NCBI RefSeq assembly: GCF_018736065.1
Contig: NZ_CP076128.1
Span: 1,488,001-1,552,000, forward strand
Length of the DNA: 64,000 bases
Reading direction: 5' to 3'
Origin: Flammeovirga kamogawensis
GTDB taxonomy: Bacteria; Bacteroidota; Bacteroidia; Cytophagales; Flammeovirgaceae
Part shown: positions 1 through 64,000 of the stretch, piece by piece
Position numbering within the stretch: the stretch's first letter is position 1
Layout of the letters: the number at the start of each line of letters is the position of its first letter
The notes under the pieces: generated by a model
Database searches by the model: none
Told to the model about the DNA's origin: nothing
Seen by the model: the letters and a program-made list of their open reading frames with translations, nothing else
Position numbers and translations under genes: made by a program

Positions 1-955
1 ACACTTTCTTATACTCAAATTGAGTACAAACAATTCCATTTTTATAAAAAACGATTTGATGGTCTCCCGACTCCTGAAATACGGGAATGATATCATTAAG
101 TTTTAATAGCGAATTTTCTTTTTTCCCCTCTACAATTAAACTTAAATTCTTAACCCCAACAACCCCTTCTATGTTCATCAAGTTACGAATAATAGCAGAG
201 GTAAGTACGGTAAATTGTCTTTCGTGTAATTGATCTTCTTGAATAAAACCTCTTTTTAATTTGGGCCCTTCAAAAATCTGAGAAGTTGTTTTCCCTGCTT
301 TTTGTAGTTCTTCAAACGATTCTATTTTGATTGAAGGTGAGAAATATCTACTCAAAGAAAATAAAACATTTGCAAGCACTTCTTCCACAGAAGTGTCTGT
401 GGTAATTTCTAAATCTGCCTGAACATCAACATTGGTTTGTTTTACTTCTTCTATTGAATTGACCCTTTCACAATAATTTCTAAAAACCTGAGCATAATTT
501 AAAATTTTAGAAAGAAATGTGTCTTTATCAATTTGAGATAAATATTGGGGTTTAAACTTTACCACTAAATGGTATTGTCCTTCAAACGAGGTCATCTCTG
601 AGGATACTAACTCAACCCAAATATTTTCTATCTCAATAAATTCATCAATAAGTATTTTTCTTAAGTCATTAGGTGTAACAGGTAAAACAGAAAATGCTTC
701 TTTCTGAGATAGAATCGCAGATTTATAAGGAGCATAGGTTAAATAATTCTCAAAATTAGCACTAGATCTCACACACATTTCTGTGATACTTGATGATAAA
801 TATTCAAGCAAAGTTATCCCAGGATCATGTGTTCTATGATCTGTCCAATTTTCATTTTGTAGTTTAGAAAGATAGGTTTTCCCTTTATTAAATAAATTAA
901 AAGGGTTGGCTTCTTCTATTACATCAAAAGGAATTAAATTTTTAAAAACTCCCAT
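1..955 (-). CDS. eCIS baseplate protein, partial (runs off left edge)
   Basis: Reading leftward from an ATG at 955, an open frame continues without a stop to base 1, giving about 318 residues. Near residue 40 it has a segment reading W-T-D-H-R-T-H-D-P-G-I-T-L-L-E. The HDPGITLLE stretch is characteristic of baseplate assembly (gpJ/Afp11-12-like) proteins of contractile phage tails and extracellular contractile injection systems. The family builds the wedge around the central spike. It lies downstream of sheath and tube genes on the same strand, which fits. The C-terminus is outside the window, so full length is unknown. The family call is good; the exact homologue number (Afp11 or Afp12) is not resolved. 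Confidence 0.8.
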   Translation of the reverse strand, partial: MGVFKNLIPFDVIEEANPFNLFNKGKTYLSKLQNENWTDHRTHDPGITLLEYLSSSITEMCVRSSANFENYLTYAPYKSAILSQKEAFSVLPVTPNDLRKILIDEFIEIENIWVELVSSEMTSFEGQYHLVVKFKPQYLSQIDKDTFLSKILNYAQVFRNYCERVNSIEEVKQTNVDVQADLEITTDTSVEEVLANVLFSLSRYFSPSIKIESFEELQKAGKTTSQIFEGPKLKRGFIQEDQLHERQFTVLTSAIIRNLMNIEGVVGVKNLSLIVEGKKENSLLKLNDIIPVFQESGDHQIVFYKNGIVCTQFEYKKV

Positions 956-964
956 TTTCTGGCA

Positions 965-1141
965 TTAACTGTTAAGTGTTTCTTTATTTTTTTGTACCAC
1001 TTGGCTATTTGCTTCTTCGTTTAGTTTACCTATTAATTGATAAACCTTCTCAAAAGGTAATTTTCCTAGTCCACCAATTATCAATTGTAATTCTTCAACT
1101 GATAATGCAATTGTGATTTTATGGTCTTTCTGATCAATCAT
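965..1141 (-). CDS. small conserved-looking protein of the eCIS locus
   Basis: A 58-residue protein between the tube gene and the baseplate gene, ending 9 bases before the baseplate ATG. I chose the internal ATG at 1141 rather than 1171, because the sequence from M-I-D-Q-K onward looks like a compact domain: a short beta segment (HKITIALSVEELQLI), a glycine turn, then an amphipathic helix ending in a polar tail. It has no signal peptide or membrane segment. Small proteins sit at this position in many eCIS clusters, but I do not recognise its family. Translation is inferred from its position in a tight same-strand run. Confidence 0.55.
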   Translation of the reverse strand: MIDQKDHKITIALSVEELQLIIGGLGKLPFEKVYQLIGKLNEEANSQVVQKNKETLNS

Positions 1142-1234
1142 TTTCTTAATAGAATGATACTTGTAAATCAATCAAAGCACTTGATAGAAACACTGTTCCT
1201 TATCAAGTGCTTGATGAATAATTTCTAGCTACAA

Positions 1235-1696
1235 TTACACCGCTTCTTGCGTTAACCCTTCATGTGCTAACTCAATTGTTTCGATAGCAATTGCATTATC
1301 TTCAGCGTTCAAATCTGGTGCCGACAGCTTCACTGGGAAGGCTCTTGTTAGCGTCCATTTAAATACCGGACTCTCCATGGTATCCATAAGAATAATAGTC
1401 ACTAGTCTCTTCTTTTCTTCAAAAGAACCTGCTTCATTTTTACTATCCTTTACTTCCTGAAACCAATCATAAAGTTCATTATCACCGTTATAAACTCCTT
1501 TTTTGATTGTAACATTACTTACTTTTTGTAAGCCTGGAATTTTCATTTTAGTATCACTACTATGATCTCCAGTTCTATATTCAATAAATTCGATTTCAGA
1601 TTCTAAGCCAGTAATTTCTTGTGCACTTAATTCTAAACCTTCAATTTCTACTTTAAAGCGAAATTTAGGAATTGGATATGCTCCTTCCGTTGCCAT
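1235..1696 (-). CDS. eCIS/phage tail tube protein (gp19/Hcp-like)
   Basis: A 153-residue protein with the size and pattern of T4 gp19-type inner tube proteins. The N-terminus reads PIPKFRFKVEIEGLE, followed by the hallmark 'xGLExEIEFIEYRTG' region, a KIPGLQK segment and the YDWFQEV helix. It ends in a beta-rich C-terminus with a PxKLSAPDLNA segment. Tube proteins stack as hexameric rings inside the sheath and carry the payload. It starts 25 bases after the sheath gene, presumably in one transcript. The family assignment is firm. Which tube paralogue it is cannot be told, because the rest of the locus is outside the window. Confidence 0.92.
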   Translation of the reverse strand: MATEGAYPIPKFRFKVEIEGLELSAQEITGLESEIEFIEYRTGDHSSDTKMKIPGLQKVSNVTIKKGVYNGDNELYDWFQEVKDSKNEAGSFEEKKRLVTIILMDTMESPVFKWTLTRAFPVKLSAPDLNAEDNAIAIETIELAHEGLTQEAV

Positions 1697-1721
1697 GATG
1701 AATTATTAGTTTATTTGTTAA

Positions 1722-3206
1722 TTATGATTGCATTTGTTGTTGGAATGTAAGAACGATAAATTCTGCAGGTCTAGAAATAGCTACTTTAACGCTAATTTTC
1801 ATCATACCGTCCAGAACATCGTTTTGTGTCATCGTAGATCCTAAACCAACTTCTACCAAGAAGGCATCGTTTTGTGTAGTACCAACTAATGCACCTTGGT
1901 TCCATAAATTCGTAAGGAAAGCATCAATCGCACCTTTTGCAGAAACCCATGTCATTGGTGTATTTGCTTGGAATACATAGCTTTTCACACTTGATTTCAC
2001 AGAAGATTCAATAAATGACATCGTTCTACGAACATTGATATACCTCCAATCTTGAGAATTACCATCTAGTGTTCTTGCCCCCCATATCATTGTTCCCTCT
2101 CCTGAGAAGGTACGGATAGCATTTACAGATTTACCTCCTAATGTAAGGTTCAAATCTTCTTGGTCTTCATTTGTCATCGAAATAACTGGAGAAAAAACAC
2201 CTCCTAAACCTTCGTTTGCTGGTGCTTTCCAAATACCTTCTACAGCATCTACTCTTGCTAAAGCTCCTGTAATTGCTCCTGATGGTGGCAATACATTTAG
2301 TTTATCCGCAAAAGAAAACATCAATGATTTGTAAAGAGGTGAAATCGATTTTAAAGTTTGGTGAAGATCAGCATCAAAACCACTTACTGCAGTTAACTTA
2401 TCAATCTCAGCAATAGCTTCTTGTTGCTTTCTTTCCTTTTCATGAATAGAAGCAGCCTCTTCTTTTAAAAGAAGTACTAACTCTTCTATTTCTGCAAACT
2501 GCAAATAAGAAAACTCTTTATCAGAAACTACAGTAGCATTTACCCAAGGATAATAAGCAGCACCGTGCTTTAAGCCTACATTTCCAAGGTTATTTCTAAA
2601 TGCATCAATAGTATCGTTCTCATCATAAGATCTAGCAGTAGTACCGCCCTGAACATCTAAAACAGCAAATCTGTTGTCACTTCCTTCACAATGTAGTAAC
2701 ATCTCTTGCTGCACTCCTGCACAACCCTGTGGTGTTAAGGCTACTGCATCTGGAACAGTTAGTAAAGTTGGTTCTGTTGTTGTTTTTAGCTTACGAATCC
2801 CTCCAATAAGCTTATCACTATCCACTTCTTCTTTGTAAACACCTGTAGAAACTATGTAAGCTCTACCTCCACCATTTGCAAAAAATAGTCTTAAACTATC
2901 ATACAAATAATAACGGCTTTCCTCAGTTACTAAAGAGTACTTGTTTCCTCCAAGAGTAACATCGTTTGCTGCTCCTTCAGATTTTTTAAGTGAATATGTA
3001 GGTACCCAAGCTCTACCAAAGAAAGTTTCAAATGTTTCTAAGGAGTCAATCAATGTGGGGACATTAATAATAGGTTTCCCTTCTTTTTCGGCTTTTTCGG
3101 TATATCCAACAAAAGCCGGAATCGCTGTTGGCGACGCTACAATTGAGTTTCCAAATGCATTCTTTTCTTGAATGTAAACACCTGGCGTTGCAATTCTAAT
3201 TGCCAT
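1722..3206 (-). CDS. eCIS contractile tail sheath protein
   Basis: A 494-residue sheath protein. The N-terminus (ATPGVYIQEKN, then PTAIPAFVGYTEKA) is the standard sheath opening that forms the inter-subunit handshake strands. The C-terminal half holds the conserved core: WGARTLDG, DWRYINVRRTMSFIE, then FLTNLWNQGALVG and the final SRPAEFIVLTFQQQ strand. Sheath subunits polymerise around the tube and contract to drive it through a target membrane. The ~200-residue middle insertion (roughly residues 90-290) is typical of long eCIS sheaths. There is a ~200-base gap to the next gene upstream, without a promoter box I could recognise. Confidence 0.95.
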   Translation of the reverse strand: MAIRIATPGVYIQEKNAFGNSIVASPTAIPAFVGYTEKAEKEGKPIINVPTLIDSLETFETFFGRAWVPTYSLKKSEGAANDVTLGGNKYSLVTEESRYYLYDSLRLFFANGGGRAYIVSTGVYKEEVDSDKLIGGIRKLKTTTEPTLLTVPDAVALTPQGCAGVQQEMLLHCEGSDNRFAVLDVQGGTTARSYDENDTIDAFRNNLGNVGLKHGAAYYPWVNATVVSDKEFSYLQFAEIEELVLLLKEEAASIHEKERKQQEAIAEIDKLTAVSGFDADLHQTLKSISPLYKSLMFSFADKLNVLPPSGAITGALARVDAVEGIWKAPANEGLGGVFSPVISMTNEDQEDLNLTLGGKSVNAIRTFSGEGTMIWGARTLDGNSQDWRYINVRRTMSFIESSVKSSVKSYVFQANTPMTWVSAKGAIDAFLTNLWNQGALVGTTQNDAFLVEVGLGSTMTQNDVLDGMMKISVKVAISRPAEFIVLTFQQQMQS

Positions 3207-3403
3207 GAGACACTGTTGTTTTAACGTTATGAATTAATAATTAACTTATAAAAAGAGTACAGTTTTTTGATCAAAATGCTTCTATGCAAAATTCTAATGC
3301 ATAACTTTCATTGAAAAACAACTTAGAATTATTGGCTAAAATTTAGACAAATCATTTTAATTGAGTTTTAGTTGCTTTAAATAAACATAAGACCTTAGAC
3401 GTA

Positions 3404-4270
3404 CTAAATATATACTAACCAATATGGTGTATTTGTATTCTTTTCAAACCTTAGATTTTTTGTTGATGGTGAAGGCAAACCTGTTTTTATTGCTTTCCAT
3501 CCTTTTTTTTCTTTTACTTCTAGTCGGAACGATTTCCCCTTAAATGAAAGTGGAGTAGCTACCATTTTTTCTTTTGAAAGAAATGCAATACTTCCGTCAT
3601 CTTCTGTTGTTGATGATGCATGAAAGTGTACATTACCTTCTGCATCAATAATACGACACATAGTAGGTGCTTTATCAAGCAGTACATATTTACAGTGCAA
3701 CTGCCTTTCATTCACTCTAAAGTCTAATAACCATGGCTTCTCACTCTTCTCTAATTGAATAATGCATTCCAATACACTTTCTTTACTCAACTTCACAATA
3801 CCAAACATGGAGTTCTTTGACTTCATACTTTTAGGAAAGGAAGCTATACCTATTTCATCAAAAATATCTTTTTTAGCACTCAGCTTAAATTCTTTTTGAA
3901 AGAAGATGTCTTGTTTGTTTTTAGAATATGCTGCCTCATACACAAAAAATCGTTCATCCATTGCTGGCAAAGGAAAATCACCCAAATAATAAGAAGCTAT
4001 ATCCACATACGACACAGAAAAATAGAGAGAAAAGTCATCCATTTCTTGAATTGTATATTTAATTCTTTCAATATCATCTGTAAAAAAACTACTCCTAAAA
4101 GTGTTATTTATAGATTGATAATCAACACCTAACCGATCCAATATTATCTCTGTTCCTTTAAAAGGTTGAATAATAAAATCGTTATCAGTAGTTGATTTTT
4201 CTGAATAATTAAGATTAATACCAAAGAGAGGTGAAAATTTAATTATTGTTAGTTTGCTTTGAGTTGTCAA
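3404..4270 (-). CDS. unrecognised protein inside the eCIS locus
   Basis: A 288-residue soluble protein with no signal peptide or membrane segment. I do not recognise it. It is rich in aromatic and acidic residues (for example EMDDFSLYFSVSYVD near residue 80). The C-terminal third resembles a small beta-sandwich with alternating strands, ending TPYWLVYI. It lies between the DUF4255 cap gene and the sheath gene on the same strand, so it is probably a structural or accessory component of the injection system. It could also be a cargo or a lineage-specific insertion. Base composition is as AT-rich as its neighbours and gives no separate sign of transfer. Confidence 0.6.
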   Translation of the reverse strand: MTTQSKLTIIKFSPLFGINLNYSEKSTTDNDFIIQPFKGTEIILDRLGVDYQSINNTFRSSFFTDDIERIKYTIQEMDDFSLYFSVSYVDIASYYLGDFPLPAMDERFFVYEAAYSKNKQDIFFQKEFKLSAKKDIFDEIGIASFPKSMKSKNSMFGIVKLSKESVLECIIQLEKSEKPWLLDFRVNERQLHCKYVLLDKAPTMCRIIDAEGNVHFHASSTTEDDGSIAFLSKEKMVATPLSFKGKSFRLEVKEKKGWKAIKTGLPSPSTKNLRFEKNTNTPYWLVYI

Positions 4271-4322
4271 AACTGTAGTACGTAAAGTATGGTATATGAA
4301 ACTTCAAAAAGACATTGATACT

Positions 4323-4454
4323 TTATAATTTTGATTCAACTTTACTTAATTCAACACTACGAGGATGCGCTGATGAATTATTATTTATTAGTCCTATTGT
4401 AACAACAAAATAGTACAGACAGCATAAGCTGCTGCTAGTATGCAAATGAAACAT
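4323..4454 (-). CDS. possible 43-aa small protein in the eCIS locus
   Basis: An ATG at 4454 opens a 43-codon frame that ends at 4323, in the ~270-base gap between the DUF4255 gene and the unrecognised 288-aa gene. The predicted peptide has a hydrophobic centre (LCCLYYFVVTIGLI) that could be one short membrane segment, followed by a polar tail. No family is recognised and no ribosome-binding site is obvious, so this may be chance. It is listed because it fills an otherwise empty same-strand gap. Confidence 0.22.
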   Translation of the reverse strand: MFHLHTSSSLCCLYYFVVTIGLINNNSSAHPRSVELSKVESKL

Positions 4455-4543
4455 GGTAATTAGTTTATCAGCTTTTAAAATAGTTGTTAGAAAAAGAGAA
4501 TAATTGATAATTATTAAGTTAGTTTTATCGAATTATTAAGCGT

Positions 4544-5065
4544 TTACCAGCCAGAAAGTTGATTTGGTTTTAATGAAGGAGCTAATGTTGTATTAATAGT
4601 TGCTAACCTACATTCATAAATAACAGAAGGTAATTTCTCCACCCCCATACTTAAAAACATAGTTGACAAATCATTATCTGGTATATTAAAGACCTTAAAA
4701 TTCAATCTCATCAACCCCTCTATACCAGGACCACTTTCAGGAGTAAAAGTAGAGTGCTTAGTGAAAAATGAAATAACATCAGATAGATATCCTAAGGAGT
4801 CTAAGTAATTATCTTCATTATATACTGAAATCATGATCTTTACATTTAAAGTTGTAGAGTTTCCATTTGCCTGAACACCTCCAAAAACTTCTTCAACAAG
4901 ATTTACAATATTAATTAAGAGTAATGTTTTTCCATCATTACCGATAGCTTTTAAGTCTTCTTTATTTTTTGGGGGTCCTAATACAATTTCAAAAGAAGAA
5001 TCTCTTTTGGATGAAATAAAATCTGAGATTTCATTCTCCAAAAAAAATATTAATTGTGATAACAT
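4544..5065 (-). CDS. DUF4255 / Pvc16-like tail cap protein
   Basis: A 173-residue protein matching the Pvc16 N-terminal (DUF4255) family. It has an N-terminal helix (LSQLIFFLENEISDFI), then a strand with N-I-V-N-L-V-E-E after a TLLLINI segment, a conserved 'LNVKIMISVYNEDNYLDSLGYLSDVISFF' block (given here in part: YNEDNYLDSLGYL) and a C-terminal barrel strand VIYECRLATI. Family members cap or terminate the tube-sheath polymer in eCIS particles. It is the first gene of the run, with a good promoter match 67-96 bases upstream, so it probably heads the transcript that continues through sheath, tube and baseplate. Confidence 0.88.
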   Translation of the reverse strand: MLSQLIFFLENEISDFISSKRDSSFEIVLGPPKNKEDLKAIGNDGKTLLLINIVNLVEEVFGGVQANGNSTTLNVKIMISVYNEDNYLDSLGYLSDVISFFTKHSTFTPESGPGIEGLMRLNFKVFNIPDNDLSTMFLSMGVEKLPSVIYECRLATINTTLAPSLKPNQLSGW

Positions 5066-5131
5066 GATACAATTTAGTTTGTTTTTAGATCGTTTTAGTT
5101 TTTAGAATTTTGCGTTGAAATTTTGCTAATC

Positions 5132-5161
5132 CAAAAGTATTGAAGAAAACTTAAAAGTCAA
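5132..5161 (-). promoter_or_regulatory. Bacteroidota-type promoter for the eCIS run
   Basis: Read on the minus strand, TTG (5161-5159) is followed after 19 bases by TACTTTTG (5139-5132). This matches the Bacteroidota -33 TTG / -7 TAnnTTTG promoter arrangement. It lies 67 bases upstream of the DUF4255 ATG. The match is by pattern only. Confidence 0.45.
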
Positions 5162-5532
5162 TATATTAATCAATATTTTTCAATAGTAGTATTTTCCAAA
5201 AAGACACTATGAATAGTATTTTATCAAGATCACATAAGTAACAAACAACCAATCTCTTCTTATTAACATAAGCGAAAAGATATTAAAAGAACAATTGCAC
5301 AAGCAGACTCTAAATGCAATAAATATAACATTTCAATGACACTTCAGAGAAAAATTTACTGTAAATATTTTTCTGAAATTGTATGAATGTAAACCTTCAA
5401 CGCCATAGTACATCAACTAACTTCAAGAGGAAGTAACGATTATACATCCATCAACTATTAAGGCATAAGCTAATGATATACAATTCCAAATTGCAAAACT
5501 AAATATCCACAACTCATAATTTCAAAAAAGAG

Positions 5533-5571
5533 CAAAAAAAAGCACCTAACAGTACAATACTGCTAGATGCT
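5533..5571 (-). terminator. terminator after the wza-wzc-barrel operon
   Basis: On the minus strand a 14-bp stem (5571-5558 with 5554-5541; AGCATCTAGCAGTA pairs with TACTGTTAGGTGCT, two G-T wobbles) has a 3-base loop and is followed by a run of T. It lies just past the stop codon of the barrel gene. Confidence 0.8.
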
Positions 5572-5597
5572 TCTCTATATATCTTTCAAACTCCAAT

Positions 5598-6320
5598 TTA
5601 ACGCATAAAACGTCTACCAGGAATTCTGTAAGCTACACCGATTTGACCAGTAACATAAAAATCTACTGGTAATAATTGACTACTTTTTCCATCTAAATCA
5701 TTAGTTGTAGACATTCTAAACAGTGCTTCAGCATTTAAGATCCAACGTTCTTTTAAAGCATAACGCACACCTAATCCACCATTTAATGTCCCCCCCACTT
5801 TATAATGCGAACTTCCTATATTTCCATTAGCTTGCTCTTCAATATAATTATTTACCTTTGCTGCAAACAGACCAGTACCTGCCATCAAATACCAATTCCA
5901 ATGGTTACTCTTTCTATTTTTATAAGCCCCTCTAGATTTATTTTTCTTATTAACACCAATATCAAAAATCATCATTGGTGTAAAATCAAAAATATTGGTT
6001 CTAAATGCTGTTTTTCCAAAGTTTTCACTTGTACTTAAGTTATCTTTAGAACCTATCTGTACCCATGAACCTTGAAAACGAAAATGCCACCTTTTCGCAA
6101 ACTTTGTTTGTATATAACCAGTTAATGAAGGACGTATACTACCAAGATCAATAGTTGTAAATGCTTGATTAGCATATGCTCCAGAGTAATAAGCTCCACC
6201 AATATTACCACCAATTAAGGTATAATTTGTTTTTTCAATTAAATTTAATGTGCGGTGTGATTGGGCAAACCCTAAATGCACAGATAAACAGAAAGTTAAT
6301 AATAGTAGTATTTTCTTCAT
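5598..6320 (-). CDS. small outer-membrane beta-barrel protein
   Basis: A 240-residue protein with a clear signal peptide (MKKILLLLTFCLSVHLGFAQ, cleaved after AQ). The remainder alternates aromatic and hydrophobic residues in strands such as KRWHFRFQGSWVQIGS, NWYLMAGTGLFAA and LGVRYALKERWILNAEALFRMS, and ends with an aromatic-containing strand. This is the pattern of small OmpA/PorT-like barrels of Bacteroidota ('outer membrane beta-barrel protein'). It follows the Wzc-like gene by about 100 bases and precedes the operon's terminator, so it may be co-transcribed with the export machinery. Its precise role is unknown. Confidence 0.75.
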   Translation of the reverse strand: MKKILLLLTFCLSVHLGFAQSHRTLNLIEKTNYTLIGGNIGGAYYSGAYANQAFTTIDLGSIRPSLTGYIQTKFAKRWHFRFQGSWVQIGSKDNLSTSENFGKTAFRTNIFDFTPMMIFDIGVNKKNKSRGAYKNRKSNHWNWYLMAGTGLFAAKVNNYIEEQANGNIGSSHYKVGGTLNGGLGVRYALKERWILNAEALFRMSTTNDLDGKSSQLLPVDFYVTGQIGVAYRIPGRRFMR

Positions 6321-6421
6321 GACTATATTCGAATTGCAGCAACCTGCCGTTGTTATTTTTTTATTGTTGTTAGATCAATCCTTAAATTTAATCTATTTAA
6401 GTTAAAAAGTGATATATTTAT

Positions 6422-8791
6422 TTACTTTTCTAAATATGAAATGTAATCTTTTCCATAATAAGAGTACTGATAACCTCCTTTCTTACGCATATTAACATCA
6501 GTCATAAACAATGCCAACTTAATATTTTCTCCAGAAATTCCACTTAATGACCTTTCTAATTGAGCCTTAGGAGTATAATCCTGACGTATTGCGTAACAAA
6601 CGAGATCTGTATAACTCATTAATTTTCTAGAATCTGAAACAATCCCTACAGGAGCAGAATCAAAAATCACAATATCGTATAGTTCTTTTAATTCTTCAGA
6701 CAATAATTTCATCTTTTTGCTTTGTAGTAATTCTGTTGGGTTCGGAGGAATAGACCCAGAAAGTAGAACATCTAATTGTGAATTCTCCGTCTTCTGAATA
6801 TATTCTTGTACATTATTACCCGAACTTAAATAATTAGATAGGCCTACATTATCGTTTAATTTAGGGAAAAAGTCTTTTAATACTGGCTTTCTTAAATCGG
6901 CTCCAATTAATATTACTTTTTTATCTAATGTTGTGTAGAAGTTTGCAAGATTTGCAGAGGTCACACTTTTTCCTTCTCCACTTATAGAGGAGGTAAACAA
7001 TAAAGAAAACTTCTCTTTGTCCCCTATCAAAAATTGTAAATTTGTTCTAAAGTTTCGGTATGTTTCTGCAGCCAAAGACCTTGTCATTGGGTCAATCAGT
7101 TTATCAAACTCTTTTATTGTAGAGATGTTTCCAATAAATGGTTTATCGGTAATTTCCTCAATATCTGACTCTTCTCTAACTTTGGTATCAAACAGCACCT
7201 TAACATAATAAATTCCTAAAGGAAAGGATAATCCTAAAATTAACCCAATTAAAACATTTAATTTTCTTTTCGGGAAAATTGGAAATTCACTAGGTTCAGG
7301 AACTGACAACATTGTATAATCTGAAATTGTACTTGCTGCACGTATACTATATTCCGCTTGCTTTTCTAATAACAATTTAAATAACTGCTCATGTGTCTCA
7401 AATAAGCGTTGGTAATCGGTCAGTGTCTTCTCTTCAGACAATAATGTATTTGTAGAACGAATCGACTTTTTTAGCTCTTTATTCAATTCATCTAACTGAA
7501 TTTTAAGTGCTTTTCTAGTACTTGATACAGCCTCTGCAATTTTCGTCTTTAAAGACTTCATTGCTTTTTTACGTTCTACAGCTTCTTCTTGGTATAAAAT
7601 AGATTTCTTTAATCGGACATTTGACAGTGCATCTTCTAATTTCATTTCAGAATACTTACTTAACATATCTGTAAGCTGTGTACCTGAAATACCGTAAGCT
7701 TCCGGCATTAATACTTCATCCTTTAAACCTCCTTTCATTTCTTCCAAGAGGTAATTACAATAACGTATACTTAATTCTAACTCGTTACGCTTCTCATCTA
7801 ATTTATAAATCTTTTCAAACACCAACTCTGCGCCTCCAGACAATTCAGTATTCTGTGTCTTCAACTTATATACCTGATTGGCAATCAATTGCATAGAATC
7901 AGAGATAATAGAAAGCTGATCCTGTATAAATTGAGCAGATTGTTTTGTTGCAAAGTTTTTATCTCGAATATCCTCCGCTTGTACCGTAGCGACTAAAGTA
8001 GATAATATATTAATCTGTTTAGCAGGAATATGCCCTTCTGTCTTCACCTGTATCAAAGGTAAATCTGTATTTTTCTCTCCTAATATCCCGAAATTTAGAC
8101 TTTTACGAAGGCCTTTTGCTTCAGCATAGGGTGTTCTTAATGCTATTGAGGGAGAAGGATAATAACTTAAATCTACATTCTCTTTGTTGAGTGTAAAAAT
8201 AAAACCATTGATCACATTCTCTTTCCCAAAAGTAAATTGTTTCGTATCAAAAAAATGCATGATAGAGTCCTCTGAAGATTGCAACTCAAACGTTTTTTGA
8301 TCTTCACTTACAACTACATCTAATGTACCATTAAAGGGTCCCCATGAAGATTTATCATCGTAAATAAGAGTAAAAGGTCTTTGTTTATAAAGTTCATTGC
8401 TTTTTACAAATTTCTTCGAATAGTAATGTACATTCAAGTCCAATTGCTTTACAACACTCACTAATATCTCTCTTGAGGTGAAATATCTCTTTTCATATTC
8501 AATGTTCAGCTTACTAAATTCTGCCCCCATAGCATCTATTGGTAACATCGACATAAAATTAGAAGATGCTCCTCCTTTAGATTCTGTCGATTTCTTAACC
8601 AATTCTGTAGAAATAGACCATCGATTGGTCTGCCATAAACTTACGGCTATAGAAATAGACAAGCCAATACTTACCGAAAGTATTACCCACTTCCAATTTT
8701 CTAGACAAAGGTAAAACCACTTCTTAAAATCTTTGATTGCCTTGTCTTCAGGATCTTGCTGAAAATTTGTAGTATTAGATGGAGTATCCAT
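6422..8791 (-). CDS. wzc: Wzc-like chain-length regulator / tyrosine autokinase
   Basis: A 789-residue inner-membrane BY-kinase. There is one membrane segment near residues 35-55 (WVILSVSIGLSISIAVSLW), a long periplasmic Wzz-type coiled-coil region, and a second membrane segment near 510-530 (LNVLIGLILGLSFPLGIYYV) preceded by PEPSEFPIFPKR, the usual proline-rich Wzz motif. The cytoplasmic kinase domain carries a Walker A (SISGEGKS), Walker A' (ILIGADLRKP) and Walker B (IVIFDSAPVG). The extreme C-terminus is a tyrosine cluster (YQYSYYGKDYISYLEK), the usual autophosphorylation tail. It starts one base after the Wza-like gene. It should control polymerisation and export of the surface polysaccharide, plausibly the one encoded at 20-48 kb. 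Confidence 0.93.
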   Translation of the reverse strand: MDTPSNTTNFQQDPEDKAIKDFKKWFYLCLENWKWVILSVSIGLSISIAVSLWQTNRWSISTELVKKSTESKGGASSNFMSMLPIDAMGAEFSKLNIEYEKRYFTSREILVSVVKQLDLNVHYYSKKFVKSNELYKQRPFTLIYDDKSSWGPFNGTLDVVVSEDQKTFELQSSEDSIMHFFDTKQFTFGKENVINGFIFTLNKENVDLSYYPSPSIALRTPYAEAKGLRKSLNFGILGEKNTDLPLIQVKTEGHIPAKQINILSTLVATVQAEDIRDKNFATKQSAQFIQDQLSIISDSMQLIANQVYKLKTQNTELSGGAELVFEKIYKLDEKRNELELSIRYCNYLLEEMKGGLKDEVLMPEAYGISGTQLTDMLSKYSEMKLEDALSNVRLKKSILYQEEAVERKKAMKSLKTKIAEAVSSTRKALKIQLDELNKELKKSIRSTNTLLSEEKTLTDYQRLFETHEQLFKLLLEKQAEYSIRAASTISDYTMLSVPEPSEFPIFPKRKLNVLIGLILGLSFPLGIYYVKVLFDTKVREESDIEEITDKPFIGNISTIKEFDKLIDPMTRSLAAETYRNFRTNLQFLIGDKEKFSLLFTSSISGEGKSVTSANLANFYTTLDKKVILIGADLRKPVLKDFFPKLNDNVGLSNYLSSGNNVQEYIQKTENSQLDVLLSGSIPPNPTELLQSKKMKLLSEELKELYDIVIFDSAPVGIVSDSRKLMSYTDLVCYAIRQDYTPKAQLERSLSGISGENIKLALFMTDVNMRKKGGYQYSYYGKDYISYLEK

Positions 8792-8792
8792 T

Positions 8793-9605
8793 TTATTTAT
8801 TCACTGTAATTAAGGTAACAATAGAAACAATTGCAGCAGTAATTGAGGCTACTATTGATACATTTCTTTGGATATATTCTAATGTAGGACGACGTTTGAT
8901 TGGTAAAATAACCAATACATCTTCCTGCTGTAAATAGTAATACGGACTTGTTATAAACAACTCATCATTTAAGTTTAAATAAATCGTTTGCATTTGTCCG
9001 TTTACCTTACGTAATAATTTTACTTTCGCTCTATTACCAAATTCTTTTGCTCCTCCAGCTTTAGCTATTGCTTCCAAAACTGATATCTCTCTTGAGTATG
9101 TACCATAAATACCTGGTCGCATTACTTCTCCTAAAACAGAAAAGCGAAAATTTAACAATTTAATACGTACAGCAGGCTGATCCATCATACCTTTAAGTAC
9201 TTCTTTTAACTTCTTCTCAGCCTGTGTATAGGTTAAGCCTCCAAATTCCATTTCCCCTACTAAAGGCAAGTCAACCATACCATTTTCATCTACTGTGTAG
9301 CCTAATAAACTTCCTTGTTCTGGGTGTTGAATATTCGCTATATTATTACCTCCTATACTTTCTACATACGCAAAAGGATTGTATTCAGGAGGAGTAACAG
9401 TTTTTACTTCTACCAAAATCTGGTCAAATGGGCGTAATGTGTTTAAAGCCATTGGTACAGAGGGTACTTCTCTATATACGGAGTCATACGTAACTTCTTC
9501 CTTTAATTCCCCTTCATGTTTTAAGTAAGTCAATTTCTTATTTGACACACAACTCGAAAGGCAGTAGGTAAAAAATAGTATATAGAAATATTTATATTTT
9601 TTCAA
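8793..9605 (-). CDS. wza: Wza-like polysaccharide export lipoprotein
   Basis: A 270-residue lipoprotein. The signal sequence ends in the lipobox LSSC (Cys about residue 19). A Poly_export domain follows (LRPFDQILVEVKT, then the YTVDENGMVDLPLVGEMEFGGLT block, cut here to GMVDLPLVGEMEFGGLT). Next is a SLBB domain (FSVLGEVMRPGIYGTYSREISVLEAIAKAGG, key part VLGEVMRPGIY), and a C-terminal hydrophobic helix (IVASITAAIVSIVTLITV) probably spans the outer membrane, as in Wza. It forms the outer-membrane export channel partnering the Wzc-like kinase encoded immediately after it. It is the first gene of its operon. Confidence 0.93.
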   Translation of the reverse strand: MKKYKYFYILFFTYCLSSCVSNKKLTYLKHEGELKEEVTYDSVYREVPSVPMALNTLRPFDQILVEVKTVTPPEYNPFAYVESIGGNNIANIQHPEQGSLLGYTVDENGMVDLPLVGEMEFGGLTYTQAEKKLKEVLKGMMDQPAVRIKLLNFRFSVLGEVMRPGIYGTYSREISVLEAIAKAGGAKEFGNRAKVKLLRKVNGQMQTIYLNLNDELFITSPYYYLQQEDVLVILPIKRRPTLEYIQRNVSIVASITAAIVSIVTLITVNK

Positions 9606-9752
9606 TTTGTTAATTTGTTAATTTCGCTTAGAAAAAATTGTCGGCATTATTTAATGAATACATTCTGCATAAAAAACAATTATATCGTTCAAGCTCAAGA
9701 GTTTAAGATGTAATAGTTTGTTTGTTAAAAAATGCACTAGATGTATTTCGTT

Positions 9753-9760
9753 CAAATGTA
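9753..9760 (-). promoter_or_regulatory. promoter -7 box upstream of wza
   Basis: TACATTTG on the minus strand matches the Bacteroidota TAnnTTTG box, 148 bases upstream of the Wza ATG; the -33 region is only a T-run, so the match is partial. It lies between the gene and the first repeat copy. Confidence 0.4.
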
Positions 9761-9792
9761 CAAAGCTTGGGTGTAAATTAAAAACATTGTTG

Positions 9793-9969
9793 TTCTTCAT
9801 TTTTTCCATTGCTGAAAAAACGAAGCAAAAAAAGCTAGTCTGTGAAGCTAAAAGCTAAATTTATTTCGTGTAATCGGAGTAATTCAAACTCGGCTAAAGC
9901 CTCAAACAGTGAATTCCTCTAATCGATTACACTTCATAAATTCTTTACGCTTTTGTCTTCAAGGACGTT
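9793..9969 (-). repeat. structured 177-bp repeat, copy R1
   Basis: Full-length minus-strand copy of the interspersed family defined under R4. It has the central hairpin with GAGGAATTC/GAATTACTC arms (one mismatch) and the GGCT/AGCC tip. Homology with other loci continues into the flank up to ~10121, so R1 and R2 form a tandem pair with a ~329-base period. Confidence 0.9.
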
Positions 9970-10121
9970 TTGAGATGTGCGTTACGTTGCTTTTCAATAT
10001 AATGTTGTAGATGATGACACTTCTTAAACATGCTAGACCTAATTATAAAATTTCCATAATCTTTTAATCCGTTAAATCTTGGTTCTTGTTGTTAATTGGT
10101 TGGCTTGTTTTACAATCGTGG

Positions 10122-10298
10122 TTCTTCATTTTTTCCATTACTGAAAAAACGAAGCAAAAAAAGCTAGTCTGTGAAGCTAAAAGCTAAACTTATTTCGTGC
10201 AATCGGAGTAATTCAAACTCGGCTAAAGCCTCAGACAGTGAATTCCTATAATCGATTTCACTTCATAAATTTTTTACGCTTTTTTCTTCAAGGACGTT
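10122..10298 (-). repeat. structured 177-bp repeat, copy R2
   Basis: Minus-strand copy, tandem to R1. Its downstream flank (10299-10378) matches, in reverse orientation, the flanks before R5 and R6 (CACCCCAATTGAAAA and the ATCGATTTCCAAAATAGTATA segments). Between them, R1, R2 and their flanks fill most of the 940-base gap 9606-10545. I see no gene there. Confidence 0.9.
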
Positions 10299-10545
10299 TG
10301 TTGGTTACTCGGTGTTTTGTTTTCAATTGGGGTGATGTAGTTTTCGATTATTATATACTATTTTGGAAATCGATGATTTATGTTTGGGTTGAAAATTGAT
10401 ATGAATTGGACGAATGCTTTTTGGTTCTCAATTGGTAAGCAAATTGAGATGTCGATATCCTTCTCTTATTTTTTTTTACAAGTATCCTCTTTATTTTTGA
10501 TATCAGATGTAAAGCATATACGTCTTTCACTTTTTAAACTTCTGT

Positions 10546-13500
10546 ATGTTGCAGTATTACTATTGTCTTATCTTCTTATTCCTGATGTTGCCGAATGTAT
10601 TGTTTGGGCAATCTTCTACCTTAAAGGAAAAATGGGTAGGTATGAATGGGGTACAAATAGATACCGCAACAGTATACCCTGCTTCTATTAAGGTGGTGGA
10701 AGTTCAAGGACCTTATCGTGTTGTTACTCCACTACTTGATTTAAAAGGAAAGATTTGGTTTTTAGATGTGAACAAAGATACTATTCAATCCAATAGCTCG
10801 TCTGTTCGGATACAATATAGAGTACTACCCCCTCATTTAAATAGTAAATTAGATCATCGCTCGCAAGATATTTATGCTCAAGGGGGCTATGGTTTAGACC
10901 ATAGCAATGATCAATATGTATTAGAGGTACAGGAACAACAAAAAAGGGAGGAATTATTTTATGCACCTAATATTCAGAAGACAGGGAGTTTAACGAGGGG
11001 TATTTCTATGGGAAATAGTCAGGATGTTTTTGTAAACTCGGCGATGAACTTGCAGCTTCAGGGAAATATTACGGAGGATGTGGCACTCACTGCTACTTTA
11101 ACGGATCAGGATATTCCTTTTCAACCGGAGGGAAATACGCAACAAATTCAAGATTTTGATAAGGTATATATTGAACTAAAACACAAAAATGCTCAGCTGG
11201 CTGCTGGGGATATTGTGATGAAAAACGATCCTGGGGTATTTTTAAAGTACAATAAAAATGCGCAGGGAGCACAAGTCAAGGTGCTTATTGGTCATGATTC
11301 TGCAGCAATTAAATCTACCACTAAAGCTGGTATTTCTATTGCTAAAGGACAATTTTATTCTGCTGATGTTACTCCTATTGATGGGGTAACAGGTCCATAC
11401 CGCCTTTTAGGTCCTAATGGTGAGTCTAATATTGTGGTAATTGCCAACTCTGAAAAAGTATACATTGATGGCGTGTTAAAACAAAGAGGTTTTGATAATG
11501 ATTATACCATTGATTATAATTTATCAGAAATCACTTTTAATGAAAACACTCTCATTACCCAATACACACGTATTCGAGTGGATTATGAATACGCTACACA
11601 ATACTACAGCCGTACAATTTTTGAGGCCAGTCATCAAATGAAAGGAAAAACTTGGGAGGGGTATTTCAATTTTTATCAAGAGAAAGATGATAAAAACAGT
11701 AGCTTATTCTATTCTTTATCTGATGAAGACAAAAACATATTAGCAGGTATTGGCGATAGCTTACAAAATGCTATCGCTCCAGCTATTGATTCTGTAAAGG
11801 TGTATGACCCCAATAGAATTTTGTATACTAAGGTCGATACATTACAAACTGACGGTACACCTACGCTTTGCCTTAGAAGGGCAAATGAAAACGACACTCC
11901 TTTATATAGTGCGGGGTTTTCTGATGTAGGTAATAATAGAGGAAATTATATTCTAAAGGAAATCACTCCTTTTGGGCGCGTTTACCAATGGGTTTCTCCA
12001 GAACAAGGAATACGACAAGGCCGGTATTTACCTGTAAGGCGCTTGGTGGCTCCAAATAAAAAGCAGATGATTTCTTTAGGAGGAAAAGTTCACCTTACAA
12101 AGCATGAAAGTATTGGTGTTGAAGGAGCATTTTCTAACCAAGATCAAAATTTATTTTCTGACAAGGATGATGGGGATGATCAAGGACAGGCTATAGCAAT
12201 AAATATTACATCTAAAGACAGAGAACTTACAGATAAAATCAATGTTTCTACTTTTGCAAACCTAATGTATATTGATGAAAACTTTCGACAAATTGATCGT
12301 TTTCGTTCCATAGAATTTGATAGGAATTGGTCGTTAACATACGATAGTATTCCCTATAAAAATGAATTTTTCGCAGAAGGAGGTATCACCTTAGTAGATA
12401 AACACAAGCGTTCTTTTTCTTATTCATATGCTCATCGTGACCGTGAAGACGTGATTTTCGGTAGGCAACAAAATGCACAACTCAATTATGCAATTGGTCG
12501 CTTAAATTGGGACATCAAAGGATTTGAGATGTCGGCAGATCTATTACAAGAACAGCAACATTCCCAATGGCAACGTCTGATTGCCCATACTTTTTGGAAA
12601 GGTGATTTCATTCAACCAGGTTATCGATATACCACAGACAAACAACAAACAAAGTATGTACAAACAGATTCTATCACTTCATCTTGGATGAATTACGAAG
12701 AACATTTTGCTTATTTAAAACAAGGAGATAGCTTAAAGTGGAATTATCAATTGAGTTTTGCACATCGTGAAGACAATGCACCGAAAGAGGGAAAATTACA
12801 AAAACAGACGGTAGCAGATACCTATAAACTAGATGTTAGTAAAACAGGACGAAAAGGGAAATTATCTATTGGCTTAACTTATAGAAAATGGACAGATTAT
12901 TTTTCTTCAACACCATTAAATGAAGAAAGCATTCAGGGACGTATAGTGGGTGGACTCAATTTTGGTCAAGGAATTGGGCGTCTTAACGGTACTTACACGG
13001 TTTCTTCTAGTAGAGAACTCGCTAGAGAATTTGTATATGTACGTGTAGAAGACGGCAAAGGTACACATACTTGGCGTGATCTTAATAATGATGGAATTAA
13101 AGATCAAAATGAATTTTTCTTGGCCCAAAACCCAGATGAACGACAATATGCTCGTTTTTACACTCCAACAGATGAATACCTCCCTGCCTACCGCGCTACC
13201 TTAAACTTACGTTTAACATTAGCCACACCAAGAAACTGGAAAAAAGAAATCGGCATTAAAAAGTTAGTCTCACGATTTTCCAATACCTCGGCACTCCTAG
13301 TCGATAAAAAATCATTAGCAGAAGATATCCTTGGGCGCTACTCTCCTTTCCCAAACAGCACAGCCGCCAATGATATGTTAGCCTATAAATATTCACTAAG
13401 AAACACCCTGTTTTTTAACAGAAGCAACCCCATCTATGGTGCTGATTTCAGAGTGGTAATACTAGAAAACCAACAACTATTAACCCAAGGCAGAGAAAAT

Positions 13501-14037
13501 AGACAAGACCATCAGTACACATTAGGTGGAAGAGTAAATTTAGGTAGAAAAATCACCTGCAAACTAGAAGGAACCCAACGAGATATTAATAGTGCTTCAG
13601 AATATCTACCAGATAGAAATTACACCATTGACGAATATAGCCTCCATCCATCAGTAGCACTTCAACCCTCTATATACATGCGTTTCACACTTGGTTACAA
13701 ACTAAAAAGAAAAGAAGGTATTACAAATGAAAATAACCTTTCTCAATTCACAGACACCCAAGAAACATCACTAGAAGCCAAATGGAGCAAAGCTTCCGCC
13801 TTCACTATCAGTACAAAAGCCAGTGCCATCTTCCAATCCTACACCGGCGAAGAAAATACAGCCCTAGCCTACGAAATGCTCGACGCACTCTCCGTTGGCA
13901 CCAACTTTAAATGGAACGTATCTTGGACACAAAGCCTCTTCTCTGGTTTACAACTCAGAATGCAATACGATGGCAGAAAATCAGAAGATACTGATGTAAT
14001 ACATATTGGAAGCATGAACTTAACAGCACTGTTCTAA
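10546..14037 (+). CDS. large outer-membrane beta-barrel protein
   Basis: A 1163-residue protein with a signal peptide (hydrophobic LIFLFLMLPNVLFGQ, cleaved near residue 22). The N-terminal ~170 residues look like a beta-sandwich. Then comes a region TRGISMGNSQDVFVNSAMNLQ-L-Q-G (shared with large Cytophagales surface barrels), followed by several hundred residues of strands typical of a large barrel. Near residue 850 is a calcium-loop-like D-L-N-N-D-G-I-K-D-Q-N-E-F. It has no TonB box, plug or C-terminal sorting domain that I can see, and the C-terminus ends in a barrel-like strand. The function is not recognised. It stands alone between inverted repeat copies R2 and R3. Confidence 0.75.
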   Translation: MLQYYYCLIFLFLMLPNVLFGQSSTLKEKWVGMNGVQIDTATVYPASIKVVEVQGPYRVVTPLLDLKGKIWFLDVNKDTIQSNSSSVRIQYRVLPPHLNSKLDHRSQDIYAQGGYGLDHSNDQYVLEVQEQQKREELFYAPNIQKTGSLTRGISMGNSQDVFVNSAMNLQLQGNITEDVALTATLTDQDIPFQPEGNTQQIQDFDKVYIELKHKNAQLAAGDIVMKNDPGVFLKYNKNAQGAQVKVLIGHDSAAIKSTTKAGISIAKGQFYSADVTPIDGVTGPYRLLGPNGESNIVVIANSEKVYIDGVLKQRGFDNDYTIDYNLSEITFNENTLITQYTRIRVDYEYATQYYSRTIFEASHQMKGKTWEGYFNFYQEKDDKNSSLFYSLSDEDKNILAGIGDSLQNAIAPAIDSVKVYDPNRILYTKVDTLQTDGTPTLCLRRANENDTPLYSAGFSDVGNNRGNYILKEITPFGRVYQWVSPEQGIRQGRYLPVRRLVAPNKKQMISLGGKVHLTKHESIGVEGAFSNQDQNLFSDKDDGDDQGQAIAINITSKDRELTDKINVSTFANLMYIDENFRQIDRFRSIEFDRNWSLTYDSIPYKNEFFAEGGITLVDKHKRSFSYSYAHRDREDVIFGRQQNAQLNYAIGRLNWDIKGFEMSADLLQEQQHSQWQRLIAHTFWKGDFIQPGYRYTTDKQQTKYVQTDSITSSWMNYEEHFAYLKQGDSLKWNYQLSFAHREDNAPKEGKLQKQTVADTYKLDVSKTGRKGKLSIGLTYRKWTDYFSSTPLNEESIQGRIVGGLNFGQGIGRLNGTYTVSSSRELAREFVYVRVEDGKGTHTWRDLNNDGIKDQNEFFLAQNPDERQYARFYTPTDEYLPAYRATLNLRLTLATPRNWKKEIGIKKLVSRFSNTSALLVDKKSLAEDILGRYSPFPNSTAANDMLAYKYSLRNTLFFNRSNPIYGADFRVVILENQQLLTQGRENRQDHQYTLGGRVNLGRKITCKLEGTQRDINSASEYLPDRNYTIDEYSLHPSVALQPSIYMRFTLGYKLKRKEGITNENNLSQFTDTQETSLEAKWSKASAFTISTKASAIFQSYTGEENTALAYEMLDALSVGTNFKWNVSWTQSLFSGLQLRMQYDGRKSEDTDVIHIGSMNLTALF

Positions 14038-14162
14038 CCAAAACGTAGACAAGAATTTATAGGATTAAAAGATTATGAAGGTTTTATAAGTAGGTCTAGC
14101 ATGTTTTAGAAATACCATCATCTACAACATTACATTGAAAAGCAACACAATGCACATCTCAT

Positions 14163-14337
14163 AACGTCCTTGAAGAAAAAAGCGTAAAGAATTTATCAAA
14201 AGGCGCCGTTAAAAATGATTCTCTGTCTGAGAGAAGCGAGTTTAGAATCATTTAGGCAACTGAAGATCAATTTAGCTTTTTTCTTCACAGACTAGATTTT
14301 TTTGCTTCGTTTTTTCAGCAATGGAAAAAATGAAGAA
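14163..14337 (+). repeat. structured repeat, divergent copy R3
   Basis: The ends match the family, but the centre is rewritten. The inner stem is AATGATTCT (14214-14222) with AGAATCATT (14244-14252), instead of GAGTAATTC/GAATTACTC. Pairing is kept although the sequence differs. The left flank from ~14050 is the same 150-base segment found between R7 and R8. It occupies the 352-base gap after the barrel gene. Confidence 0.85.
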
Positions 14338-14389
14338 GAAACACAATTGAAAAGCAACCTTCTGTCTAAGTACAGCGAGTTAAAAAAAA

Positions 14390-14752
14390 CTACTGCATAA
14401 TAATTTCATAACTTATCCCTAACTTACTATGTAATGACTTAGCAAAAGTAATCGTTAACTTCTTTTTACCATTCATAAAATCACTAAACCTAGAAGCACT
14501 AACTCCCAATAAATTACTAGCCTCTTTTCTATTAATATTTAATGCAGCTAATTTATATTCGATATATTCAATTAAAGAAGGTTCTGCTACCTTATGATTG
14601 TTTTCTTTCTCATACAAATCTATTTGATCCGCAATCATGTTCAATAACAATACATCAGGATGATCACTCTTCATTGAATCATTCGTCACTAATAATAATT
14701 CTTCCATCTTTTCTAAAGCTACGGAATACTGCTTTTCTGTTTCTATAATCAT
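14390..14752 (-). CDS. higA: HigA-type antitoxin, XRE-family
   Basis: A 120-residue protein with an N-terminal helical region typical of HigA-like antitoxins. The helix-turn-helix is C-terminal (residues ~75-110: RKEASNLLGVSASRFSDFMNGKKKLTI). It should neutralise the adjacent HigB toxin and bind its own promoter. Its ATG overlaps the toxin stop (ATGA), and the toxin is encoded first, the usual higBA order. Pairing with a HigB-family gene makes the assignment strong. Confidence 0.88.
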   Translation of the reverse strand: MIIETEKQYSVALEKMEELLLVTNDSMKSDHPDVLLLNMIADQIDLYEKENNHKVAEPSLIEYIEYKLAALNINRKEASNLLGVSASRFSDFMNGKKKLTITFAKSLHSKLGISYEIIMQ

Positions 14753-15036
14753 AATTCTTTGATATTTCTTATTGTATCATATTCTGCGTGCGTACCAATA
14801 AATCGAATAAATACAGTTTGAATATTAAAACGAACAATACCAATAATTCGAAATGATTTCACATTAAATACATACCTACTATTACCTACATTATCAACAT
14901 CGCTAAAAACTTGCTTTAATTCTCCAAAATTATTGGGTTCAACCTTCCTGAGGTCTTTTATAAATCCTTTAAAGACAATATGATTTTGATCAAAATGTTT
15001 AAAACTTTTAATCTTTTTTTCACTTATGATCCTCAT
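14749..15036 (-). CDS. higB: HigB-type toxin (mRNA interferase)
   Basis: A 95-residue protein of the HigB_toxin family (RelE fold, ribosome-dependent mRNA cleavage). I chose the ATG at 15036, because MRIISEKKIKSF is the family N-terminus (compare 'M-x-I-I-x-K-x-x'). Visible family features are the YVFNVKSFRIIGIVRFN strands and the C-terminal FIRFIGTHAEYD segment, where the H-x-E-Y-D motif is typical. It lies in the repeat-rich zone next to R4. It is apparently intact. Confidence 0.87.
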   Translation of the reverse strand: MRIISEKKIKSFKHFDQNHIVFKGFIKDLRKVEPNNFGELKQVFSDVDNVGNSRYVFNVKSFRIIGIVRFNIQTVFIRFIGTHAEYDTIRNIKEL

Positions 15037-15211
15037 AAAACAAATATACATTATTGAGTATTAAATTACCAAATTTGTATACACCTATTAAAGCAGGACG
15101 ATATCAACAACTAAAGTTATGGTTTGATAATGAAACATCAATTCCCAGAAAATATGCGAACAAATATCTACGAAATAACCCCATTTAAAAACAAAACACC
15201 GACCAACACCA

Positions 15212-15388
15212 AACGTCCTTGAAGACAAAAGCGTAAAGAATTTATGAAGTGAAATCGACTAGAGTAATTCACTGTCTGAGGCTTTAGCCGAGTTTGAATT
15301 ACTCCGATAGAACGAAATAAATTTAGCTTTTGAATTCACAGACTAGCTTTTTTTGCTTCGTTTTTGCAGCAATGGAAAAAATGAAGAA
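15212..15388 (+). repeat. structured 177-bp repeat, reference copy R4
   Basis: It can fold as nested stems: AAAAGC 15227-15232 with GCTTTT 15326-15331; AATTTAT 15239-15245 with ATAAATT 15317-15323; ATCG 15254-15257 with CGAT 15305-15308; GAGTAATTC 15262-15270 with GAATTACTC 15296-15304; GGCT/AGCC at the tip. The right third carries AGACTAGC, a T-run, GCTTCG, and ends GCAATGGAAAAAATGAAGAA. It fills the gap between higB and the Rpn gene. Confidence 0.92.
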
Positions 15389-15465
15389 CAGATTTTTGTA
15401 TCTTGCAAAATGATAAATTCAGGATAATTACAAAGTAAAATGTAACACTATAAATAGATACAATC

Positions 15466-16380
15466 ATGCAAGACAAATATATTAACCCCTTTACAGATTA
15501 CGGCTTCAAACGACTTTTTGGACATGAACCTAATAAAAATATACTTATCGATTTCTTAAATGAACTTCTAAAAGAACAAGAAGGAGAAATTAAAACACTC
15601 ACCTACTTAAAAAATGAACATTTAGGATCTAGCGATGTAGATCGAAAAGCAATATTTGATCTTTATTGTGAAAATGATAAAGGAGAAAAGTTTATTGTTG
15701 AATTGCAAAAAACGAAACAAAATTTCTTTAAAGATAGAACACTCTATTATTCAACCTTCCCTATTGTAGAACAAGCTAAAAGATCTAACTGGAATTATGA
15801 ATTAAAAGCTGTTTACACCATTGGCATATTAGATTTTGTATTTGATGAAGATAAAGAGAACAAAGAAAAATACAGATACGATGTAAAGCTCACAGATATA
15901 GATACAAATAAAGTATTCTATGATAAGCTCACATTTATATACTTAGAAATGCCTAAATTTAATAAAGACATTACTGAACTTAAAAACAGATATGAAAAAT
16001 GGCTTTACGTTATTAGAAACCTTAATAAACTAGATCGAATCCCAGTAGAACTACAAGAAAAAATATTTGAACAATTCTTTCAAACGGCCGAAATTTCAAA
16101 AATGACAAAACAAGAGCTCCTCTCCTACGAAGACAGTTTAAAATATTACAGAGACCTAAAAAATTCTCTAGATACTGCAAAAGGTGAAGGAATTGAGATT
16201 GGTATTAAGATTGGAAGAGAAAAAGGTAGAGAGATTGGAAAAGAAGAAGGAATTGAAATAGGCGAGTACAACAATGCCATTAAAGCTGCAAAAAAAATGC
16301 TCTCTGATGGATTATCAATTGAGATAGTCTCTAAATATTCTGGGTTAACTCTTGAAGATGTGAAAAAGTTACAATTGTAA
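15466..16380 (+). CDS. Rpn-family PD-(D/E)XK nuclease (recombination-promoting)
   Basis: A 304-residue protein opening NPFTDYGFKRLFG, the signature of the 'PD-(D/E)XK nuclease family transposase'/Rpn group. The nuclease core shows KAIFDLYCENDKGEKFIVELQ, with the catalytic Asp in FDLY and Glu in VELQ. The C-terminus carries the usual low-complexity G-x-x-I-G tandem stretch (KGEGIEIGIKIGREKGREIG and more), then a short helical segment. Rpn proteins are DNA endonucleases that promote recA-independent recombination, and some vary their C-terminal repeats. It appears intact, and it sits among repeats and toxin-antitoxin genes. No terminal inverted repeats of an IS were seen. Confidence 0.88.
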   Translation: MQDKYINPFTDYGFKRLFGHEPNKNILIDFLNELLKEQEGEIKTLTYLKNEHLGSSDVDRKAIFDLYCENDKGEKFIVELQKTKQNFFKDRTLYYSTFPIVEQAKRSNWNYELKAVYTIGILDFVFDEDKENKEKYRYDVKLTDIDTNKVFYDKLTFIYLEMPKFNKDITELKNRYEKWLYVIRNLNKLDRIPVELQEKIFEQFFQTAEISKMTKQELLSYEDSLKYYRDLKNSLDTAKGEGIEIGIKIGREKGREIGKEEGIEIGEYNNAIKAAKKMLSDGLSIEIVSKYSGLTLEDVKKLQL

Positions 16381-16478
16381 TTAAACATCCAACAAGGATG
16401 GATCAAGATTTAAAGGATTAAGAAGATTTCACTATCGATTTCCAAATGAAATAGGATAAAAATTGCTACCTTCTAGAA

Positions 16479-16512
16479 GCCACGACTGAAGTCATGGGCT
16501 GATGATACAGCA
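16479..16512. repeat. S-family hairpin S1
   Basis: CCACGACT/AGTCATGG hairpin followed by GGCTGATGATA. It belongs to the second small repeat family (see S6). It is in the 479-base gap after the Rpn gene, which otherwise contains only R5, S2 and their flanks. Confidence 0.7.
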
Positions 16513-16588
16513 TCGATTTCCAAAATAGTATATGATTAAACACCTACTACATCACCCCAATTGAAAAACAAGACATCGAGCAACAACA

Positions 16589-16767
16589 AACGTCCTTGAA
16601 GACAAAAGCGTCAAGAATTTATGAAAGTAAAATCGACAAGAGTAATTCACTGTCTGAGGCTTTAGCCGAGTTCGAATTGCTCCGATTACACGAAATAAAT
16701 TTTAGCTTTTGAATTCACAGACTAGCTTTTTTTGATTCGTTTTTGCTGCAATGGAAAAAATGAAGAA
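16589..16767 (+). repeat. structured 177-bp repeat, copy R5
   Basis: Full-length plus-strand copy. The inner stem is GAGTAATTC with GAATTGCTC, where one A-T pair has become a G-T wobble. It is flanked on the left by the CACCCCAATTGAAAA spacer type and on the right by S2. Confidence 0.9.
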
Positions 16768-16803
16768 CCCAACGGTTGAAACCATGGGCTGATGATAAAG
16801 CAT
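16768..16803. repeat. S-family hairpin S2
   Basis: CCCAACGGTT/AACCATGGG hairpin followed by CTGATGATA. The inner pairs GGTT/AACC replace GACT/AGTC of S1, a paired change. It directly abuts R5. Confidence 0.7.
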
Positions 16804-16859
16804 CATCGCCAAGAAAACTGATACAAAGACTAAGGGCATAACACTTGTTAAAAGTGTAC

Positions 16860-17222
16860 TTATTTCTTTGAAATATTAAAATCATTAATAAGAACTTCGA
16901 TTTCTTTCTTAAGAATAGGCAGATGCTTTATTAAAACAGACCAAATCATTTCATCTGAAATATTATCATAAGCATGAATAACTTGATTTCTCAAGCCTAT
17001 TACTGATTTAGCACTTGTTATTTGATCTTGAATTAAAGGAGTTGATTTTATAATCCGATTCATTGCTTCACCAATAATTTCCAAATCTCGTTCAATTGCT
17101 CTTTTTAACATTATGTTTTCACGATAAACAAAAAAATCTTTAGGTATGTCTGAAAAATAAGTTTCAATTTCTTCTATTGCAATCTTTATATCAAACAACC
17201 ATTTTAATGTTTTGTTATCCAT
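16860..17222 (-). CDS. HEPN toxin (DUF86 family)
   Basis: A 120-residue all-helical HEPN-domain protein. The conserved DUF86 segments are LKRAIERDLEIIGEAMNRI and the catalytic R-x4-H in GLRNQVIHAYD (RNQVIH), followed by I-W-S-V-L-I. HEPN toxins are RNases. In MNT/HEPN pairs the partner nucleotidyltransferase inactivates the HEPN by AMP addition to a tyrosine near R-x4-H, and the Tyr in HAYD is suitably placed. Its ATG overlaps the antitoxin stop by 8 bases, so the two are translationally coupled. Intact, unlike its relative at 49.6 kb. Confidence 0.88.
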   Translation of the reverse strand: MDNKTLKWLFDIKIAIEEIETYFSDIPKDFFVYRENIMLKRAIERDLEIIGEAMNRIIKSTPLIQDQITSAKSVIGLRNQVIHAYDNISDEMIWSVLIKHLPILKKEIEVLINDFNISKK

Positions 17223-17517
17223 AAATAAGCTCTTTTTGTTTATTAATAGAGTTTATGAAAATTGGATTACGAAGAGATTGCTCTTCAACGAGATCAATTC
17301 GTCTATTAAAAAGTAATTTCAAATTTTCTTTTAAAGCCATATAATTTTCAAAATAACTAGATAGCTCACCCCTCTTAAACCTCACCAAAAAATCAATATC
17401 ACTATCCTTTTTTAGAGAACCTGTTACTGCAGATCCAAAGAGAAATAATTTTTCAACATTATATTTCTCACACAAGTTTTGTATTCGAATACTATGAATT
17501 TCGTTAATTATATTCAT
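17215..17517 (-). CDS. MNT antitoxin, minimal nucleotidyltransferase
   Basis: A 100-residue MNT-fold protein with the G-S-x10-D-x-D active-site signature: FLFGSAVTGSLKKDSDIDFLV. The third acidic residue is in RRIDLVEE. The C-terminus, SLRNPIFINSINKQKELIY, is typical. The family AMPylates the partner HEPN toxin. It is encoded upstream of and overlapping the HEPN gene. The same arrangement recurs at 49.3 kb. Confidence 0.9.
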   Translation of the reverse strand: MNIINEIHSIRIQNLCEKYNVEKLFLFGSAVTGSLKKDSDIDFLVRFKRGELSSYFENYMALKENLKLLFNRRIDLVEEQSLRNPIFINSINKQKELIYG

Positions 17518-17564
17518 AATGCAAAGATAAGAAATTTCGCCCTCAATATATAACCCTTCTAAAA

Positions 17565-17601
17565 CCCACGGTTGAAACCATAGGCTGATGATACAGCATC
17601 G
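17565..17601. repeat. S-family hairpin S3
   Basis: CCCACGGTT/AACCATAGG hairpin followed by CTGATGATACAGCATCG, the same tail as S1. It lies just upstream of the MNT gene (which is on the minus strand), so it is in the promoter region of the toxin-antitoxin pair. Confidence 0.65.
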
Positions 17602-17673
17602 ATTCCCATAATAGTATATATTAATCGAAAACTACATCACCCCAATTGAAAAACAAAACACCGAGCAACAACA

Positions 17674-17850
17674 AACGTCCTTGAAGAAAAAAGCGTCAAA
17701 AATTTATGAAGTGAAATCGATCAGAGTAATTCACTGTTTGAGGCTTTAGCCGAGTTTGAATTGCTCCGATGGAACGAAATAAATTTAGCTTTTGAATTCA
17801 CAGACTAGCTTTTTTTGCTTCGTTTTTACAGCAATGGAAAAAATGAAGAA
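17674..17850 (+). repeat. structured 177-bp repeat, copy R6
   Basis: First of three tandem copies (R6-R8) with a ~328-base period that fill most of the 1.2-kb gap 17518-18734. The inner stem is GAGTAATTC/GAATTGCTC (one G-T). Confidence 0.9.
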
Positions 17851-18003
17851 ACACGATTGAAAAACAAGCAACCCATTAACAACAAGGACCAAGATTTAAA
17901 GGATTAAAAGATTATGAAGATTTACTATCGATTTCCAAATTAGTATATGATTAAACACCTACTACACCACCCCAATTGAAAAACAAAACAATGCGCATCT
18001 CAA

Positions 18004-18180
18004 AACGTCCTTGAAGAAAAAAGCGTTAAGAATTTATAAAGTGAAATCGACAAGAGTAATTCACTGTCTGAGGCTTTAGCCGAGTTTGAATTCCTCCGAT
18101 AGAACAAAATAAATTTAGCTTTTGAATTCACAGACTAGCTTTTTTTGCTTCGTTTTTTCAGCAATGGAAAAAATGAAGAA
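18004..18180 (+). repeat. structured 177-bp repeat, copy R7
   Basis: Second tandem copy. The spacer before it includes GATTTAAAGGATTAAAAGA and the CACCCCAATTGAAAA segment. The inner stem GAGTAATTC/GAATTCCTC has one mismatch. Confidence 0.9.
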
Positions 18181-18331
18181 ACACGATTGAAAAACAAGCA
18201 ACCCATTAACAACAAGGACCAAGATTTAAAGGATTAAAAGATTATGAAGATTTTATAAGTAGATCTAGCATGTTTCAGAAGTCCCATCATTTACAACATT
18301 ACATTGAAAAGCAACGTAACGAGCATCTCAA

Positions 18332-18507
18332 AACGTCCTTGAAGACAAAAGCGTCAAGAATTTATGAAGTGAAATCGATTAGAGGAATTCATTGTTTGAG
18401 GCTTTAGCCGAGTTTGAATTACTCCGATGAAACGAAATAAATTTAGCTTTTGAATTCACAGACTAGCTTTTTTTGCTTCGTTTTTTCAGCAATGGAAAAA
18501 ATGAAGA
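18332..18507 (+). repeat. structured 177-bp repeat, copy R8
   Basis: Third tandem copy. The spacer before it (18181-18331) matches the flanks of R1 and R3, with ATCTAGCATGTTTCAGAAG and GAAAAGCAAC segments. The ~225 bases after it, up to the winged-helix gene, contain no recognisable gene and a small TGGC-GAA-GCCA hairpin near 18669. Confidence 0.9.
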
Positions 18508-18734
18508 TCAACCACGATTGACAAGCAAGCAACCCATTAAAACACCCCTAACAAAAATTACGAGTAAAAAAAATACTCACACCCTTGGAAAACAAAAAAA
18601 AACCACACAAATTTACGCTCGTTACGAAATAGAGGTCATACAAAAAGAAAAAACTGTGTGACTGACGTGGCGAAGCCATGCCCGGTACAAACTAAATAAT
18701 AAATAAAACAAAGGAACAAACTACTCTTAATCAC

Positions 18735-19268
18735 TTGCTAGACGCACTAATAACTTCAAAAACCCGCCTTAAATTACTCCTAAAGTTCTTTATCAATCCT
18801 ACAAACACATCTTACCTTAGAGGGTTAGCCACTGAATTTTCAGAATCTACCAATTCTGTACGTGTGGAGCTGAACCGTTTGGAAAAAGCAGACATGCTGA
18901 TGTCTTTTGTAGAAGGAAATAAAAAGCTTTTCAAGGCCAACACCAAGCACCCTTTATATACAGACATACAAACCATTGTATTAAAATATGTAGGTATTGA
19001 TGCTATCATTGAAAAGGTATTAAACAACCTTGGTGAAGTACAAAAGGTATTTTTAGTAGGCGATCTAGCCAATGGCATCAATAACAAAACCATTGAGTTA
19101 TTGATTGTAGGCGAAGTAAATGAAGAGTATCTGCAATCGACCATCCATAAAGTAGAGAATACAATCAAGCGTTCGATACGCTATACCATAGAAAGTATTC
19201 CTCTATTTAACGAACATTCTTTGCCTGTCCCCTCATTAAAAATTTGGGAAGATACAAATGCAAACTAA
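18735..19268 (+). CDS. winged-helix regulator at the head of the polysaccharide operon
   Basis: A 177-residue protein starting at a TTG codon. Residues ~5-65 form an ArsR-like winged helix (ITSKTRLKLLLKFFINP, then SYLRGLATEFSESTNSVRVELNRLEKADML). The C-terminal part resembles a truncated nucleotidyltransferase-like domain (VQKVFLVGDLANGINNKTIELLIVG) without a visible catalytic DxD. Genes of this architecture commonly precede UpxY/NusG-like genes in Bacteroidota polysaccharide loci. Its 3' end overlaps the antiterminator gene by 11 bases. It is probably a local regulator; the ligand is unknown. No TAnnTTTG box was found directly upstream. Confidence 0.75.
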   Translation: MLDALITSKTRLKLLLKFFINPTNTSYLRGLATEFSESTNSVRVELNRLEKADMLMSFVEGNKKLFKANTKHPLYTDIQTIVLKYVGIDAIIEKVLNNLGEVQKVFLVGDLANGINNKTIELLIVGEVNEEYLQSTIHKVENTIKRSIRYTIESIPLFNEHSLPVPSLKIWEDTNAN

Positions 19269-19761
19269 CACACAATCAATACAATGGATGGCGATCTACA
19301 CGAAACCTCGTGCAGAAAAAAAAGTAGCAGAGCGCCTCGCAGATAGAGGTTATGAAGTCTACTGCCCTACTTACACCACTCTTCGCCAATGGAGCGACCG
19401 TAAAAAAAAGGTTACGCTCCCCGCAATTCCCTCTTATGTATTTATTAGAATTCAAGAAAATCTCCGTTGGGAGGCCTTGAAAGATCCTGCTGCCTTAAAC
19501 TTTGTTTTCTGGCAAGGGAAACCGGCTGTTCTTAGAGATGAGCACATAGAAGCGTTTCAACGTTTTATGGGTGAGCTTTCTGATACAAGTACAGTAAATA
19601 TGGCAGATCTCACTTCTGGCGATCGTGTACTCATTAAAAAAGGAAACTTTGATGGTACTGAAGCCAATGTTTTAAAGATAAATAAAAAAGATATCACACT
19701 TATATTACCTGAATTGGGAATTAAGTTGGTATGTCAACATGAAGATATAGATACGCTCTAA
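19258..19761 (+). CDS. UpxY-type NusG-like transcription antiterminator
   Basis: A 167-residue NusG paralogue. The NGN domain reads WMAIYTKPRAEKKVAERLADRGYEVYCP, with the usual YTKPRAEKK, then LPSYVF-like residues (AIPSYVFIRI). A short C-terminal KOW domain follows (DLTSGDRVLIKKGNFDGTEA). In Bacteroidota, such proteins act locus by locus to let RNA polymerase read through long capsule or exopolysaccharide operons. The ~24-kb run of co-directional genes downstream is exactly such a target. It overlaps the winged-helix gene and is followed by hairpin S4 and repeat R9, which could be the pause or loading region. Confidence 0.9.
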   Translation: MQTNTQSIQWMAIYTKPRAEKKVAERLADRGYEVYCPTYTTLRQWSDRKKKVTLPAIPSYVFIRIQENLRWEALKDPAALNFVFWQGKPAVLRDEHIEAFQRFMGELSDTSTVNMADLTSGDRVLIKKGNFDGTEANVLKINKKDITLILPELGIKLVCQHEDIDTL

Positions 19762-19764
19762 TCC

Positions 19765-19810
19765 TCCTTATCATCAACCCAAGACTTAAGATATAGGCTG
19801 ATGATAAGGA
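19765..19810. repeat. S-family hairpin S4 after the antiterminator gene
   Basis: TCCTTATCATCA (19765-19776) and TGATGATAAGGA (19799-19810) are perfect 12-bp inverted arms around the S-family core (CCCAAGACTTAAGATATAGGC). It has no T-run, so it is not a standard terminator. It lies 3 bases after the nusG-like stop codon. Confidence 0.75.
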
Positions 19811-19858
19811 GAGAATGAAGCTCGTAGAAAAAAAACAAAGGTCACAATTTATAACAAA

Positions 19859-20035
19859 CAGCCTTGAAGGCAAAAGCGTTTAAAATTTATTAAAAAGAAA
19901 GCGAATAGTACAATTCACTGTTTGAGGCCTTAGCCGAGTTTGAATTGTTCCGCTTTACTAAAAATAAATTTAGCTTTTGAATTCCAAGCTTAGCTTTTTT
20001 TACTTCGTTTTTGCAGCAATGGAAAAAATGAAGAA
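19859..20035 (+). repeat. structured repeat, divergent copy R9 abutting wecB
   Basis: A divergent copy with paired substitutions: ACAATTC 19910-19916 with GAATTGT 19942-19948, and AAAGCG 19898-19903 with CGCTTT 19951-19956 (ATCG/CGAT in the others). Its right end, GCAATGGAAAAAATGAAGAA, lies 8 bases upstream of the wecB ATG and supplies an in-frame ATG. Confidence 0.88.
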
Positions 20036-20042
20036 AACTACC

Positions 20043-21176
20043 ATGCAAAAAATATTACTCGTTTTCGGAACCCGACCAGAAGCTATAAAAATGGCACCTC
20101 TAGTCAAAGAATTTCAAAAAGATCAAGGAAATTTTGATACAAAGGTTTGTGTAACCGCACAACACCGAGAAATGCTTGATCAAGTATTAGAATTCTACGA
20201 AATTACTCCAGATTACGATTTGGATTTAATGAAACCCAATCAGAATCTATTTACACTAACTGCCGACATTATTACGGGTATGAAACCCATCTTAGATGAA
20301 TTTCAGCCTGATCATGTTTTTGTACATGGAGATACAACGACAACCATGGCGACAAGTTTAGCTGCTTTTTATGGTGGTGCAAAAGTAAGTCACATTGAAG
20401 CAGGGTTAAGAACGTACAATAAGCTTTCACCTTTCCCTGAAGAAATCAATAGACAAATTACTGGACGTATTGCTGATTATAATTTCGCCCCTACTAAAAC
20501 ATCAGAGGAGAATTTATTATCAGAAAAGACACCTGCAGAAAATATATTGGTAACTGGTAATACCGTAATTGATGCACTTTACTTTAGTGTAGAGAAAGTG
20601 AATCAATTAGAAAACCACCCTGAAATTGAAAAATTAAAAAACTTAGTAGATACTTCTAAAGATCTTGTGCTTGTTACAGGACACCGTAGAGAAAATCACG
20701 GACAAGGTTTCTTAAATATTTGCCAAGCATTAAAAAATATAGCAGAACAGTCGGATGCACAAATCATCTACCCTGTTCACTTAAATCCGAATGTACAAAA
20801 ACCAGTCTACGAAATACTATCTGACGTAGACAATGTACATTTAATAGATCCACTATCGTACCCTTCATTTGTATGGTTAATGGACAAAGCAAAACTAATT
20901 GTAACCGATAGTGGTGGCGTTCAAGAAGAAGCTCCTTCTCTAGGTAAACCTGTATTAGTGATGCGAGACACTACAGAAAGACCTGAAGCAGTAGATGCAG
21001 GAACAGTAATTCTTGTAGGCACAAACACAGAAAAAATCACTTCAGAAGGACTGGACCTCCTAATAAATGAAGAACGCTACAAACAGATGAGCCAATTACA
21101 CAATCCTTACGGAGATGGTAAAGCAAGTCAGAGAGTTGTAAACTTCATGAGAGAACTAGAGGTAGTCCCACATTAA
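20043..21176 (+). CDS. wecB: UDP-N-acetylglucosamine 2-epimerase
   Basis: Converts UDP-GlcNAc to UDP-ManNAc. With the ATG at 20043 the protein is 377 residues, the usual WecB length, and opens KILLVFGTRPEAIKMAPLV, the family signature. Other marks are VHGDTTTTMA, HIEAGLRTY, PFPEEINRQ, TGHRRENHG and the TDSGGVQEEAPSLGKPVLVMR block (part: DSGGVQEEAPSLGKP). An in-frame ATG at 20019 inside repeat R9 would add eight residues (MEKMKKTT) and cannot be excluded. It is the first sugar gene of the operon; wecC follows after S5. Confidence 0.95.
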   Translation: MQKILLVFGTRPEAIKMAPLVKEFQKDQGNFDTKVCVTAQHREMLDQVLEFYEITPDYDLDLMKPNQNLFTLTADIITGMKPILDEFQPDHVFVHGDTTTTMATSLAAFYGGAKVSHIEAGLRTYNKLSPFPEEINRQITGRIADYNFAPTKTSEENLLSEKTPAENILVTGNTVIDALYFSVEKVNQLENHPEIEKLKNLVDTSKDLVLVTGHRRENHGQGFLNICQALKNIAEQSDAQIIYPVHLNPNVQKPVYEILSDVDNVHLIDPLSYPSFVWLMDKAKLIVTDSGGVQEEAPSLGKPVLVMRDTTERPEAVDAGTVILVGTNTEKITSEGLDLLINEERYKQMSQLHNPYGDGKASQRVVNFMRELEVVPH

Positions 21177-21187
21177 GATATTCTAAT

Positions 21188-21218
21188 CATTATCATAAGC
21201 CCAGGACTTATGATAATG
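21188..21218. repeat. S-family hairpin S5 between wecB and wecC
   Basis: CATTATCATAAG (21188-21199) and CTTATGATAATG (21207-21218) form a perfect 12-bp stem around CCCAGGA. It has no T-run. It is an intra-operon hairpin with arms different from S4 but self-complementary. Confidence 0.75.
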
Positions 21219-21274
21219 GAACAAAATTAGTTCATACTATCTACGAAGAAAAATACTTAAAAAACTAAATAACA

Positions 21275-22477
21275 ATGAAAGTAACAGTAGTCGGCCTAGG
21301 ATATATCGGCCTCCCCACCGCAGCATTAATAACACAAAATAAAGTAGCTGTACATGGCGTAGACATCAATCAAAAGGTAGTAGACACCATTAACGCAGGA
21401 AAAATACATATTGTAGAACCAGAATTAGATACCGCTGTTGCCAATGCAGTAAAAGAAGGGTATTTAAAAGCAGGCACTACACCAATAGAAGGAGATGTTT
21501 ACCTTATTGTAGTTCCTACTCCATTTAAAGATAAAAACGAGCCTGATATTTCATTTGTAGAGGCCGCAACGAAAGCAGTATTGCCTTTATTAAAAGAAGG
21601 TGATTTATATATTATTGAATCCACTTCTCCTGTAGGTACTACAGAAAAAATGGCCAATCTTATCTATTCTGAAAGGGCTGAACTAAAAGACAAATTACAT
21701 ATTGCGTATTGTCCTGAACGTGTATTACCAGGTAATGTAATGTATGAGTTAGTGCATAACGATAGAGTAATTGGTGGTATTGACCAAAGTTCTACTCAAA
21801 AAGCAATTGACTTTTATGCCAATTTTGTAAAAGGACAATTACACCCTACCAATGCACGTACAGCAGAAATGTGTAAATTGGTAGAAAACTCATCTAGAGA
21901 TGTACAAATTGCTTTTGCTAACGAGTTATCTTTAATCTGTGATAAAGCAGATATCAATGTTTGGGAATTGATTGAATTGGCCAACAAACACCCTCGTGTA
22001 AATATTTTACAGCCAGGTTGTGGTGTGGGCGGACACTGTATTGCAGTAGACCCATACTTTATTGTAGCAGATTACCCTATGGAATCTCAGATAATTGGTA
22101 AAGCTCGTGAGATCAATAACTATAAAGCTTTCTGGTGTGCGGAGAAAATCAAAACAGCAAAACTAGAATTTGAATTAAAGCACGGTCGCAAACCATCTGT
22201 TGCTTTAATGGGCTTAGCGTTTAAACCAAATATTGATGATTTAAGAGAGGCTCCAGCTAAATACATTGCTCAGAAGGTGTTACAAGATGCTAACCAAGAG
22301 GTGCATTATATAGTAGAGCCTAACGTTGTGGAACATCCAGTTTATAAATTAACAGATTATAAAGTTGCTGCAGAAAAAGCGGATATTATTGCTTATTTAG
22401 TTGCTCATGATGAGTTTAAGGATTTAGTTGTGAATACGAATGCAACTGTTTTGGATTTCTGTGGGATTAAGAAGTAA
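21275..22477 (+). CDS. wecC: UDP-N-acetyl-D-mannosamine dehydrogenase
   Basis: Oxidises UDP-ManNAc, made by WecB, to UDP-ManNAcA with NAD. The 400-residue protein opens VTVVGLGYIGLPTAALI (Rossmann GxGxxG). It has the TSPVGTTEKMA segment, a YCPERVLPGN block, the conserved Lys/Asn helix (CKLVENSSRDVQIAFANEL), and the catalytic cysteine in PGCGVGGHCIAVDPYF. The pairing with wecB directly upstream supports ManNAcA rather than another uronate. The next gene starts on the base after its stop. Confidence 0.93.
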   Translation: MKVTVVGLGYIGLPTAALITQNKVAVHGVDINQKVVDTINAGKIHIVEPELDTAVANAVKEGYLKAGTTPIEGDVYLIVVPTPFKDKNEPDISFVEAATKAVLPLLKEGDLYIIESTSPVGTTEKMANLIYSERAELKDKLHIAYCPERVLPGNVMYELVHNDRVIGGIDQSSTQKAIDFYANFVKGQLHPTNARTAEMCKLVENSSRDVQIAFANELSLICDKADINVWELIELANKHPRVNILQPGCGVGGHCIAVDPYFIVADYPMESQIIGKAREINNYKAFWCAEKIKTAKLEFELKHGRKPSVALMGLAFKPNIDDLREAPAKYIAQKVLQDANQEVHYIVEPNVVEHPVYKLTDYKVAAEKADIIAYLVAHDEFKDLVVNTNATVLDFCGIKK

Positions 22478-23749
22478 ATGGAGATGAATATTAAGACTAA
22501 AAAATTAGGTATCATCGGTTTAGGTTATGTAGGCCTACCTCTAGCAGTAGAATTCGGTAAAAATGGTTATGAAGTTGTTGGCTTTGATATTAACCAACCA
22601 AGAATCCAAGAACTACAAAAAAATATTGATACAACATTAGAGGTTACCACTGAGGAGATGAAAGAAGCTAAAGGCTTATCTTATTCTTATAACCTAGATG
22701 ACATAAAAGACTGTGATATATACATTGTTACTGTCCCTACACCAATAGACCAATACAAAACACCAGACCTTACGCCACTTAAAAGAGCAAGTGAGACGGT
22801 TGGGAAAGTAATTTCTAAAGGGAACATTGTTATTTACGAATCTACAGTATACCCTGGGTGTACGGAAGAAGAATGTATTCCAGTGGTAGAAAAGACATCA
22901 AATTTAAAGTTCAATACAGGTTTCTTTGCAGGTTATTCTCCAGAAAGAATTAACCCAGGTGACCATGTACATAGAGTACATAACATCATGAAAGTAACTT
23001 CTGGTTCTACTCCAGAAATTGCTGATGTAGTAGACAGTCTATACGCTTCTATTGTGACGGTAGGAACACACAAAGCCTCTTGCTTAAAAGTGGCAGAAGC
23101 AGCGAAAGTGATTGAAAACTCTCAACGTGATTTAAATATTGCTTTTGTAAACGAGTTATCAAAGATATTTGACAAGGTAGGTATTGATACTTTAGAGGTA
23201 TTAGAAGCCGCAGGTACAAAGTGGAATTTCCTCCCTTTTCGTCCCGGTTTAGTTGGTGGACACTGTATCGGTGTTGATCCTTATTACCTTACGTATAAAT
23301 CTGAAGCATTAGGATATCATCCGGAAGTAATCTTAGCAGGTAGACGTATTAATGACAGTATGGGACCTCATGTAGCAAATCAAGTAATTAAATTGATGCT
23401 TAAAGAGGGACATGCTATTAAGAATAGTAAAGTATTGGTATTAGGTATCACATTTAAAGAAGATTGTCCTGATATTAGAAATTCTAGAGTTATTGATGTT
23501 ATCCGAGAATTTCAAGAATTTGGTGTTGATTTAGATGTTTATGATCCTTATGCTTCTAAAGAAGAGGTAAAAGCTGAATATGGTATTGATTTAATAGAGA
23601 TAATCTCTTCTGAATATAGTGCTATAGTTTTAACCGTTTCACATGCCGAATTTAAAAATTTAGATTGGGATGCTCTTAAATCGTCATCTACAATTATTTA
23701 TGATGTGAAAAGTGTATTACCAAAAGAACTTATTTCTGATAGATTATAA
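22478..23749 (+). CDS. UDP-HexNAc 6-dehydrogenase, TviB/WbpA-like
   Basis: A second nucleotide-sugar dehydrogenase of 423 residues. Motifs are GIIGLGYVGLPLAVEFG, YESTVYPGCTEEECIPV, FAGYSPERINPGD, the K-x-x-E-N-S-Q-R-D-L-N-I-A-F helix, and the catalytic LVGGHCIGVDPYYLTYK. The 'SPERINPGD...KVTSGSTPE' layout is that of the VipA/TviB/WbpA branch, which makes UDP-GlcNAcA or UDP-GalNAcA. Substrate choice is inference. An in-frame ATG two codons downstream (22484) is an equal start candidate. It shares an operon with wecC but is clearly a different subfamily. Confidence 0.85.
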   Translation: MEMNIKTKKLGIIGLGYVGLPLAVEFGKNGYEVVGFDINQPRIQELQKNIDTTLEVTTEEMKEAKGLSYSYNLDDIKDCDIYIVTVPTPIDQYKTPDLTPLKRASETVGKVISKGNIVIYESTVYPGCTEEECIPVVEKTSNLKFNTGFFAGYSPERINPGDHVHRVHNIMKVTSGSTPEIADVVDSLYASIVTVGTHKASCLKVAEAAKVIENSQRDLNIAFVNELSKIFDKVGIDTLEVLEAAGTKWNFLPFRPGLVGGHCIGVDPYYLTYKSEALGYHPEVILAGRRINDSMGPHVANQVIKLMLKEGHAIKNSKVLVLGITFKEDCPDIRNSRVIDVIREFQEFGVDLDVYDPYASKEEVKAEYGIDLIEIISSEYSAIVLTVSHAEFKNLDWDALKSSSTIIYDVKSVLPKELISDRL

Positions 23750-23752
23750 TTT

Positions 23753-24739
23753 ATGTATATTATTACATTAAAAAATAATAAATCTTTTATCTGTGATAAA
23801 AATGAAACCATTTTCGATGCAGCAAAAAAGAATAATATCTACCTTGAACACAGTTGCCTAAAAGCTCGATGTAGTGCTTGTAAAGTAAAAGTACTAGATG
23901 GTCAAACAATACAAATTGAAGATGATTTGATATTAACTGATTCAGAAAGAAAAGAAGGATATATTTTATCTTGTAATACAAAAGCATTATCTGATATCTC
24001 TTTAGATATAGAAGATTTAGGAGATATTGAACTTTATGAATCAAAAGTAGTTCCTACTAAAATAAACAAAATTGAACAGCTTACTAAGGATGTTATAAAA
24101 GTTATCCTCAGACTCCCCCCTACTGCCAATTTTCAATTTAATGCAGGACAATATATTAATTTGATAAAAGGGACTACAAAAAGAAGTTATTCTATTGCTG
24201 AAATTCTTAATGACAAATCTTTAGTTTTTTACATCAAGAACTATAAAGGTGGTGAAATGAGTCAGTATTGGTTTAATGAGGCGAAACCAAATGATTTATT
24301 AAGAATGGAAGGACCTTTAGGTTCATTTTTCTATCGACCAAAAGAAATTATTAAAGAACTAATCTTTTTAGGAACTGGAACTGGTATTGCTCCTATTAAT
24401 GCTATTCTTCAATATTTTGATAAAAATCCCGAACTAATTCAAAATAAAAGTGTCAATGTGTACTTCGGTGCAAGACATGAAGAAGACCTCTTTTGGTCAA
24501 ATAGCTTTAATACTATTGATATTACTTTTACACCTGTTTTATCTAAACCTCAAGGTAATTGGCCTGGAGAAAAAGGTTACGTACAAAATAGTTTACTACA
24601 AGATATATCCAATTTGAAAGAAGCTCAGGTATTTGCGTGTGGATCTGATCAGATGATTCAAGATGCCAAAGTACTTTTACTTGAAAATGGATTAGAAGAA
24701 TCAAATTTCTATGCAGATGCCTTTATCTGTACTAACTAA
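23753..24739 (+). CDS. ascD: CDP-6-deoxy-glucoseen reductase-like flavoprotein (E3/AscD)
   Basis: A 328-residue electron-transfer protein. A plant-type [2Fe-2S] ferredoxin domain comes first (Cys35-x4-Cys40-x2-Cys43, fourth Cys near residue 75 in YILSCNTKA). A ferredoxin-NADP reductase module follows, with the FAD motif RSYSIAE and the NAD-binding LGTGTGIAPINAIL and C-terminal YADAF. E3 passes electrons to the RfbH-type dehydrase (E1) in 3,6-dideoxyhexose synthesis. The adjoining rfbF, rfbG and rfbH genes make this specific role likely. In Salmonella this activity is called DdhD or RfbI. Confidence 0.9.
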   Translation: MYIITLKNNKSFICDKNETIFDAAKKNNIYLEHSCLKARCSACKVKVLDGQTIQIEDDLILTDSERKEGYILSCNTKALSDISLDIEDLGDIELYESKVVPTKINKIEQLTKDVIKVILRLPPTANFQFNAGQYINLIKGTTKRSYSIAEILNDKSLVFYIKNYKGGEMSQYWFNEAKPNDLLRMEGPLGSFFYRPKEIIKELIFLGTGTGIAPINAILQYFDKNPELIQNKSVNVYFGARHEEDLFWSNSFNTIDITFTPVLSKPQGNWPGEKGYVQNSLLQDISNLKEAQVFACGSDQMIQDAKVLLLENGLEESNFYADAFICTN

Positions 24740-24755
24740 TAATCATAAATAAAAC

Positions 24756-25529
24756 ATGAAAGCTGTTATTCTAGCAGGTGGTCTTGGTACTCGATTAAGT
24801 GAAGAGACTGTGACAAAGCCTAAACCTATGGTTGAAATAGGTGGAAAACCCATTCTATGGCATATTATGAAGATTTATTCGCATTATGGCATTAATGACT
24901 TTATAATCTGTTGTGGTTACAAAGGATATGTCATCAAAGAGTACTTTGCCAATTATTTCAATCACATGTCAGACATTACTTTCAATATGATTGATAATAA
25001 AATTGAAATACATGAGAAAAGAGCAGAACCTTGGACTATTACTTTAGTGGATACTGGTGATTCATCAATGACCGGAGGAAGATTAGGGCGTGTTGGGAAA
25101 TACTTAAAAGATGAAGATACTTTCTGTTTTACATACGGTGATGGTGTAGGTGATATTAATATCAAAGCATTGATTGATTTTCATCAATCACATGGAAAAG
25201 AGGCGACACTTACCGCTACTTTTCCTCCTGGTCGTTTTGGAGCTTTAGATATACAAGAAGGAGAAGTAAAACAATTTCAAGAAAAACCTAGAGGAGATGG
25301 AGCTCTGATAAATGGTGGGTTCTTTGTCTTATCACCTAATGTCTTAAAACGCATTGAAGGAGATGGTACTGTATGGGAACAAGAACCCTTAAAAGGTTTG
25401 GCGGCTGACGGACAATTAATGGCCTTTAAACATGAAGGTTTTTGGCAACCTATGGATACTTTAAGAGATAAAATGCATTTGGAAGAATTGTGGGAAACTA
25501 AAAAAGCACCTTGGAAATTATGGGTATAA
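24756..25529 (+). CDS. rfbF: glucose-1-phosphate cytidylyltransferase
   Basis: Makes CDP-glucose from glucose-1-phosphate and CTP, the entry to CDP-dideoxysugars. It is 257 residues, the standard length, opening KAVILAGGLGTRLSEETV-T-K-P-K-P-M-V-E-I-GGKPILWHIM. The nucleotide-binding loop GGLGTR, YGDGVGDI (metal Asp) and the FPPGRFGAL segment are all present. The stop overlaps the rfbG ATG by 10 bases, so the two are translationally coupled. Confidence 0.96.
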   Translation: MKAVILAGGLGTRLSEETVTKPKPMVEIGGKPILWHIMKIYSHYGINDFIICCGYKGYVIKEYFANYFNHMSDITFNMIDNKIEIHEKRAEPWTITLVDTGDSSMTGGRLGRVGKYLKDEDTFCFTYGDGVGDINIKALIDFHQSHGKEATLTATFPPGRFGALDIQEGEVKQFQEKPRGDGALINGGFFVLSPNVLKRIEGDGTVWEQEPLKGLAADGQLMAFKHEGFWQPMDTLRDKMHLEELWETKKAPWKLWV

Positions 25530-26596
25530 TCAAAGGACAAGTAAATCCTGAATTTTGGAAAGGAAAAAAAGTCTTTCTAACAGGTCATACAGGATTTAAA
25601 GGTAGTTGGTTGTCATTATGGTTACAATCTATGGGAGCTATTCTAAAAGGATATGCTCTTGAAGAGAATACAAACCCTGCACTTTTCTCTGTTGCAAACG
25701 TTGCTGATAATATGCAATCTGAAATTGGAGATATAAGAAATCTATCACAACTCAAACAGAGTATGGTAAGTTTCAATCCAGATATTTTGATTCATATGGC
25801 CGCTCAACCTTTAGTGAGATTATCTTATAAAGATCCTGTAGACACCTACTCTTCCAATGTGATGGGAACAGTAAATGTTTTAGAAGCTGCTAGATATTGT
25901 TTAAATCTTAAAGCAATAGTTTCTGTTACTACTGACAAATGCTATGAAAACAAAGAGTGGACTTGGGGTTATAGAGAAAATGAACCTATGGGTGGTCACG
26001 ACCCTTACTCCGGTAGTAAAGGTTGTGCTGAATTAGTGACTTCTTCTTTTAAAAGATCCTTTTATAATGGAGAAGACACCGCTAATCTTGCTTCAGCAAG
26101 AGCAGGAAATGTAATTGGTGGTGGAGACTGGGCTGATGATCGATTAATACCAGACATTCTTACTGCTTTTGAAAACAAGAAACCCGTAATTGTAAGAAAT
26201 CCTTTATCTACAAGGCCTTGGCAACATGTCTTAGAACCTCTTTCAGGTTATCTTGTACTTGCTGAACAACTTTTTGTGGATACTACTCTTGCAGAAGGAT
26301 GGAACTTTGGACCTATAGATGAAGATTGTAAATCCGTAGAATGGATTCTCAACAAAATGGTCAACTTATGGGGAGATGGAGCTTTATGGGAATTAGACAA
26401 AAATAGTCATCCTCATGAAGCCGGTTTCTTAAAATTAGATTGTTCTAAAGCCAAGAATAGCTTAAAATGGGAACCTAAATGGAGGTTGGAAAATACATTA
26501 TCATTGATCATCAATTGGCAACAGGCTTTTAGAAGTAATGCGAATATGCAAGATCAATGTATTCAAGAAATAGAAAAATATCAGAATTCAATATAA
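25520..26596 (+). CDS. rfbG: CDP-glucose 4,6-dehydratase
   Basis: Converts CDP-glucose to CDP-4-keto-6-deoxyglucose. It is an SDR-family protein of 358 residues from the ATG at 25520; a TTG nine bases earlier is less likely. It has the dinucleotide motif GHTGFKGSWLSLWL, the catalytic Y-S-G-S-K in DPYSGSKGCAEL, and the AGNVIGGGDWADDRLIPD substrate block. The stop overlaps the rfbH start (TAATG). Confidence 0.96.
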   Translation: MGIIKGQVNPEFWKGKKVFLTGHTGFKGSWLSLWLQSMGAILKGYALEENTNPALFSVANVADNMQSEIGDIRNLSQLKQSMVSFNPDILIHMAAQPLVRLSYKDPVDTYSSNVMGTVNVLEAARYCLNLKAIVSVTTDKCYENKEWTWGYRENEPMGGHDPYSGSKGCAELVTSSFKRSFYNGEDTANLASARAGNVIGGGDWADDRLIPDILTAFENKKPVIVRNPLSTRPWQHVLEPLSGYLVLAEQLFVDTTLAEGWNFGPIDEDCKSVEWILNKMVNLWGDGALWELDKNSHPHEAGFLKLDCSKAKNSLKWEPKWRLENTLSLIINWQQAFRSNANMQDQCIQEIEKYQNSI

Positions 26597-27918
26597 TGGA
26601 ATCAACTAAAGCACAAGAATTACGCAAACAAATTAAGGGTTTGGTAGAGCAATATGCTCAAGAAAAATATACACCTGTAGCTTTTGAAGGTGGAAGTACA
26701 GCTATTCCTCCTGCTGGTAAGGTAGTTGGTAAAGAAGAACTTCAAAATATGGTCGATGCTTCTTTAGATGGGTGGTTAACTACAGGTCGTTTTAATCAAC
26801 TTTTTGAGAAAAAGCTAGCAGATTTTTTAGGTGTTAAATATTGCTTATCTGTCAATTCTGGTTCATCAGCTAATTTAGTTGCCTTTAGTGCTCTAACCTC
26901 TCCTAAACTTGGTAATCGAGCGATCAACAAAGGAGATGAAGTAATTGGTGTAGCAGCAGGTTTTCCAACAACTGTAAATCCAATTGTGCAATTTGGAGCA
27001 ATTCCTGTTTTTGTTGATGTGGATATTAAAACGCATAATATTGATGCGGACCTGATCGAAGCAGCCATCACACCTAAAACAAAAGCTATTATGTTAGCGC
27101 ACACTTTAGGCAATCCCTTTAACTTGAGTAAAATCCGTGCATTATGTGATAAATACAACCTTTGGTTAGTAGAAGATTGTTGTGATGCATTAGGTGCTAC
27201 GTACAACGATCACCTTGTGGGTACTTTTGGTGATATTGCAACATTAAGTTTCTACCCAGCTCATCACATTACAATGGGTGAAGGTGGTGCTGTATTTACG
27301 AATAATCCTGAGTTAAAATTAATTGCCGAATCTTTCAGAGATTGGGGCAGAGATTGTTATTGTGCTCCTGGGTGTGATAATACATGCGGTTGCCGTTTTG
27401 AACAACAGCATGGAGAGTTGCCTTTTGGTTACGACCATAAGTATGTCTACTCTCATACAGGTTACAACTTGAAAATCACTGATATGCAAGCGGCATGTGG
27501 TTTAGCTCAATTAGACAGAGTGGAAGATTTCATTCAAAAAAGAAGAGAGAATTTCAATTATCTAAAAAATAGGCTTTCTAAATTAGGAGACTTTCTTCAA
27601 CTTACTGAAGCAACTGAAAATAGTAACCCTTCTTGGTTTGGTTTTGCCATAACATTAAAAGAATCATCTGGTGTAAATCGTGTTGATTTATTACGTTTCT
27701 TGGATAGTCATAAAATAGGCTCAAGGTTACTTTTTGCTGGTAATTTAACGAAACAACCTTATTTTAAAGATATTGACTATCGAGTAGTAGGGGAGTTAAA
27801 AAATACAGATGAAACAATGAATAATACTTTTTGGATTGGTCTTTTTCCTGCATTGGGCGCAGAACATTTTGAATTTGTAGCTGAAAAATTGGAAGAGTTT
27901 TTTGGTCTTAATTTCTAA
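26596..27918 (+). CDS. rfbH: CDP-4-keto-6-deoxyglucose 3-dehydrase (E1)
   Basis: A PMP- and iron-sulfur-dependent enzyme that removes the C3 hydroxyl in dideoxysugar synthesis, taking electrons from the AscD-like reductase. The 440 residues have the aminotransferase fold, but the usual lysine is replaced by histidine in FYPAHHITMGEGGA, diagnostic of E1. The cluster-ligand region CYCAPGCDNTCGCRF is complete. The start was chosen at 26596, where the ATG overlaps the rfbG stop. The length and motifs are those of RfbH/DdhC. Confidence 0.97.
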   Translation: MESTKAQELRKQIKGLVEQYAQEKYTPVAFEGGSTAIPPAGKVVGKEELQNMVDASLDGWLTTGRFNQLFEKKLADFLGVKYCLSVNSGSSANLVAFSALTSPKLGNRAINKGDEVIGVAAGFPTTVNPIVQFGAIPVFVDVDIKTHNIDADLIEAAITPKTKAIMLAHTLGNPFNLSKIRALCDKYNLWLVEDCCDALGATYNDHLVGTFGDIATLSFYPAHHITMGEGGAVFTNNPELKLIAESFRDWGRDCYCAPGCDNTCGCRFEQQHGELPFGYDHKYVYSHTGYNLKITDMQAACGLAQLDRVEDFIQKRRENFNYLKNRLSKLGDFLQLTEATENSNPSWFGFAITLKESSGVNRVDLLRFLDSHKIGSRLLFAGNLTKQPYFKDIDYRVVGELKNTDETMNNTFWIGLFPALGAEHFEFVAEKLEEFFGLNF

Positions 27919-27921
27919 GAA

Positions 27922-28797
27922 ATGAAAACATTATTATTGACTGGGGCTACTGGTTTTTTAGGTAGTAATCTTCTTAAAGCTTTTATTTTAGAAGTAGATC
28001 AAATTATAATTTTAAAACGTTCAACTTCTAAAATAAATCGAATTGAAAATTTAATCGATCATCCAAAAGTAATTTCTTATGACATTAATTTAATTTCAAT
28101 TGAGGAAGTGTTTTCACTGAATAGTATTGATTTCATTATTCATACGGCCTGTTCTTATGGAAGAAAAGGAGAAAGTATGAATGATATTATTAAAGTAAAT
28201 ACCATATTTGGAACACAACTTTTAGACGCTGCAGTCAATAATAATGTTAAACTTTTTATTAATACTGATAGCTTACTACCTAGAGATATAAACATTTATA
28301 GTTTATCAAAAGCTCAATTTACCGATTGGCTAAACTTTTATTCTGACAAAATCAAAGTAGTCAATTTCAAAATTGAACATATGTATGGACCTGGCGATGA
28401 TGACAACAAGTTTATCTATAGGTTGGTAAAACAATTGAAATCAAAAGAGGTAACTAGAATACCTCTTACATCCGGTTTTCAAAAAAGAGATTTTGTACAT
28501 ATCTCTGATATAATTAGTGCTTACATGATTGTATTTGAGAAAATAGACATGTTAAATCAATTCAATAGTATTGATCTTGGTACAGGAATATTATCTCCTG
28601 TTAAAAACGTAGTTCAAGATATTGCTCATGAAATTGAATCAAAATATCAAATTAAAGTGAGTTCAAAACTAGATTTTGGAGCTATTCCATTTAGAAAAAA
28701 TGAAGTTATGGAGCCAAATATTAATATTGATATTTTGAAACAATTAGGTTGGTCTCCAAAAGTAAAAATTGATAAAGGAATAAAAGAAATCATATGA
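27922..28797 (+). CDS. rfbJ: CDP-abequose synthase-like 4-reductase
   Basis: An SDR protein of 291 residues (LLLTGATGFLGSNLLKA). It resembles Salmonella RfbJ in several places: FINTDSLLPRD, IEHMYGPGDDDNKFI, RDFVHISDIISAYM, and LDFGAIPFRKNEVM near the end. The catalytic Y-S-L-S-K follows the NTDS segment. The enzyme would reduce the C4 keto group of CDP-3,6-dideoxyhexulose, giving abequose if the RfbJ stereochemistry is kept; paratose-type reductases are the alternative. The gene ends overlapping the next ATG by 4 bases. From here the base composition drops to very AT-rich. Confidence 0.82.
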   Translation: MKTLLLTGATGFLGSNLLKAFILEVDQIIILKRSTSKINRIENLIDHPKVISYDINLISIEEVFSLNSIDFIIHTACSYGRKGESMNDIIKVNTIFGTQLLDAAVNNNVKLFINTDSLLPRDINIYSLSKAQFTDWLNFYSDKIKVVNFKIEHMYGPGDDDNKFIYRLVKQLKSKEVTRIPLTSGFQKRDFVHISDIISAYMIVFEKIDMLNQFNSIDLGTGILSPVKNVVQDIAHEIESKYQIKVSSKLDFGAIPFRKNEVMEPNINIDILKQLGWSPKVKIDKGIKEII

Positions 28798-29792
28798 ATA
28801 AAAAAACTTTCTTAATCACTTATGATAAAACTGATAGTGGTTTAGCCTACTACTTTTTTGAGGAATTAAAAAAAAATATTAATATAGATTTATTATCTAC
28901 AAATTTCAAAAATAATGATTTAATAAGTAAAATTAAAAGAAAATTTGGCTATAGAGTATCAAACACCAACTATAATTTAATAATTGATTCAATCAAAAAA
29001 AGTAATTGTTTTAAAAATATAATTTTATTCAACTGTGCAGGTTTAAATGAAGAACAAATTAATAATTTAGATAAAATACCAAATTCAAAATTATATTTAT
29101 ATTCTTCAGACCATTTAACTGGCATGGAAAAATATAAAAAGATTTCCACTTTAAAAAGTCTTAGCTTATATGATAAAGTGATCGTTTTTTCTAAAAATAT
29201 GATTCCAATTTATTATCAATATGGAGCAAAAAATGTCGATCACATCCCATTTGGTTATTCAATCAATAGACATTTAAATAAAAAAATTATAAACGAAAAA
29301 GACATTTCAGATGATGTTGTATATTTTGGATCTTGGGGACCACATATTGAAGTAATTTTAAATGAAGTTTCAAAATTCTTTAATTTAAAAATTTATGGAA
29401 ATGGTTGGAAGCATTCAAAATATAACTCATTAAAAACTATAGCTAACTCAACTAAGTACGATGGAAATACCATGAGAGATCTTGCTAATAAAGCTTCAGT
29501 AGTCATCAATTTTATTAGAGCAGAACATGGTTGTTTCACATCTATGAAGACATTTGAGTTAGCCGCTTCTGGTGCATGTATTATCACAAATTATACTGAA
29601 GATCAAAATATATTTTTTCACAATAGTGAATTTTCATACTTCAATACATCTGAAGAATTAAAAGATAAAATTTCTTTTTTATTAAACAACAAAAAAGCAA
29701 ATATTGAGCAAAGAAAAAAATCTTTAGAAACAGTTTCAAATTATAATTACAATAACATATCAAAACAACTAATAGATAGTTTAAACTTATGA
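28794..29792 (+). CDS. glycosyltransferase, CgeB-like
   Basis: A 332-residue predicted GT-B glycosyltransferase. The C-terminal half has a YFGSWGPHIEVI strand-loop, YGNGWKHSKY, and the conserved donor-site region CFTSMKTFELAASGACIITNYTEDQN, typical of CgeB/'glycosyltransferase family 1_2' proteins. The N-terminal half is poorly conserved, as expected for acceptor binding. It has no signal peptide or membrane segment. It is probably one of the repeat-unit assembling enzymes; donor and linkage are unknown. It is lysine- and asparagine-rich, in line with its AT-rich DNA. It overlaps both neighbours by 4 bases. Confidence 0.75.
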   Translation: MNKKTFLITYDKTDSGLAYYFFEELKKNINIDLLSTNFKNNDLISKIKRKFGYRVSNTNYNLIIDSIKKSNCFKNIILFNCAGLNEEQINNLDKIPNSKLYLYSSDHLTGMEKYKKISTLKSLSLYDKVIVFSKNMIPIYYQYGAKNVDHIPFGYSINRHLNKKIINEKDISDDVVYFGSWGPHIEVILNEVSKFFNLKIYGNGWKHSKYNSLKTIANSTKYDGNTMRDLANKASVVINFIRAEHGCFTSMKTFELAASGACIITNYTEDQNIFFHNSEFSYFNTSEELKDKISFLLNNKKANIEQRKKSLETVSNYNYNNISKQLIDSLNL

Positions 29793-30427
29793 AAGAAAAA
29801 TTGAGAAAATACTATCGAAAATATCATAGTATTAAAAAATTAAATGAATTTATATATAAAATCAATAGTAAAAAAGTTGATGCAATTTTTATTCACATAC
29901 CAAAAACTGCAGGTATTAGTATTCAGAAAGCTTTAAAGTCACCTATTCAAGCTCACATGATTGCATGGCATGTTTATAAGAGAGTAGACAAAAATATTTG
30001 GGATAATACATTAAAGTTTGCAGTAGTTAGAAATCCATACGATAGAATGTTATCTGACTATTTATATCGCGTTAAAACTAATCAACATAATTTACAAGAA
30101 AAAAAATTAACTTTTAAAGAATGGTTAAATAAAACTTTTGTTGAATGTGATCCATTTTATCATGATAAAAGATATAATTGGATAAATCAAGTAGATTGGA
30201 TTTCAAAGCCAAATGGTGAAATTTTAATTAATGAAATTCTTTTTTTTGAAAATTTATCAACCGATTTAAAAAAAATCAACAATAAATATAATTTAGATAT
30301 TAATCTTAGTCTGAATAACTCCACAAATAGAAAAAAACATTATAGTGAATTTTATGATGAAGAATCTAAGGCAATTGTTGAAAAATGGTATAAAAAAGAT
30401 TTAGATTATTTTAAATATACTTTTTAA
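29789..30427 (+). CDS. carbohydrate sulfotransferase (Sulfotransfer_2-like)
   Basis: A 212-residue PAPS-dependent sulfotransferase. The 5'-phosphosulfate loop is IFIHIPKTAGISIQKAL and the 3'-phosphate motif is FAVVRNPYDRMLSDYLY, both textbook. The length fits the small bacterial family that sulfates polysaccharide sugars. The donor PAPS would come from cysC, cysD and cysN at the end of the same operon, which is strong context that the product is sulfated. The acceptor sugar is unknown. Confidence 0.9.
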   Translation: MKEKLRKYYRKYHSIKKLNEFIYKINSKKVDAIFIHIPKTAGISIQKALKSPIQAHMIAWHVYKRVDKNIWDNTLKFAVVRNPYDRMLSDYLYRVKTNQHNLQEKKLTFKEWLNKTFVECDPFYHDKRYNWINQVDWISKPNGEILINEILFFENLSTDLKKINNKYNLDINLSLNNSTNRKKHYSEFYDEESKAIVEKWYKKDLDYFKYTF

Positions 30428-31645
30428 ATGAAACTATCATTAGTGTTAAGTAATAACTTTTTAATTAAAATATCGTCAATTGCATTAGCTACTTTATTTA
30501 GTATAATTATTGCAAGATTTTTCACCCCAGAAATCGTTGGCATTTTTAATTTATCCATGAGTTATTTAAATATTATTTCTTTAATAACATTAATTGGGAC
30601 TTCTGAGATAATTCTTTCATCTAATAACAAGGATACTTTTAATCAAAATAGTAAAATAATATCATTTAATTCAATAATTTACAGTACGGTTTCTTTTGTA
30701 ACACTTTTAATAATCTATTTTTTTATAAAAAATAAGTTTATTATTTCAATTGCTTTTTTGTCAATAACTATTTTACCTTATAATCTAATACAATATAATT
30801 CTAATTATATGAAAATAAATGGTTATTTATTTAAATCAATTTTCATAAATGATCCTTTAATTAATTTATTTAGAATTGTAATTTTATTTTTAACTTATAT
30901 AGTTTTTGAAATATCTTTTGAATCTATTTTATTCATTTATATTTCCTCAATTATTTTAACTTTTTGTTATTCATATTGGATAAATAAAAATGACTTATCA
31001 TTAAATATTAAAAAAAAAGAAATTCTGAAATTCTACAAAAAAACTTACAAGTTTACTCTTAATAATGGAATAATAATTATTTCGAATTCTCTAGATATAA
31101 TATTACTAAGTGCATTATCAAGCATCTACGATGTTGGAATTTATAGTATAATAATTAAAATAACATTAATTTACAATGTCACTTTAAATATTATCAACTC
31201 TACTTTCACATATCAATTTAAAAACAATATAAATAACAAGGTAGAAATAGAAAAGATTACAAAAAAAACAAGTTTATTATTAGTTTCTTTTGGCTGTATT
31301 CTTTATATAATTACCCTATTTTTTGGAGATTTAATTTTATCAATTTGGGGAGATGAATACAAGTCAGGCTATTATCCTCTTATAATTCTTTCTTTTGGAT
31401 ATCTAATTAATTTGATATCCGGTCCTGTAAGTTTAATTTTAATTCTAAAAAATGAACAAAATTATTTATTAAGAACATCTATTATTAATTTAATAATTAA
31501 TTTAATTGGCAATATATTTTTAATAAATTTCTTCGGGCTAATAGGTGCTTGTATTTCGACAACAATTTCCATGTGTTATTTAAATTTACATAGAGCCCAT
31601 ATTCTATATAAGAAATTTAATATTAAAACTATGAATCTATTTTAG
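30428..31645 (+). CDS. wzx: Wzx-type oligosaccharide flippase
   Basis: A 405-residue integral membrane protein with about 12 hydrophobic segments, such as SIALATLFSIIIARFFTPEIVGIFNLS at the N-terminus (conserved RFFTPEIVGIFNLS). It also has the later GDLILSIWGDEYKSGYYPLIILSFGYLINL block characteristic of polysaccharide flippases (in part LILSIWGDEYKSGYYPL). It would flip undecaprenyl-linked repeat units to the periplasm. It starts directly after the sulfotransferase stop and precedes the Wzy candidate. GC content is very low. Confidence 0.88.
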   Translation: MKLSLVLSNNFLIKISSIALATLFSIIIARFFTPEIVGIFNLSMSYLNIISLITLIGTSEIILSSNNKDTFNQNSKIISFNSIIYSTVSFVTLLIIYFFIKNKFIISIAFLSITILPYNLIQYNSNYMKINGYLFKSIFINDPLINLFRIVILFLTYIVFEISFESILFIYISSIILTFCYSYWINKNDLSLNIKKKEILKFYKKTYKFTLNNGIIIISNSLDIILLSALSSIYDVGIYSIIIKITLIYNVTLNIINSTFTYQFKNNINNKVEIEKITKKTSLLLVSFGCILYIITLFFGDLILSIWGDEYKSGYYPLIILSFGYLINLISGPVSLILILKNEQNYLLRTSIINLIINLIGNIFLINFFGLIGACISTTISMCYLNLHRAHILYKKFNIKTMNLF

Positions 31646-31654
31646 GTATTAAAT

Positions 31655-33034
31655 ATGATAAACAAAAGACAAGTCTATAATTTATTTTTCATATTAATAT
31701 TATTACTTTCAAATATTATAATATTATTAAACAATTTAAGTTTAGCTACATCAACTCTAATTTTTTGTATTTTAATTAATAGTTTATCATTAAAACTTCT
31801 TTGTTACAATACATTAATTGATATTATTAACAAGAAGTTTAAATTAATCAATTTCTTTTACTTAAAGACATACATTTCATTTGTTTTTGGTATAATTTTT
31901 AATTTTAATAATATAAAAAAAATAGGCTTTAAATATGGATTAAATATCACTTCAGAATATATACCTCTTTCTTTATGCTTTATCATTTTATCAATTCTTG
32001 TATTTAAATATTCATACAAATATTCACCGATCTTCATAAAAACAAAACAAAGTACATCAAATAATACAAAGTACTTAACAATTATCATATTATCTACTAT
32101 TCTTACCTGTCTTAAAACTTATCTGATTTTATCAAATTATATTGGATATGGCATGAAAGATATAAATAATGAATCATCATTATTTATATCAATTTATTTG
32201 ATTTTTGAAAACTTAATTACTATACCATTAATTTATTTATATATATTTAAAAATATACCTAACAAAATTAAATTACTCTTTCTAATACTAATTATCATAA
32301 ATATTGCTTTAGGTTTTCTTTCTGGAATGAAAGAAGATATAATTAAAATATTTGTTATATTATTTTTGTTTAGTTATTTTTTCAAAGAATTCGACATTAA
32401 AAAAATTATTATTCCAATATTAATTTTTTTAATTTTATATCCAATTAGTAATAACTATAGAAGTAATATTAATAGTGGCTTTTATAATAATAAAACTGAA
32501 GCCTTACAAAATGCGTTCTTTGTTACTTTGAATGATGGAATTAATTTAACAAACAGTTATAATAATTATTCAGATAGAAGTGATATTTCATTTTATTATT
32601 ATTCTGCTTTTTATGTTAAAAATAAATGGTATGAATATCAGGAATTAAACAGATATATATTTCTCCCAATTTATTGGTTTATACCTAGAATAGTTTGGAA
32701 TGATAAACCTAAAAAAAATATAGGCAATGAATACTACCAATTATTAACAAATAGAACTTCAATAAATTCTCAATCTATAGGAACTTTTGGCTGGGCATAT
32801 TTAGAAGGTTTTTTTAGTGGATTATTCCCCTTTGCACTTTTAGGATTATTTATAAAAAATTTTCAATATTTTTTTGATAGAAATCATAATTTATTCTCAT
32901 TTTTAATTGTAAATATCTTCCTGATATTCCTTCTAAAATTAGAAAATGATATTTTCTTTTTTATTACTGGTTTATTAAAAAGTCTTTTCTTGTTAATGTT
33001 AATATTGAAAATCTTAAGAATAAATAAAATATGA
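31655..33034 (+). CDS. wzy: Wzy-type repeat-unit polymerase
   Basis: A 459-residue protein with about 10-12 membrane segments and one large periplasmic loop near residues 290-370. The loop carries the oligosaccharide-polymerase hallmark FIPRIVWNDKPKKNIG, followed by GTFGWAYLEGFFSGLFPF. Wzy proteins join flipped repeat units. Sequence conservation is low in this family, so the call rests on topology, this loop and the position after wzx. The ATG of the next gene overlaps its stop by 4 bases. Confidence 0.82.
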   Translation: MINKRQVYNLFFILILLLSNIIILLNNLSLATSTLIFCILINSLSLKLLCYNTLIDIINKKFKLINFFYLKTYISFVFGIIFNFNNIKKIGFKYGLNITSEYIPLSLCFIILSILVFKYSYKYSPIFIKTKQSTSNNTKYLTIIILSTILTCLKTYLILSNYIGYGMKDINNESSLFISIYLIFENLITIPLIYLYIFKNIPNKIKLLFLILIIINIALGFLSGMKEDIIKIFVILFLFSYFFKEFDIKKIIIPILIFLILYPISNNYRSNINSGFYNNKTEALQNAFFVTLNDGINLTNSYNNYSDRSDISFYYYSAFYVKNKWYEYQELNRYIFLPIYWFIPRIVWNDKPKKNIGNEYYQLLTNRTSINSQSIGTFGWAYLEGFFSGLFPFALLGLFIKNFQYFFDRNHNLFSFLIVNIFLIFLLKLENDIFFFITGLLKSLFLLMLILKILRINKI

Positions 33035-34014
33035 CAAATATAATATTAAGAAAAAAAAATTCTTCACAATTCAGTATAGAAGAAATATTTAATAACTTAA
33101 TTAAGTCTAATAAGTTAAGCAATGTCAACAAAGTAGTAGTTCCACATAACAAGTTAAACATCAGAAACATACTACAAAACATACTATTTATAAAGAAATA
33201 TTATAATGAAGTTAACCATGTAACTGGTGACATTCATTACTTAGTTCCATTTCTTGGTAAAAAAACTATTTTAACAGTACACGATATTCAATCTACTTTT
33301 AAAGGTTCAAAGATTAATATTTTTATAAAAAAAATATTTTGGTATTATATCCCATTTATTTTTGCAAAAGAAATAACCGCAATATCTGTTAAAACATATG
33401 AAGAAATTCTAAGTCTCGCACCTTGGGTAAAATATAAACTTTCAATAATAAATAATCCTATAGATATTGAAACATGTAAGATAAAAAGAACATTAATCAA
33501 AAATGATAGAAGTATATTAATCATTGGAACTAAAAAAAATAAAAATATTATTAGAATTTTTGAATCTATAAAAAACTTAAATACACATGTAAATATAATA
33601 GGAGAGTTAAATGACAGTCAATTAAATATTGCTATTAAAAATAAAATTAATTTTAATCAATACATTGATTTATCTTATGATGAAGTTTTAAATTTATATG
33701 CTAAAAGTTATATCTTATGTTTTCCATCTCTTTATGAAGGTTTTGGTATGCCAATTATAGAAGCACAAGCTATTGGTACTCCTGTTATAACCAGTAATCT
33801 TTCACCTATGAATCAAATATCTAATAATGATAATTCAATATTAGTTAACCCTTACTCAGTTTTAGAAATAACTAATGCTATCAAAAAATTATTAAAAGAT
33901 GAACACTTATATCAAAAATTACAAAAAAATGGATTCGAAAATGTAAACAAATATTCCTTAAATAGGATAGCAAATAAATATAAACTTCTATATAATAAAA
34001 TTAGAATTTCATGA
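33031..34014 (+). CDS. glycosyltransferase, GT4 family
   Basis: A 327-residue GT-B enzyme. The C-terminal donor domain shows SLYEGFGMPIIEAQAIGTPVI, with the E-x7-E pattern, after YAKSYILCFPS. The N-terminal half contains TILTVHDIQS-type residues (KTILTVHDIQSTF), typical of mannosyl/rhamnosyl-type GT4 proteins. Soluble, no signal. It is one of the repeat-unit glycosyltransferases; the donor is not predictable. It overlaps its neighbours by 4 bases on both sides. Confidence 0.85.
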   Translation: MTNIILRKKNSSQFSIEEIFNNLIKSNKLSNVNKVVVPHNKLNIRNILQNILFIKKYYNEVNHVTGDIHYLVPFLGKKTILTVHDIQSTFKGSKINIFIKKIFWYYIPFIFAKEITAISVKTYEEILSLAPWVKYKLSIINNPIDIETCKIKRTLIKNDRSILIIGTKKNKNIIRIFESIKNLNTHVNIIGELNDSQLNIAIKNKINFNQYIDLSYDEVLNLYAKSYILCFPSLYEGFGMPIIEAQAIGTPVITSNLSPMNQISNNDNSILVNPYSVLEITNAIKKLLKDEHLYQKLQKNGFENVNKYSLNRIANKYKLLYNKIRIS

Positions 34015-35135
34015 AAGTAATTTTCCCTATTTTCGCTTTTTATCCAGCACAATTAGGAGGGCCATGTAATACTATATACTGGCAAGCTAAAAATCTCATA
34101 AAAAAAAATATCAGATGTTTAGTAATAACTAGGAATATTGGTATTGAACAATATGATATAAAGTTCAATACAAGTGTAAATATTGACGATATTGAAACTT
34201 ATTTTAATCATGAATCAAAGTTTATTCCAGTAAGAAGTATTTATAGACTATTTACAGAGATACAAAAAAAAGATATAATACACCTATCTAGTTTTTTTCT
34301 ACCAATAACAATACCTTCTATTATTATTGCTAAGATAAATGGAAATAAAATTATTATTTCACCAAGAGGAGAATTATCTCCAAATGCTATTAAATACAAA
34401 AGCATATATAAATTATTTTATTTAAATTTTATCAAAATTATATCTTCTGGTATTTATTTCCATTCAACTTCTAATCAAGAGACATTTGATATAAAAAAAT
34501 ATTTTAATAAGAATATTATAAAACAACTTCCCAATTATATTGAATTAGAAAATAAGATAAACCAACCAGTTTCTAATAATTTATTATTCATTGGAAGAAT
34601 TCATCCTATTAAAGCCATTGAAAATTTAATATCTGCAATATCTCTTACTACTATATTTAAAGAAAAAGATTTTAAACTTCTTATCACTGGGCCAATTGAG
34701 GATTTTGATTATTATCATTCTTTAAAAGCATTAATTATAGATTTAAATTTATCAAATAGTGTAAAATTTTTAGATCCAGTAAAAGGCATCGAAAAAAAAA
34801 ATCTTTATGCTTCTTCATATCTAACAATTTTACCTTCACATTCAGAAAATTTTGGTAATGTTGTTGTCGAATCTTTAAATATGGGAACTCCAGTTATTGC
34901 TTCATTAGGTACTCCATGGAAAATATTAAATCAAAATAATGCTGGTTTACATGTTAAGAACTCTCCAAAAGCATTGTCTGAAGCTATTGATAGTATATTA
35001 AAATTGAAAGAGGAAGACTATCAAGAAATGAGAGTCAATTCCATTAATCTTGTAGAAAATGAATTTTCAATTCAGAAAAATATAAATAAATGGGAGTCTT
35101 TTTATAAAGAAATAAATGATGAAAAAGACAGATAA
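34011..35135 (+). CDS. glycosyltransferase, GT4 family
   Basis: A 374-residue GT-B protein. The N-terminus has FYPAQLGGPCNTIYWQAKNL (cf. the GGxxxxxxxLA acceptor-side loop). The middle has LLFIGRIHPIKAIENLI, and the donor motif is LPSHSENFGNVVVESLNMGTPVIAS. Soluble. It is distinct from the preceding GT4. Donor and acceptor are unknown. Its 3' end overlaps the next gene by 20 bases. Confidence 0.87.
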   Translation: MKVIFPIFAFYPAQLGGPCNTIYWQAKNLIKKNIRCLVITRNIGIEQYDIKFNTSVNIDDIETYFNHESKFIPVRSIYRLFTEIQKKDIIHLSSFFLPITIPSIIIAKINGNKIIISPRGELSPNAIKYKSIYKLFYLNFIKIISSGIYFHSTSNQETFDIKKYFNKNIIKQLPNYIELENKINQPVSNNLLFIGRIHPIKAIENLISAISLTTIFKEKDFKLLITGPIEDFDYYHSLKALIIDLNLSNSVKFLDPVKGIEKKNLYASSYLTILPSHSENFGNVVVESLNMGTPVIASLGTPWKILNQNNAGLHVKNSPKALSEAIDSILKLKEEDYQEMRVNSINLVENEFSIQKNINKWESFYKEINDEKDR

Positions 35136-36270
35136 AATAATCAACATCATTAAATTTTATAGGTTCACACGAATTTATGGTTTTGAAAGAACTTATATTA
35201 AATCAATAGGTAGACTCAGATTTAAAAATATCATCAAATTACCATTGAGATTTATAAGAAAAGATAAAAATATAGGGATTATAGGATCAGGTCAATTCGC
35301 TTTTGCAACTATTGGATTTTTTCTAAAAAAATACAAGGGTAACATTATTAATGAAAATTATGATATAGATCATAATAATTCTACCACGTTCTCAAATTAT
35401 TATGAAAGCAAACCGAGTATTGATGTAAATGATTTAATTAGTAACCCTGTAAATAATTTAATATATATAGTATCTAACCACTATAGTCATACACCTTATG
35501 CAATTCAATGCCTCAAAAGAAATAAAAATATTTACATTGAAAAACCAATAAGTGTTACTTATTTACAATTAGTAGAACTTAAACAACATTTATTAAAATC
35601 AAATAGTAATATCTATTGCGGTTATAATAGACCCCATTCTCCTGCAATAAAAGAGATTCATTCAAAAATAATTTCAGGAAATCAACCAATTACTTTAAAC
35701 TGCTTCATCATCGGCCACAAAATTGATAAAGAACATTGGTATAGAAATAAAAACGAGGGAACAAGAATATGTGGTAATGTAGGACACTGGTTAGATTTAA
35801 GCATTCATTTACTAGTTAAAAGACAACTTCCTAATAAATTTCAATTTCATTTAATTAGCAGTAATCAAAATGAAAAAGATGATAATTCATCTATAATTTT
35901 AACTTCAGACCTTGGTGATCTAATAAATATCACTTTAAGTTCTAGGGAAGAGCCTTTTGAGGGCATCAATGAAACAATTAATTTTCAGCAAGGTGATATT
36001 ATTGCTAAAATAGATGATTTTAGGAGGATGACCATATGGGAATCTTCAAAAGTGATAACTAGAAGATATTTTAGAAAAGATGTGGGCCATAAAAATGCTA
36101 TACTTCAACCTTTCAGAGAATCTAAAAGAGATTGGAAAGAGGTTGAATTATCTACTCTAATCATGATTCGTTTAACTGAAATGATTTACAAAAATTTAAA
36201 TTCATATACATTCGACATAAAAAACGAATTAAATATACTAGAAAATGAAACAAATAATCCAAGATCTTAA
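35116..36270 (+). CDS. Gfo/Idh/MocA-family oxidoreductase
   Basis: A 384-residue NAD(P)-dependent sugar oxidoreductase. After a ~50-residue basic leader it has a Rossmann motif (NIGIIGSGQFAFATIGFF), then the EKPISVTY segment (conserved E-K-P) and the YCGYNRPHSPAIKEI block (conserved R/P near the active site), and WLDLSIHLL. Its second half resembles the C-terminal module of the next gene's product, and the two overlap by 26 bases. The pair may act on the same sugar nucleotide or lipid-linked sugar; the reaction is unknown. The Met-Met start allows 35116 or 35119. Confidence 0.82.
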   Translation: MMKKTDKIINIIKFYRFTRIYGFERTYIKSIGRLRFKNIIKLPLRFIRKDKNIGIIGSGQFAFATIGFFLKKYKGNIINENYDIDHNNSTTFSNYYESKPSIDVNDLISNPVNNLIYIVSNHYSHTPYAIQCLKRNKNIYIEKPISVTYLQLVELKQHLLKSNSNIYCGYNRPHSPAIKEIHSKIISGNQPITLNCFIIGHKIDKEHWYRNKNEGTRICGNVGHWLDLSIHLLVKRQLPNKFQFHLISSNQNEKDDNSSIILTSDLGDLINITLSSREEPFEGINETINFQQGDIIAKIDDFRRMTIWESSKVITRRYFRKDVGHKNAILQPFRESKRDWKEVELSTLIMIRLTEMIYKNLNSYTFDIKNELNILENETNNPRS

Positions 36271-38359
36271 AAACGGACAAACAATATTAGAAGAAGTTCC
36301 TGCACCACAAGTTAAAAGTGGCTGTGTATTAATACAAACAACTCGTACATTAGTTTCGTTAGGTACTGAAAGAATGCTTGTTGAATTTGGTAAAGCTAGT
36401 TATATAGAAAAAGCACGTCAGCAACCAGATAAAGTAAAAATGGTTTTAGATAAAATGAAAACAGATGGTGTTATGCCAACTGTCGAAGCCGTTTTTAATA
36501 AATTAAACCAACCCTTACCATTAGGGTATTGTAATGTAGGCAAAGTAGTTGCCGTAGGAAAAGGAGTGAGTACCTTTAAAGTGGGTGACCGTGTTGCATC
36601 CAACGGTAACCATGCAGAGTTTGTTAACGTACCCGAGAACTTAGTAGCAAGTATTCCGGATAATGTTACCGATGAAGAAGCTGCCTTTACTGTGATAGGT
36701 TCAATTGGACTTCAAGGTATTCGTTTATTAAATCCAACTTTTGGGGAAACGATAGTTGTAGTTGGTCTAGGTCTAATTGGTCTTGTTACTGCGGAGTTAT
36801 TAAGAGCAAATGGTTGTATTGTAATCGGTTTTGATTTTGATCCTCAAAAAGTAGAAATGGCAAAATCAAAAGGTATTAATGCGATCAACCCTGCTGAAGG
36901 AACAGACCAAGTTAAGTACGTTTTAGAACAAACCAATAATATTGGTGCTGATGGTGTTATTATTACGGCTTCCGCTAAAGGAAACGAGATCATTTCTCAA
37001 TCTGCCAATATGTCTCGTAAGAGAGGTAGAATAATTTTAGTGGGTGTTATTGGTCTAGATATAAGTAGAGCCGATTTTTATGAAAAAGAATTAACTTTCC
37101 AGGTATCTTGTTCGTATGGTGCTGGGCGTTATGATGAAGACTACGAACAAAAAGGAAATGATTACCCAATTGGCTATGTAAGATGGACTGAAAAAAGAAA
37201 TTTTGAAGCAATTTTACAGGCTATCTCTAGTAAACAATTACAAGTTACCCCACTTATTACAGAAAGAGTTTCTTTAAACAATTACGAAGAGATCTATGGA
37301 GATATGAAAAAAGCAGGCTCCATTGCTTCAATTCTAGAATTTCCAGAAAATAGCCAACGCACTAATGTGGTTACTATTACTCCAAATAATTTTAACAATG
37401 CAAAAGGAGTGTATGGTATTGTAGGTGCAGGTAATTATACCTCTTCTATGATTATTCCACGTTTAAAAGAAGTAAATGCACACTTAAAGTATATTGCAAG
37501 TGCTGGTGGTTTATCTTCTGCAATTCTTGCTAAAAAAGGAGGTATCACTAATGCAACAACTGATTACCAAGAAATTTTAAACGACAAAGAAGTTGATACT
37601 GTAATTATTACAACCCGTCATGACTTACATGCAGGGATGGTAATGAAAGGACTACAAGCAAATAAAAATGTTTTTGTAGAAAAACCTCTTTGTTTAAATA
37701 CACAAGAATTAGAAGAAATAATAACTACCTATAAAGAAAGTAAAGGTACACTAACAGTTGGTTTTAATAGAAGGTTTGCACCTTTAGCTACCAAAATGAA
37801 AAGCTTAGTTGGCAATGGTCCTAAAAATATTGTAGCCACAATGAATGCAGGAGCTATTCCTCCAGAAGTTTGGGTACATGATATGGAAGTAGGTGGTGGT
37901 CGAATTTTAGGAGAAGCTTGTCACTATGTAGATCTATGTTCGTATTTAGCAGGAAGTAATGTTACAGAAGTTTGTATGAATAGTATGGGGACTAACCCAT
38001 CAGATAATACAGATAATGTTTCTATACTTCTTAAATACGAAAACGGTACCAATGCTGTAATTAACTATTTTGCAAATGGTAGCAAAGCTTATAGTAAAGA
38101 ACGAGTAGAAGTTTTTACACAAGAACGTACATTAATAATGGACAATTGGAGAACTTTAAAAGGTTATGGATTTAAAGGGTTCAGTACAGCTAAAACAGCA
38201 CAAGACAAAGGTCAAAAAGTTCAGTTTAAATTATTAAATGAACGTATACAAACAGGTGGAGAACCAATAGTACCATTCGATTCAATAATAAATACAACAA
38301 AAGCGTCAATAGCAGCCATCGATTCCTTAAAAGAAGGAAAATGGATAAAAATTGACTAA
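36245..38359 (+). CDS. bi-domain dehydrogenase (zinc-ADH plus Gfo/Idh/MocA)
   Basis: A 704-residue natural fusion. Residues ~1-350 are a medium-chain (zinc-ADH) dehydrogenase: SLGTERMLVEFGKA, GYCNVGKVVAVGKGVSTFKVGDRVA (in part), and the nucleotide motif VVGLGLIGLVTAELL. Residues ~375-704 are a Gfo/Idh/MocA domain: GIVGAGNYTSSMI, FVEKPLCLN, VGFNRRFAPLA and the EACHYVDLCSYL helix. This fusion recurs beside heparinase-fold proteins and WbuB-type glycosyltransferases in bacterial polysaccharide loci, as here. The substrate is not established. Confidence 0.9.
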   Translation: MKQIIQDLKNGQTILEEVPAPQVKSGCVLIQTTRTLVSLGTERMLVEFGKASYIEKARQQPDKVKMVLDKMKTDGVMPTVEAVFNKLNQPLPLGYCNVGKVVAVGKGVSTFKVGDRVASNGNHAEFVNVPENLVASIPDNVTDEEAAFTVIGSIGLQGIRLLNPTFGETIVVVGLGLIGLVTAELLRANGCIVIGFDFDPQKVEMAKSKGINAINPAEGTDQVKYVLEQTNNIGADGVIITASAKGNEIISQSANMSRKRGRIILVGVIGLDISRADFYEKELTFQVSCSYGAGRYDEDYEQKGNDYPIGYVRWTEKRNFEAILQAISSKQLQVTPLITERVSLNNYEEIYGDMKKAGSIASILEFPENSQRTNVVTITPNNFNNAKGVYGIVGAGNYTSSMIIPRLKEVNAHLKYIASAGGLSSAILAKKGGITNATTDYQEILNDKEVDTVIITTRHDLHAGMVMKGLQANKNVFVEKPLCLNTQELEEIITTYKESKGTLTVGFNRRFAPLATKMKSLVGNGPKNIVATMNAGAIPPEVWVHDMEVGGGRILGEACHYVDLCSYLAGSNVTEVCMNSMGTNPSDNTDNVSILLKYENGTNAVINYFANGSKAYSKERVEVFTQERTLIMDNWRTLKGYGFKGFSTAKTAQDKGQKVQFKLLNERIQTGGEPIVPFDSIINTTKASIAAIDSLKEGKWIKID

Positions 38360-38377
38360 TTATATAATACTATTTAA

Positions 38378-38414
38378 ACTAACCCATGATATGCTCTATC
38401 ATGGGTTTCTTTTT
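38378..38414 (+). terminator. intra-operon hairpin, terminator- or attenuator-like
   Basis: AACCCATGATA (38380-38390) and TATCATGGGTT (38396-38406) form an 11-bp perfect stem with a 5-base loop, followed by T-CTTTTT. It lies between the bi-domain dehydrogenase and the ATG of the heparinase-fold gene at 38415. Confidence 0.65.
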
Positions 38415-40001
38415 ATGAAGATAAAACAGTTATTCCATACCTTAAAATACCTAAAACCAATACAGCTTGGTTACCGTATTTACTATATTCTAAGAGGACA
38501 TCATAGAAAACTATTACCTAAAACATATAGTTCTTATAAAAAAGATAGAACACTAATATTTTTACACTACCCTAGTCTCACTAATACAAATTCATATAAT
38601 GACGGAAATTTCAATTTTCTAAATATCTCTAAACAATTTTCTAATACAATAGATTGGAATTTTAATGAATATGGAAAACTATGGACTTATAATTTAAATT
38701 ATTTTGATTTTCTACAACAAGAAACAATTTCAAAAGTACAAGCAATAGAGCTAATCTACAGTTATATAGAGCAAAAAGATAAATTGAAAGACGGGACCGA
38801 GCCCTACCCTATCTCTCTAAGAGGAATAAATTGGGTGAAATTCCTAACACAAAATAAAGTACAGGATAATCAAATCGACACTCTACTTTATGTACATTAT
38901 CAACAATTAAATGATCATTTAGAATACCATTTATTAGGAAATCACCTCTTAGAAAATGGTTTTTCACTATTATTTGGAGCATTTTATTTTCAAGATGAAA
39001 AGTTACATGCTTCAGGACAAAAAATAGTAATCCAAGAACTTGAAGAACAAATACTAACAGATGGTGCGCATTTTGAGTTATCGCCCATGTACCATCAAAT
39101 TCTTCTGCATAGACTCCTTGATTGCATTAACCTATACACTTCAAACCCTACTCTATTTACCAACCAAGATAAGGTTTTAACAAAACTAATAGAGAACGCG
39201 TCAAGAATGCTCAGCTGGCTCAATACTATTACTTACAAAAATGGAGATATCCCTATGGTGAATGATGCTGCATGGGGAATTGCAGCAAGTACAACTGATT
39301 TAATCAAATATGCAGATCGTTTAGGGATAATAACAATTAACAAACCATTATCAACGTCGGGTTACAGAAAAGTAAATAATGAGCACTATGAACTTTTAAT
39401 AGATGTTGGAAGCATTGGACCAGATTATATTCCAGGACATGCACATTCTGACACATTCAATTTTGAATTGTATGTTCAAGGTGTGCCATTTATTGTAGAT
39501 ACAGGTACTTCTACTTATGAAAAAAATACGAAAAGGCATTCTGAAAGAATTACTAAAGCACACAATACTGTGCAAATTGGTAGTATTGAGCAATCTGATG
39601 TTTGGGGAGGATTTAGGGTTGGAAAACGTGCAAAAATAATAGCGTTAGAAGAAAATAACCATTCAATTAAAGCTAAACATGATGGTTATAAATCAATAGG
39701 CTGCCAACATCAACGCACTTTCAAGTTTGATAAAAAATTCATTACAATTGAAGATCAATTAATAAGCTCTAAAGAAACGAATGGTAAAGCATACCTTCAT
39801 TTTCACCCTGATGTTTCAATTACTACAGATTTAGATAAAATAACTCTATGTAATTCTAGTATATTTGTTACAATAAAATTATCGTGTGGTTACACTATAG
39901 AAGAATACGAATGGGCTGCAGGGTTTAACATTTATAGAAATGCAAAAATGCTGATTATTTCCTTCAGAACTGAACTAACAACAACTATTAGTATACAATA
40001 A
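38415..40001 (+). CDS. heparinase II/III-family protein
   Basis: A 528-residue protein from the ATG at 38415. The longer frame from 38352 would run through the hairpin and lacks family similarity. An N-terminal alpha-toroid region (HTLKYLKPIQLGYRIYYILRG, then NGDIPMVNDAAWG) is followed by the beta-sandwich Hepar_II_III domain (PGHAHSDTFNFELYVQG, DTGTSTYEKN, R-x-T-K-A-H-N-T-V). No signal peptide. In synthesis clusters such proteins are thought to modify or trim polymer intermediates, with His/Tyr residues as lyase catalysts. Whether it is an active lyase is unknown. It overlaps the next ATG (TAATG). Confidence 0.88.
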   Translation: MKIKQLFHTLKYLKPIQLGYRIYYILRGHHRKLLPKTYSSYKKDRTLIFLHYPSLTNTNSYNDGNFNFLNISKQFSNTIDWNFNEYGKLWTYNLNYFDFLQQETISKVQAIELIYSYIEQKDKLKDGTEPYPISLRGINWVKFLTQNKVQDNQIDTLLYVHYQQLNDHLEYHLLGNHLLENGFSLLFGAFYFQDEKLHASGQKIVIQELEEQILTDGAHFELSPMYHQILLHRLLDCINLYTSNPTLFTNQDKVLTKLIENASRMLSWLNTITYKNGDIPMVNDAAWGIAASTTDLIKYADRLGIITINKPLSTSGYRKVNNEHYELLIDVGSIGPDYIPGHAHSDTFNFELYVQGVPFIVDTGTSTYEKNTKRHSERITKAHNTVQIGSIEQSDVWGGFRVGKRAKIIALEENNHSIKAKHDGYKSIGCQHQRTFKFDKKFITIEDQLISSKETNGKAYLHFHPDVSITTDLDKITLCNSSIFVTIKLSCGYTIEEYEWAAGFNIYRNAKMLIISFRTELTTTISIQ

Positions 40002-41263
40002 TGAAATTATTATTCTTAACAGATAACTTCCCTCCAGAAGTAAATGCACCTGCAACTAGAACTTTTGAACATTGTAAAGAATGGGTTAAAAAAGGTACTG
40101 ATGTTACTGTAATTACTTGTTTCCCAAACTTCCCACAAGGAAAAGTATACACTGGGTATAAAAACAAACTATTCCAAAAAGAAATAATTGATGGAATTAA
40201 AGTCATTAGAGTATGGTCATACATTTCAGCAAACGACGGTTTCTTAAAAAGAATTATAGACTACAACAGTTATGCTATAATGGCTTTCTTTGCCTCTTTC
40301 TTTGTGAAAACAGATATTATTATAGCCACATCTCCTCAATTTTTCACTGCTTTATCAGGGCAAATCGTTTCCTTTTTTAAGAGGGTACCCTGGATTATGG
40401 AAGTCAGAGACCTTTGGCCTGAATCTATAAGAACAGTAGGTGCCATGGACGAAAGTAAGATACTAGATTTCTTTGAATGGATTGAGTTAAAATTATATAG
40501 ATCAGCAAAAAAAATTATTGTCGTTACAGATAGCTTCAAGACAAACCTAACAGATAGAGGTGTTCCTTCAGAAAAAATAGAAGTTGTTAAGAATGGTGCA
40601 AATATAGACCTCTTTAAACCTATACCAAAGGATAAGTTGTTATTGCAAACCTTAAACTTAGAAAATAAATTTATTGCTGGCTACATAGGTACACACGGAA
40701 TGGCACATAAATTAGACTTTATCATAGAGTCTATTAAAGATCTAGAAGATAAATCAATCCATTTACTCTTCGTTGGTGCTGGAGCAGGGAAAAAAGAAGC
40801 CGTTGATTTAGCTAAAAAATATCAACTTACAAATGTTACTTTTTTACCACCCGTACCGAAAGAAGAAGTTAGCAAATATATTTCAATTTTAGATTGCATG
40901 CTCGTTCCATTAAAAAAAGCAGATACCTTTAAAACTGTTATTCCTTCAAAAATATTTGAAACCGCAGCAATGGAAATTCCAATTCTATTGGGCGTAGATG
41001 GAGAAGCAAGAAGTATAATTGAAAAATACTCTGCTGGATTGTATTTTGAACCAGAAAATAAAGAAGAATTTATTTCTCAATTAATTAAACTTAAAAATGA
41101 TAAAACTCTTTATCAATCGATACAAAAAGGTTGCAACACATTAGCATTAGATTTTGACAGGAAAGTATTGGCTGATAAAATGTATACTTCAATTATTAAT
41201 AAAAAGACTAATAATGAGCACCAATATAAAACAACAAAACTACCAAGTAACCACAGCAGATAG
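40001..41263 (+). CDS. WbuB-like glycosyltransferase, GT4
   Basis: A 420-residue GT-B protein opening LLFLTDNFPPEVNAPATRTFEHCKEW, the signature of the WbuB group (often an L-fucosamine or similar transferase). It has the IMEVRDLWPESIRTVGAM block, an NGANIDLFKP loop and the PSKIFETAAMEIPILLGVDGEA donor site. A short amphipathic region near ~90 may touch the membrane. Its last 50 bases overlap the cysC gene, whose ATG I place at 41214. The exact donor is uncertain. Confidence 0.88.
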   Translation: MKLLFLTDNFPPEVNAPATRTFEHCKEWVKKGTDVTVITCFPNFPQGKVYTGYKNKLFQKEIIDGIKVIRVWSYISANDGFLKRIIDYNSYAIMAFFASFFVKTDIIIATSPQFFTALSGQIVSFFKRVPWIMEVRDLWPESIRTVGAMDESKILDFFEWIELKLYRSAKKIIVVTDSFKTNLTDRGVPSEKIEVVKNGANIDLFKPIPKDKLLLQTLNLENKFIAGYIGTHGMAHKLDFIIESIKDLEDKSIHLLFVGAGAGKKEAVDLAKKYQLTNVTFLPPVPKEEVSKYISILDCMLVPLKKADTFKTVIPSKIFETAAMEIPILLGVDGEARSIIEKYSAGLYFEPENKEEFISQLIKLKNDKTLYQSIQKGCNTLALDFDRKVLADKMYTSIINKKTNNEHQYKTTKLPSNHSR

Positions 41264-41810
41264 AGCCAATCTACTCCAGCATAAATCTGTTGTACTTTGG
41301 TTTACAGGCTTGTCTGGTTCTGGGAAGTCTACATTGGCCAATGCCGTAGAAGCTAAATTAGCTACAGCAGGTAAATTAACCTATACATTAGATGGTGACA
41401 ATGTACGTTTTGGTTTAAATAAAGACTTAAGTTTCACTATTGAAGACCGTACTGAAAATATTCGCCGAATTTCTGAAGTAGCTACTTTAATTTCTAATGC
41501 AGGCCCCATTGTTTTGACTGCATTTATCTCTCCTTTAATGAAAGACAGACAACAAGCTCGAGATAGTATAGGAACTGATAAATTTATAGAAGTCTATATA
41601 GATTGTCCTATTGAAGAATGTGAGAAAAGAGATGTAAAAGGGTTGTATCAAAAAGCACGAAAAGGATTAATTAGAGAATTTACAGGTATCTCGTCCCCTT
41701 ATGAAGCTCCATTACACCCCGAAATAGTAGTGAATACAGCGACAATGTCATTAGAAGACTGCGTAGAAAAAGTAATCACTTACCTATCACCAAGAATAAA
41801 TTTAGATTAA
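41214..41810 (+). CDS. cysC: adenylylsulfate (APS) kinase
   Basis: Phosphorylates APS to PAPS. The 198 residues from the ATG at 41214 match the family length. Present are the P-loop FTGLSGSGKSTLA, DGDNVRFGLNKDL, RTENIRRISEVA, and FISPLMKDRQQAR. It carries no ATP-sulfurylase fusion. Its placement before cysD and cysN, downstream of a sulfotransferase gene, points to sulfation of the polysaccharide rather than cysteine synthesis. Confidence 0.95.
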   Translation: MSTNIKQQNYQVTTADRANLLQHKSVVLWFTGLSGSGKSTLANAVEAKLATAGKLTYTLDGDNVRFGLNKDLSFTIEDRTENIRRISEVATLISNAGPIVLTAFISPLMKDRQQARDSIGTDKFIEVYIDCPIEECEKRDVKGLYQKARKGLIREFTGISSPYEAPLHPEIVVNTATMSLEDCVEKVITYLSPRINLD

Positions 41811-41816
41811 GAAATA

Positions 41817-42722
41817 ATGAGTCAGTATACCTTAAATCATTTAAAGGAATTAGAAGCAGAAGCCATCTTTGTTTTGCGTGAAGTCTTCTCTCAATTTCAA
41901 AACCCTGCCATTCTTTTCTCAGGTGGAAAAGATTCAATTGTCGTTACACATTTGGCAAGAAAAGCATTTCACCCTGCAAAAATTCCTTTTACATTATTTC
42001 ATGTAGATACAGGTCACAATTTCCCTGAAACCATACAATTTAGAGACGACCTCATTAAAGAATTGGGTTGTAAACTTGTGGTAGGTTCAGTGCAGAAATC
42101 TATCAATGACGGAAAAGTACTCGAAGAAAAAGGAAAAGATGCCTCTCGTAATAAATTACAAACCACTACCCTATTAGATACGATAGAAGAACATAACTTT
42201 GATGTATGTATTGGAGGAGGACGTAGAGACGAAGAAAAAGCAAGAGCAAAAGAACGCTTCTTCTCGCATAGAGATGAATTTGGACAATGGGATCCAAAAA
42301 ACCAAAGACCGGAATTGTGGAACATCTTTAACGGACGTTACCAACAAGGAGAACACTTTAGAGCTTTTCCTATTTCTAACTGGACAGAAATGGATATTTG
42401 GCAATACATTCTTAACGAAAACATTGACATTCCGTCTCTGTACATTGCACACAATAGAGATGTAGTATACAGACAAGGTGCATGGTTACCCGTTTCAGAA
42501 TTCTTAAAACTAAGAGAAGGAGAAGAGGTAGTCAATAAAAAAATACGCTTTAGAACACTTGGAGATATTACCATTACAGGAGGTCAAGAATCTGACGCAG
42601 ACACCTTAGAAAAAATTGTTGCAGAAGTTGCCGCAGCACGTCAGACAGAACGAGGTAACCGTTCGGATGACAAACGCTCAGAAACAGCAATGGAAGACCG
42701 TAAGAAAGAAGGATACTTTTAA
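41817..42722 (+). CDS. cysD: sulfate adenylyltransferase small subunit
   Basis: The catalytic subunit of ATP sulfurylase, 301 residues. It has the PP-loop AILFSGGKDSIVVTHLARKA, HVDTGHNFPET, CIGGGRRDEEKARAKER, WDPKNQRPELWN and the C-terminal RQTERGNRSDDKRSETAMEDRKKEGYF tail (in part ERGNRSDDKRSETAMEDRK). It forms APS from sulfate and ATP with CysN. It follows cysC by six bases. Confidence 0.97.
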   Translation: MSQYTLNHLKELEAEAIFVLREVFSQFQNPAILFSGGKDSIVVTHLARKAFHPAKIPFTLFHVDTGHNFPETIQFRDDLIKELGCKLVVGSVQKSINDGKVLEEKGKDASRNKLQTTTLLDTIEEHNFDVCIGGGRRDEEKARAKERFFSHRDEFGQWDPKNQRPELWNIFNGRYQQGEHFRAFPISNWTEMDIWQYILNENIDIPSLYIAHNRDVVYRQGAWLPVSEFLKLREGEEVVNKKIRFRTLGDITITGGQESDADTLEKIVAEVAAARQTERGNRSDDKRSETAMEDRKKEGYF

Positions 42723-42785
42723 TAGAGCACTATTTATCTCCTATTAAAAGCAAACAACAATCGAAACACAACTACTTTTTTTAAA

Positions 42786-44048
42786 ATGTCAACACAAGAT
42801 ACAAACACACAACTTTTAAGATTCACTACAGCAGGAAGCGTAGATGATGGAAAAAGTACATTAATAGGTCGTTTACTTTACGATTCAAAGTCAATTTTTG
42901 AAGATCAGATGGATGCCATTGAAGCTTCGAGTAAACGAAAAGGGTTAGAACATGTTGAACTCGCCCATTTAACAGATGGTCTAAAAGACGAAAGAGAACA
43001 AGGTATTACTATTGATGTAGCCTACCGCTATTTCGCCACACCAAAACGTAAATTTATTATTGCAGATACACCCGGCCATATTCAATATACAAGAAATATG
43101 GTTACCGGTGCCTCTACAGCAGACCTCGCACTCATATTAATCGATGCAAGAAAAGGAGTCATCGAACAAACAAAACGTCATTCATTTATTGCCTCACTGT
43201 TACAAATCCCTCATGTTGTAGTTTGTATTAATAAGATGGACTTGGTAGACTATTCAGAGGAAGCTTACAATAAAATTGTCGAAGAATACAAAGACTTTGC
43301 GGCTAAATTAGAGATTAAAGATTTTAGATTCATTCCTATTAGTGCCCTCAAAGGAGATAATGTAGTAGATCGCTCTAAAAATACGACATGGTATGAAGGC
43401 GAGACCCTATTACACACACTAGAAACCATCCATATTGCCAATGATTACAACTTTGTAGATGCCCGTTTCCCAGTACAAACAGTCATCCGCCCCCACTCAT
43501 ACGAATACCACGATTTTAGAGGGTATGCCGGAAGAGTAGCCAGTGGTATCTTCAAAAAAGGAGACGAAGTAATTGCCATTCCTTCAGGCTTCACTTCTAA
43601 AATAAAAAGCGTGGAAACTTTTGAAGGAGAAATTACTGAAGCATTCCCCCCAATGTCCGTTGCAATCACTTTAGAAGACGATGTCGACATTAGTCGCGGA
43701 GACATGCTTGTAAAACCCAACAACCAAGCAAAACAAACACAAGACATAGACGCAACAGTTTGTTGGTTAAACAATACTCCTCTTAAACCTTCTTCTAAAT
43801 ATGCTTTAAAACACACTTCTAATGATGTAAGAGCTGTAGTGAAAGAAGTTGTTTATAAAGTAGATATTAACAACCTTCACAAAGTAGAAGACGATAAAAC
43901 TGTAAAAATGAACGACATTGTACGTTTAAGATTACGCACTACAAAACCCCTTCTATGTGATGCCTATAGAAGAAACCGTGTAACAGGTAGCTTTGTACTT
44001 GTAGATGAAGGCACAAATGAAACTGTTGCAGCTGGCATGATCATCTAA
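42786..44048 (+). CDS. cysN: sulfate adenylyltransferase large subunit (GTPase)
   Basis: The GTP-hydrolysing subunit of ATP sulfurylase, 420 residues. The G-domain motifs are G1 AGSVDDGKSTLIGRLL, DTPGH (G3) and NKMDL (G4), with switch residues EREQGITIDVAYRYF. EF-Tu-like beta-barrel domains follow. It lacks the C-terminal CysC-like extension of CysNC fusions, which matches the separate cysC gene. A ~60-base gap follows cysD and only 7 bases separate it from the DUF2061 gene. Confidence 0.96.
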   Translation: MSTQDTNTQLLRFTTAGSVDDGKSTLIGRLLYDSKSIFEDQMDAIEASSKRKGLEHVELAHLTDGLKDEREQGITIDVAYRYFATPKRKFIIADTPGHIQYTRNMVTGASTADLALILIDARKGVIEQTKRHSFIASLLQIPHVVVCINKMDLVDYSEEAYNKIVEEYKDFAAKLEIKDFRFIPISALKGDNVVDRSKNTTWYEGETLLHTLETIHIANDYNFVDARFPVQTVIRPHSYEYHDFRGYAGRVASGIFKKGDEVIAIPSGFTSKIKSVETFEGEITEAFPPMSVAITLEDDVDISRGDMLVKPNNQAKQTQDIDATVCWLNNTPLKPSSKYALKHTSNDVRAVVKEVVYKVDINNLHKVEDDKTVKMNDIVRLRLRTTKPLLCDAYRRNRVTGSFVLVDEGTNETVAAGMII

Positions 44049-44055
44049 TCCTCCT

Positions 44056-44496
44056 ATGGGTAAAATTATCAATAGAAAATTATTAAAAGCCATTTCCTGG
44101 CGATTTTGGGGTACACTAGATACCGTATTATGGGGATGGCTTTTTTCAGGAGATAGCCACATTGGTTTTAGTATAGGAGGTTTTGAACTCATCACAAAAA
44201 TCTCTTTGTACTACGGTCACGAGTGGATTTGGGAAAGATGGGCAAAATTTGCTTTCTGGCAGAAAAGAAAAAATCGTTATCGTCACCTTGCTAAATCTAT
44301 TACATGGCGTGCTGTAGGTACCATAGATACTATTGTATTGGCTTGGATCATTTCAGGCAATCCATTAATTGGGCTAAAAGTAGGTGCAGCAGAAGTAATT
44401 ACAAAAATTGGTTTATTCTATCTTCATGAAAGAATTTGGCATGCTTATTTCCCTGAAAAGACTGTTACAACAGATGAAAAAATAATAATTAAATAA
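44056..44496 (+). CDS. tandem DUF2061 membrane protein
   Basis: A 146-residue protein made of two DUF2061 units: residues ~5-65 (LLKAISWRFWGTLDTVLWGW, ending HEWIWERW) and ~75-135 (LAKSITWRAVGTIDTIVLAW, ending HERIWHAY). Each is likely to place hairpin helices in the inner membrane. DUF2061 genes often follow cysN in marine bacteria, so a role in sulfate uptake or support of PAPS synthesis is suspected, but the function is not established. It is the last gene of the long operon, followed by a strong terminator. Confidence 0.85.
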   Translation: MGKIINRKLLKAISWRFWGTLDTVLWGWLFSGDSHIGFSIGGFELITKISLYYGHEWIWERWAKFAFWQKRKNRYRHLAKSITWRAVGTIDTIVLAWIISGNPLIGLKVGAAEVITKIGLFYLHERIWHAYFPEKTVTTDEKIIIK

Positions 44497-44504
44497 ATTT
44501 TCAT

Positions 44505-44543
44505 AAAATATGAGCCTTTTACTATTTAAGGCTCATATTTTTG
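44505..44543 (+). terminator. terminator ending the polysaccharide operon
   Basis: A 14-bp perfect stem (44505-44518 with 44528-44541; AAAATATGAGCC on the left), a 9-base loop and T residues. It is 9 bases after the DUF2061 stop. Confidence 0.9.
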
Positions 44544-44626
44544 AAAAGTTATTTTTCTTCTCTAATAGAAATCGATAGGTATAACCGTAAAAACAACTCT
44601 TAATAGATTATTAAAATTCAGTTACT

Positions 44627-44634
44627 TATATTTG
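44627..44634 (+). promoter_or_regulatory. promoter -7 box for the WecA-like gene
   Basis: TATATTTG fits the Bacteroidota TAnnTTTG box; the -33 region is weak. It would give a leader of ~140 bases before the ATG at 44781, with a 19-codon open frame starting at 44674 (MNIILKPVHQKLQIKTSTF). Confidence 0.4.
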
Positions 44635-44780
44635 CACAAAGATTCTTAAATAAAAAGCACTTAACATCACAAAAATGAATATTATTCTTAAACCAGTACA
44701 TCAAAAGTTACAGATTAAAACTTCTACCTTTTAAGTAATGGTATACTAGTTGCATAAAAGAATAATAAAATATAAAAAAC

Positions 44781-45911
44781 ATGCTTAGACTTATAGTTAC
44801 CTTACTAACCTCACTTACTATTGCCCTTATATCAACACCTGAAGTCATAAAAGTCATTACAAAAAATAATGTCTTCGATTTACCTGGAGGAAGAAAAGTA
44901 CATACAGAATTAATCCCATCTATGGGTGGTGTCGGTATATTTATTGCTTTCCTTTTAAGCTGTTGTATTTGGATACCAATAAATTCAGCAATAGAATTAC
45001 GTTTCCTCTTCTTTGGCATTATACTCATCTTCTTTATGGGCGTTAGAGATGACATGCTTGCTATGAGTCCTAGAAATAAGCTCATCATTCAATTAATAGC
45101 CGCTACAGTAGTTGTTGGTTTTGGTGATATTCAAATCAGATCATTCTACTCACTGTATGAAAATATAAATTTCCCTGAATGGTTTAGTTTCGCTACAACA
45201 GTATTTATCATCATTGCATTAACCAATGCCTTCAACCTTATAGATGGTATAAATGGGTTAGCTGGTGCTATTGCTGTTATTATTACAGCCGCTTTAAGTA
45301 CGTGGTTTTTCCTTATAGGCAACCATTCTTATGCAATAATGATGGTAGCAATGCTAGGTGGTGTATTAGGTTTCTTGTATTACAATTGGGGTAGAGCAAC
45401 TATATTTATGGGAGATACAGGCTCTATGATTTTAGGCTTTTTCCTTTCTTGTAGTTTAGTGTTATTTATTAATACAGATTATGCATTACCTGTAGACCAT
45501 GCCTATAAATTGCCAGATGCAGTAAGTATGGCGATTGCTTTATTCATTTACCCTATTATTGATACACTTCGTGTATTTACCATACGTATATTAAATGGTA
45601 GATCACCTTTCTCACCAGATAGAAAACACATTCATCATATTTTTATTAGAACAGGGTTTACTCACGCAGCAACATCAACAATTATTGCTTCTATGTCCTT
45701 CCTCTTCCTAGCAGTTTGTTACTTTGCAAACTTTTATATTCATGATCTTTTACTTCTAGCATGTATTCTTACCGCATTATATGTTATTCCATTATTATTA
45801 AAATGGAGAGTCTATTATTATAAAAATAATAAAGATGAAATAGCAAAAAAGGTACTTAAACAAAAAGCAAAAGAATCTGCAAAATTTAAAGTAGAAAGAA
45901 ATGTTGGTTAA
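44781..45911 (+). CDS. WecA/TagO-like undecaprenyl-phosphate sugar-1-P transferase
   Basis: A 376-residue multispan membrane enzyme that starts glycan assembly by placing a HexNAc-1-phosphate on undecaprenyl phosphate. Marks of the MraY/WecA family are FMGVRDDMLAMSPRNKL (Mg-binding DD), NAFNLIDGINGLAGA, FMGDTGSMILGF, and the cytoplasmic RKHIHHIF histidine motif. About 10-11 membrane helices are evident. It is its own transcription unit with promoter box and terminator. It probably starts the polymer encoded by the operon just upstream. Confidence 0.93.
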   Translation: MLRLIVTLLTSLTIALISTPEVIKVITKNNVFDLPGGRKVHTELIPSMGGVGIFIAFLLSCCIWIPINSAIELRFLFFGIILIFFMGVRDDMLAMSPRNKLIIQLIAATVVVGFGDIQIRSFYSLYENINFPEWFSFATTVFIIIALTNAFNLIDGINGLAGAIAVIITAALSTWFFLIGNHSYAIMMVAMLGGVLGFLYYNWGRATIFMGDTGSMILGFFLSCSLVLFINTDYALPVDHAYKLPDAVSMAIALFIYPIIDTLRVFTIRILNGRSPFSPDRKHIHHIFIRTGFTHAATSTIIASMSFLFLAVCYFANFYIHDLLLLACILTALYVIPLLLKWRVYYYKNNKDEIAKKVLKQKAKESAKFKVERNVG

Positions 45912-45936
45912 ACATTTTCTTTAAAAGATATAGTAG

Positions 45937-45970
45937 GCCATCAATCTTTAATTAGGTTGGTGGCTTTTTT
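45937..45970 (+). terminator. terminator after the WecA-like gene
   Basis: GCCATCAA (45937-45944) pairs with TTGGTGGC (45957-45964, one G-T) and is followed by six T. The remnant repeat R10 begins at once after the T-run. Confidence 0.85.
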
Positions 45971-45971
45971 C

Positions 45972-46047
45972 TTCTTCATTTTTTCCATTGCTGAAAAAAC
46001 AAAGCAAAAAAAGCTAGGTGGGAGAGTTAAATTTATCTTCAAGGCCG
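45972..46047 (-). repeat. repeat remnant R10 (hairpin part deleted)
   Basis: Minus-strand partial copy. The TTCTTCATTTTTTCCATTGC end and the CTTCAAGG end are present, but the central stem region is missing. It is between a terminator and gmd. Confidence 0.75.
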
Positions 46048-46161
46048 TGTAGTGGTACTTGTCGTTGTCGTTTTCAATTGTAGATTGTTTGTAGTCAATG
46101 CAACTATCTCCTATCTTTATACTAAAATAAATGCATTAGGTAGAAATGTTTCTTAGATAAA

Positions 46162-47274
46162 ATGAAAAAGGCACTCATAACAGGTATTACAGGGCAAGAT
46201 GGAGCTTACCTCACAGAATTATTATTAGAAAAAGGATATGAAGTACACGGAATTAAACGCCGTTCTTCATTATTAAATACAGACAGAATAGATCATTTAT
46301 ATCAAGACCCACATGAAGAAGATATAAAACTAAAATTACATTACGGAGATCTTACAGATTCAATGAATCTAACAAAGATTATACAAGAAGTACAGCCAGA
46401 TGAGATCTATAATTTAGGAGCAATGTCTCATGTGCGTGTAAGTTTCGATACACCTGAATATGTGGGCAATGTAGACGGTTTGGGTACGTTACGAATATTA
46501 GAAGCCGTACGTTTGTTAGGTTTAACAAAAAAAACACGTATATATCAAGCGTCAACATCAGAACTCTATGGAATGGTGCAGGAGGTTCCCCAAAAAGAAA
46601 CTACTCCCTTCTACCCTCGTTCTCCATATGCTGTTGCCAAGCTTTATGGGTATTGGATTACCGTTAACTACAGGGAAGCTTACAATATGTACGCCTGTAA
46701 TGGCATTTTATTTAACCACGAATCTCCAATACGAGGAGAAACTTTTGTTACACGAAAGATTACACGAGCAGTAGCAAAAATTGCTTTAGGCTTACAAGAT
46801 TGCCTTTTTCTAGGAAATCTTAACTCAAAAAGAGATTGGGGACATGCTAAGGATTATGTAAAAGCTATGTGGCTTATATTACAACAAGAAAAGGCAGAAG
46901 ATTTTTGTATTGCCACAGGAATCACCACTTCCATCAGAGATTTTGTAAAAATGGCCTTTGCTGAAGTGGGTATTGAGCTAGCATTTACCGGTGAAGGTGT
47001 TGATGAAATTGCAACAATAAAAAAGTGTAATCAGCCAGAGTTCCAGGTAAAAGAGGGAACGGTTGTATTAAAAGTAGATCCGCAATACTTCCGCCCTACA
47101 GAAGTAGATTTACTTATTGGAGATCCTACAAAAGCAAAAACACAATTGGGATGGGAATTAGAATACGACCTTCCTGCTCTTGTTAAAGACATGATGACCT
47201 CGGATGTAAAACTATTTAAAAAGGAAAAATATTTACGTGATGGAGGGCATGATGTTTTGAATCAGTATGAATAG
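46162..47274 (+). CDS. gmd: GDP-mannose 4,6-dehydratase
   Basis: First step of GDP-L-fucose synthesis: GDP-mannose to GDP-4-keto-6-deoxymannose. It is 370 residues, opening [22 protein letters not shown] with the [18 protein letters not shown] block. The catalytic Ser/Tyr/Lys are in [16 protein letters not shown]-type and [10 protein letters not shown] segments, and [16 protein letters not shown] is intact. It has the standard length. It pairs with fcl 264 bases downstream, separated by S hairpins. Confidence 0.97.
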
Positions 47275-47349
47275 GCTTTTGAATTAGGAGTTAAAAATGA
47301 AGAACTAAGAACTGTCAATAGTTTATAACTACTAGAACCCATCTACATC

Positions 47350-47379
47350 ATCAGCCCAGGACTTAAGTCTTGGGCTGAT
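47350..47379. repeat. S-family hairpin S6 (best example)
   Basis: ATCAGCCCAGGACTT (47350-47364) and AAGTCTTGGGCTGAT (47365-47379) form a 15-bp stem with a single G-T and no loop bases. This is the clearest member of the CCCA-GACTT-AAGTC-TGGG-CTGAT family. It lies between gmd and fcl and has no T-run. Confidence 0.8.
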
Positions 47380-47480
47380 AATAATGGATATATATTGTTT
47401 GAAGTCTGGAGACTTCTTCAATGATGAATCACAAGTGACGCCTGACGGCTTAACACTTACGATAGATTAATAAAACACTT

Positions 47481-47514
47481 TCAAAAGCTCAGGACTTCCA
47501 TCTTGGGCTTTTGA
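47481..47514. repeat. S-family hairpin S7
   Basis: TCAAAAGC (47481-47488) pairs with GCTTTTGA (47507-47514) around a core resembling CAGGACTT and TTGGG. The outer arms differ from S6 but remain complementary. It is just upstream of fcl. Confidence 0.65.
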
Positions 47515-47538
47515 TGTATAAAAGAAATAATTAGAATC

Positions 47539-48480
47539 ATGGAAAAGGCATCAAAAATATACATTGCAGGTCACAAAGGAATGGTAGGCTCTGCAATACA
47601 TAGAAAATTAGTTGCAGAAGGTTACACTAATATTGTTGTACGTACATCCTCAAAACTAGACTTAAAAGATCAAGTAGCTGTTACTGCTTTCTTTGAAAAA
47701 GAAAAGCCAGACTATGTATTTTTAGCTGCTGCAAAAGTTGGAGGTATTCAAGCCAATAACATCTATAGAGCACAGTTCCTATATGAGAATTTAATGATAC
47801 AAAATAACGTCATCCATCAAAGTTACGTGCACGGTGTAAAGAAATTACTCTTTTTAGGCTCTTCATGCATTTATCCCAAAATGGCTCCTCAGCCTTTAAA
47901 AGAAAACTATCTACTTACAGGAATATTAGAGCCAACGAATGAACCTTATGCCATAGCTAAAATTTCGGGTATAAAAATGTGTGAAGCTTACAGAGCACAA
48001 TATGGATGTAACTTCATCTCAGCAATGCCCACTAACCTCTATGGATATAACGATAATTACCACCCACAGAATTCTCATGTACTCCCAGCCCTATTGCGTA
48101 AGTTCCATGAAGCAAAAGAAAGCAATGCAGCAACTGTAGAAGTTTGGGGTTCTGGTGCACCATTAAGAGAATTTATGTTTGTAGATGACCTTGCTGCTGC
48201 CTGTTACTTCCTCATGCAAAATTATAATGGTGAGCAATTTGTGAATATAGGTACAGGAGTAGATCTTAGTATCAAGGAATTAGCAGAAACCATAAAAGAA
48301 GTTGTTGGTTTTGAAGGTGAATTAGTTTGGGATGCTTCTAAGCCTGATGGTACACCTAGAAAATTAATGGATGTATCAAATTTAAATAACCTTGGTTTTA
48401 CACATAAAGTAGATTTAAGAGAGGGTATTGAATTAACCTATAAAGACTTTGTTGCTAAGAATAAATTTGTAGAGAGGTAA
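47539..48480 (+). CDS. fcl: GDP-L-fucose synthase
   Basis: Epimerises and reduces the Gmd product to GDP-L-fucose. It is an SDR protein of 313 residues with [45 protein letters not shown], the catalytic Tyr/Lys in [18 protein letters not shown], and [16 protein letters not shown], all as in the WcaG family. Its product could serve the WbuB-like or another transferase of the main operon. Confidence 0.97.
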
Positions 48481-48486
48481 CCTTTC

Positions 48487-48535
48487 TTCTTCATTTTTTC
48501 CATTGCTAAAAAAACGAAGCAAAAAAAGCTAGTCT
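48487..48535 (-). repeat. repeat remnant R11
   Basis: Only the TTCTTCATTTTTTCCATTGC to AAAGCTAGTCTG end of the 177-bp family remains, minus strand, directly after fcl. Confidence 0.7.
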
Positions 48536-48581
48536 GACTTGCTTAATAGAGTATTACAGTTTTGAGTTAATAATCACAACT

Positions 48582-48944
48582 TTAATTTATGAAATTTTTA
48601 ATAACAAAGCACATAATTTCAATATATTTAAAAATGAAAATTGATTTATAATTTATCACTTAATTATTTTGTTATTACATTTACGATTATTAACATTGCG
48701 TATCAAATAAAAACAAATGATAATAAAATATACTAGCTTTACGATTCAAAATTTCACTAGCGACGATTCATAAAAAAATAACTAATTTCTCATTCAAGAG
48801 CTTACGATTCTAGCTAACGCTATAACCAAATAAGATCTACGTTTTTGATTGAAAAATATTTAATGTATTGTATTGGTTTTATTATAATTCCAACGATATA
48901 AAAGTTATTTTCACCTCGTATATTTCTATACGAGGTGTTTTTTT
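48582..48944 (+). ncRNA. conserved non-coding element, copy A (RNA candidate)
   Basis: A gene-free block sharing four ordered segments with copy B (50041-50399): TATGAAATTTTTAATAACA; TTATTAACATTGC; repeated ACGATTC units followed by AAAAAATAACT; and a strong terminator. In copy A, ACGATTC occurs at 48741, 48763 and 48804. The terminator is CACCTCGTATA/TATACGAGGTG (48912-48937) plus seven T. No open frame is shared by the two copies. Reading it as an RNA gene is inference. Confidence 0.5.
48912..48944 (+). terminator. strong terminator of element A
   Basis: An 11-bp perfect stem, loop TTTC, then seven T. No protein gene ends nearby upstream on this strand (fcl ends 430 bases before), so it implies a non-coding transcript or a very long fcl tail. 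Confidence 0.9.
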
Positions 48945-49001
48945 ATATCAAGATTATATTTTTTTTGTTAATTGGATTGGATGATTGCTATTTATTCATG
49001 T

Positions 49002-49058
49002 TTCTTCATTTTTTCAATTGCTGAAAATACAAAAAAAGCTAGGCTTTTAATTCACGGA
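49002..49058 (-). repeat. repeat remnant R12
   Basis: Minus-strand remnant with the TTCTTCATTTTTTC and AAAAAAAGCTAGGC segments, then TTTTAATTCAC. The rest is missing. Confidence 0.6.
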
Positions 49059-49060
49059 CG

Positions 49061-49137
49061 GGTGATGCAGGTAGTTGATGTATATCATTAATCCATGGTT
49101 TCAACTATATGTAAAAATAATATGTATTGCATCATCC
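49061..49137. repeat. S-family-like inverted repeat S8
   Basis: GATGCA (49064-49069) and TGCATC (49128-49133) enclose CCATGGTTTCAAC, which resembles S2/S3 in reverse. Degenerate; it lies upstream of the second MNT gene. Confidence 0.45.
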
Positions 49138-49282
49138 ATCAATAACTGAAGTCCTTATTAAAAATACGTGTAGCTTTATAAATAGATCTAAACTTTTATG
49201 TTCAGACTAATATCTGTAAATTAGAAAAAATTAATTTCTATCGAATCCGTAAAAAATTATTTAAAATTTCTAGAAAAATAGT

Positions 49283-49588
49283 ATGGGCTATATAGATCAA
49301 TATAAGGGACAAATCATCGAAATTTGCAAAAAATTACCCATAACAAAATTATATGTTTTTGGGTCGGTAGTTACAGATAAATTTACTAAGAGTAGTGATA
49401 TTGATTTTATTGTAAAATTAAAAGAAAATATAAGTTTCGAAGATTACTCTGATAGTTATTTTAACCTTCAGTATGCACTAAGAAACCTTTTTAAAAGAGA
49501 AATAGACATAGTAACCGAACCTAGTATTCGGAATCCTTATTTTAAAAAAGAAGTTGATGAAACAAAATTACTAATCTATGAAGTATAA
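49283..49588 (+). CDS. MNT antitoxin, second copy
   Basis: A 101-residue minimal nucleotidyltransferase with VFGSVVTDKFTKSSDIDFIV (G-S-x10-D-x-D) and the third acidic residue in REIDIVTE. The C-terminus SIRNPYFKKEVDETKLLIYE corresponds to that of the 17.2-kb protein. It overlaps the HEPN ATG at 49578 by 11 bases. It looks intact, although its toxin partner is broken. Confidence 0.88.
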   Translation: MGYIDQYKGQIIEICKKLPITKLYVFGSVVTDKFTKSSDIDFIVKLKENISFEDYSDSYFNLQYALRNLFKREIDIVTEPSIRNPYFKKEVDETKLLIYEV

Positions 49589-49923
49589 TATCTTAAAAAG
49601 CTTATTTGATATAAAAGACTCCATACTTGCTATTTTTGATTATCTAGAAGGGAAACGTGATTTTTTCATCTATAAAAAATAATCGACTCCTCAAAAGAGC
49701 TATAGAAAGAGAAATTGAAATTATAGGAGAAGCCACTCAACGGATTTTAAAAATTGATGCAAACTTTCCTATATCAAATGCACGAAAAATTGTGGATACT
49801 CGAAATTGGGTGATACATGGTTATGACTTTGTTGATGATCAAATAATTTGGAATATCATAATTAATCAACTCCCTAAATTGTTACAAGAAGTAAACAATG
49901 AAATCTCTAAAAGAGATCAATAA
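49578..49923 (+). pseudogene. frameshifted HEPN toxin (DUF86), second copy
   Basis: From the ATG at 49578 the frame reads MKYNILKSLFDIKDSILA and on to DFFIYKK, then hits TAA at 49680-49682. The remaining two thirds continue in the +1 frame: NNRLLKRAIEREIEIIGEA, then the catalytic R-x4-H (RNWVIHGYD) and IIWNIIINQLPKLL. Removing one A from the A6 run near 49673-49678 restores a ~115-residue protein that aligns without gaps to the intact HEPN at 16.9 kb (FFVYRENIMLKRA against FFIYKNNRLLKRA). It could be a real lesion, a slippage site, or a base-calling error in a homopolymer. A GTG at 49657 could start a truncated product. Confidence 0.8.
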
Positions 49924-50040
49924 TTTTCCACCTCAACAATGCAATATAGAACATAGAAGTACACACGTTTAGTAGACTAAATGTATCTACTAACTTAATT
50001 TCTACAACTTTTCTCGAAAATATTCTAAGTAAAACACGGC

Positions 50041-50399
50041 TTTTATTTTATGAAATTTTTAATAACACTTTACATAATTACCAACTTTCTAAAAATGTTA
50101 TTGATATGTTATTTTCTACACTTGTTATTTGTTGATTTTAAAAATTGTTATTAACATTGCATCAACAATTTAGCTAAGAAGAAAGCTAAACGATTCATAA
50201 CTTTTACTAGCATTTATTAGCGATTCAAAAAAAATAACTGATTATATTTTCATGCATAATGCTGTTTCTTTTCTCTTTTACAATCGAGAATATTATATGT
50301 TTTATAGTGAAGATTTTACTGTGAAAGGACTATTACCTACTCCAACATTACAGGCTTTTATTTTTTCACCTTGTGCAATCCTGTATAAGGTGTTTTTTT
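50041..50399 (+). ncRNA. conserved non-coding element, copy B (RNA candidate)
   Basis: Second copy of the element at 48582-48944, in the same orientation, beyond the MNT/HEPN pair. The same four segments occur in the same order and with nearly the same spacing, including ACGATTC at 50190, GCGATTC at 50220 with AAAAAAAATAACT after it, and a terminal hairpin CACCTT/AAGGTG (50367-50392) with a T-run. Sequence between the blocks differs strongly, so only these parts appear constrained. A 63-codon frame overlapping it (50252-50443) has no counterpart in copy A. Confidence 0.5.
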
Positions 50400-50951
50400 A
50401 TGCTTCATTTTCATGTAGTATTAGGGCTAAACAGGCTAGATAAGTGAATCCTTAAGCCTTGTTCATCAACTCACTCGTATTGATTTATTTTTAAACTGTT
50501 ACAAATAAGTAAAATGAATACCCATCCATATAAGCATATTTAAAGTAATAACCTCAAAATATGTAGACTTGTTTTTACTTCAGCAATCGAAAAAAAAGAA
50601 TAAAAAAAAACCTCTTTATATTAAATATAAAGAGGTAAAGAACATCTGGCGGATATTTTATGAGTAACAGTCAGCCTTAAATTTATACTATTCAATGTTA
50701 TGGTTTTAGCTTAGTCAAGTTATTGTATAAACATGATGTTTTTTTTATTATTATATCAAAATATTACACACATTTTGATAACACAATAATACTATGAATT
50801 TCATTTACAAACAAATTTAAACAGCACTTTTTTTTAATTTACAGCAAATAACCTTAAGAATAGTACATATTAAAAACAATCATAAAATAACAGTTATCAA
50901 CATATTAGAGGTTTAAACAAAATTTGAATTAAAAAGCAATTAGAGAATATA
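50400..50951. other. 552-base gene-free stretch
   Basis: AT-rich DNA containing the minus-strand terminator above. A possible minus-strand promoter box, TAAATTTG, lies near 50813-50820, which would give a ~200-base RNA with an internal TATCAAAAT/ATTTTGATA hairpin. No family recognised; no protein gene. Confidence 0.35.
50597..50636 (-). terminator. minus-strand terminator of an unassigned transcript
   Basis: ACCTCTTTATATT and ATATAAAGAGGT arms (about 50611-50636) followed on the minus strand by nine T. The only minus gene upstream (TPR protein) already has its own terminator at 50952-50995, so a short transcript may end here. Confidence 0.7.
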
Positions 50952-50995
50952 AAAAAATGATCAAAAAGTTACATGAAACCTTTTGATCATTTTTT
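50952..50995 (-). terminator. bidirectional terminator after the TPR gene
   Basis: AAAAAATGATCAAAA (50952-50966) and TTTTGATCATTTTTT (50981-50995) form a perfect 15-bp stem with A/T ends, so it can act for either strand. Confidence 0.85.
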
Positions 50996-51015
50996 ATCGT
51001 TTAAACAAATAGATA

Positions 51016-52332
51016 TTACATATCATTTCTATCGCCACTTATTCTATCAAAGTATTCTAAAGCATAAGTACCCACAGGATAATAAGGTCCTTTACGGCAA
51101 TCTAATAATGATTGTTTACACTTTTGCAGATCCTCAACTCCATAAACGTATGACATTAATAAACTACACTTCACATATTCTTTAGGGGTGATATTAGAAT
51201 CGCTTAAAAGATCTAAACCAACAGCTATTGCTTCCTCTCTTCGTCCTAATTTGTGTAGGGCAACTACTTTATAGAACATAATATCTCTTGCTCCTCGAAA
51301 ATTAGCTAAACAGTTATTCGAATAAGTTAATGCTTTCTCATATTTTTGTGAAGAAAGCAAAATGTCTATAAATTCGTTATATGCTTTCAAGAAAGTCTTA
51401 TCCTTACCTTTATAACCTTCTAAGCCTAATTCAAATAGGTGAATTCCTTTATGGTGATGTTCTTCTTTAACTATAATGTCTGCCATTAATATATTAGCCT
51501 TTATATAAGTCTTATCAATTTTCATTGCTCTATTCAATAAGCTTTTTGCTTGATCAAAAGCATAGATATCTTCAAAGGCAGAAGCAACAGCAAAGAAATA
51601 ATCTGGTTTTAATTTTGTTACTCTCGATTTAAAAGGACCTAAATTAGCTTTTTCTAAAATTGGCATTGCTTTTTCGTATTCTTCTAAACCGTAGTAAGCA
51701 ATTCCTTTTTCATAGTTATACTTTGCCAACTGATTTAAAGGAGAGTTTTGAGGTAATTGCACTAAAATTAAATCTATTGTTGCAATAGCTTCTCTATATT
51801 TTTTGATTTTATTAGAAATCTGAGCATCTAAAAAAAGCATTTCTACATTAGAAGAAGAAAGCCCCATTCCTGCTTTAGTATACACATGTGCATCTTCGTA
51901 GCGTGCTTCTCTAAAAAAATAGGTTGCTGTTTCGTAACACAAATTAATTTGTTTCACAGGATCTTGTTCAACAGATAACCAGAAATCAATGTTTCTTTTA
52001 TAATTAGCATAATCATCTCTTGTTTCATAAACTTTAGAAATTGCAGAATATGCAGGCATATACTTTTTATCAATTATTAATGTCCTGTCCCAATCCTCAA
52101 TGGCTTTTGCTGTATCTTTTACTAATAAATTACAAACGCCTTTCCAATAATGAACTTTAGCTGTAGTATCTGCGATAGCAATTGCTTGCTCGTATTCTAC
52201 AATGGCACGATAATATTCTTTTGCCTGCCTAAATTTCTCTGCGTTTTTAAAAAAGAGTTCAACTGCGTTTTTCTCTTGGGAATAAGAAAATAATGGCAGT
52301 ACCATGAATATAAAGAGTAGTATTTTTTGCAT
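51016..52332 (-). CDS. periplasmic TPR-repeat protein
   Basis: A 438-residue protein with a signal peptide (ILLFIFMVLPLFSYSQ). At least eight TPR-like helix pairs follow, for example AKEYYRAIVEYEQAIAIA, KAIEDWDRTLIIDKKYMPAYS, REAIATIDLILVQLPQN and KAMPILEKANL. TPR proteins of this size act as scaffolds for cell-envelope complexes. No catalytic domain or lipobox is visible. It is a single-gene unit; nothing nearby tells the partner. Function not assigned. Confidence 0.8.
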   Translation of the reverse strand: MQKILLFIFMVLPLFSYSQEKNAVELFFKNAEKFRQAKEYYRAIVEYEQAIAIADTTAKVHYWKGVCNLLVKDTAKAIEDWDRTLIIDKKYMPAYSAISKVYETRDDYANYKRNIDFWLSVEQDPVKQINLCYETATYFFREARYEDAHVYTKAGMGLSSSNVEMLFLDAQISNKIKKYREAIATIDLILVQLPQNSPLNQLAKYNYEKGIAYYGLEEYEKAMPILEKANLGPFKSRVTKLKPDYFFAVASAFEDIYAFDQAKSLLNRAMKIDKTYIKANILMADIIVKEEHHHKGIHLFELGLEGYKGKDKTFLKAYNEFIDILLSSQKYEKALTYSNNCLANFRGARDIMFYKVVALHKLGRREEAIAVGLDLLSDSNITPKEYVKCSLLMSYVYGVEDLQKCKQSLLDCRKGPYYPVGTYALEYFDRISGDRNDM

Positions 52333-52496
52333 AGTTAGCTCAAAAAAATGTTATTAATTTAGTATACAGTAACCAATCAAATTGATATACCTTAACTATT
52401 TATAGCAATAGTTTCATTTAAAAAGTACGAGTGCAATTTAACTAACTAATTACACTCTAAGTATATATTCACAGTTGTTTACTACCATTCCTAAAT

Positions 52497-54134
52497 TTAG
52501 GTTACATTTATCTTTAAATAATGCAATATATTCTTCTTAAATAACTCTATTTGATGCAAAGTACTATCTCTTATAAAAGTTACGGTTAGGTTTTCTTTAG
52601 AAGTAACAAATTTCTGCAGATGTTGAGCATCAGTTTTAACCCCATTGATTGCAATAATCTGATCTCCCTCAACCAGTCCTTGTTTATCTAATTTAAACGA
52701 TGTATCAATTACTTTTGCAGATGCATCTATTTTAACACCATAATTTGCTGCAAAAACATCCTTTGGTGAAGTTATTTCAATATTCCAACCTAAATAAATC
52801 AATGCTTCTTTTACCTCTTCTTCTAATGCTACCTCCCCAAATATCACCTCATCAAAATACTTATTTAAAGAGCATCCAATAACCTCTTCAGCTATATTCT
52901 GATAATCCTTTGCGGTGTACCCTATATCTTGGCTTCCAAATCTTTCCCACATCAACCTCATTACATCATCAAGACTTTTATGACCTTTTGTCTGTTTCTG
53001 AATTTTAGCATCTAAGATCAATGCTCCTACTGCCCCTTTTACATAAATTGATGTTTTTCTTGCAGGAATACCTTTTTCATAACCATCAGTCCATAATTCT
53101 AAAGAAGAATCTGCCACAGATAAATTGAATCTTCCTTGATTTTCAAAATGCCTTGTTAATAATTGATTTAATTCCTTTTTGTATTGTGTTTTTGAATAGG
53201 CTCCTGAACGATACAATAGTGCATCACCGTAATACGTTGTTACACCTTCTGCAACAAAACCTGTATCAAAATATACTTCTTCAAATAGATTATAAGGTAA
53301 TAATTCTACAGGTCTTATCTTTTTAATATTCCAAACATGAAACAATTCATGTGATGATATTCCTAATAGGTTCTCATAAAATGTAACTGAAGAGAACTCT
53401 GTGTCTGGTCCTAAAGTAATTACCGTACTTTTCTGGTGTTCTACCCCATGATAATGCTTAAAGTGCGGAATTAAACATAGATAATGGAATTCTTTATGTG
53501 GAAATCCTCCAAAAATTGATAACTGTGGGGCTGTAAAAAGTCTAAAGTCGGTTATTATCTTCTCCCAATCTGGATTTATTTGCCCATGTAACCAAACATG
53601 AAATGTCGTTTCAGCCATTTCGAATGTTTTATGATGCATGTACTTCCCTGCCATAAAAGGAGTATCCACTAGTTCATCAAAATTTTGATAGCTATATATT
53701 CCTTTTTGTTTTTTTGCAGATGTAGCTACATCAAAAGTAGACGGAAAAGATACATCCACTTTAATTTCTTCTTCAGATAGACCTCTTGGTAAAATCCCTG
53801 TCCCTATAAAATTAATTAGCCAAAAAGTCTCACTCACCCAAGTTCCTCCAGCATCTTGATGTCTTGCATAATATTCATAATGCAATTCTATTTTCTCCCC
53901 CTTTTTACTGTTCAATATAGTCCAAGTATTCCTTCCAACTGTTTGAACTTTCAAAGTTCCTTTGCTATGTATTGCCTTAATGTAACGGATATTCTTTGCA
54001 AAAGTCTGCACCTGATACCTACCTGGCCTCCATAAAGGTAATTGTAGTCTCTGATTATCTTCTGAAGTCGTAAATGTAAGTCTGAAATCTAAAAAATAAG
54101 GATGTATTTTAGATGGAGTAATATGATAAATCAT
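52497..54134 (-). CDS. M61-family glycyl aminopeptidase with PDZ domain
   Basis: A 545-residue zinc metallopeptidase. The N-terminal beta domain (PLWRPGRYQVQTFAKNI, with conserved W-x-P-G) precedes the thermolysin-like catalytic domain with the HExxH motif in GISSHELFHVWNIKKIRP, and the third ligand Glu is in FVAEGVTTYYGD. A C-terminal PDZ domain (~460-535) has the GLVEGDQIIAINGVKTDA segment. No signal peptide is apparent at the N-terminus, so it is probably cytoplasmic, unless the true start is elsewhere. It preferentially removes N-terminal glycine in known members. Confidence 0.92.
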   Translation of the reverse strand: MIYHITPSKIHPYFLDFRLTFTTSEDNQRLQLPLWRPGRYQVQTFAKNIRYIKAIHSKGTLKVQTVGRNTWTILNSKKGEKIELHYEYYARHQDAGGTWVSETFWLINFIGTGILPRGLSEEEIKVDVSFPSTFDVATSAKKQKGIYSYQNFDELVDTPFMAGKYMHHKTFEMAETTFHVWLHGQINPDWEKIITDFRLFTAPQLSIFGGFPHKEFHYLCLIPHFKHYHGVEHQKSTVITLGPDTEFSSVTFYENLLGISSHELFHVWNIKKIRPVELLPYNLFEEVYFDTGFVAEGVTTYYGDALLYRSGAYSKTQYKKELNQLLTRHFENQGRFNLSVADSSLELWTDGYEKGIPARKTSIYVKGAVGALILDAKIQKQTKGHKSLDDVMRLMWERFGSQDIGYTAKDYQNIAEEVIGCSLNKYFDEVIFGEVALEEEVKEALIYLGWNIEITSPKDVFAANYGVKIDASAKVIDTSFKLDKQGLVEGDQIIAINGVKTDAQHLQKFVTSKENLTVTFIRDSTLHQIELFKKNILHYLKINVT

Positions 54135-54210
54135 GATGTATAAATATTGGTCAACATTTTCTTTAAAAAGAATTTAGCAAAATATGTAATTACTGAATTA
54201 TATATAATAA

Positions 54211-54244
54211 AAAAAGAGGTGTAACTTTTCATCACACCCCTCAA
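54211..54244 (-). terminator. terminator after hemB
   Basis: On the minus strand GAGGGGTGT pairs with ACACCTC (54242-54234 with 54222-54216, one bulge) and is followed by a T-run. It separates hemB from the M61 gene. Confidence 0.75.
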
Positions 54245-54283
54245 TATTATCTATAAAAATAGAAATTTATCTTAATCTATTGT

Positions 54284-55258
54284 TTATTTATTTAATAAAA
54301 CTGCGGCTTCTTTAGCAAAGTACGTTAGGATAGCACTTGCACCTGCACGTTTAATACTTAAAAGCATTTCTAACATCGTCTTGTCATTTTCTAACCAACC
54401 GTTCTGTGCTGCTGCTTTTAACATTGCATACTCTCCAGATACATTGTATGCAGTAATTGGCACATCAAAATTATCTGCTAAAGTTTTGATAACATCTAAA
54501 TAAGACAAAGCTGGTTTTACCATTAAGAAATCAGCTCCCTCTACATAATCTAATTCAGCTTCAATCAAAGCTTCTTTCACATTTGCAGGGTCCATTTGAT
54601 ACGTCTTTTTGTCTCCAAATTTTGGAGCAGAATCCAATGCATCTCTAAAAGGACCATAAAATGCCGAAGCGTATTTTGCAGAGTAAGACATAATCGATAC
54701 ATCCGTATACCCATTATCATCGAGTACTTCTCTAATGTATCCAATTCTACCATCCATCATATCCGATGGTCCAATAATATCTGCACCTGCCGCAGCTTGT
54801 GCTAATGCCATCTTACCTAAGACTTCCAAAGTCTCGTCGTTTACAATCTTCCCTTCTTTTACAATTCCATCATGTCCGTCAGAACTATATGGATCCATAG
54901 CAACATCTGTCATGACAACAGTATCCGGATACTTTTCCTTTATGCTACGTAATGCAATTTGATAAATACCTTCAGGGTTACTTCCTTCAGTGGCTAAGCT
55001 ATCTTTTTTATCCTCTCCTAATGATGGAAAAATACAATAAGCATTAATACCCAAGGCAACACACTCTCCTACTTCTTCTAACAAAAGATCCAACGTGTAT
55101 CTGTAAATACCAGGCATTGAACTTACCTCTTCTTTTTTGTTCTCACCTTCAATTAAAAATAAAGGGAAAATGAAGTCATCTACCGTTAATTGTGTTTCTT
55201 GTACCATTTGGCGAACACCTGCAGATTTTCTATTACGACGTGGTCTTCTAGTTAACAT
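54284..55258 (-). CDS. hemB: porphobilinogen synthase (delta-aminolevulinate dehydratase)
   Basis: Condenses two 5-aminolevulinates to porphobilinogen in haem synthesis. It has 324 residues, the usual length. Both Schiff-base lysines are in place: IMSYSAKYASAFYGPFRDA and GADFLMVKPALSYLDVI. The metal site MTDVAMDPYSSDGHDG lacks the cysteines of zinc enzymes (D-x-A-x-D-x-Y-x-x-x-G pattern), so it is the Mg/other-metal type. N-terminus RPRRNRKSAGVRQMVQE is typical. Stand-alone gene. Confidence 0.97.
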   Translation of the reverse strand: MLTRRPRRNRKSAGVRQMVQETQLTVDDFIFPLFLIEGENKKEEVSSMPGIYRYTLDLLLEEVGECVALGINAYCIFPSLGEDKKDSLATEGSNPEGIYQIALRSIKEKYPDTVVMTDVAMDPYSSDGHDGIVKEGKIVNDETLEVLGKMALAQAAAGADIIGPSDMMDGRIGYIREVLDDNGYTDVSIMSYSAKYASAFYGPFRDALDSAPKFGDKKTYQMDPANVKEALIEAELDYVEGADFLMVKPALSYLDVIKTLADNFDVPITAYNVSGEYAMLKAAAQNGWLENDKTMLEMLLSIKRAGASAILTYFAKEAAVLLNK

Positions 55259-55453
55259 AAGATCTATATTTATAGTATGATTTCTTACTAAAATATTCGA
55301 TAAAAATCGAATTTACCCGAATTTATTCTTTACTAAATCAAGAATCAAGTTTTCTACCGGTAAGTATTCCTAAACTATTCTTATCAAACCTTAATAAAAT
55401 TCTTTAACTCACTTAGAATCATTAAATTAATGTATAAACAAACAGATAATAAA

Positions 55454-55627
55454 ATGAAAAAGTTATTATTAATTATCGTACCAATTGCACTACTAATTTT
55501 AGACATCAAAGTAATTGATTCTACTATTCATGCTGACTCTTTAGTTGGAATGATTTACGCATCTATTACTGTTGTACTAATTTCTATTGTAACATTAGGA
55601 AGCTATTCTTTAATAAAAAATAGTTAA
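55454..55627 (+). CDS. small two-helix membrane protein
   Basis: A 57-residue protein from the ATG at 55454 (KKLLLIIVPIALLILDIKVI, then a short polar link and MIYASITVVLISIVTLGSY). It has two predicted membrane helices and no known domain. It is followed directly by a good terminator, which supports it being a real gene. An in-frame ATG eight codons upstream (55430) is possible. Confidence 0.6.
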   Translation: MKKLLLIIVPIALLILDIKVIDSTIHADSLVGMIYASITVVLISIVTLGSYSLIKNS

Positions 55628-55637
55628 ACCTTCACAT

Positions 55638-55682
55638 ACTAACAAGGTACACTCTACAAGGTGCCTTGTTAGTATTTTTTTA
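55638..55682 (+). terminator. terminator after the small membrane-protein gene
   Basis: ACTAACAAGGTAC (55638-55650) pairs with GTGCCTTGTTAGT (55661-55673, one G-T), followed by A and seven T. Confidence 0.88.
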
Positions 55683-55690
55683 AGGAGTCG

Positions 55691-56662
55691 TTAAATTTTT
55701 CCTTTTCTATAAAATTTCAAAGCTCGTTTAATAGACGACCATTTCTCCATATCACAAATCAATTCTTTACGTGTATAATTAGATAATCTAAATTGATCAT
55801 CAATTTCCAACTCTTCTAATTGTTGTAAACATGTAAAACATCTTGAAAATACACCTAGGTAATACAAATTCCAGAAATCTCGTTTATTCCTCTCAGGGTA
55901 ATTCAATTCAGATAAAAGACGCTTTAATTTAGTTAGCCACAATACAAAAACACTTTTCACATCATTTATAGATGAACACGTAGTTAATAATGTTTGAATA
56001 TTGTTCTCTCTATCTTTATAGACATCAAAAATATCGTTTCCTAACTGTGTTAAACCTCCTAGCAAATAAAGTATCTCAATTTCATTATCAAGTATCTTAT
56101 GCTGAAAAGCAGTTCTGAAATACAAAAAAGAGCTTCCGCCTTTAAATAAAGTGAGTTCTTTTAAAGCAGCTAATGAAAGTGGTAAATTTTGTTGTTGTTG
56201 CATACTACCTGATTGTGCACTATTGACATCTTTTAGATAAGGTACTAATTCAGAAAAATTGGTTATATATTTTAAACTTTTGAGATATAAATCAATCCCC
56301 AAATGCTCAGCATCATTATTTAAAGTTATAGTATTGGGATCAAGAAAAAAGGACTCCATTCTCGCTTCTGTCATCCCTTGTTCGTCATAATAATCATCTA
56401 CCAATCCTGTAATACTCGCCTGGTAAGTACTTGTATATCTTTCTTTAAAAGACATTTTTTTACCTCGTAGCTGACAAATAGAAGTCCCTAAAATACCAGG
56501 AATAGCTAATCCGTAATAATTTCTTATTTTTTGAAAATCTTTTTCCGATAAAGAGCCATCATTATACTGATATTTCTTCAGGTCTGACGCCACAAATTTT
56601 GAGATAAACTTCTTTTGTTTGTAAAGTGCTATTAATATTTTTATGATAGACAGTAATGGCAA
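55691..56662 (-). CDS. class 1 isoprenoid-synthase-like protein
   Basis: A 323-residue, all-helical protein. It has two acidic motifs in the right order for terpenoid synthases of the class 1 fold: ITGLVDDYYDEQGMTEAR (D-D-x-x-D, about residue 88) and LTQLGNDIFDVYKDREN (N-D-x-x-D-x-x-K-D-x-E, about residue 208). Family proteins in Bacteroidota are known only as 'class 1 isoprenoid biosynthesis enzyme', with no assigned product. It resembles a phytoene/squalene-synthase or a prenyl-cyclase ancestor more than a chain-elongating synthase. No carotenoid or hopanoid genes are adjacent. Confidence 0.7.
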   Translation of the reverse strand: MPLLSIIKILIALYKQKKFISKFVASDLKKYQYNDGSLSEKDFQKIRNYYGLAIPGILGTSICQLRGKKMSFKERYTSTYQASITGLVDDYYDEQGMTEARMESFFLDPNTITLNNDAEHLGIDLYLKSLKYITNFSELVPYLKDVNSAQSGSMQQQQNLPLSLAALKELTLFKGGSSFLYFRTAFQHKILDNEIEILYLLGGLTQLGNDIFDVYKDRENNIQTLLTTCSSINDVKSVFVLWLTKLKRLLSELNYPERNKRDFWNLYYLGVFSRCFTCLQQLEELEIDDQFRLSNYTRKELICDMEKWSSIKRALKFYRKGKI

Positions 56663-56731
56663 AATTGTTTATTTTAAAGCCTCACATTTCCACCAACAAT
56701 ATGATGAATAGAAATGTGAAGATACAATTTT

Positions 56732-58510
56732 TTAATGGTCTGGTTTATTTTCTGTTTTAGAATTATCCATTGGAGGTTTTTCTTCTTTTGGAGCATCCTG
56801 CATTAATTTAAAATCAGGAATAGTAATTTCATTGTCCTCTCTATTTGACCTATAATGAGGTGACATAATTTCGACACCCTCTCTTGCAAATACATCCTGA
56901 ATATTCTGATGCAAACGTGAATAAATTCTTGCTAATTTTTCAGGTTGTCTTGTATGTGCATTTAATTGATAACTCACATAGTAATCATCCAATGATGTTT
57001 GTAATACAAAAGGGATTTCACCCGCAATTAAACCATCTGTAATTTCAGCTGCTTCTTTCAGCATTGCATGTACTTTTCTCCAAGGCACATCATAACCAAT
57101 AGTTACCGTTGTATGTATTATTAATTTAAAACGATTTATAGGTTGAGAATAATTTATAGTATTAGATTCTGAAATTTTACTATTGGGAATAGTTACAATT
57201 TCATTTTTAGATGTTTTTAATCGCGTTACAAAAAGGGAACGTTCTACAACTTCTCCCATTATATCTCCAATTCTAATCCAATCACCTATTTTAAACCTAC
57301 GCATATATGTAATTACAATTCCACTTATGGCGTTAGTAATTACAGAGGTAGAACCTATAGAAAGCAACACACCAACAAATACTGATATACCTTTAAATTC
57401 TTGGGACTCCGCTCCTGGTAAAAGAGGGAAAATCATAATAACCATAAATGTATAAAGCACAAACTTTATAATTTTGAAAGTGGGCGGTACCCAATCAGGA
57501 TAAAAACCTTGAATTTTTAGTCGACCATCTGCAATAGCATCTGCAAAGGTTTTTACTAGTTGTATAGTATAATGAAAAACGAATATGATGACACCAATCT
57601 TTAACAAATTTGGAGTATACTCAATAAAAGATTTGAGTATATCAATAAAAGGATTGAATATATACCCAAAAAACTCATCAGAAATATCTCTTAATGGTGG
57701 AGAGAAACGCCCCACAATTGGCAAGTAAAGTGAGATGAGAATAAATATTAAACCAAATCGTATGATCAGCAAAAGGTATCTTGCAATATTTATCTGATTT
57801 TCTTCGGTAAGTACTTTTACATTTTTTACCCGTTTATTTCTAAACCACCCCTTATTATCTCGAACAACTTTTATCAGTGCTAATCGATATCCCTTTCCAA
57901 TCATTTTGAAAAAGAACAAGAGAAGAAATAGACCAATTAGGGCAATCATACCTGCGTATTTCCCTTGATAATTAATTTTCTCATGCAAAGAGTAATTAAT
58001 AAGGTATTGTCGTTCTCTCGCTAATTCTATTTTTGATGTTTGAGCCAATTTAGCATCAACTGTATCAACAACATGAATAGTTTCTCCTTTAAAAACCAAT
58101 TTATAGGTATGTTCAAAAGGTTCTATATCTACAGAATCAATAAGATATAAAGTATTATCAGCTATTTTACGTAAAGAATCTTCTAGAGATTTTGCTCTTA
58201 GAGAAGCAGACATAGATTTTCTTCTATGCACATAAAATAAAGTATCACTAAATGGAGCAACAGGGATACCATTAGGTAAAAAAACTTGCTTCGATTTCTT
58301 TTTAACTCCTGAAAGAGAGTCTAAACGAGCAATTTGTTCTCTTAAGTAAACTCTATATATAGAATCTGCTACAATTAAACTTTTTATTTCATTGTAGACT
58401 TCTAGTTGTTCCTTTTCCCTTTTCTCTTGGGTAGATTGTTGTGCAAAAGAATTTGACAATATACTTATAAGACAAAGTAATAGACACAAAAAGGCCTTTC
58501 TTTTGATCAT
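56732..58510 (-). CDS. MscS-family mechanosensitive channel
   Basis: A 592-residue protein with a signal peptide (AFLCLLLCLISILSNSFAQ). A ~150-residue periplasmic domain follows, then about five membrane helices (for example GMIALIGLFLLLFFFKMIG), and the conserved MscS pore-lining and beta domains: GISVFVGVLLSIGSTSVITNAISGIVI (pore, in part), RFKIGDWIRIGDIMGEVVERSLF, and TRLKTSKNEIVTIPNSKI. It ends in a polar, proline-rich tail. The channel opens under membrane tension to release solutes. A TACTTTTG box at 58659-58652 may be its promoter. Confidence 0.92.
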   Translation of the reverse strand: MIKRKAFLCLLLCLISILSNSFAQQSTQEKREKEQLEVYNEIKSLIVADSIYRVYLREQIARLDSLSGVKKKSKQVFLPNGIPVAPFSDTLFYVHRRKSMSASLRAKSLEDSLRKIADNTLYLIDSVDIEPFEHTYKLVFKGETIHVVDTVDAKLAQTSKIELARERQYLINYSLHEKINYQGKYAGMIALIGLFLLLFFFKMIGKGYRLALIKVVRDNKGWFRNKRVKNVKVLTEENQINIARYLLLIIRFGLIFILISLYLPIVGRFSPPLRDISDEFFGYIFNPFIDILKSFIEYTPNLLKIGVIIFVFHYTIQLVKTFADAIADGRLKIQGFYPDWVPPTFKIIKFVLYTFMVIMIFPLLPGAESQEFKGISVFVGVLLSIGSTSVITNAISGIVITYMRRFKIGDWIRIGDIMGEVVERSLFVTRLKTSKNEIVTIPNSKISESNTINYSQPINRFKLIIHTTVTIGYDVPWRKVHAMLKEAAEITDGLIAGEIPFVLQTSLDDYYVSYQLNAHTRQPEKLARIYSRLHQNIQDVFAREGVEIMSPHYRSNREDNEITIPDFKLMQDAPKEEKPPMDNSKTENKPDH

Positions 58511-58802
58511 TGTGCAGTAATTAGAACTTCATCTAGCAACTTAAAAAGGGTTACTAATAAAGTTATGGGTTAATAAAGTAGAACTTTTCTTCATGCAATC
58601 TTTAAATAACATAATCGTTTATCTAAATTTCATTGCATCATTTTAATATCACAAAAGTAGTAACTTATCTCATTTTCTAGATTTACCTTAAATATTGTTT
58701 GAAAAAGAAATAACATTAAATACATTTTTAATAGTAGAAAACAACAAAAACCTGTTTCTTACTTTTTAAGCTAAGGAATATAATAAAATTAGAAATAAAA
58801 GA
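58511..58802. other. intergenic, promoter side of the MscS gene
   Basis: About 290 AT-rich bases with a single TAnnTTTG-like box at 58652-58659 (minus strand). Nothing else seen. Confidence 0.4.
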
Positions 58803-58837
58803 AAAGGCGTAGTAAATATTAAATTTACTACGCCTTT
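58803..58837 (-). terminator. terminator after the RRM gene
   Basis: AAAGGCGTAGTAAAT and ATTTACTACGCCTTT form a perfect 15-bp stem (58803-58817 with 58823-58837), with a partial T-run on the minus strand. Confidence 0.85.
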
Positions 58838-58880
58838 CGGAATATCTGAAGTGCTTCAGATGGTTTGGTTGCTAAAGATA

Positions 58881-59201
58881 CTAGTATCTTCCGCCACCGT
58901 AACCGCCACGGTTTCCACCACCGTAACCACCACGGCCTCCGCCGCCACCGCCGTTAGACTCACGCGGACGCGCTTGCTTAACTACGATAGTTCTACCATC
59001 AAGCTCTGATTCGTTCAATTGCTCGATTGCGTTCATTCCTTCCTCGTCGTTTGGCATTTCTACAAAGCCAAAACCCTTAGAACGGTCTGTTTCACGGTCA
59101 ATAATTACTTTAGCAGAAGAAACTTCGCCAAAGCTTTCAAATAATTCTCTCAGTGTCTCTTCTTGAGTACTGTAATTCAATTTTGCTACAAAGATATTCA
59201 T
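58881..59201 (-). CDS. RRM RNA-binding protein with glycine-rich tail
   Basis: A 106-residue protein from the ATG at 59201 (MNIFVAKLNYSTQEE); a TTG three codons earlier is less likely. It is a single RNA recognition motif with RNP2 (IFVAKL) and RNP1 (KGFGFVEM), then a GGGGGGRGGYGGGNRGGYGG-type tail like those of bacterial and plant cold-inducible Rbp proteins. Such proteins act as RNA chaperones. A promoter box lies 124 bases upstream, leaving a long 5' leader. Confidence 0.93.
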   Translation of the reverse strand: MNIFVAKLNYSTQEETLRELFESFGEVSSAKVIIDRETDRSKGFGFVEMPNDEEGMNAIEQLNESELDGRTIVVKQARPRESNGGGGGGRGGYGGGNRGGYGGGRY

Positions 59202-59324
59202 CTCCAACAAATAAAAAGGTTATAAAATATGTGAGAAGAAATACCAATTAGAAAAAAAACACAAAAATAGGATTGCTCCTCTTTTAAAATATCGATTCAT
59301 AATATGACCCAACTCAATCTTTTC

Positions 59325-59332
59325 CAAAGGTA
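59325..59332 (-). promoter_or_regulatory. promoter -7 box for the RRM gene
   Basis: TACCTTTG on the minus strand, with a TGG 19 bases before it as a weak -33. It predicts a ~120-base 5' leader. The rest of the 427-base gap up to the thioesterase ATG at 59629 holds no other feature I could support. Confidence 0.45.
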
Positions 59333-59628
59333 AAAAAATAATTAGAAGTTTCCACTATTTTCTAGAAAAAAGAATACTTTATTCACAATTTAGTCATTTT
59401 TTATTAACATTTAGCTTTCAGAAAATCAATTGATTAGCAAAATCAAAAGTTTATTTTTTTAATTCACACTATAATTTTTAATAGATCACATCACTTTCAC
59501 AAATCATAATAACAGCCATATACACCCTTTAAACTGTATTTAAGACGTTTTATATTGTGAATAAATTTAAAGGAGTATCAAAATTTCTACGTTATATTAG
59601 CAACATTATTCACGAAAACGAAAATTTA

Positions 59629-60042
59629 ATGTCTACAAACAAACCAACTCCTAAAGGAGAACTATTACTAAGAACTTTAGCTATGCCTGCAGATACCAAT
59701 GCCAATGGTGATATTTTTGGTGGATGGATTATGTCGCAAATGGATATTGCTGGAGGTATACTAGCAAAAGAGACTGCACTAGGAAGAACAGTAACTGTGG
59801 CAGTAGACGGTATGACATTCCACAAGCCTGTTTCTGTTGGAGATGCGGTATGTGTATATGGAGAAGTAATTAAGACTGGTAAGACGTCAATGAAGATTCA
59901 TTTAGAAGTCTGGGCTAAACCATTAATTAAAGGACATGATTTTAATAATAGCTATTTAGTAACAGAAGGTATGTTTATTTATGTATCTATTGATGATGAT
60001 AAAAAACCTAAACCTATACCAGCCGAACATGCTGTTAATTAA
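59629..60042 (+). CDS. yciA: YciA-type acyl-CoA thioesterase (hotdog)
   Basis: A 137-residue hotdog-fold thioesterase from the ATG at 59629; a GTG 24 codons upstream would add an unrelated leader. Signature segments are PKGELLLRTLAMPADTNANGDIFGGWIMSQMD (key part ADTNANGDIFGGWIMSQMD) with the catalytic Asp, TVAVDGMTFHKPVSVGD, and IKTGKTSMKIHLEVWA. It hydrolyses acyl-CoAs of broad chain length. A terminator follows the stop. Confidence 0.92.
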   Translation: MSTNKPTPKGELLLRTLAMPADTNANGDIFGGWIMSQMDIAGGILAKETALGRTVTVAVDGMTFHKPVSVGDAVCVYGEVIKTGKTSMKIHLEVWAKPLIKGHDFNNSYLVTEGMFIYVSIDDDKKPKPIPAEHAVN

Positions 60043-60066
60043 AGTATAACTAGTACATTATTTAAG

Positions 60067-60100
60067 GCCTATTCTTTTTTATTAAAAGAATAGGCTTTTT
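60067..60100 (+). terminator. terminator after yciA
   Basis: GCCTATTCTTTT (60067-60078) pairs perfectly with AAAAGAATAGGC (60084-60095), followed by five T. Confidence 0.9.
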
Positions 60101-60107
60101 CTTATAC

Positions 60108-60145
60108 ATTAAAACCACACTAAATTGCTTTAATGTGGTTTTAAT
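60108..60145 (-). terminator. terminator after argS
   Basis: ATTAAAACCACA and TGTGGTTTTAAT form a perfect 12-bp stem (60108-60119 with 60134-60145). It is 30 bases past the argS stop; the stem's A/T ends give a short T-run on the minus strand. Confidence 0.75.
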
Positions 60146-60174
60146 AGTAGTATATATGCTTGTAAAAACAGTGC

Positions 60175-62091
60175 TTACATTCTTGATGGTGCTTGAACAC
60201 CAATTAATTGTAAGGCAATTCTTATTGCATCTGCAGATTGCTTAGACAATGCTATTCTAAATGCTTTTTTCTTCGCATCTTCTTCATTAAAGATTGGAGA
60301 CTCAGAATATACCTTAGAATATTGTTTAGCAACATCAAAAGCATAGTTGGCAATTATTGATGGTGCATAAGCATCAGCTGATTCAGAAATTTTATCATTC
60401 AGTTTACCTAATAGGGCAACTAAATCTGCTTCTGCAGCAGTGATATCAGTCAATCCTTCAAAAGCTTTTGCAGAATAATCAATACCATCTTTATCTGCAC
60501 GTCTTAAAAGTGCTTGAATTTTAGCATGATTGTACTGAATATAAACACCTGTATCCCCTTGGAAATCAATTGAATCTTTAGGGTTAAAAAGCATTGTTTT
60601 CTTAGGGTCTACTTTTAGTAAGTAATATTTTAATGCACCTAAAGCTAATTGCTTAAATAAGACTTTCGCTTCATCCTCTGTAAATCCATCAATTTTCCCA
60701 GACTCTTCCGTACGTTCTTGTGCTGTATCAATCATCTCTTGGATTAAATCATCAGCATCTACAACTGTACCTTCACGAGATTTCATTTTACCTTCAGGTA
60801 ATTCAACCATTCCATAAGAAAGGTGGAAAATACCATCCGCATAAGAACGTCCCATATGTTTCATGATAGCCTGTAATACTTTGAAATGGTAATCTTGTTC
60901 GTTACCAACAACATATACAGACTTTGTCATGCCAAAATCTTTATATTTAAGATCTGCAGTACCCATATCTTGTGTCATATACACAGCAGTACCATCACCT
61001 CTTAAAACTAATTTCTCGTCAAGTTTTTCCTTCTTAAGGTCAATCCAAACAGAACCATTTTCCTTTTTAAAGAAAATACCCTTATCTAAACCTTCTTGAA
61101 CAATATCCTTTCCTAATAGGTATGTTTGAGATTCGTAGTATACATTATCAAACTCAACACCCATCATCTCGTAAGACTGTGCAAAGCCTGCGTATACCCA
61201 GTCGTTCATCTTTTTCCAAAGAGCAACTGTTTCTTCATCACCTGCTTCCCATTTACGCAACATTTCTTGCGCTTCTAATAAAAGAGGTGCGTTTTTCTCC
61301 GCATATTCAAATAAAGCTTTGATATCTTTAATTTGAACTTTCTCTTCATCAGTTAAAGGAATTTTATTTTTCTTTGATGCCCCTTTAGCTTCAATCTCTG
61401 CTTTTAATGCTTTAAGATCTTCAACATTTACTAAAGAAGGGTAATCACCTTTTTTCTCTTCAATTAAGTTTTTGATTTCCACTTTGTAGTGTTTATCAAA
61501 AGCTACGTAATAGTTACCTACTAACTTGTCTCCTTTTAAAGTTGCACTTGGCGTTTCACCATTTCCAAACTTTGTGTAAGCCAACATCGACTTACAAATA
61601 TGAATACCACGGTCATTAACTAAGTTCACTTTCTGAACATCATAACCAGCAGCATCTAAAATTAATGAAACTGAGTGTCCTAAAAAGTTATTTCTTAGGT
61701 GACCTAAGTGCAATGGTTTGTTTGTATTTGGTGAAGAATATTCCACCATTACTTTTTCTCCATTTCTTGCAACACGACCATAAGCATCGTCTTGAGAGAT
61801 TTCTGCTAAAGTCTCTACCCAAACAGTATTACTGATTACTAAGTTTAAGAAACCTTTTACAACATTAAAATCAGAAACAGCAGAAATATTTTCTTTTAAA
61901 TACGCTCCTATCTCTTCTCCAATTTGTACAGGGTTTTTACCTAACTGTTTTGTAAGAGAAAAAGTGACGAATGTTAAAGCTCCGTCAAATTCTTTTTTTG
62001 TAGGCTGTAATGTAATTCTAGAAGTTGGTAATTCAATTCCGTAGAGTTCTTTTACCGCTTCTGCAATACCATTTATGATTTGTTGCTCCAT
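60175..62091 (-). CDS. argS: arginyl-tRNA synthetase
   Basis: Charges tRNA-Arg. It is a class I synthetase of 638 residues from the ATG at 62091. The further-upstream ATG (62139) lies inside the predicted promoter box, which decides the start. HIGH motif: PNTNKPLHLGHLRNN. KMSKS counterpart: EGKMKSREGTVV. DALR anticodon domain at the C-terminus with DAIRIALQLIGVQAPSRM (ArgS ends ...P-x-R-M). An N-terminal Add1 domain is present. Single-gene unit. Confidence 0.97.
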   Translation of the reverse strand: MEQQIINGIAEAVKELYGIELPTSRITLQPTKKEFDGALTFVTFSLTKQLGKNPVQIGEEIGAYLKENISAVSDFNVVKGFLNLVISNTVWVETLAEISQDDAYGRVARNGEKVMVEYSSPNTNKPLHLGHLRNNFLGHSVSLILDAAGYDVQKVNLVNDRGIHICKSMLAYTKFGNGETPSATLKGDKLVGNYYVAFDKHYKVEIKNLIEEKKGDYPSLVNVEDLKALKAEIEAKGASKKNKIPLTDEEKVQIKDIKALFEYAEKNAPLLLEAQEMLRKWEAGDEETVALWKKMNDWVYAGFAQSYEMMGVEFDNVYYESQTYLLGKDIVQEGLDKGIFFKKENGSVWIDLKKEKLDEKLVLRGDGTAVYMTQDMGTADLKYKDFGMTKSVYVVGNEQDYHFKVLQAIMKHMGRSYADGIFHLSYGMVELPEGKMKSREGTVVDADDLIQEMIDTAQERTEESGKIDGFTEDEAKVLFKQLALGALKYYLLKVDPKKTMLFNPKDSIDFQGDTGVYIQYNHAKIQALLRRADKDGIDYSAKAFEGLTDITAAEADLVALLGKLNDKISESADAYAPSIIANYAFDVAKQYSKVYSESPIFNEEDAKKKAFRIALSKQSADAIRIALQLIGVQAPSRM

Positions 62092-62136
62092 TTTCTTTTT
62101 TATATAAAATAAGTTGTCTTCCGACAATTCAGTCTG

Positions 62137-62144
62137 CAAAATTA
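62137..62144 (-). promoter_or_regulatory. promoter -7 box for argS
   Basis: TAATTTTG on the minus strand with a TTG 18 bases upstream (-33). It lies 46 bases before the chosen argS ATG, favouring that start. Confidence 0.5.
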
Positions 62145-62204
62145 GTTCTTTGCTTCTAAAGTCAAAAACAACATCCTTAATAGTTCTATCTTTTTTGCTT
62201 TTTA

Positions 62205-62384
62205 TTAGCGATTACGCTCAACAGCTATAGGATAGACCAAAATAGTTGCAACTATTACAGACACAAATATTAAAATAGAAAAGGTTAACTCTATGTTATC
62301 TTCTGCAACAGTGGCAAAAAAAGCAGCTTCTGTTGCCACAAATAACATTGAAAGTAGTGAGAAAAAAAGGAATATTTTTTTCAT
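62205..62384 (-). CDS. small membrane protein, 59 aa
   Basis: An ATG at 62384 opens a 59-residue frame ending at 62205. An N-terminal hydrophobic segment (KKIFLFFSLLSMLFVATEAAFF), a short polar link (AEDNIELT) and a second segment (FSILIFVSVIVATILVYPIAVE) make a likely two-helix inner-membrane protein with a basic tail. No family recognised. Its layout is similar to the 57-aa protein at 55.5 kb, but the sequence is not obviously related. Supported by a good start codon, composition and topology only. Confidence 0.5.
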   Translation of the reverse strand: MKKIFLFFSLLSMLFVATEAAFFATVAEDNIELTFSILIFVSVIVATILVYPIAVERNR

Positions 62385-62651
62385 GATGAATAGTAGATAG
62401 ATGAAGTATAAAAATTGAATAAGAACACAACATTTGTTCTAACTAAGGTTACGGTAATTAAGGAAGAAAAGAACGGTTATATTAACGTATATTTAATCTC
62501 ATTAAAACTCTTTCACGCAATTTTCTACTTGTTTAGTTTTTCACCCACCTTAATAGGAGCAATATTGAATAGATTAGCATAAAATAATTCATCGATTCGC
62601 TAATGGTTTTAAATCATTTCTTTTTTTTGAAGTAGTTCTTCAATCAGTTAG

Positions 62652-62659
62652 TATCTTTG
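62652..62659 (+). promoter_or_regulatory. promoter box placing transcription start at the GT2 start codon
   Basis: TATCTTTG ends six bases before the ATG at 62665. A -33 TTTG lies 22 bases upstream of it. Transcription would begin at or next to the ATG, so the mRNA may be leaderless. Confidence 0.5.
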
Positions 62660-62664
62660 CCGCT

Positions 62665-63459
62665 ATGCAAAAAGTGAGCGTCATTACAATTTCTTACAAT
62701 TGTGAATCAGAAATAGAGCCTACATTAAAAAGTGTTATTGCTCAAGACTACAAAGCTATTGAGTTTGTAGTGATAGATGGTGCATCAAAGGATAGGACTT
62801 TTGATATTATATCTGAGTACAAAAATGATATTGATGTATTGGTTTCTGAAGCTGACAAAGGAATTTATGACGCAATGAACAAAGGTGTGCAAAAAGCATC
62901 TGGAGATTGGGTTATTTTCATGAATGCTGGTGATACTTTTTATAATGAGAAGGCAATCTCTTCTATAATGAGTAAAGCAGATGAAGACACACAATTACTT
63001 TACGGAGATCATGAAGTAGTTTATGATCATTTGACAAAAGTGAAAAGTGGTATTCCTGTAGAAAATTTATGGAAAGGGATGATTTGTAGTCATCAAGCAC
63101 TATTTGTAAAAAGAGAGCTATTGCTTTCTTATCCTTTTGAATGGAAAAATTGGAAAATTTCTGCAGACTTCCATTTCATCTTTAACAGATGGCAAGAGGG
63201 ATACAAATTTCAGCATGTACCTGTATTTATTGCAAAATTTGCTGCAGGAGGACTTTCAGAAGTTAGCTCTGTTCCTTCTAAAATTGAGACATGGTCTATT
63301 GTAAAAGAGAAAATCAACACAAAAGAGGTTGATGACTATTACAGTAAACTTATTCGATATGAAAAGCTTGTCAATATCCCTAGAAATTTACTAGGGGCTA
63401 AAAGTTTTGAGTTACTTATGAAACTCAAAAATAAAATAACAGGCAAAAAATTAAAGTAG
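62665..63459 (+). CDS. glycosyltransferase, GT2 family (WcaA-like)
   Basis: A 264-residue GT-A enzyme. It has the N-terminal nucleotide-binding strand VSVITISYNCESEIEPTLKSV, VVIDGASKDRTFDII, SEADKGIYDAMNKG (typical of this 'PGL/p-HBAD-like' subgroup), and the metal motif NAGDTF (D-x-D equivalent). The acceptor region CSHQALFVKRELLL is conserved in the group. No membrane segment. It is separate from the main polysaccharide operon and could add a sugar to lipid-linked or O-antigen-type glycans. Confidence 0.88.
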   Translation: MQKVSVITISYNCESEIEPTLKSVIAQDYKAIEFVVIDGASKDRTFDIISEYKNDIDVLVSEADKGIYDAMNKGVQKASGDWVIFMNAGDTFYNEKAISSIMSKADEDTQLLYGDHEVVYDHLTKVKSGIPVENLWKGMICSHQALFVKRELLLSYPFEWKNWKISADFHFIFNRWQEGYKFQHVPVFIAKFAAGGLSEVSSVPSKIETWSIVKEKINTKEVDDYYSKLIRYEKLVNIPRNLLGAKSFELLMKLKNKITGKKLK

Positions 63460-63494
63460 CTTGTCTACAACATCAAAATTGAAACAAACAGATT

Positions 63495-64000
63495 ATGTTA
63501 GAAAAAATATACATTAAAGGAAATAAGTTAAAGGCTTTAGACAATAGACACCCTTGGGTTTACTCTGGTGCTGTTGCCAAGATGCCAGAAAACATAGAAG
63601 ATGGTGATATTGTAGAACTAGTACACGGTCAAGATAAATTGATTGGTTACGGATTTTATGCTCCAGGTAATCAAATTGTTTGTCGTGTTTTTGAATATAC
63701 ACGCAAACCAATAGACCCAACTACACAAGAATATTGGTCTGAGAAAATTGCAAAAGCTTATGCTATGCGTAAAGCACATGTACTTTCTGAAGAAACAAAC
63801 TGTTTTAGATTAATTCACGGAGAAGGCGATTTCTTCCCTGGTTTAATTGCCGATGTCTACAATGATCTTGTTTCTGTTCAAATTCTAATTAAAGGAGTAG
63901 ATAAAATTGCTCCAATGATTATTAAGGCCTTACAAGAAATTGGTTTTGAACGTATTTACAATAAGAGTAAAGAAATTTCTAAACGTCTAGAAAACGTTGA
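63495..64000 (+). CDS. rlmI: RlmI-like rRNA cytosine methyltransferase, partial
   Basis: The ATG at 63495 opens a frame that runs off the right edge (168 residues visible). An N-terminal PUA domain (IYIKGNKLKALDNRHPWVYSGAV, then GDIVELVHGQDKLIGYGFYAPGNQIVCRVF) is followed by the start of the next region, with NCFRLIHGEGDFFPGLIADVYND, a hallmark of the RlmI/YccW family. The family methylates 23S rRNA C1962. The catalytic domain lies outside the window, so SAM-binding motifs cannot be seen. Confidence 0.88.
   Translation, partial: MLEKIYIKGNKLKALDNRHPWVYSGAVAKMPENIEDGDIVELVHGQDKLIGYGFYAPGNQIVCRVFEYTRKPIDPTTQEYWSEKIAKAYAMRKAHVLSEETNCFRLIHGEGDFFPGLIADVYNDLVSVQILIKGVDKIAPMIIKALQEIGFERIYNKSKEISKRLENV

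Follow-up and report, generated by a model that had tools for sequence, protein, structure and literature searches.

In bacteria an interspersed repeat is usually defined either through its ends or through a short hairpin. ERIC and Correia-type repeats are dispersed palindromic repeats that lie between genes and are in part transcribed, and we know of no pseudoknot in either. The hairpins of REP and REPIN elements span 21-65 bases, and 'atypical secondary structures' adjoin the subclass 2.6 Y1 genes of Bacteroidetes, according to the available sections of one survey (PMC6006769). MITECca01 of Cardinium cOegib, a bacterium placed in the family Amoebophilaceae, is characterised through its IS982-like ends and said to occur in one strain only, and the available sections of that description do not present its interior as folded (PMC9769881). 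Here a two-domain fold with a predicted pseudoknot is retained in many families even as sequence, ends and flanks are replaced, and it belongs to a non-coding element of about 175 bases found dispersed in many genomes of Bacteroidota.

The window, a stretch of 64,000 nucleotides from Flammeovirga kamogawensis (contig NZ_CP076128.1, positions 1,488,001 to 1,552,000), carries nine near-full copies, which adjoin a polysaccharide locus, and three truncated 3' ends; a 19-base end motif occurs in it 12 times with at most two mismatches, against none in 100 shuffles. The nine, listed as R1 to R9 in a first-pass annotation made from the letters, are indeed one element, and it is also copied far outside the window. 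R1 (9790..9968, 149.9 bits with model R2) and R2 (10119..10297, 135.7 bits) lie on the minus strand, and on the plus strand follow R3 (14164..14340, 191.8 bits, itself one of the 17 rows used to build the model), R4 (15213..15391, 139.4 bits), R5 (16590..16770, 119.3 bits), R6 (17675..17853, 140 bits), R7 (18005..18183, 142.5 bits), R8 (18333..18511, 145 bits) and R9 (19858..20038, 134.2 bits). The truncated copies are all 3' parts on the minus strand, at 45969..46048 (58.6 bits), 48484..48540 (52.5 bits) and, weakly, 49002..49055 (sequence-only model R3, E 0.0002). Paired changes noticed in that annotation can be read in the letters, with the inner stems of R3 rewritten to AATGATTCT/AGAATCATT and those of R9 to ACAATTC/GAATTGT and AAAGCG/CGCTTT, and so can the G-T wobbles of R5 and R6. 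A sister genome (G004) has a matching neighbourhood with other copy numbers, one copy standing against R6-R8 and two against R5, and so part of the cluster is a tandem duplication. Between R3 and R6 lie a HepT/nucleotidyltransferase pair, a PD-(D/E)XK gene and a HigB-type toxin whose helix-turn-helix partner is a weak match; R9 has a NusG-like gene on its 5' side and an ATG a few bases beyond its 3' end.

A search of the own and related genomes for further copies, as the annotation had proposed, was productive. DNA search gave 20 matches in the own genome and matches in 7 of the 9 genomes of the genus, the own included. With model R1, built from 28 copies, the genus counts were 20 (G000), 2 (G001), 97 (G002), 1 (G003), 16 (G004), at least 150 (G005), 123 (G006), at least 150 (G007) and 0 (G008), so that the four richest sister genomes hold from 97 to at least 150 matches. 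The same model found whole or partial elements in 16 of 18 genomes and 7 of 8 genera of the family at E 0.001 (three of the 16, G010, G012 and G015, being weaker than 1e-4), and in 63 of 241 genomes and 39 of 103 genera of the order at E 1e-4. Re-searching 23 of the order's genomes with model R2 left only stretches of about 70-105 bases in six of them (G021, G040, G048, G072, G181 and G200) and nothing at E 1e-5 in G205 and G207, the other weakly matching genomes of the order being counted from model R1; a genome of about 0.9 Mb (G178) has 40 matches with model R2. A pattern for the 3' part matched 41 stretches in genome_contigs. Parabacteroides, Pedobacter, Chitinophaga, Cyclobacterium and Rhodonellum are represented, as are single records with the labels Calditrichia, Chlorobiota and Campylobacterota, which may be misbinned. 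In these 41 loci model R2 made 63 matches at E 0.01, the best reaching 104.7 bits in Parabacteroides. The exact genus-type pattern had no match in genome_contigs, and the 3'-part pattern had none in viral_contigs.

Nested inverted arms had been noted in the nine copies, and to these a separate 3' hairpin beyond the arms can now be added. The fold is a long irregular hairpin followed by a 3' hairpin whose loop would pair upstream as a pseudoknot. RNAalifold gave the nested stems and the separate 3' hairpin; the fetched loci comprised 134 matches, of which 103 were long enough and 101 were distinct copies, and model R2 took 17 copies with the RNAalifold structure and without the pseudoknot. Copies R3 and R4 fold better than all of 200 shuffles (z -3.82 and -3.54), and the minimum-energy fold of R4 places the nested hairpin arm at 15215..15343 and the 3' hairpin at 15356..15386. 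Read by eye, far copies have in common two internal-loop motifs (GCGTTAAGAA opposite TTTAGC), an apical TGTTTGAG / GCGAGTTT and CCTTGATTTTTTGG 5' of the 3' hairpin. The loop of that hairpin, typically CATCAAGG, is complementary to CCTTGAT, and the 3' hairpin is predicted to form a pseudoknot with bases just upstream in most lineages: a strict search reported it in 57 of 89 rows before T-run pairings were set aside and, with these removed and the rows sorted by eye, in 37 of the 62 rows from outside the genus and 4 of the 27 from within it, with none in the window's own copies. A triple helix joining the U-run to the A-run at the 3' hairpin is not claimed, because the lengths of the two runs do not rise and fall together in rows from other genera (47 rows, 10 of which are chance pairings of T-runs; rho 0.11, p 0.47).

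Covariation was tested with our own script, modelled on the R-scape idea and using a G-test with average-product correction, and for the nulls the inferred substitutions were shuffled along a tree from FastTree. The order-wide alignment A5 (99 matches, 95 of them 150 bases or longer, 89 left once rows more than 95% alike were dropped) has 31 significant pairs among 15051 column pairs (E<0.05), all in the fold; 30 lie in model helices, and one, 134-154, is in the register of the pseudoknot, which the model lacks. A rerun (91 rows, 150 nulls) gave 30 pairs, all in helices, with the pseudoknot pair lost. A5 had been fitted to the fold, and therefore the same loci were realigned with model R3, from sequence alone (100 matches, 84 rows), and here two pairs were significant, both in the fold: 30-103 in the arm and 133-153, which is the pseudoknot and is 89% paired with T-A, C-G and A-T types. 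All four Watson-Crick types occur at some pairs, one example being 54-86 (39 A-T, 17 G-C, 13 T-A and 9 C-G). A genus-only MAFFT alignment of 97 copies has no significant covarying pair, and so R1-R9 and their close kin could not have settled the structural claim. Covariation beyond phylogeny, the mark of a structured non-coding RNA, is thus found order-wide and is negative in the genus, and the claim for it rests on the order-wide comparison. The annotation had let its structural claim depend on such a comparison, and the claim survived it, also with the structure-blind alignment; its suggestion that selection or a copying mechanism acts on a folded form gains support from the order-wide pairs. 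Apparently the fold is kept while the letters change, and since it is the shape that is kept, some process seems to read it.

The choice left earlier between an RNA hairpin and a DNA cruciform can be narrowed. Single-step departures from Watson-Crick pairing are G-U in 87 cases against A-C in 25 in A5, and 152 against 20 in the genus. A cruciform gives no reason for this bias, because each G-T of one strand corresponds to an A-C of its complement, and so the kept molecule is the plus strand, as RNA or as single-stranded DNA. The cruciform is therefore disfavoured and the folded single strand stands, the wobbles marking one strand. Copy R4 folds to -46.2 kcal/mol on the plus strand and -39.5 kcal/mol on the minus strand, both better than their own shuffles.

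Copies mostly sit 3' of a gene on their own strand. In the genus (104 copies) the neighbours relative to the element are ++ in 51, +- in 20, -- in 17 and -+ in 15, with 1 incomplete, and elsewhere (66 copies, including some tandem ones) +- in 25, ++ in 20, -- in 12 and -+ in 5, with 4 incomplete; the gene upstream shares the element's strand for 71 of the 104 and, elsewhere, for 46 of the 63 copies with such a neighbour. The excess of ++ over -- is significant in the genus only (p 4.5e-5; elsewhere 20 of 32, p 0.22). Among 16 ortholog comparisons, which are not independent, the core diverges less than the preceding 80 bases in 15 and less than the following 60 bases in 11, these 60 bases being conserved about like the core, or more, in the other 5. 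Fifteen comparisons could be placed on the fold, and their 140 substitutions break 27 pairs where 53.9 (sd 4.8) are expected, as low a number being reached in 0 of 1000 simulations; double compensation in place was seen once, with 1.5 expected. Too few pairs are broken in place, either through constraint there or through gene conversion between copies.

The element is mobile; it inserts and spreads. Locus L025 is about 380 bp longer than L035 at one site, and between two genes that we take to be cobalamin genes a copy is present in G005, G006 and G007 and absent from G002, G001 having a copy with most of the arm lost, G000, G003 and G004 showing none in a rough alignment and G008 having no match to the query there. 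In three genera the element sits inside miniature transposons, the cores lying in units mostly of about 340-430 bp in G113 and G062 (one genus), in G139 and in the own genus, with four different inverted ends (TGACCTTTCGCAG, GAAACCGTACACT, GGATTACCCATTTAAG and TTGTAAACTAAGTTTTCG). Duplications of 7-10 bases were seen by eye at 12 of 12 units in G113, 5 of 6 in G062 and 7 of 10 in G139, and are not clear by eye at the 25 units of the own genus. For most other copies terminal inverted repeats were not detected above the shuffle control, and the copies in G011, G009 and G017 have no visible common flank and no inverted ends. Of the candidates named at the outset, a MITE-like element and a family of folded RNAs, each is partly right, the core being the body of MITEs in some genomes and having no detectable inverted ends in others. 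One IS1595-like element, carrying one stop, has the G139 ends; as a general mover IS1595 was set aside, because 10 of the 13 genomes searched show no match to the family and no copy lies in its 4 fuller loci. Some cores contain nested small hairpins and insertion sequences.

Overall these results are best read as a mobile element retained because of its folded strand, which is probably RNA. At a probability of roughly 0.5, we take it to be a mobile non-coding unit whose folded strand of about 175 bases would be RNA, the tail end of the transcript from the gene upstream, where the fold may end, protect or shield that transcript. Such an effect on the transcript would make an insertion tolerable and so let the element persist, while borrowed DNA transposases would move it where matching ends are present; it spreads as a MITE body with varying inverted ends in some lineages and lacks detectable ends elsewhere. 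This reading is preferred because covariation exceeds the tree null, wobbles are biased, copies lie behind upstream genes, pairs are retained in place, and the element is mobile and has differing MITE ends with short duplications in some genomes, one type of end recurring in an IS1595-like element. It is weakened because the genus shows no covariation, the main alignment is fold-fitted and double compensation in place does not exceed expectation, because gene conversion could also give the constraint in place, because the ++/-- bias is non-significant outside the genus and the downstream 60 bases are similarly conserved in 5 of 16 comparisons, and because the window copies lack the strict pseudoknot and 10 of the 13 genomes searched lack the IS1595 family.

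A possible, less favoured account makes the fold the substrate of a copying machinery, in which a protein recognises the folded strand, as DNA or RNA, and multiplies well-folded copies with no gain to the host. It suits a strand-specific fold with no coding content, the high and very uneven copy numbers, the core-only copies of G011, G009 and G017 that share no flanks, and the head-to-head pairs at 8 of 41 phylum loci, as in REPINs; yet pair-breaking changes are still avoided in copies that stay in place, and no enzyme is linked, no family occurring in more than 2 of 111 or more than 2 of 68 neighbouring proteins when the 25 commonest families are considered (111 of 125 ORFs, 14 short ones omitted, and 68 of 70). 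Two neighbouring proteins that looked 100% identical did so through an alignment artefact. The REP-type transposase that the annotation thought might be found near copies did not appear, in that none of 30 Y1 loci examined from among the matches listed has a copy within about 1.5 kb, and none of 4 IS1595 loci carries one. Y1 was dropped as the mover, since copy-rich G178 and G218 have no Y1 match; G008 has 5 Y1 matches and no copy. That the element is an ordinary MITE, whose ends matter and whose palindromic interior is a passenger with covariation only apparent through shared ancestry, we regard as improbable. It fits the units with inverted ends in the own genus and in G113, G062 and G139, the short duplications that are clear in the latter three though not in the own genus, and the negative genus-only test, but the ends differ between lineages and the interior persists, the core occurs without ends in further lineages, and the order-wide covariation, which is corrected for the tree, stands as far as tested.

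More distant accounts take the fold as a target or a guide. An attC-like recombination site, which would be recognised in folded single-stranded form at the borders of gene cassettes, would accommodate the toxin-antitoxin and nuclease genes between R3 and R6, the gene-element-gene-element order in G016 and the two copies flanking two genes in L120, and is nonetheless very improbable given copies that are dispersed genome-wide, mostly between everyday genes. Guide RNAs of IscB/TnpB-like or IS110-like proteins have a similar size and a 3' pseudoknot, and this resemblance is what speaks for a guide or scaffold RNA serving a trans-acting protein; genes of the IscB, TnpB or IS110 type, however, do not recur among the 111 and 68 neighbouring proteins (25 commonest families), and Rfam 15 has no family at gathering score in the window, which makes such a role a long shot. 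At the element in 18 phylum loci Rfam likewise gave no gathering-score match, three matches lying elsewhere, and no match approached that score in seven loci searched with E up to 5. One IS110-like gene in L152 is probably nested.

Beyond the reading of an RNA tail kept for its effect on the upstream transcript lies a larger one, which is speculative and for the present rather unlikely, that the element is a phylum-wide guest consisting of the fold alone, a geneless pseudoknotted RNA that would outlive all its DNA ends and swap one miniature transposon for another, its shape being read by some general protein or the transcription machinery. If the two-domain fold does last across families in the way described, it would be a tool for finding what Bacteroidota use to recognise the shape of RNA or single-stranded DNA, and a handle on how a geneless element lasts so long. 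For annotation, up to hundreds of such stretches stand unnamed between genes and inside operons. No published description of this fold was found in the open-access literature searched.

Set beside known systems, the element shares with Rfam structured RNA families a conserved fold with covariation, unlike them matching none at gathering score, and it differs from ERIC and Correia-type repeats, which come from another phylum and are set apart here by description and not by sequence. With REP and REPIN elements it has in common that it is a folded intergenic repeat of high copy number and sometimes in inverted pairs; unlike them it has about 175 bases, two domains and a predicted pseudoknot in place of a hairpin of 21-65 bases (PMC6006769) with a GTAG-type foot, and unlike REPs with a RAYT it is absent from the 30 Y1 loci and present in two genomes lacking a Y1 match. 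The structures beside subclass 2.6 Y1 genes enter this comparison by their partial description and not as sequence. Similar in habit are bacterial MITEs such as MITECca01, which as far as described are likewise short, non-coding, intergenic and of many copies, with inverted ends as the present element has in some lineages; small genomes of the own order also carry the element, just as Cardinium hosts MITECca01 in the available account (PMC9769881). From MITECca01, by that partial description and not by sequence, it is set apart in that it keeps its interior and changes its ends.

Within the window, the polysaccharide locus opens with a NusG-like gene (19258-19761) that lies directly ahead of R9, and the near-full copies R5 and R6 are each immediately preceded by a second palindromic repeat, CCACG..TGAA..CATGGGCTGATGATA (at about 16480-16515 and 17570-17605 respectively), a repeat of the type that adjoins Y1 (REP-type) transposase genes. 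Mixed palindromic repeats, GGACGTTTTTTAGTAAAACGTCC among them, also stand in tandem upstream of an element copy in a sister genome (G004, locus L017 7900-9400).

In G017 a short variant adjoins full copies (L093 1373-1474 and L100 1723-1800); it shares their 3' part and carries a small hairpin on its 5' side. In L153, L154, L157 and L162 the core's internal loops are the places where small hairpins have been inserted. In genome G113 an IS110-like gene lies at L152 1500-2594 within a unit bearing the G113 ends, and is probably nested in the element core.

At three G016 loci (L114, L115 and L113) short genes and element copies alternate on the same strand with a spacing of about 20 bases. A series of near-identical copies occurs there, and DUF3799 is one of the neighbour families. 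Two small genes, neither with a Pfam match, lie between two nearly identical copies in G161 (L120 8566-10266).

Among the phylum loci, copies form head-to-head pairs with the 3' hairpins facing outward in L265, L267, L270, L272, L289 (Parabacteroides sp. An277), L259, L261 and L277, and in L266 the order is mixed. This arrangement resembles that of REPINs.
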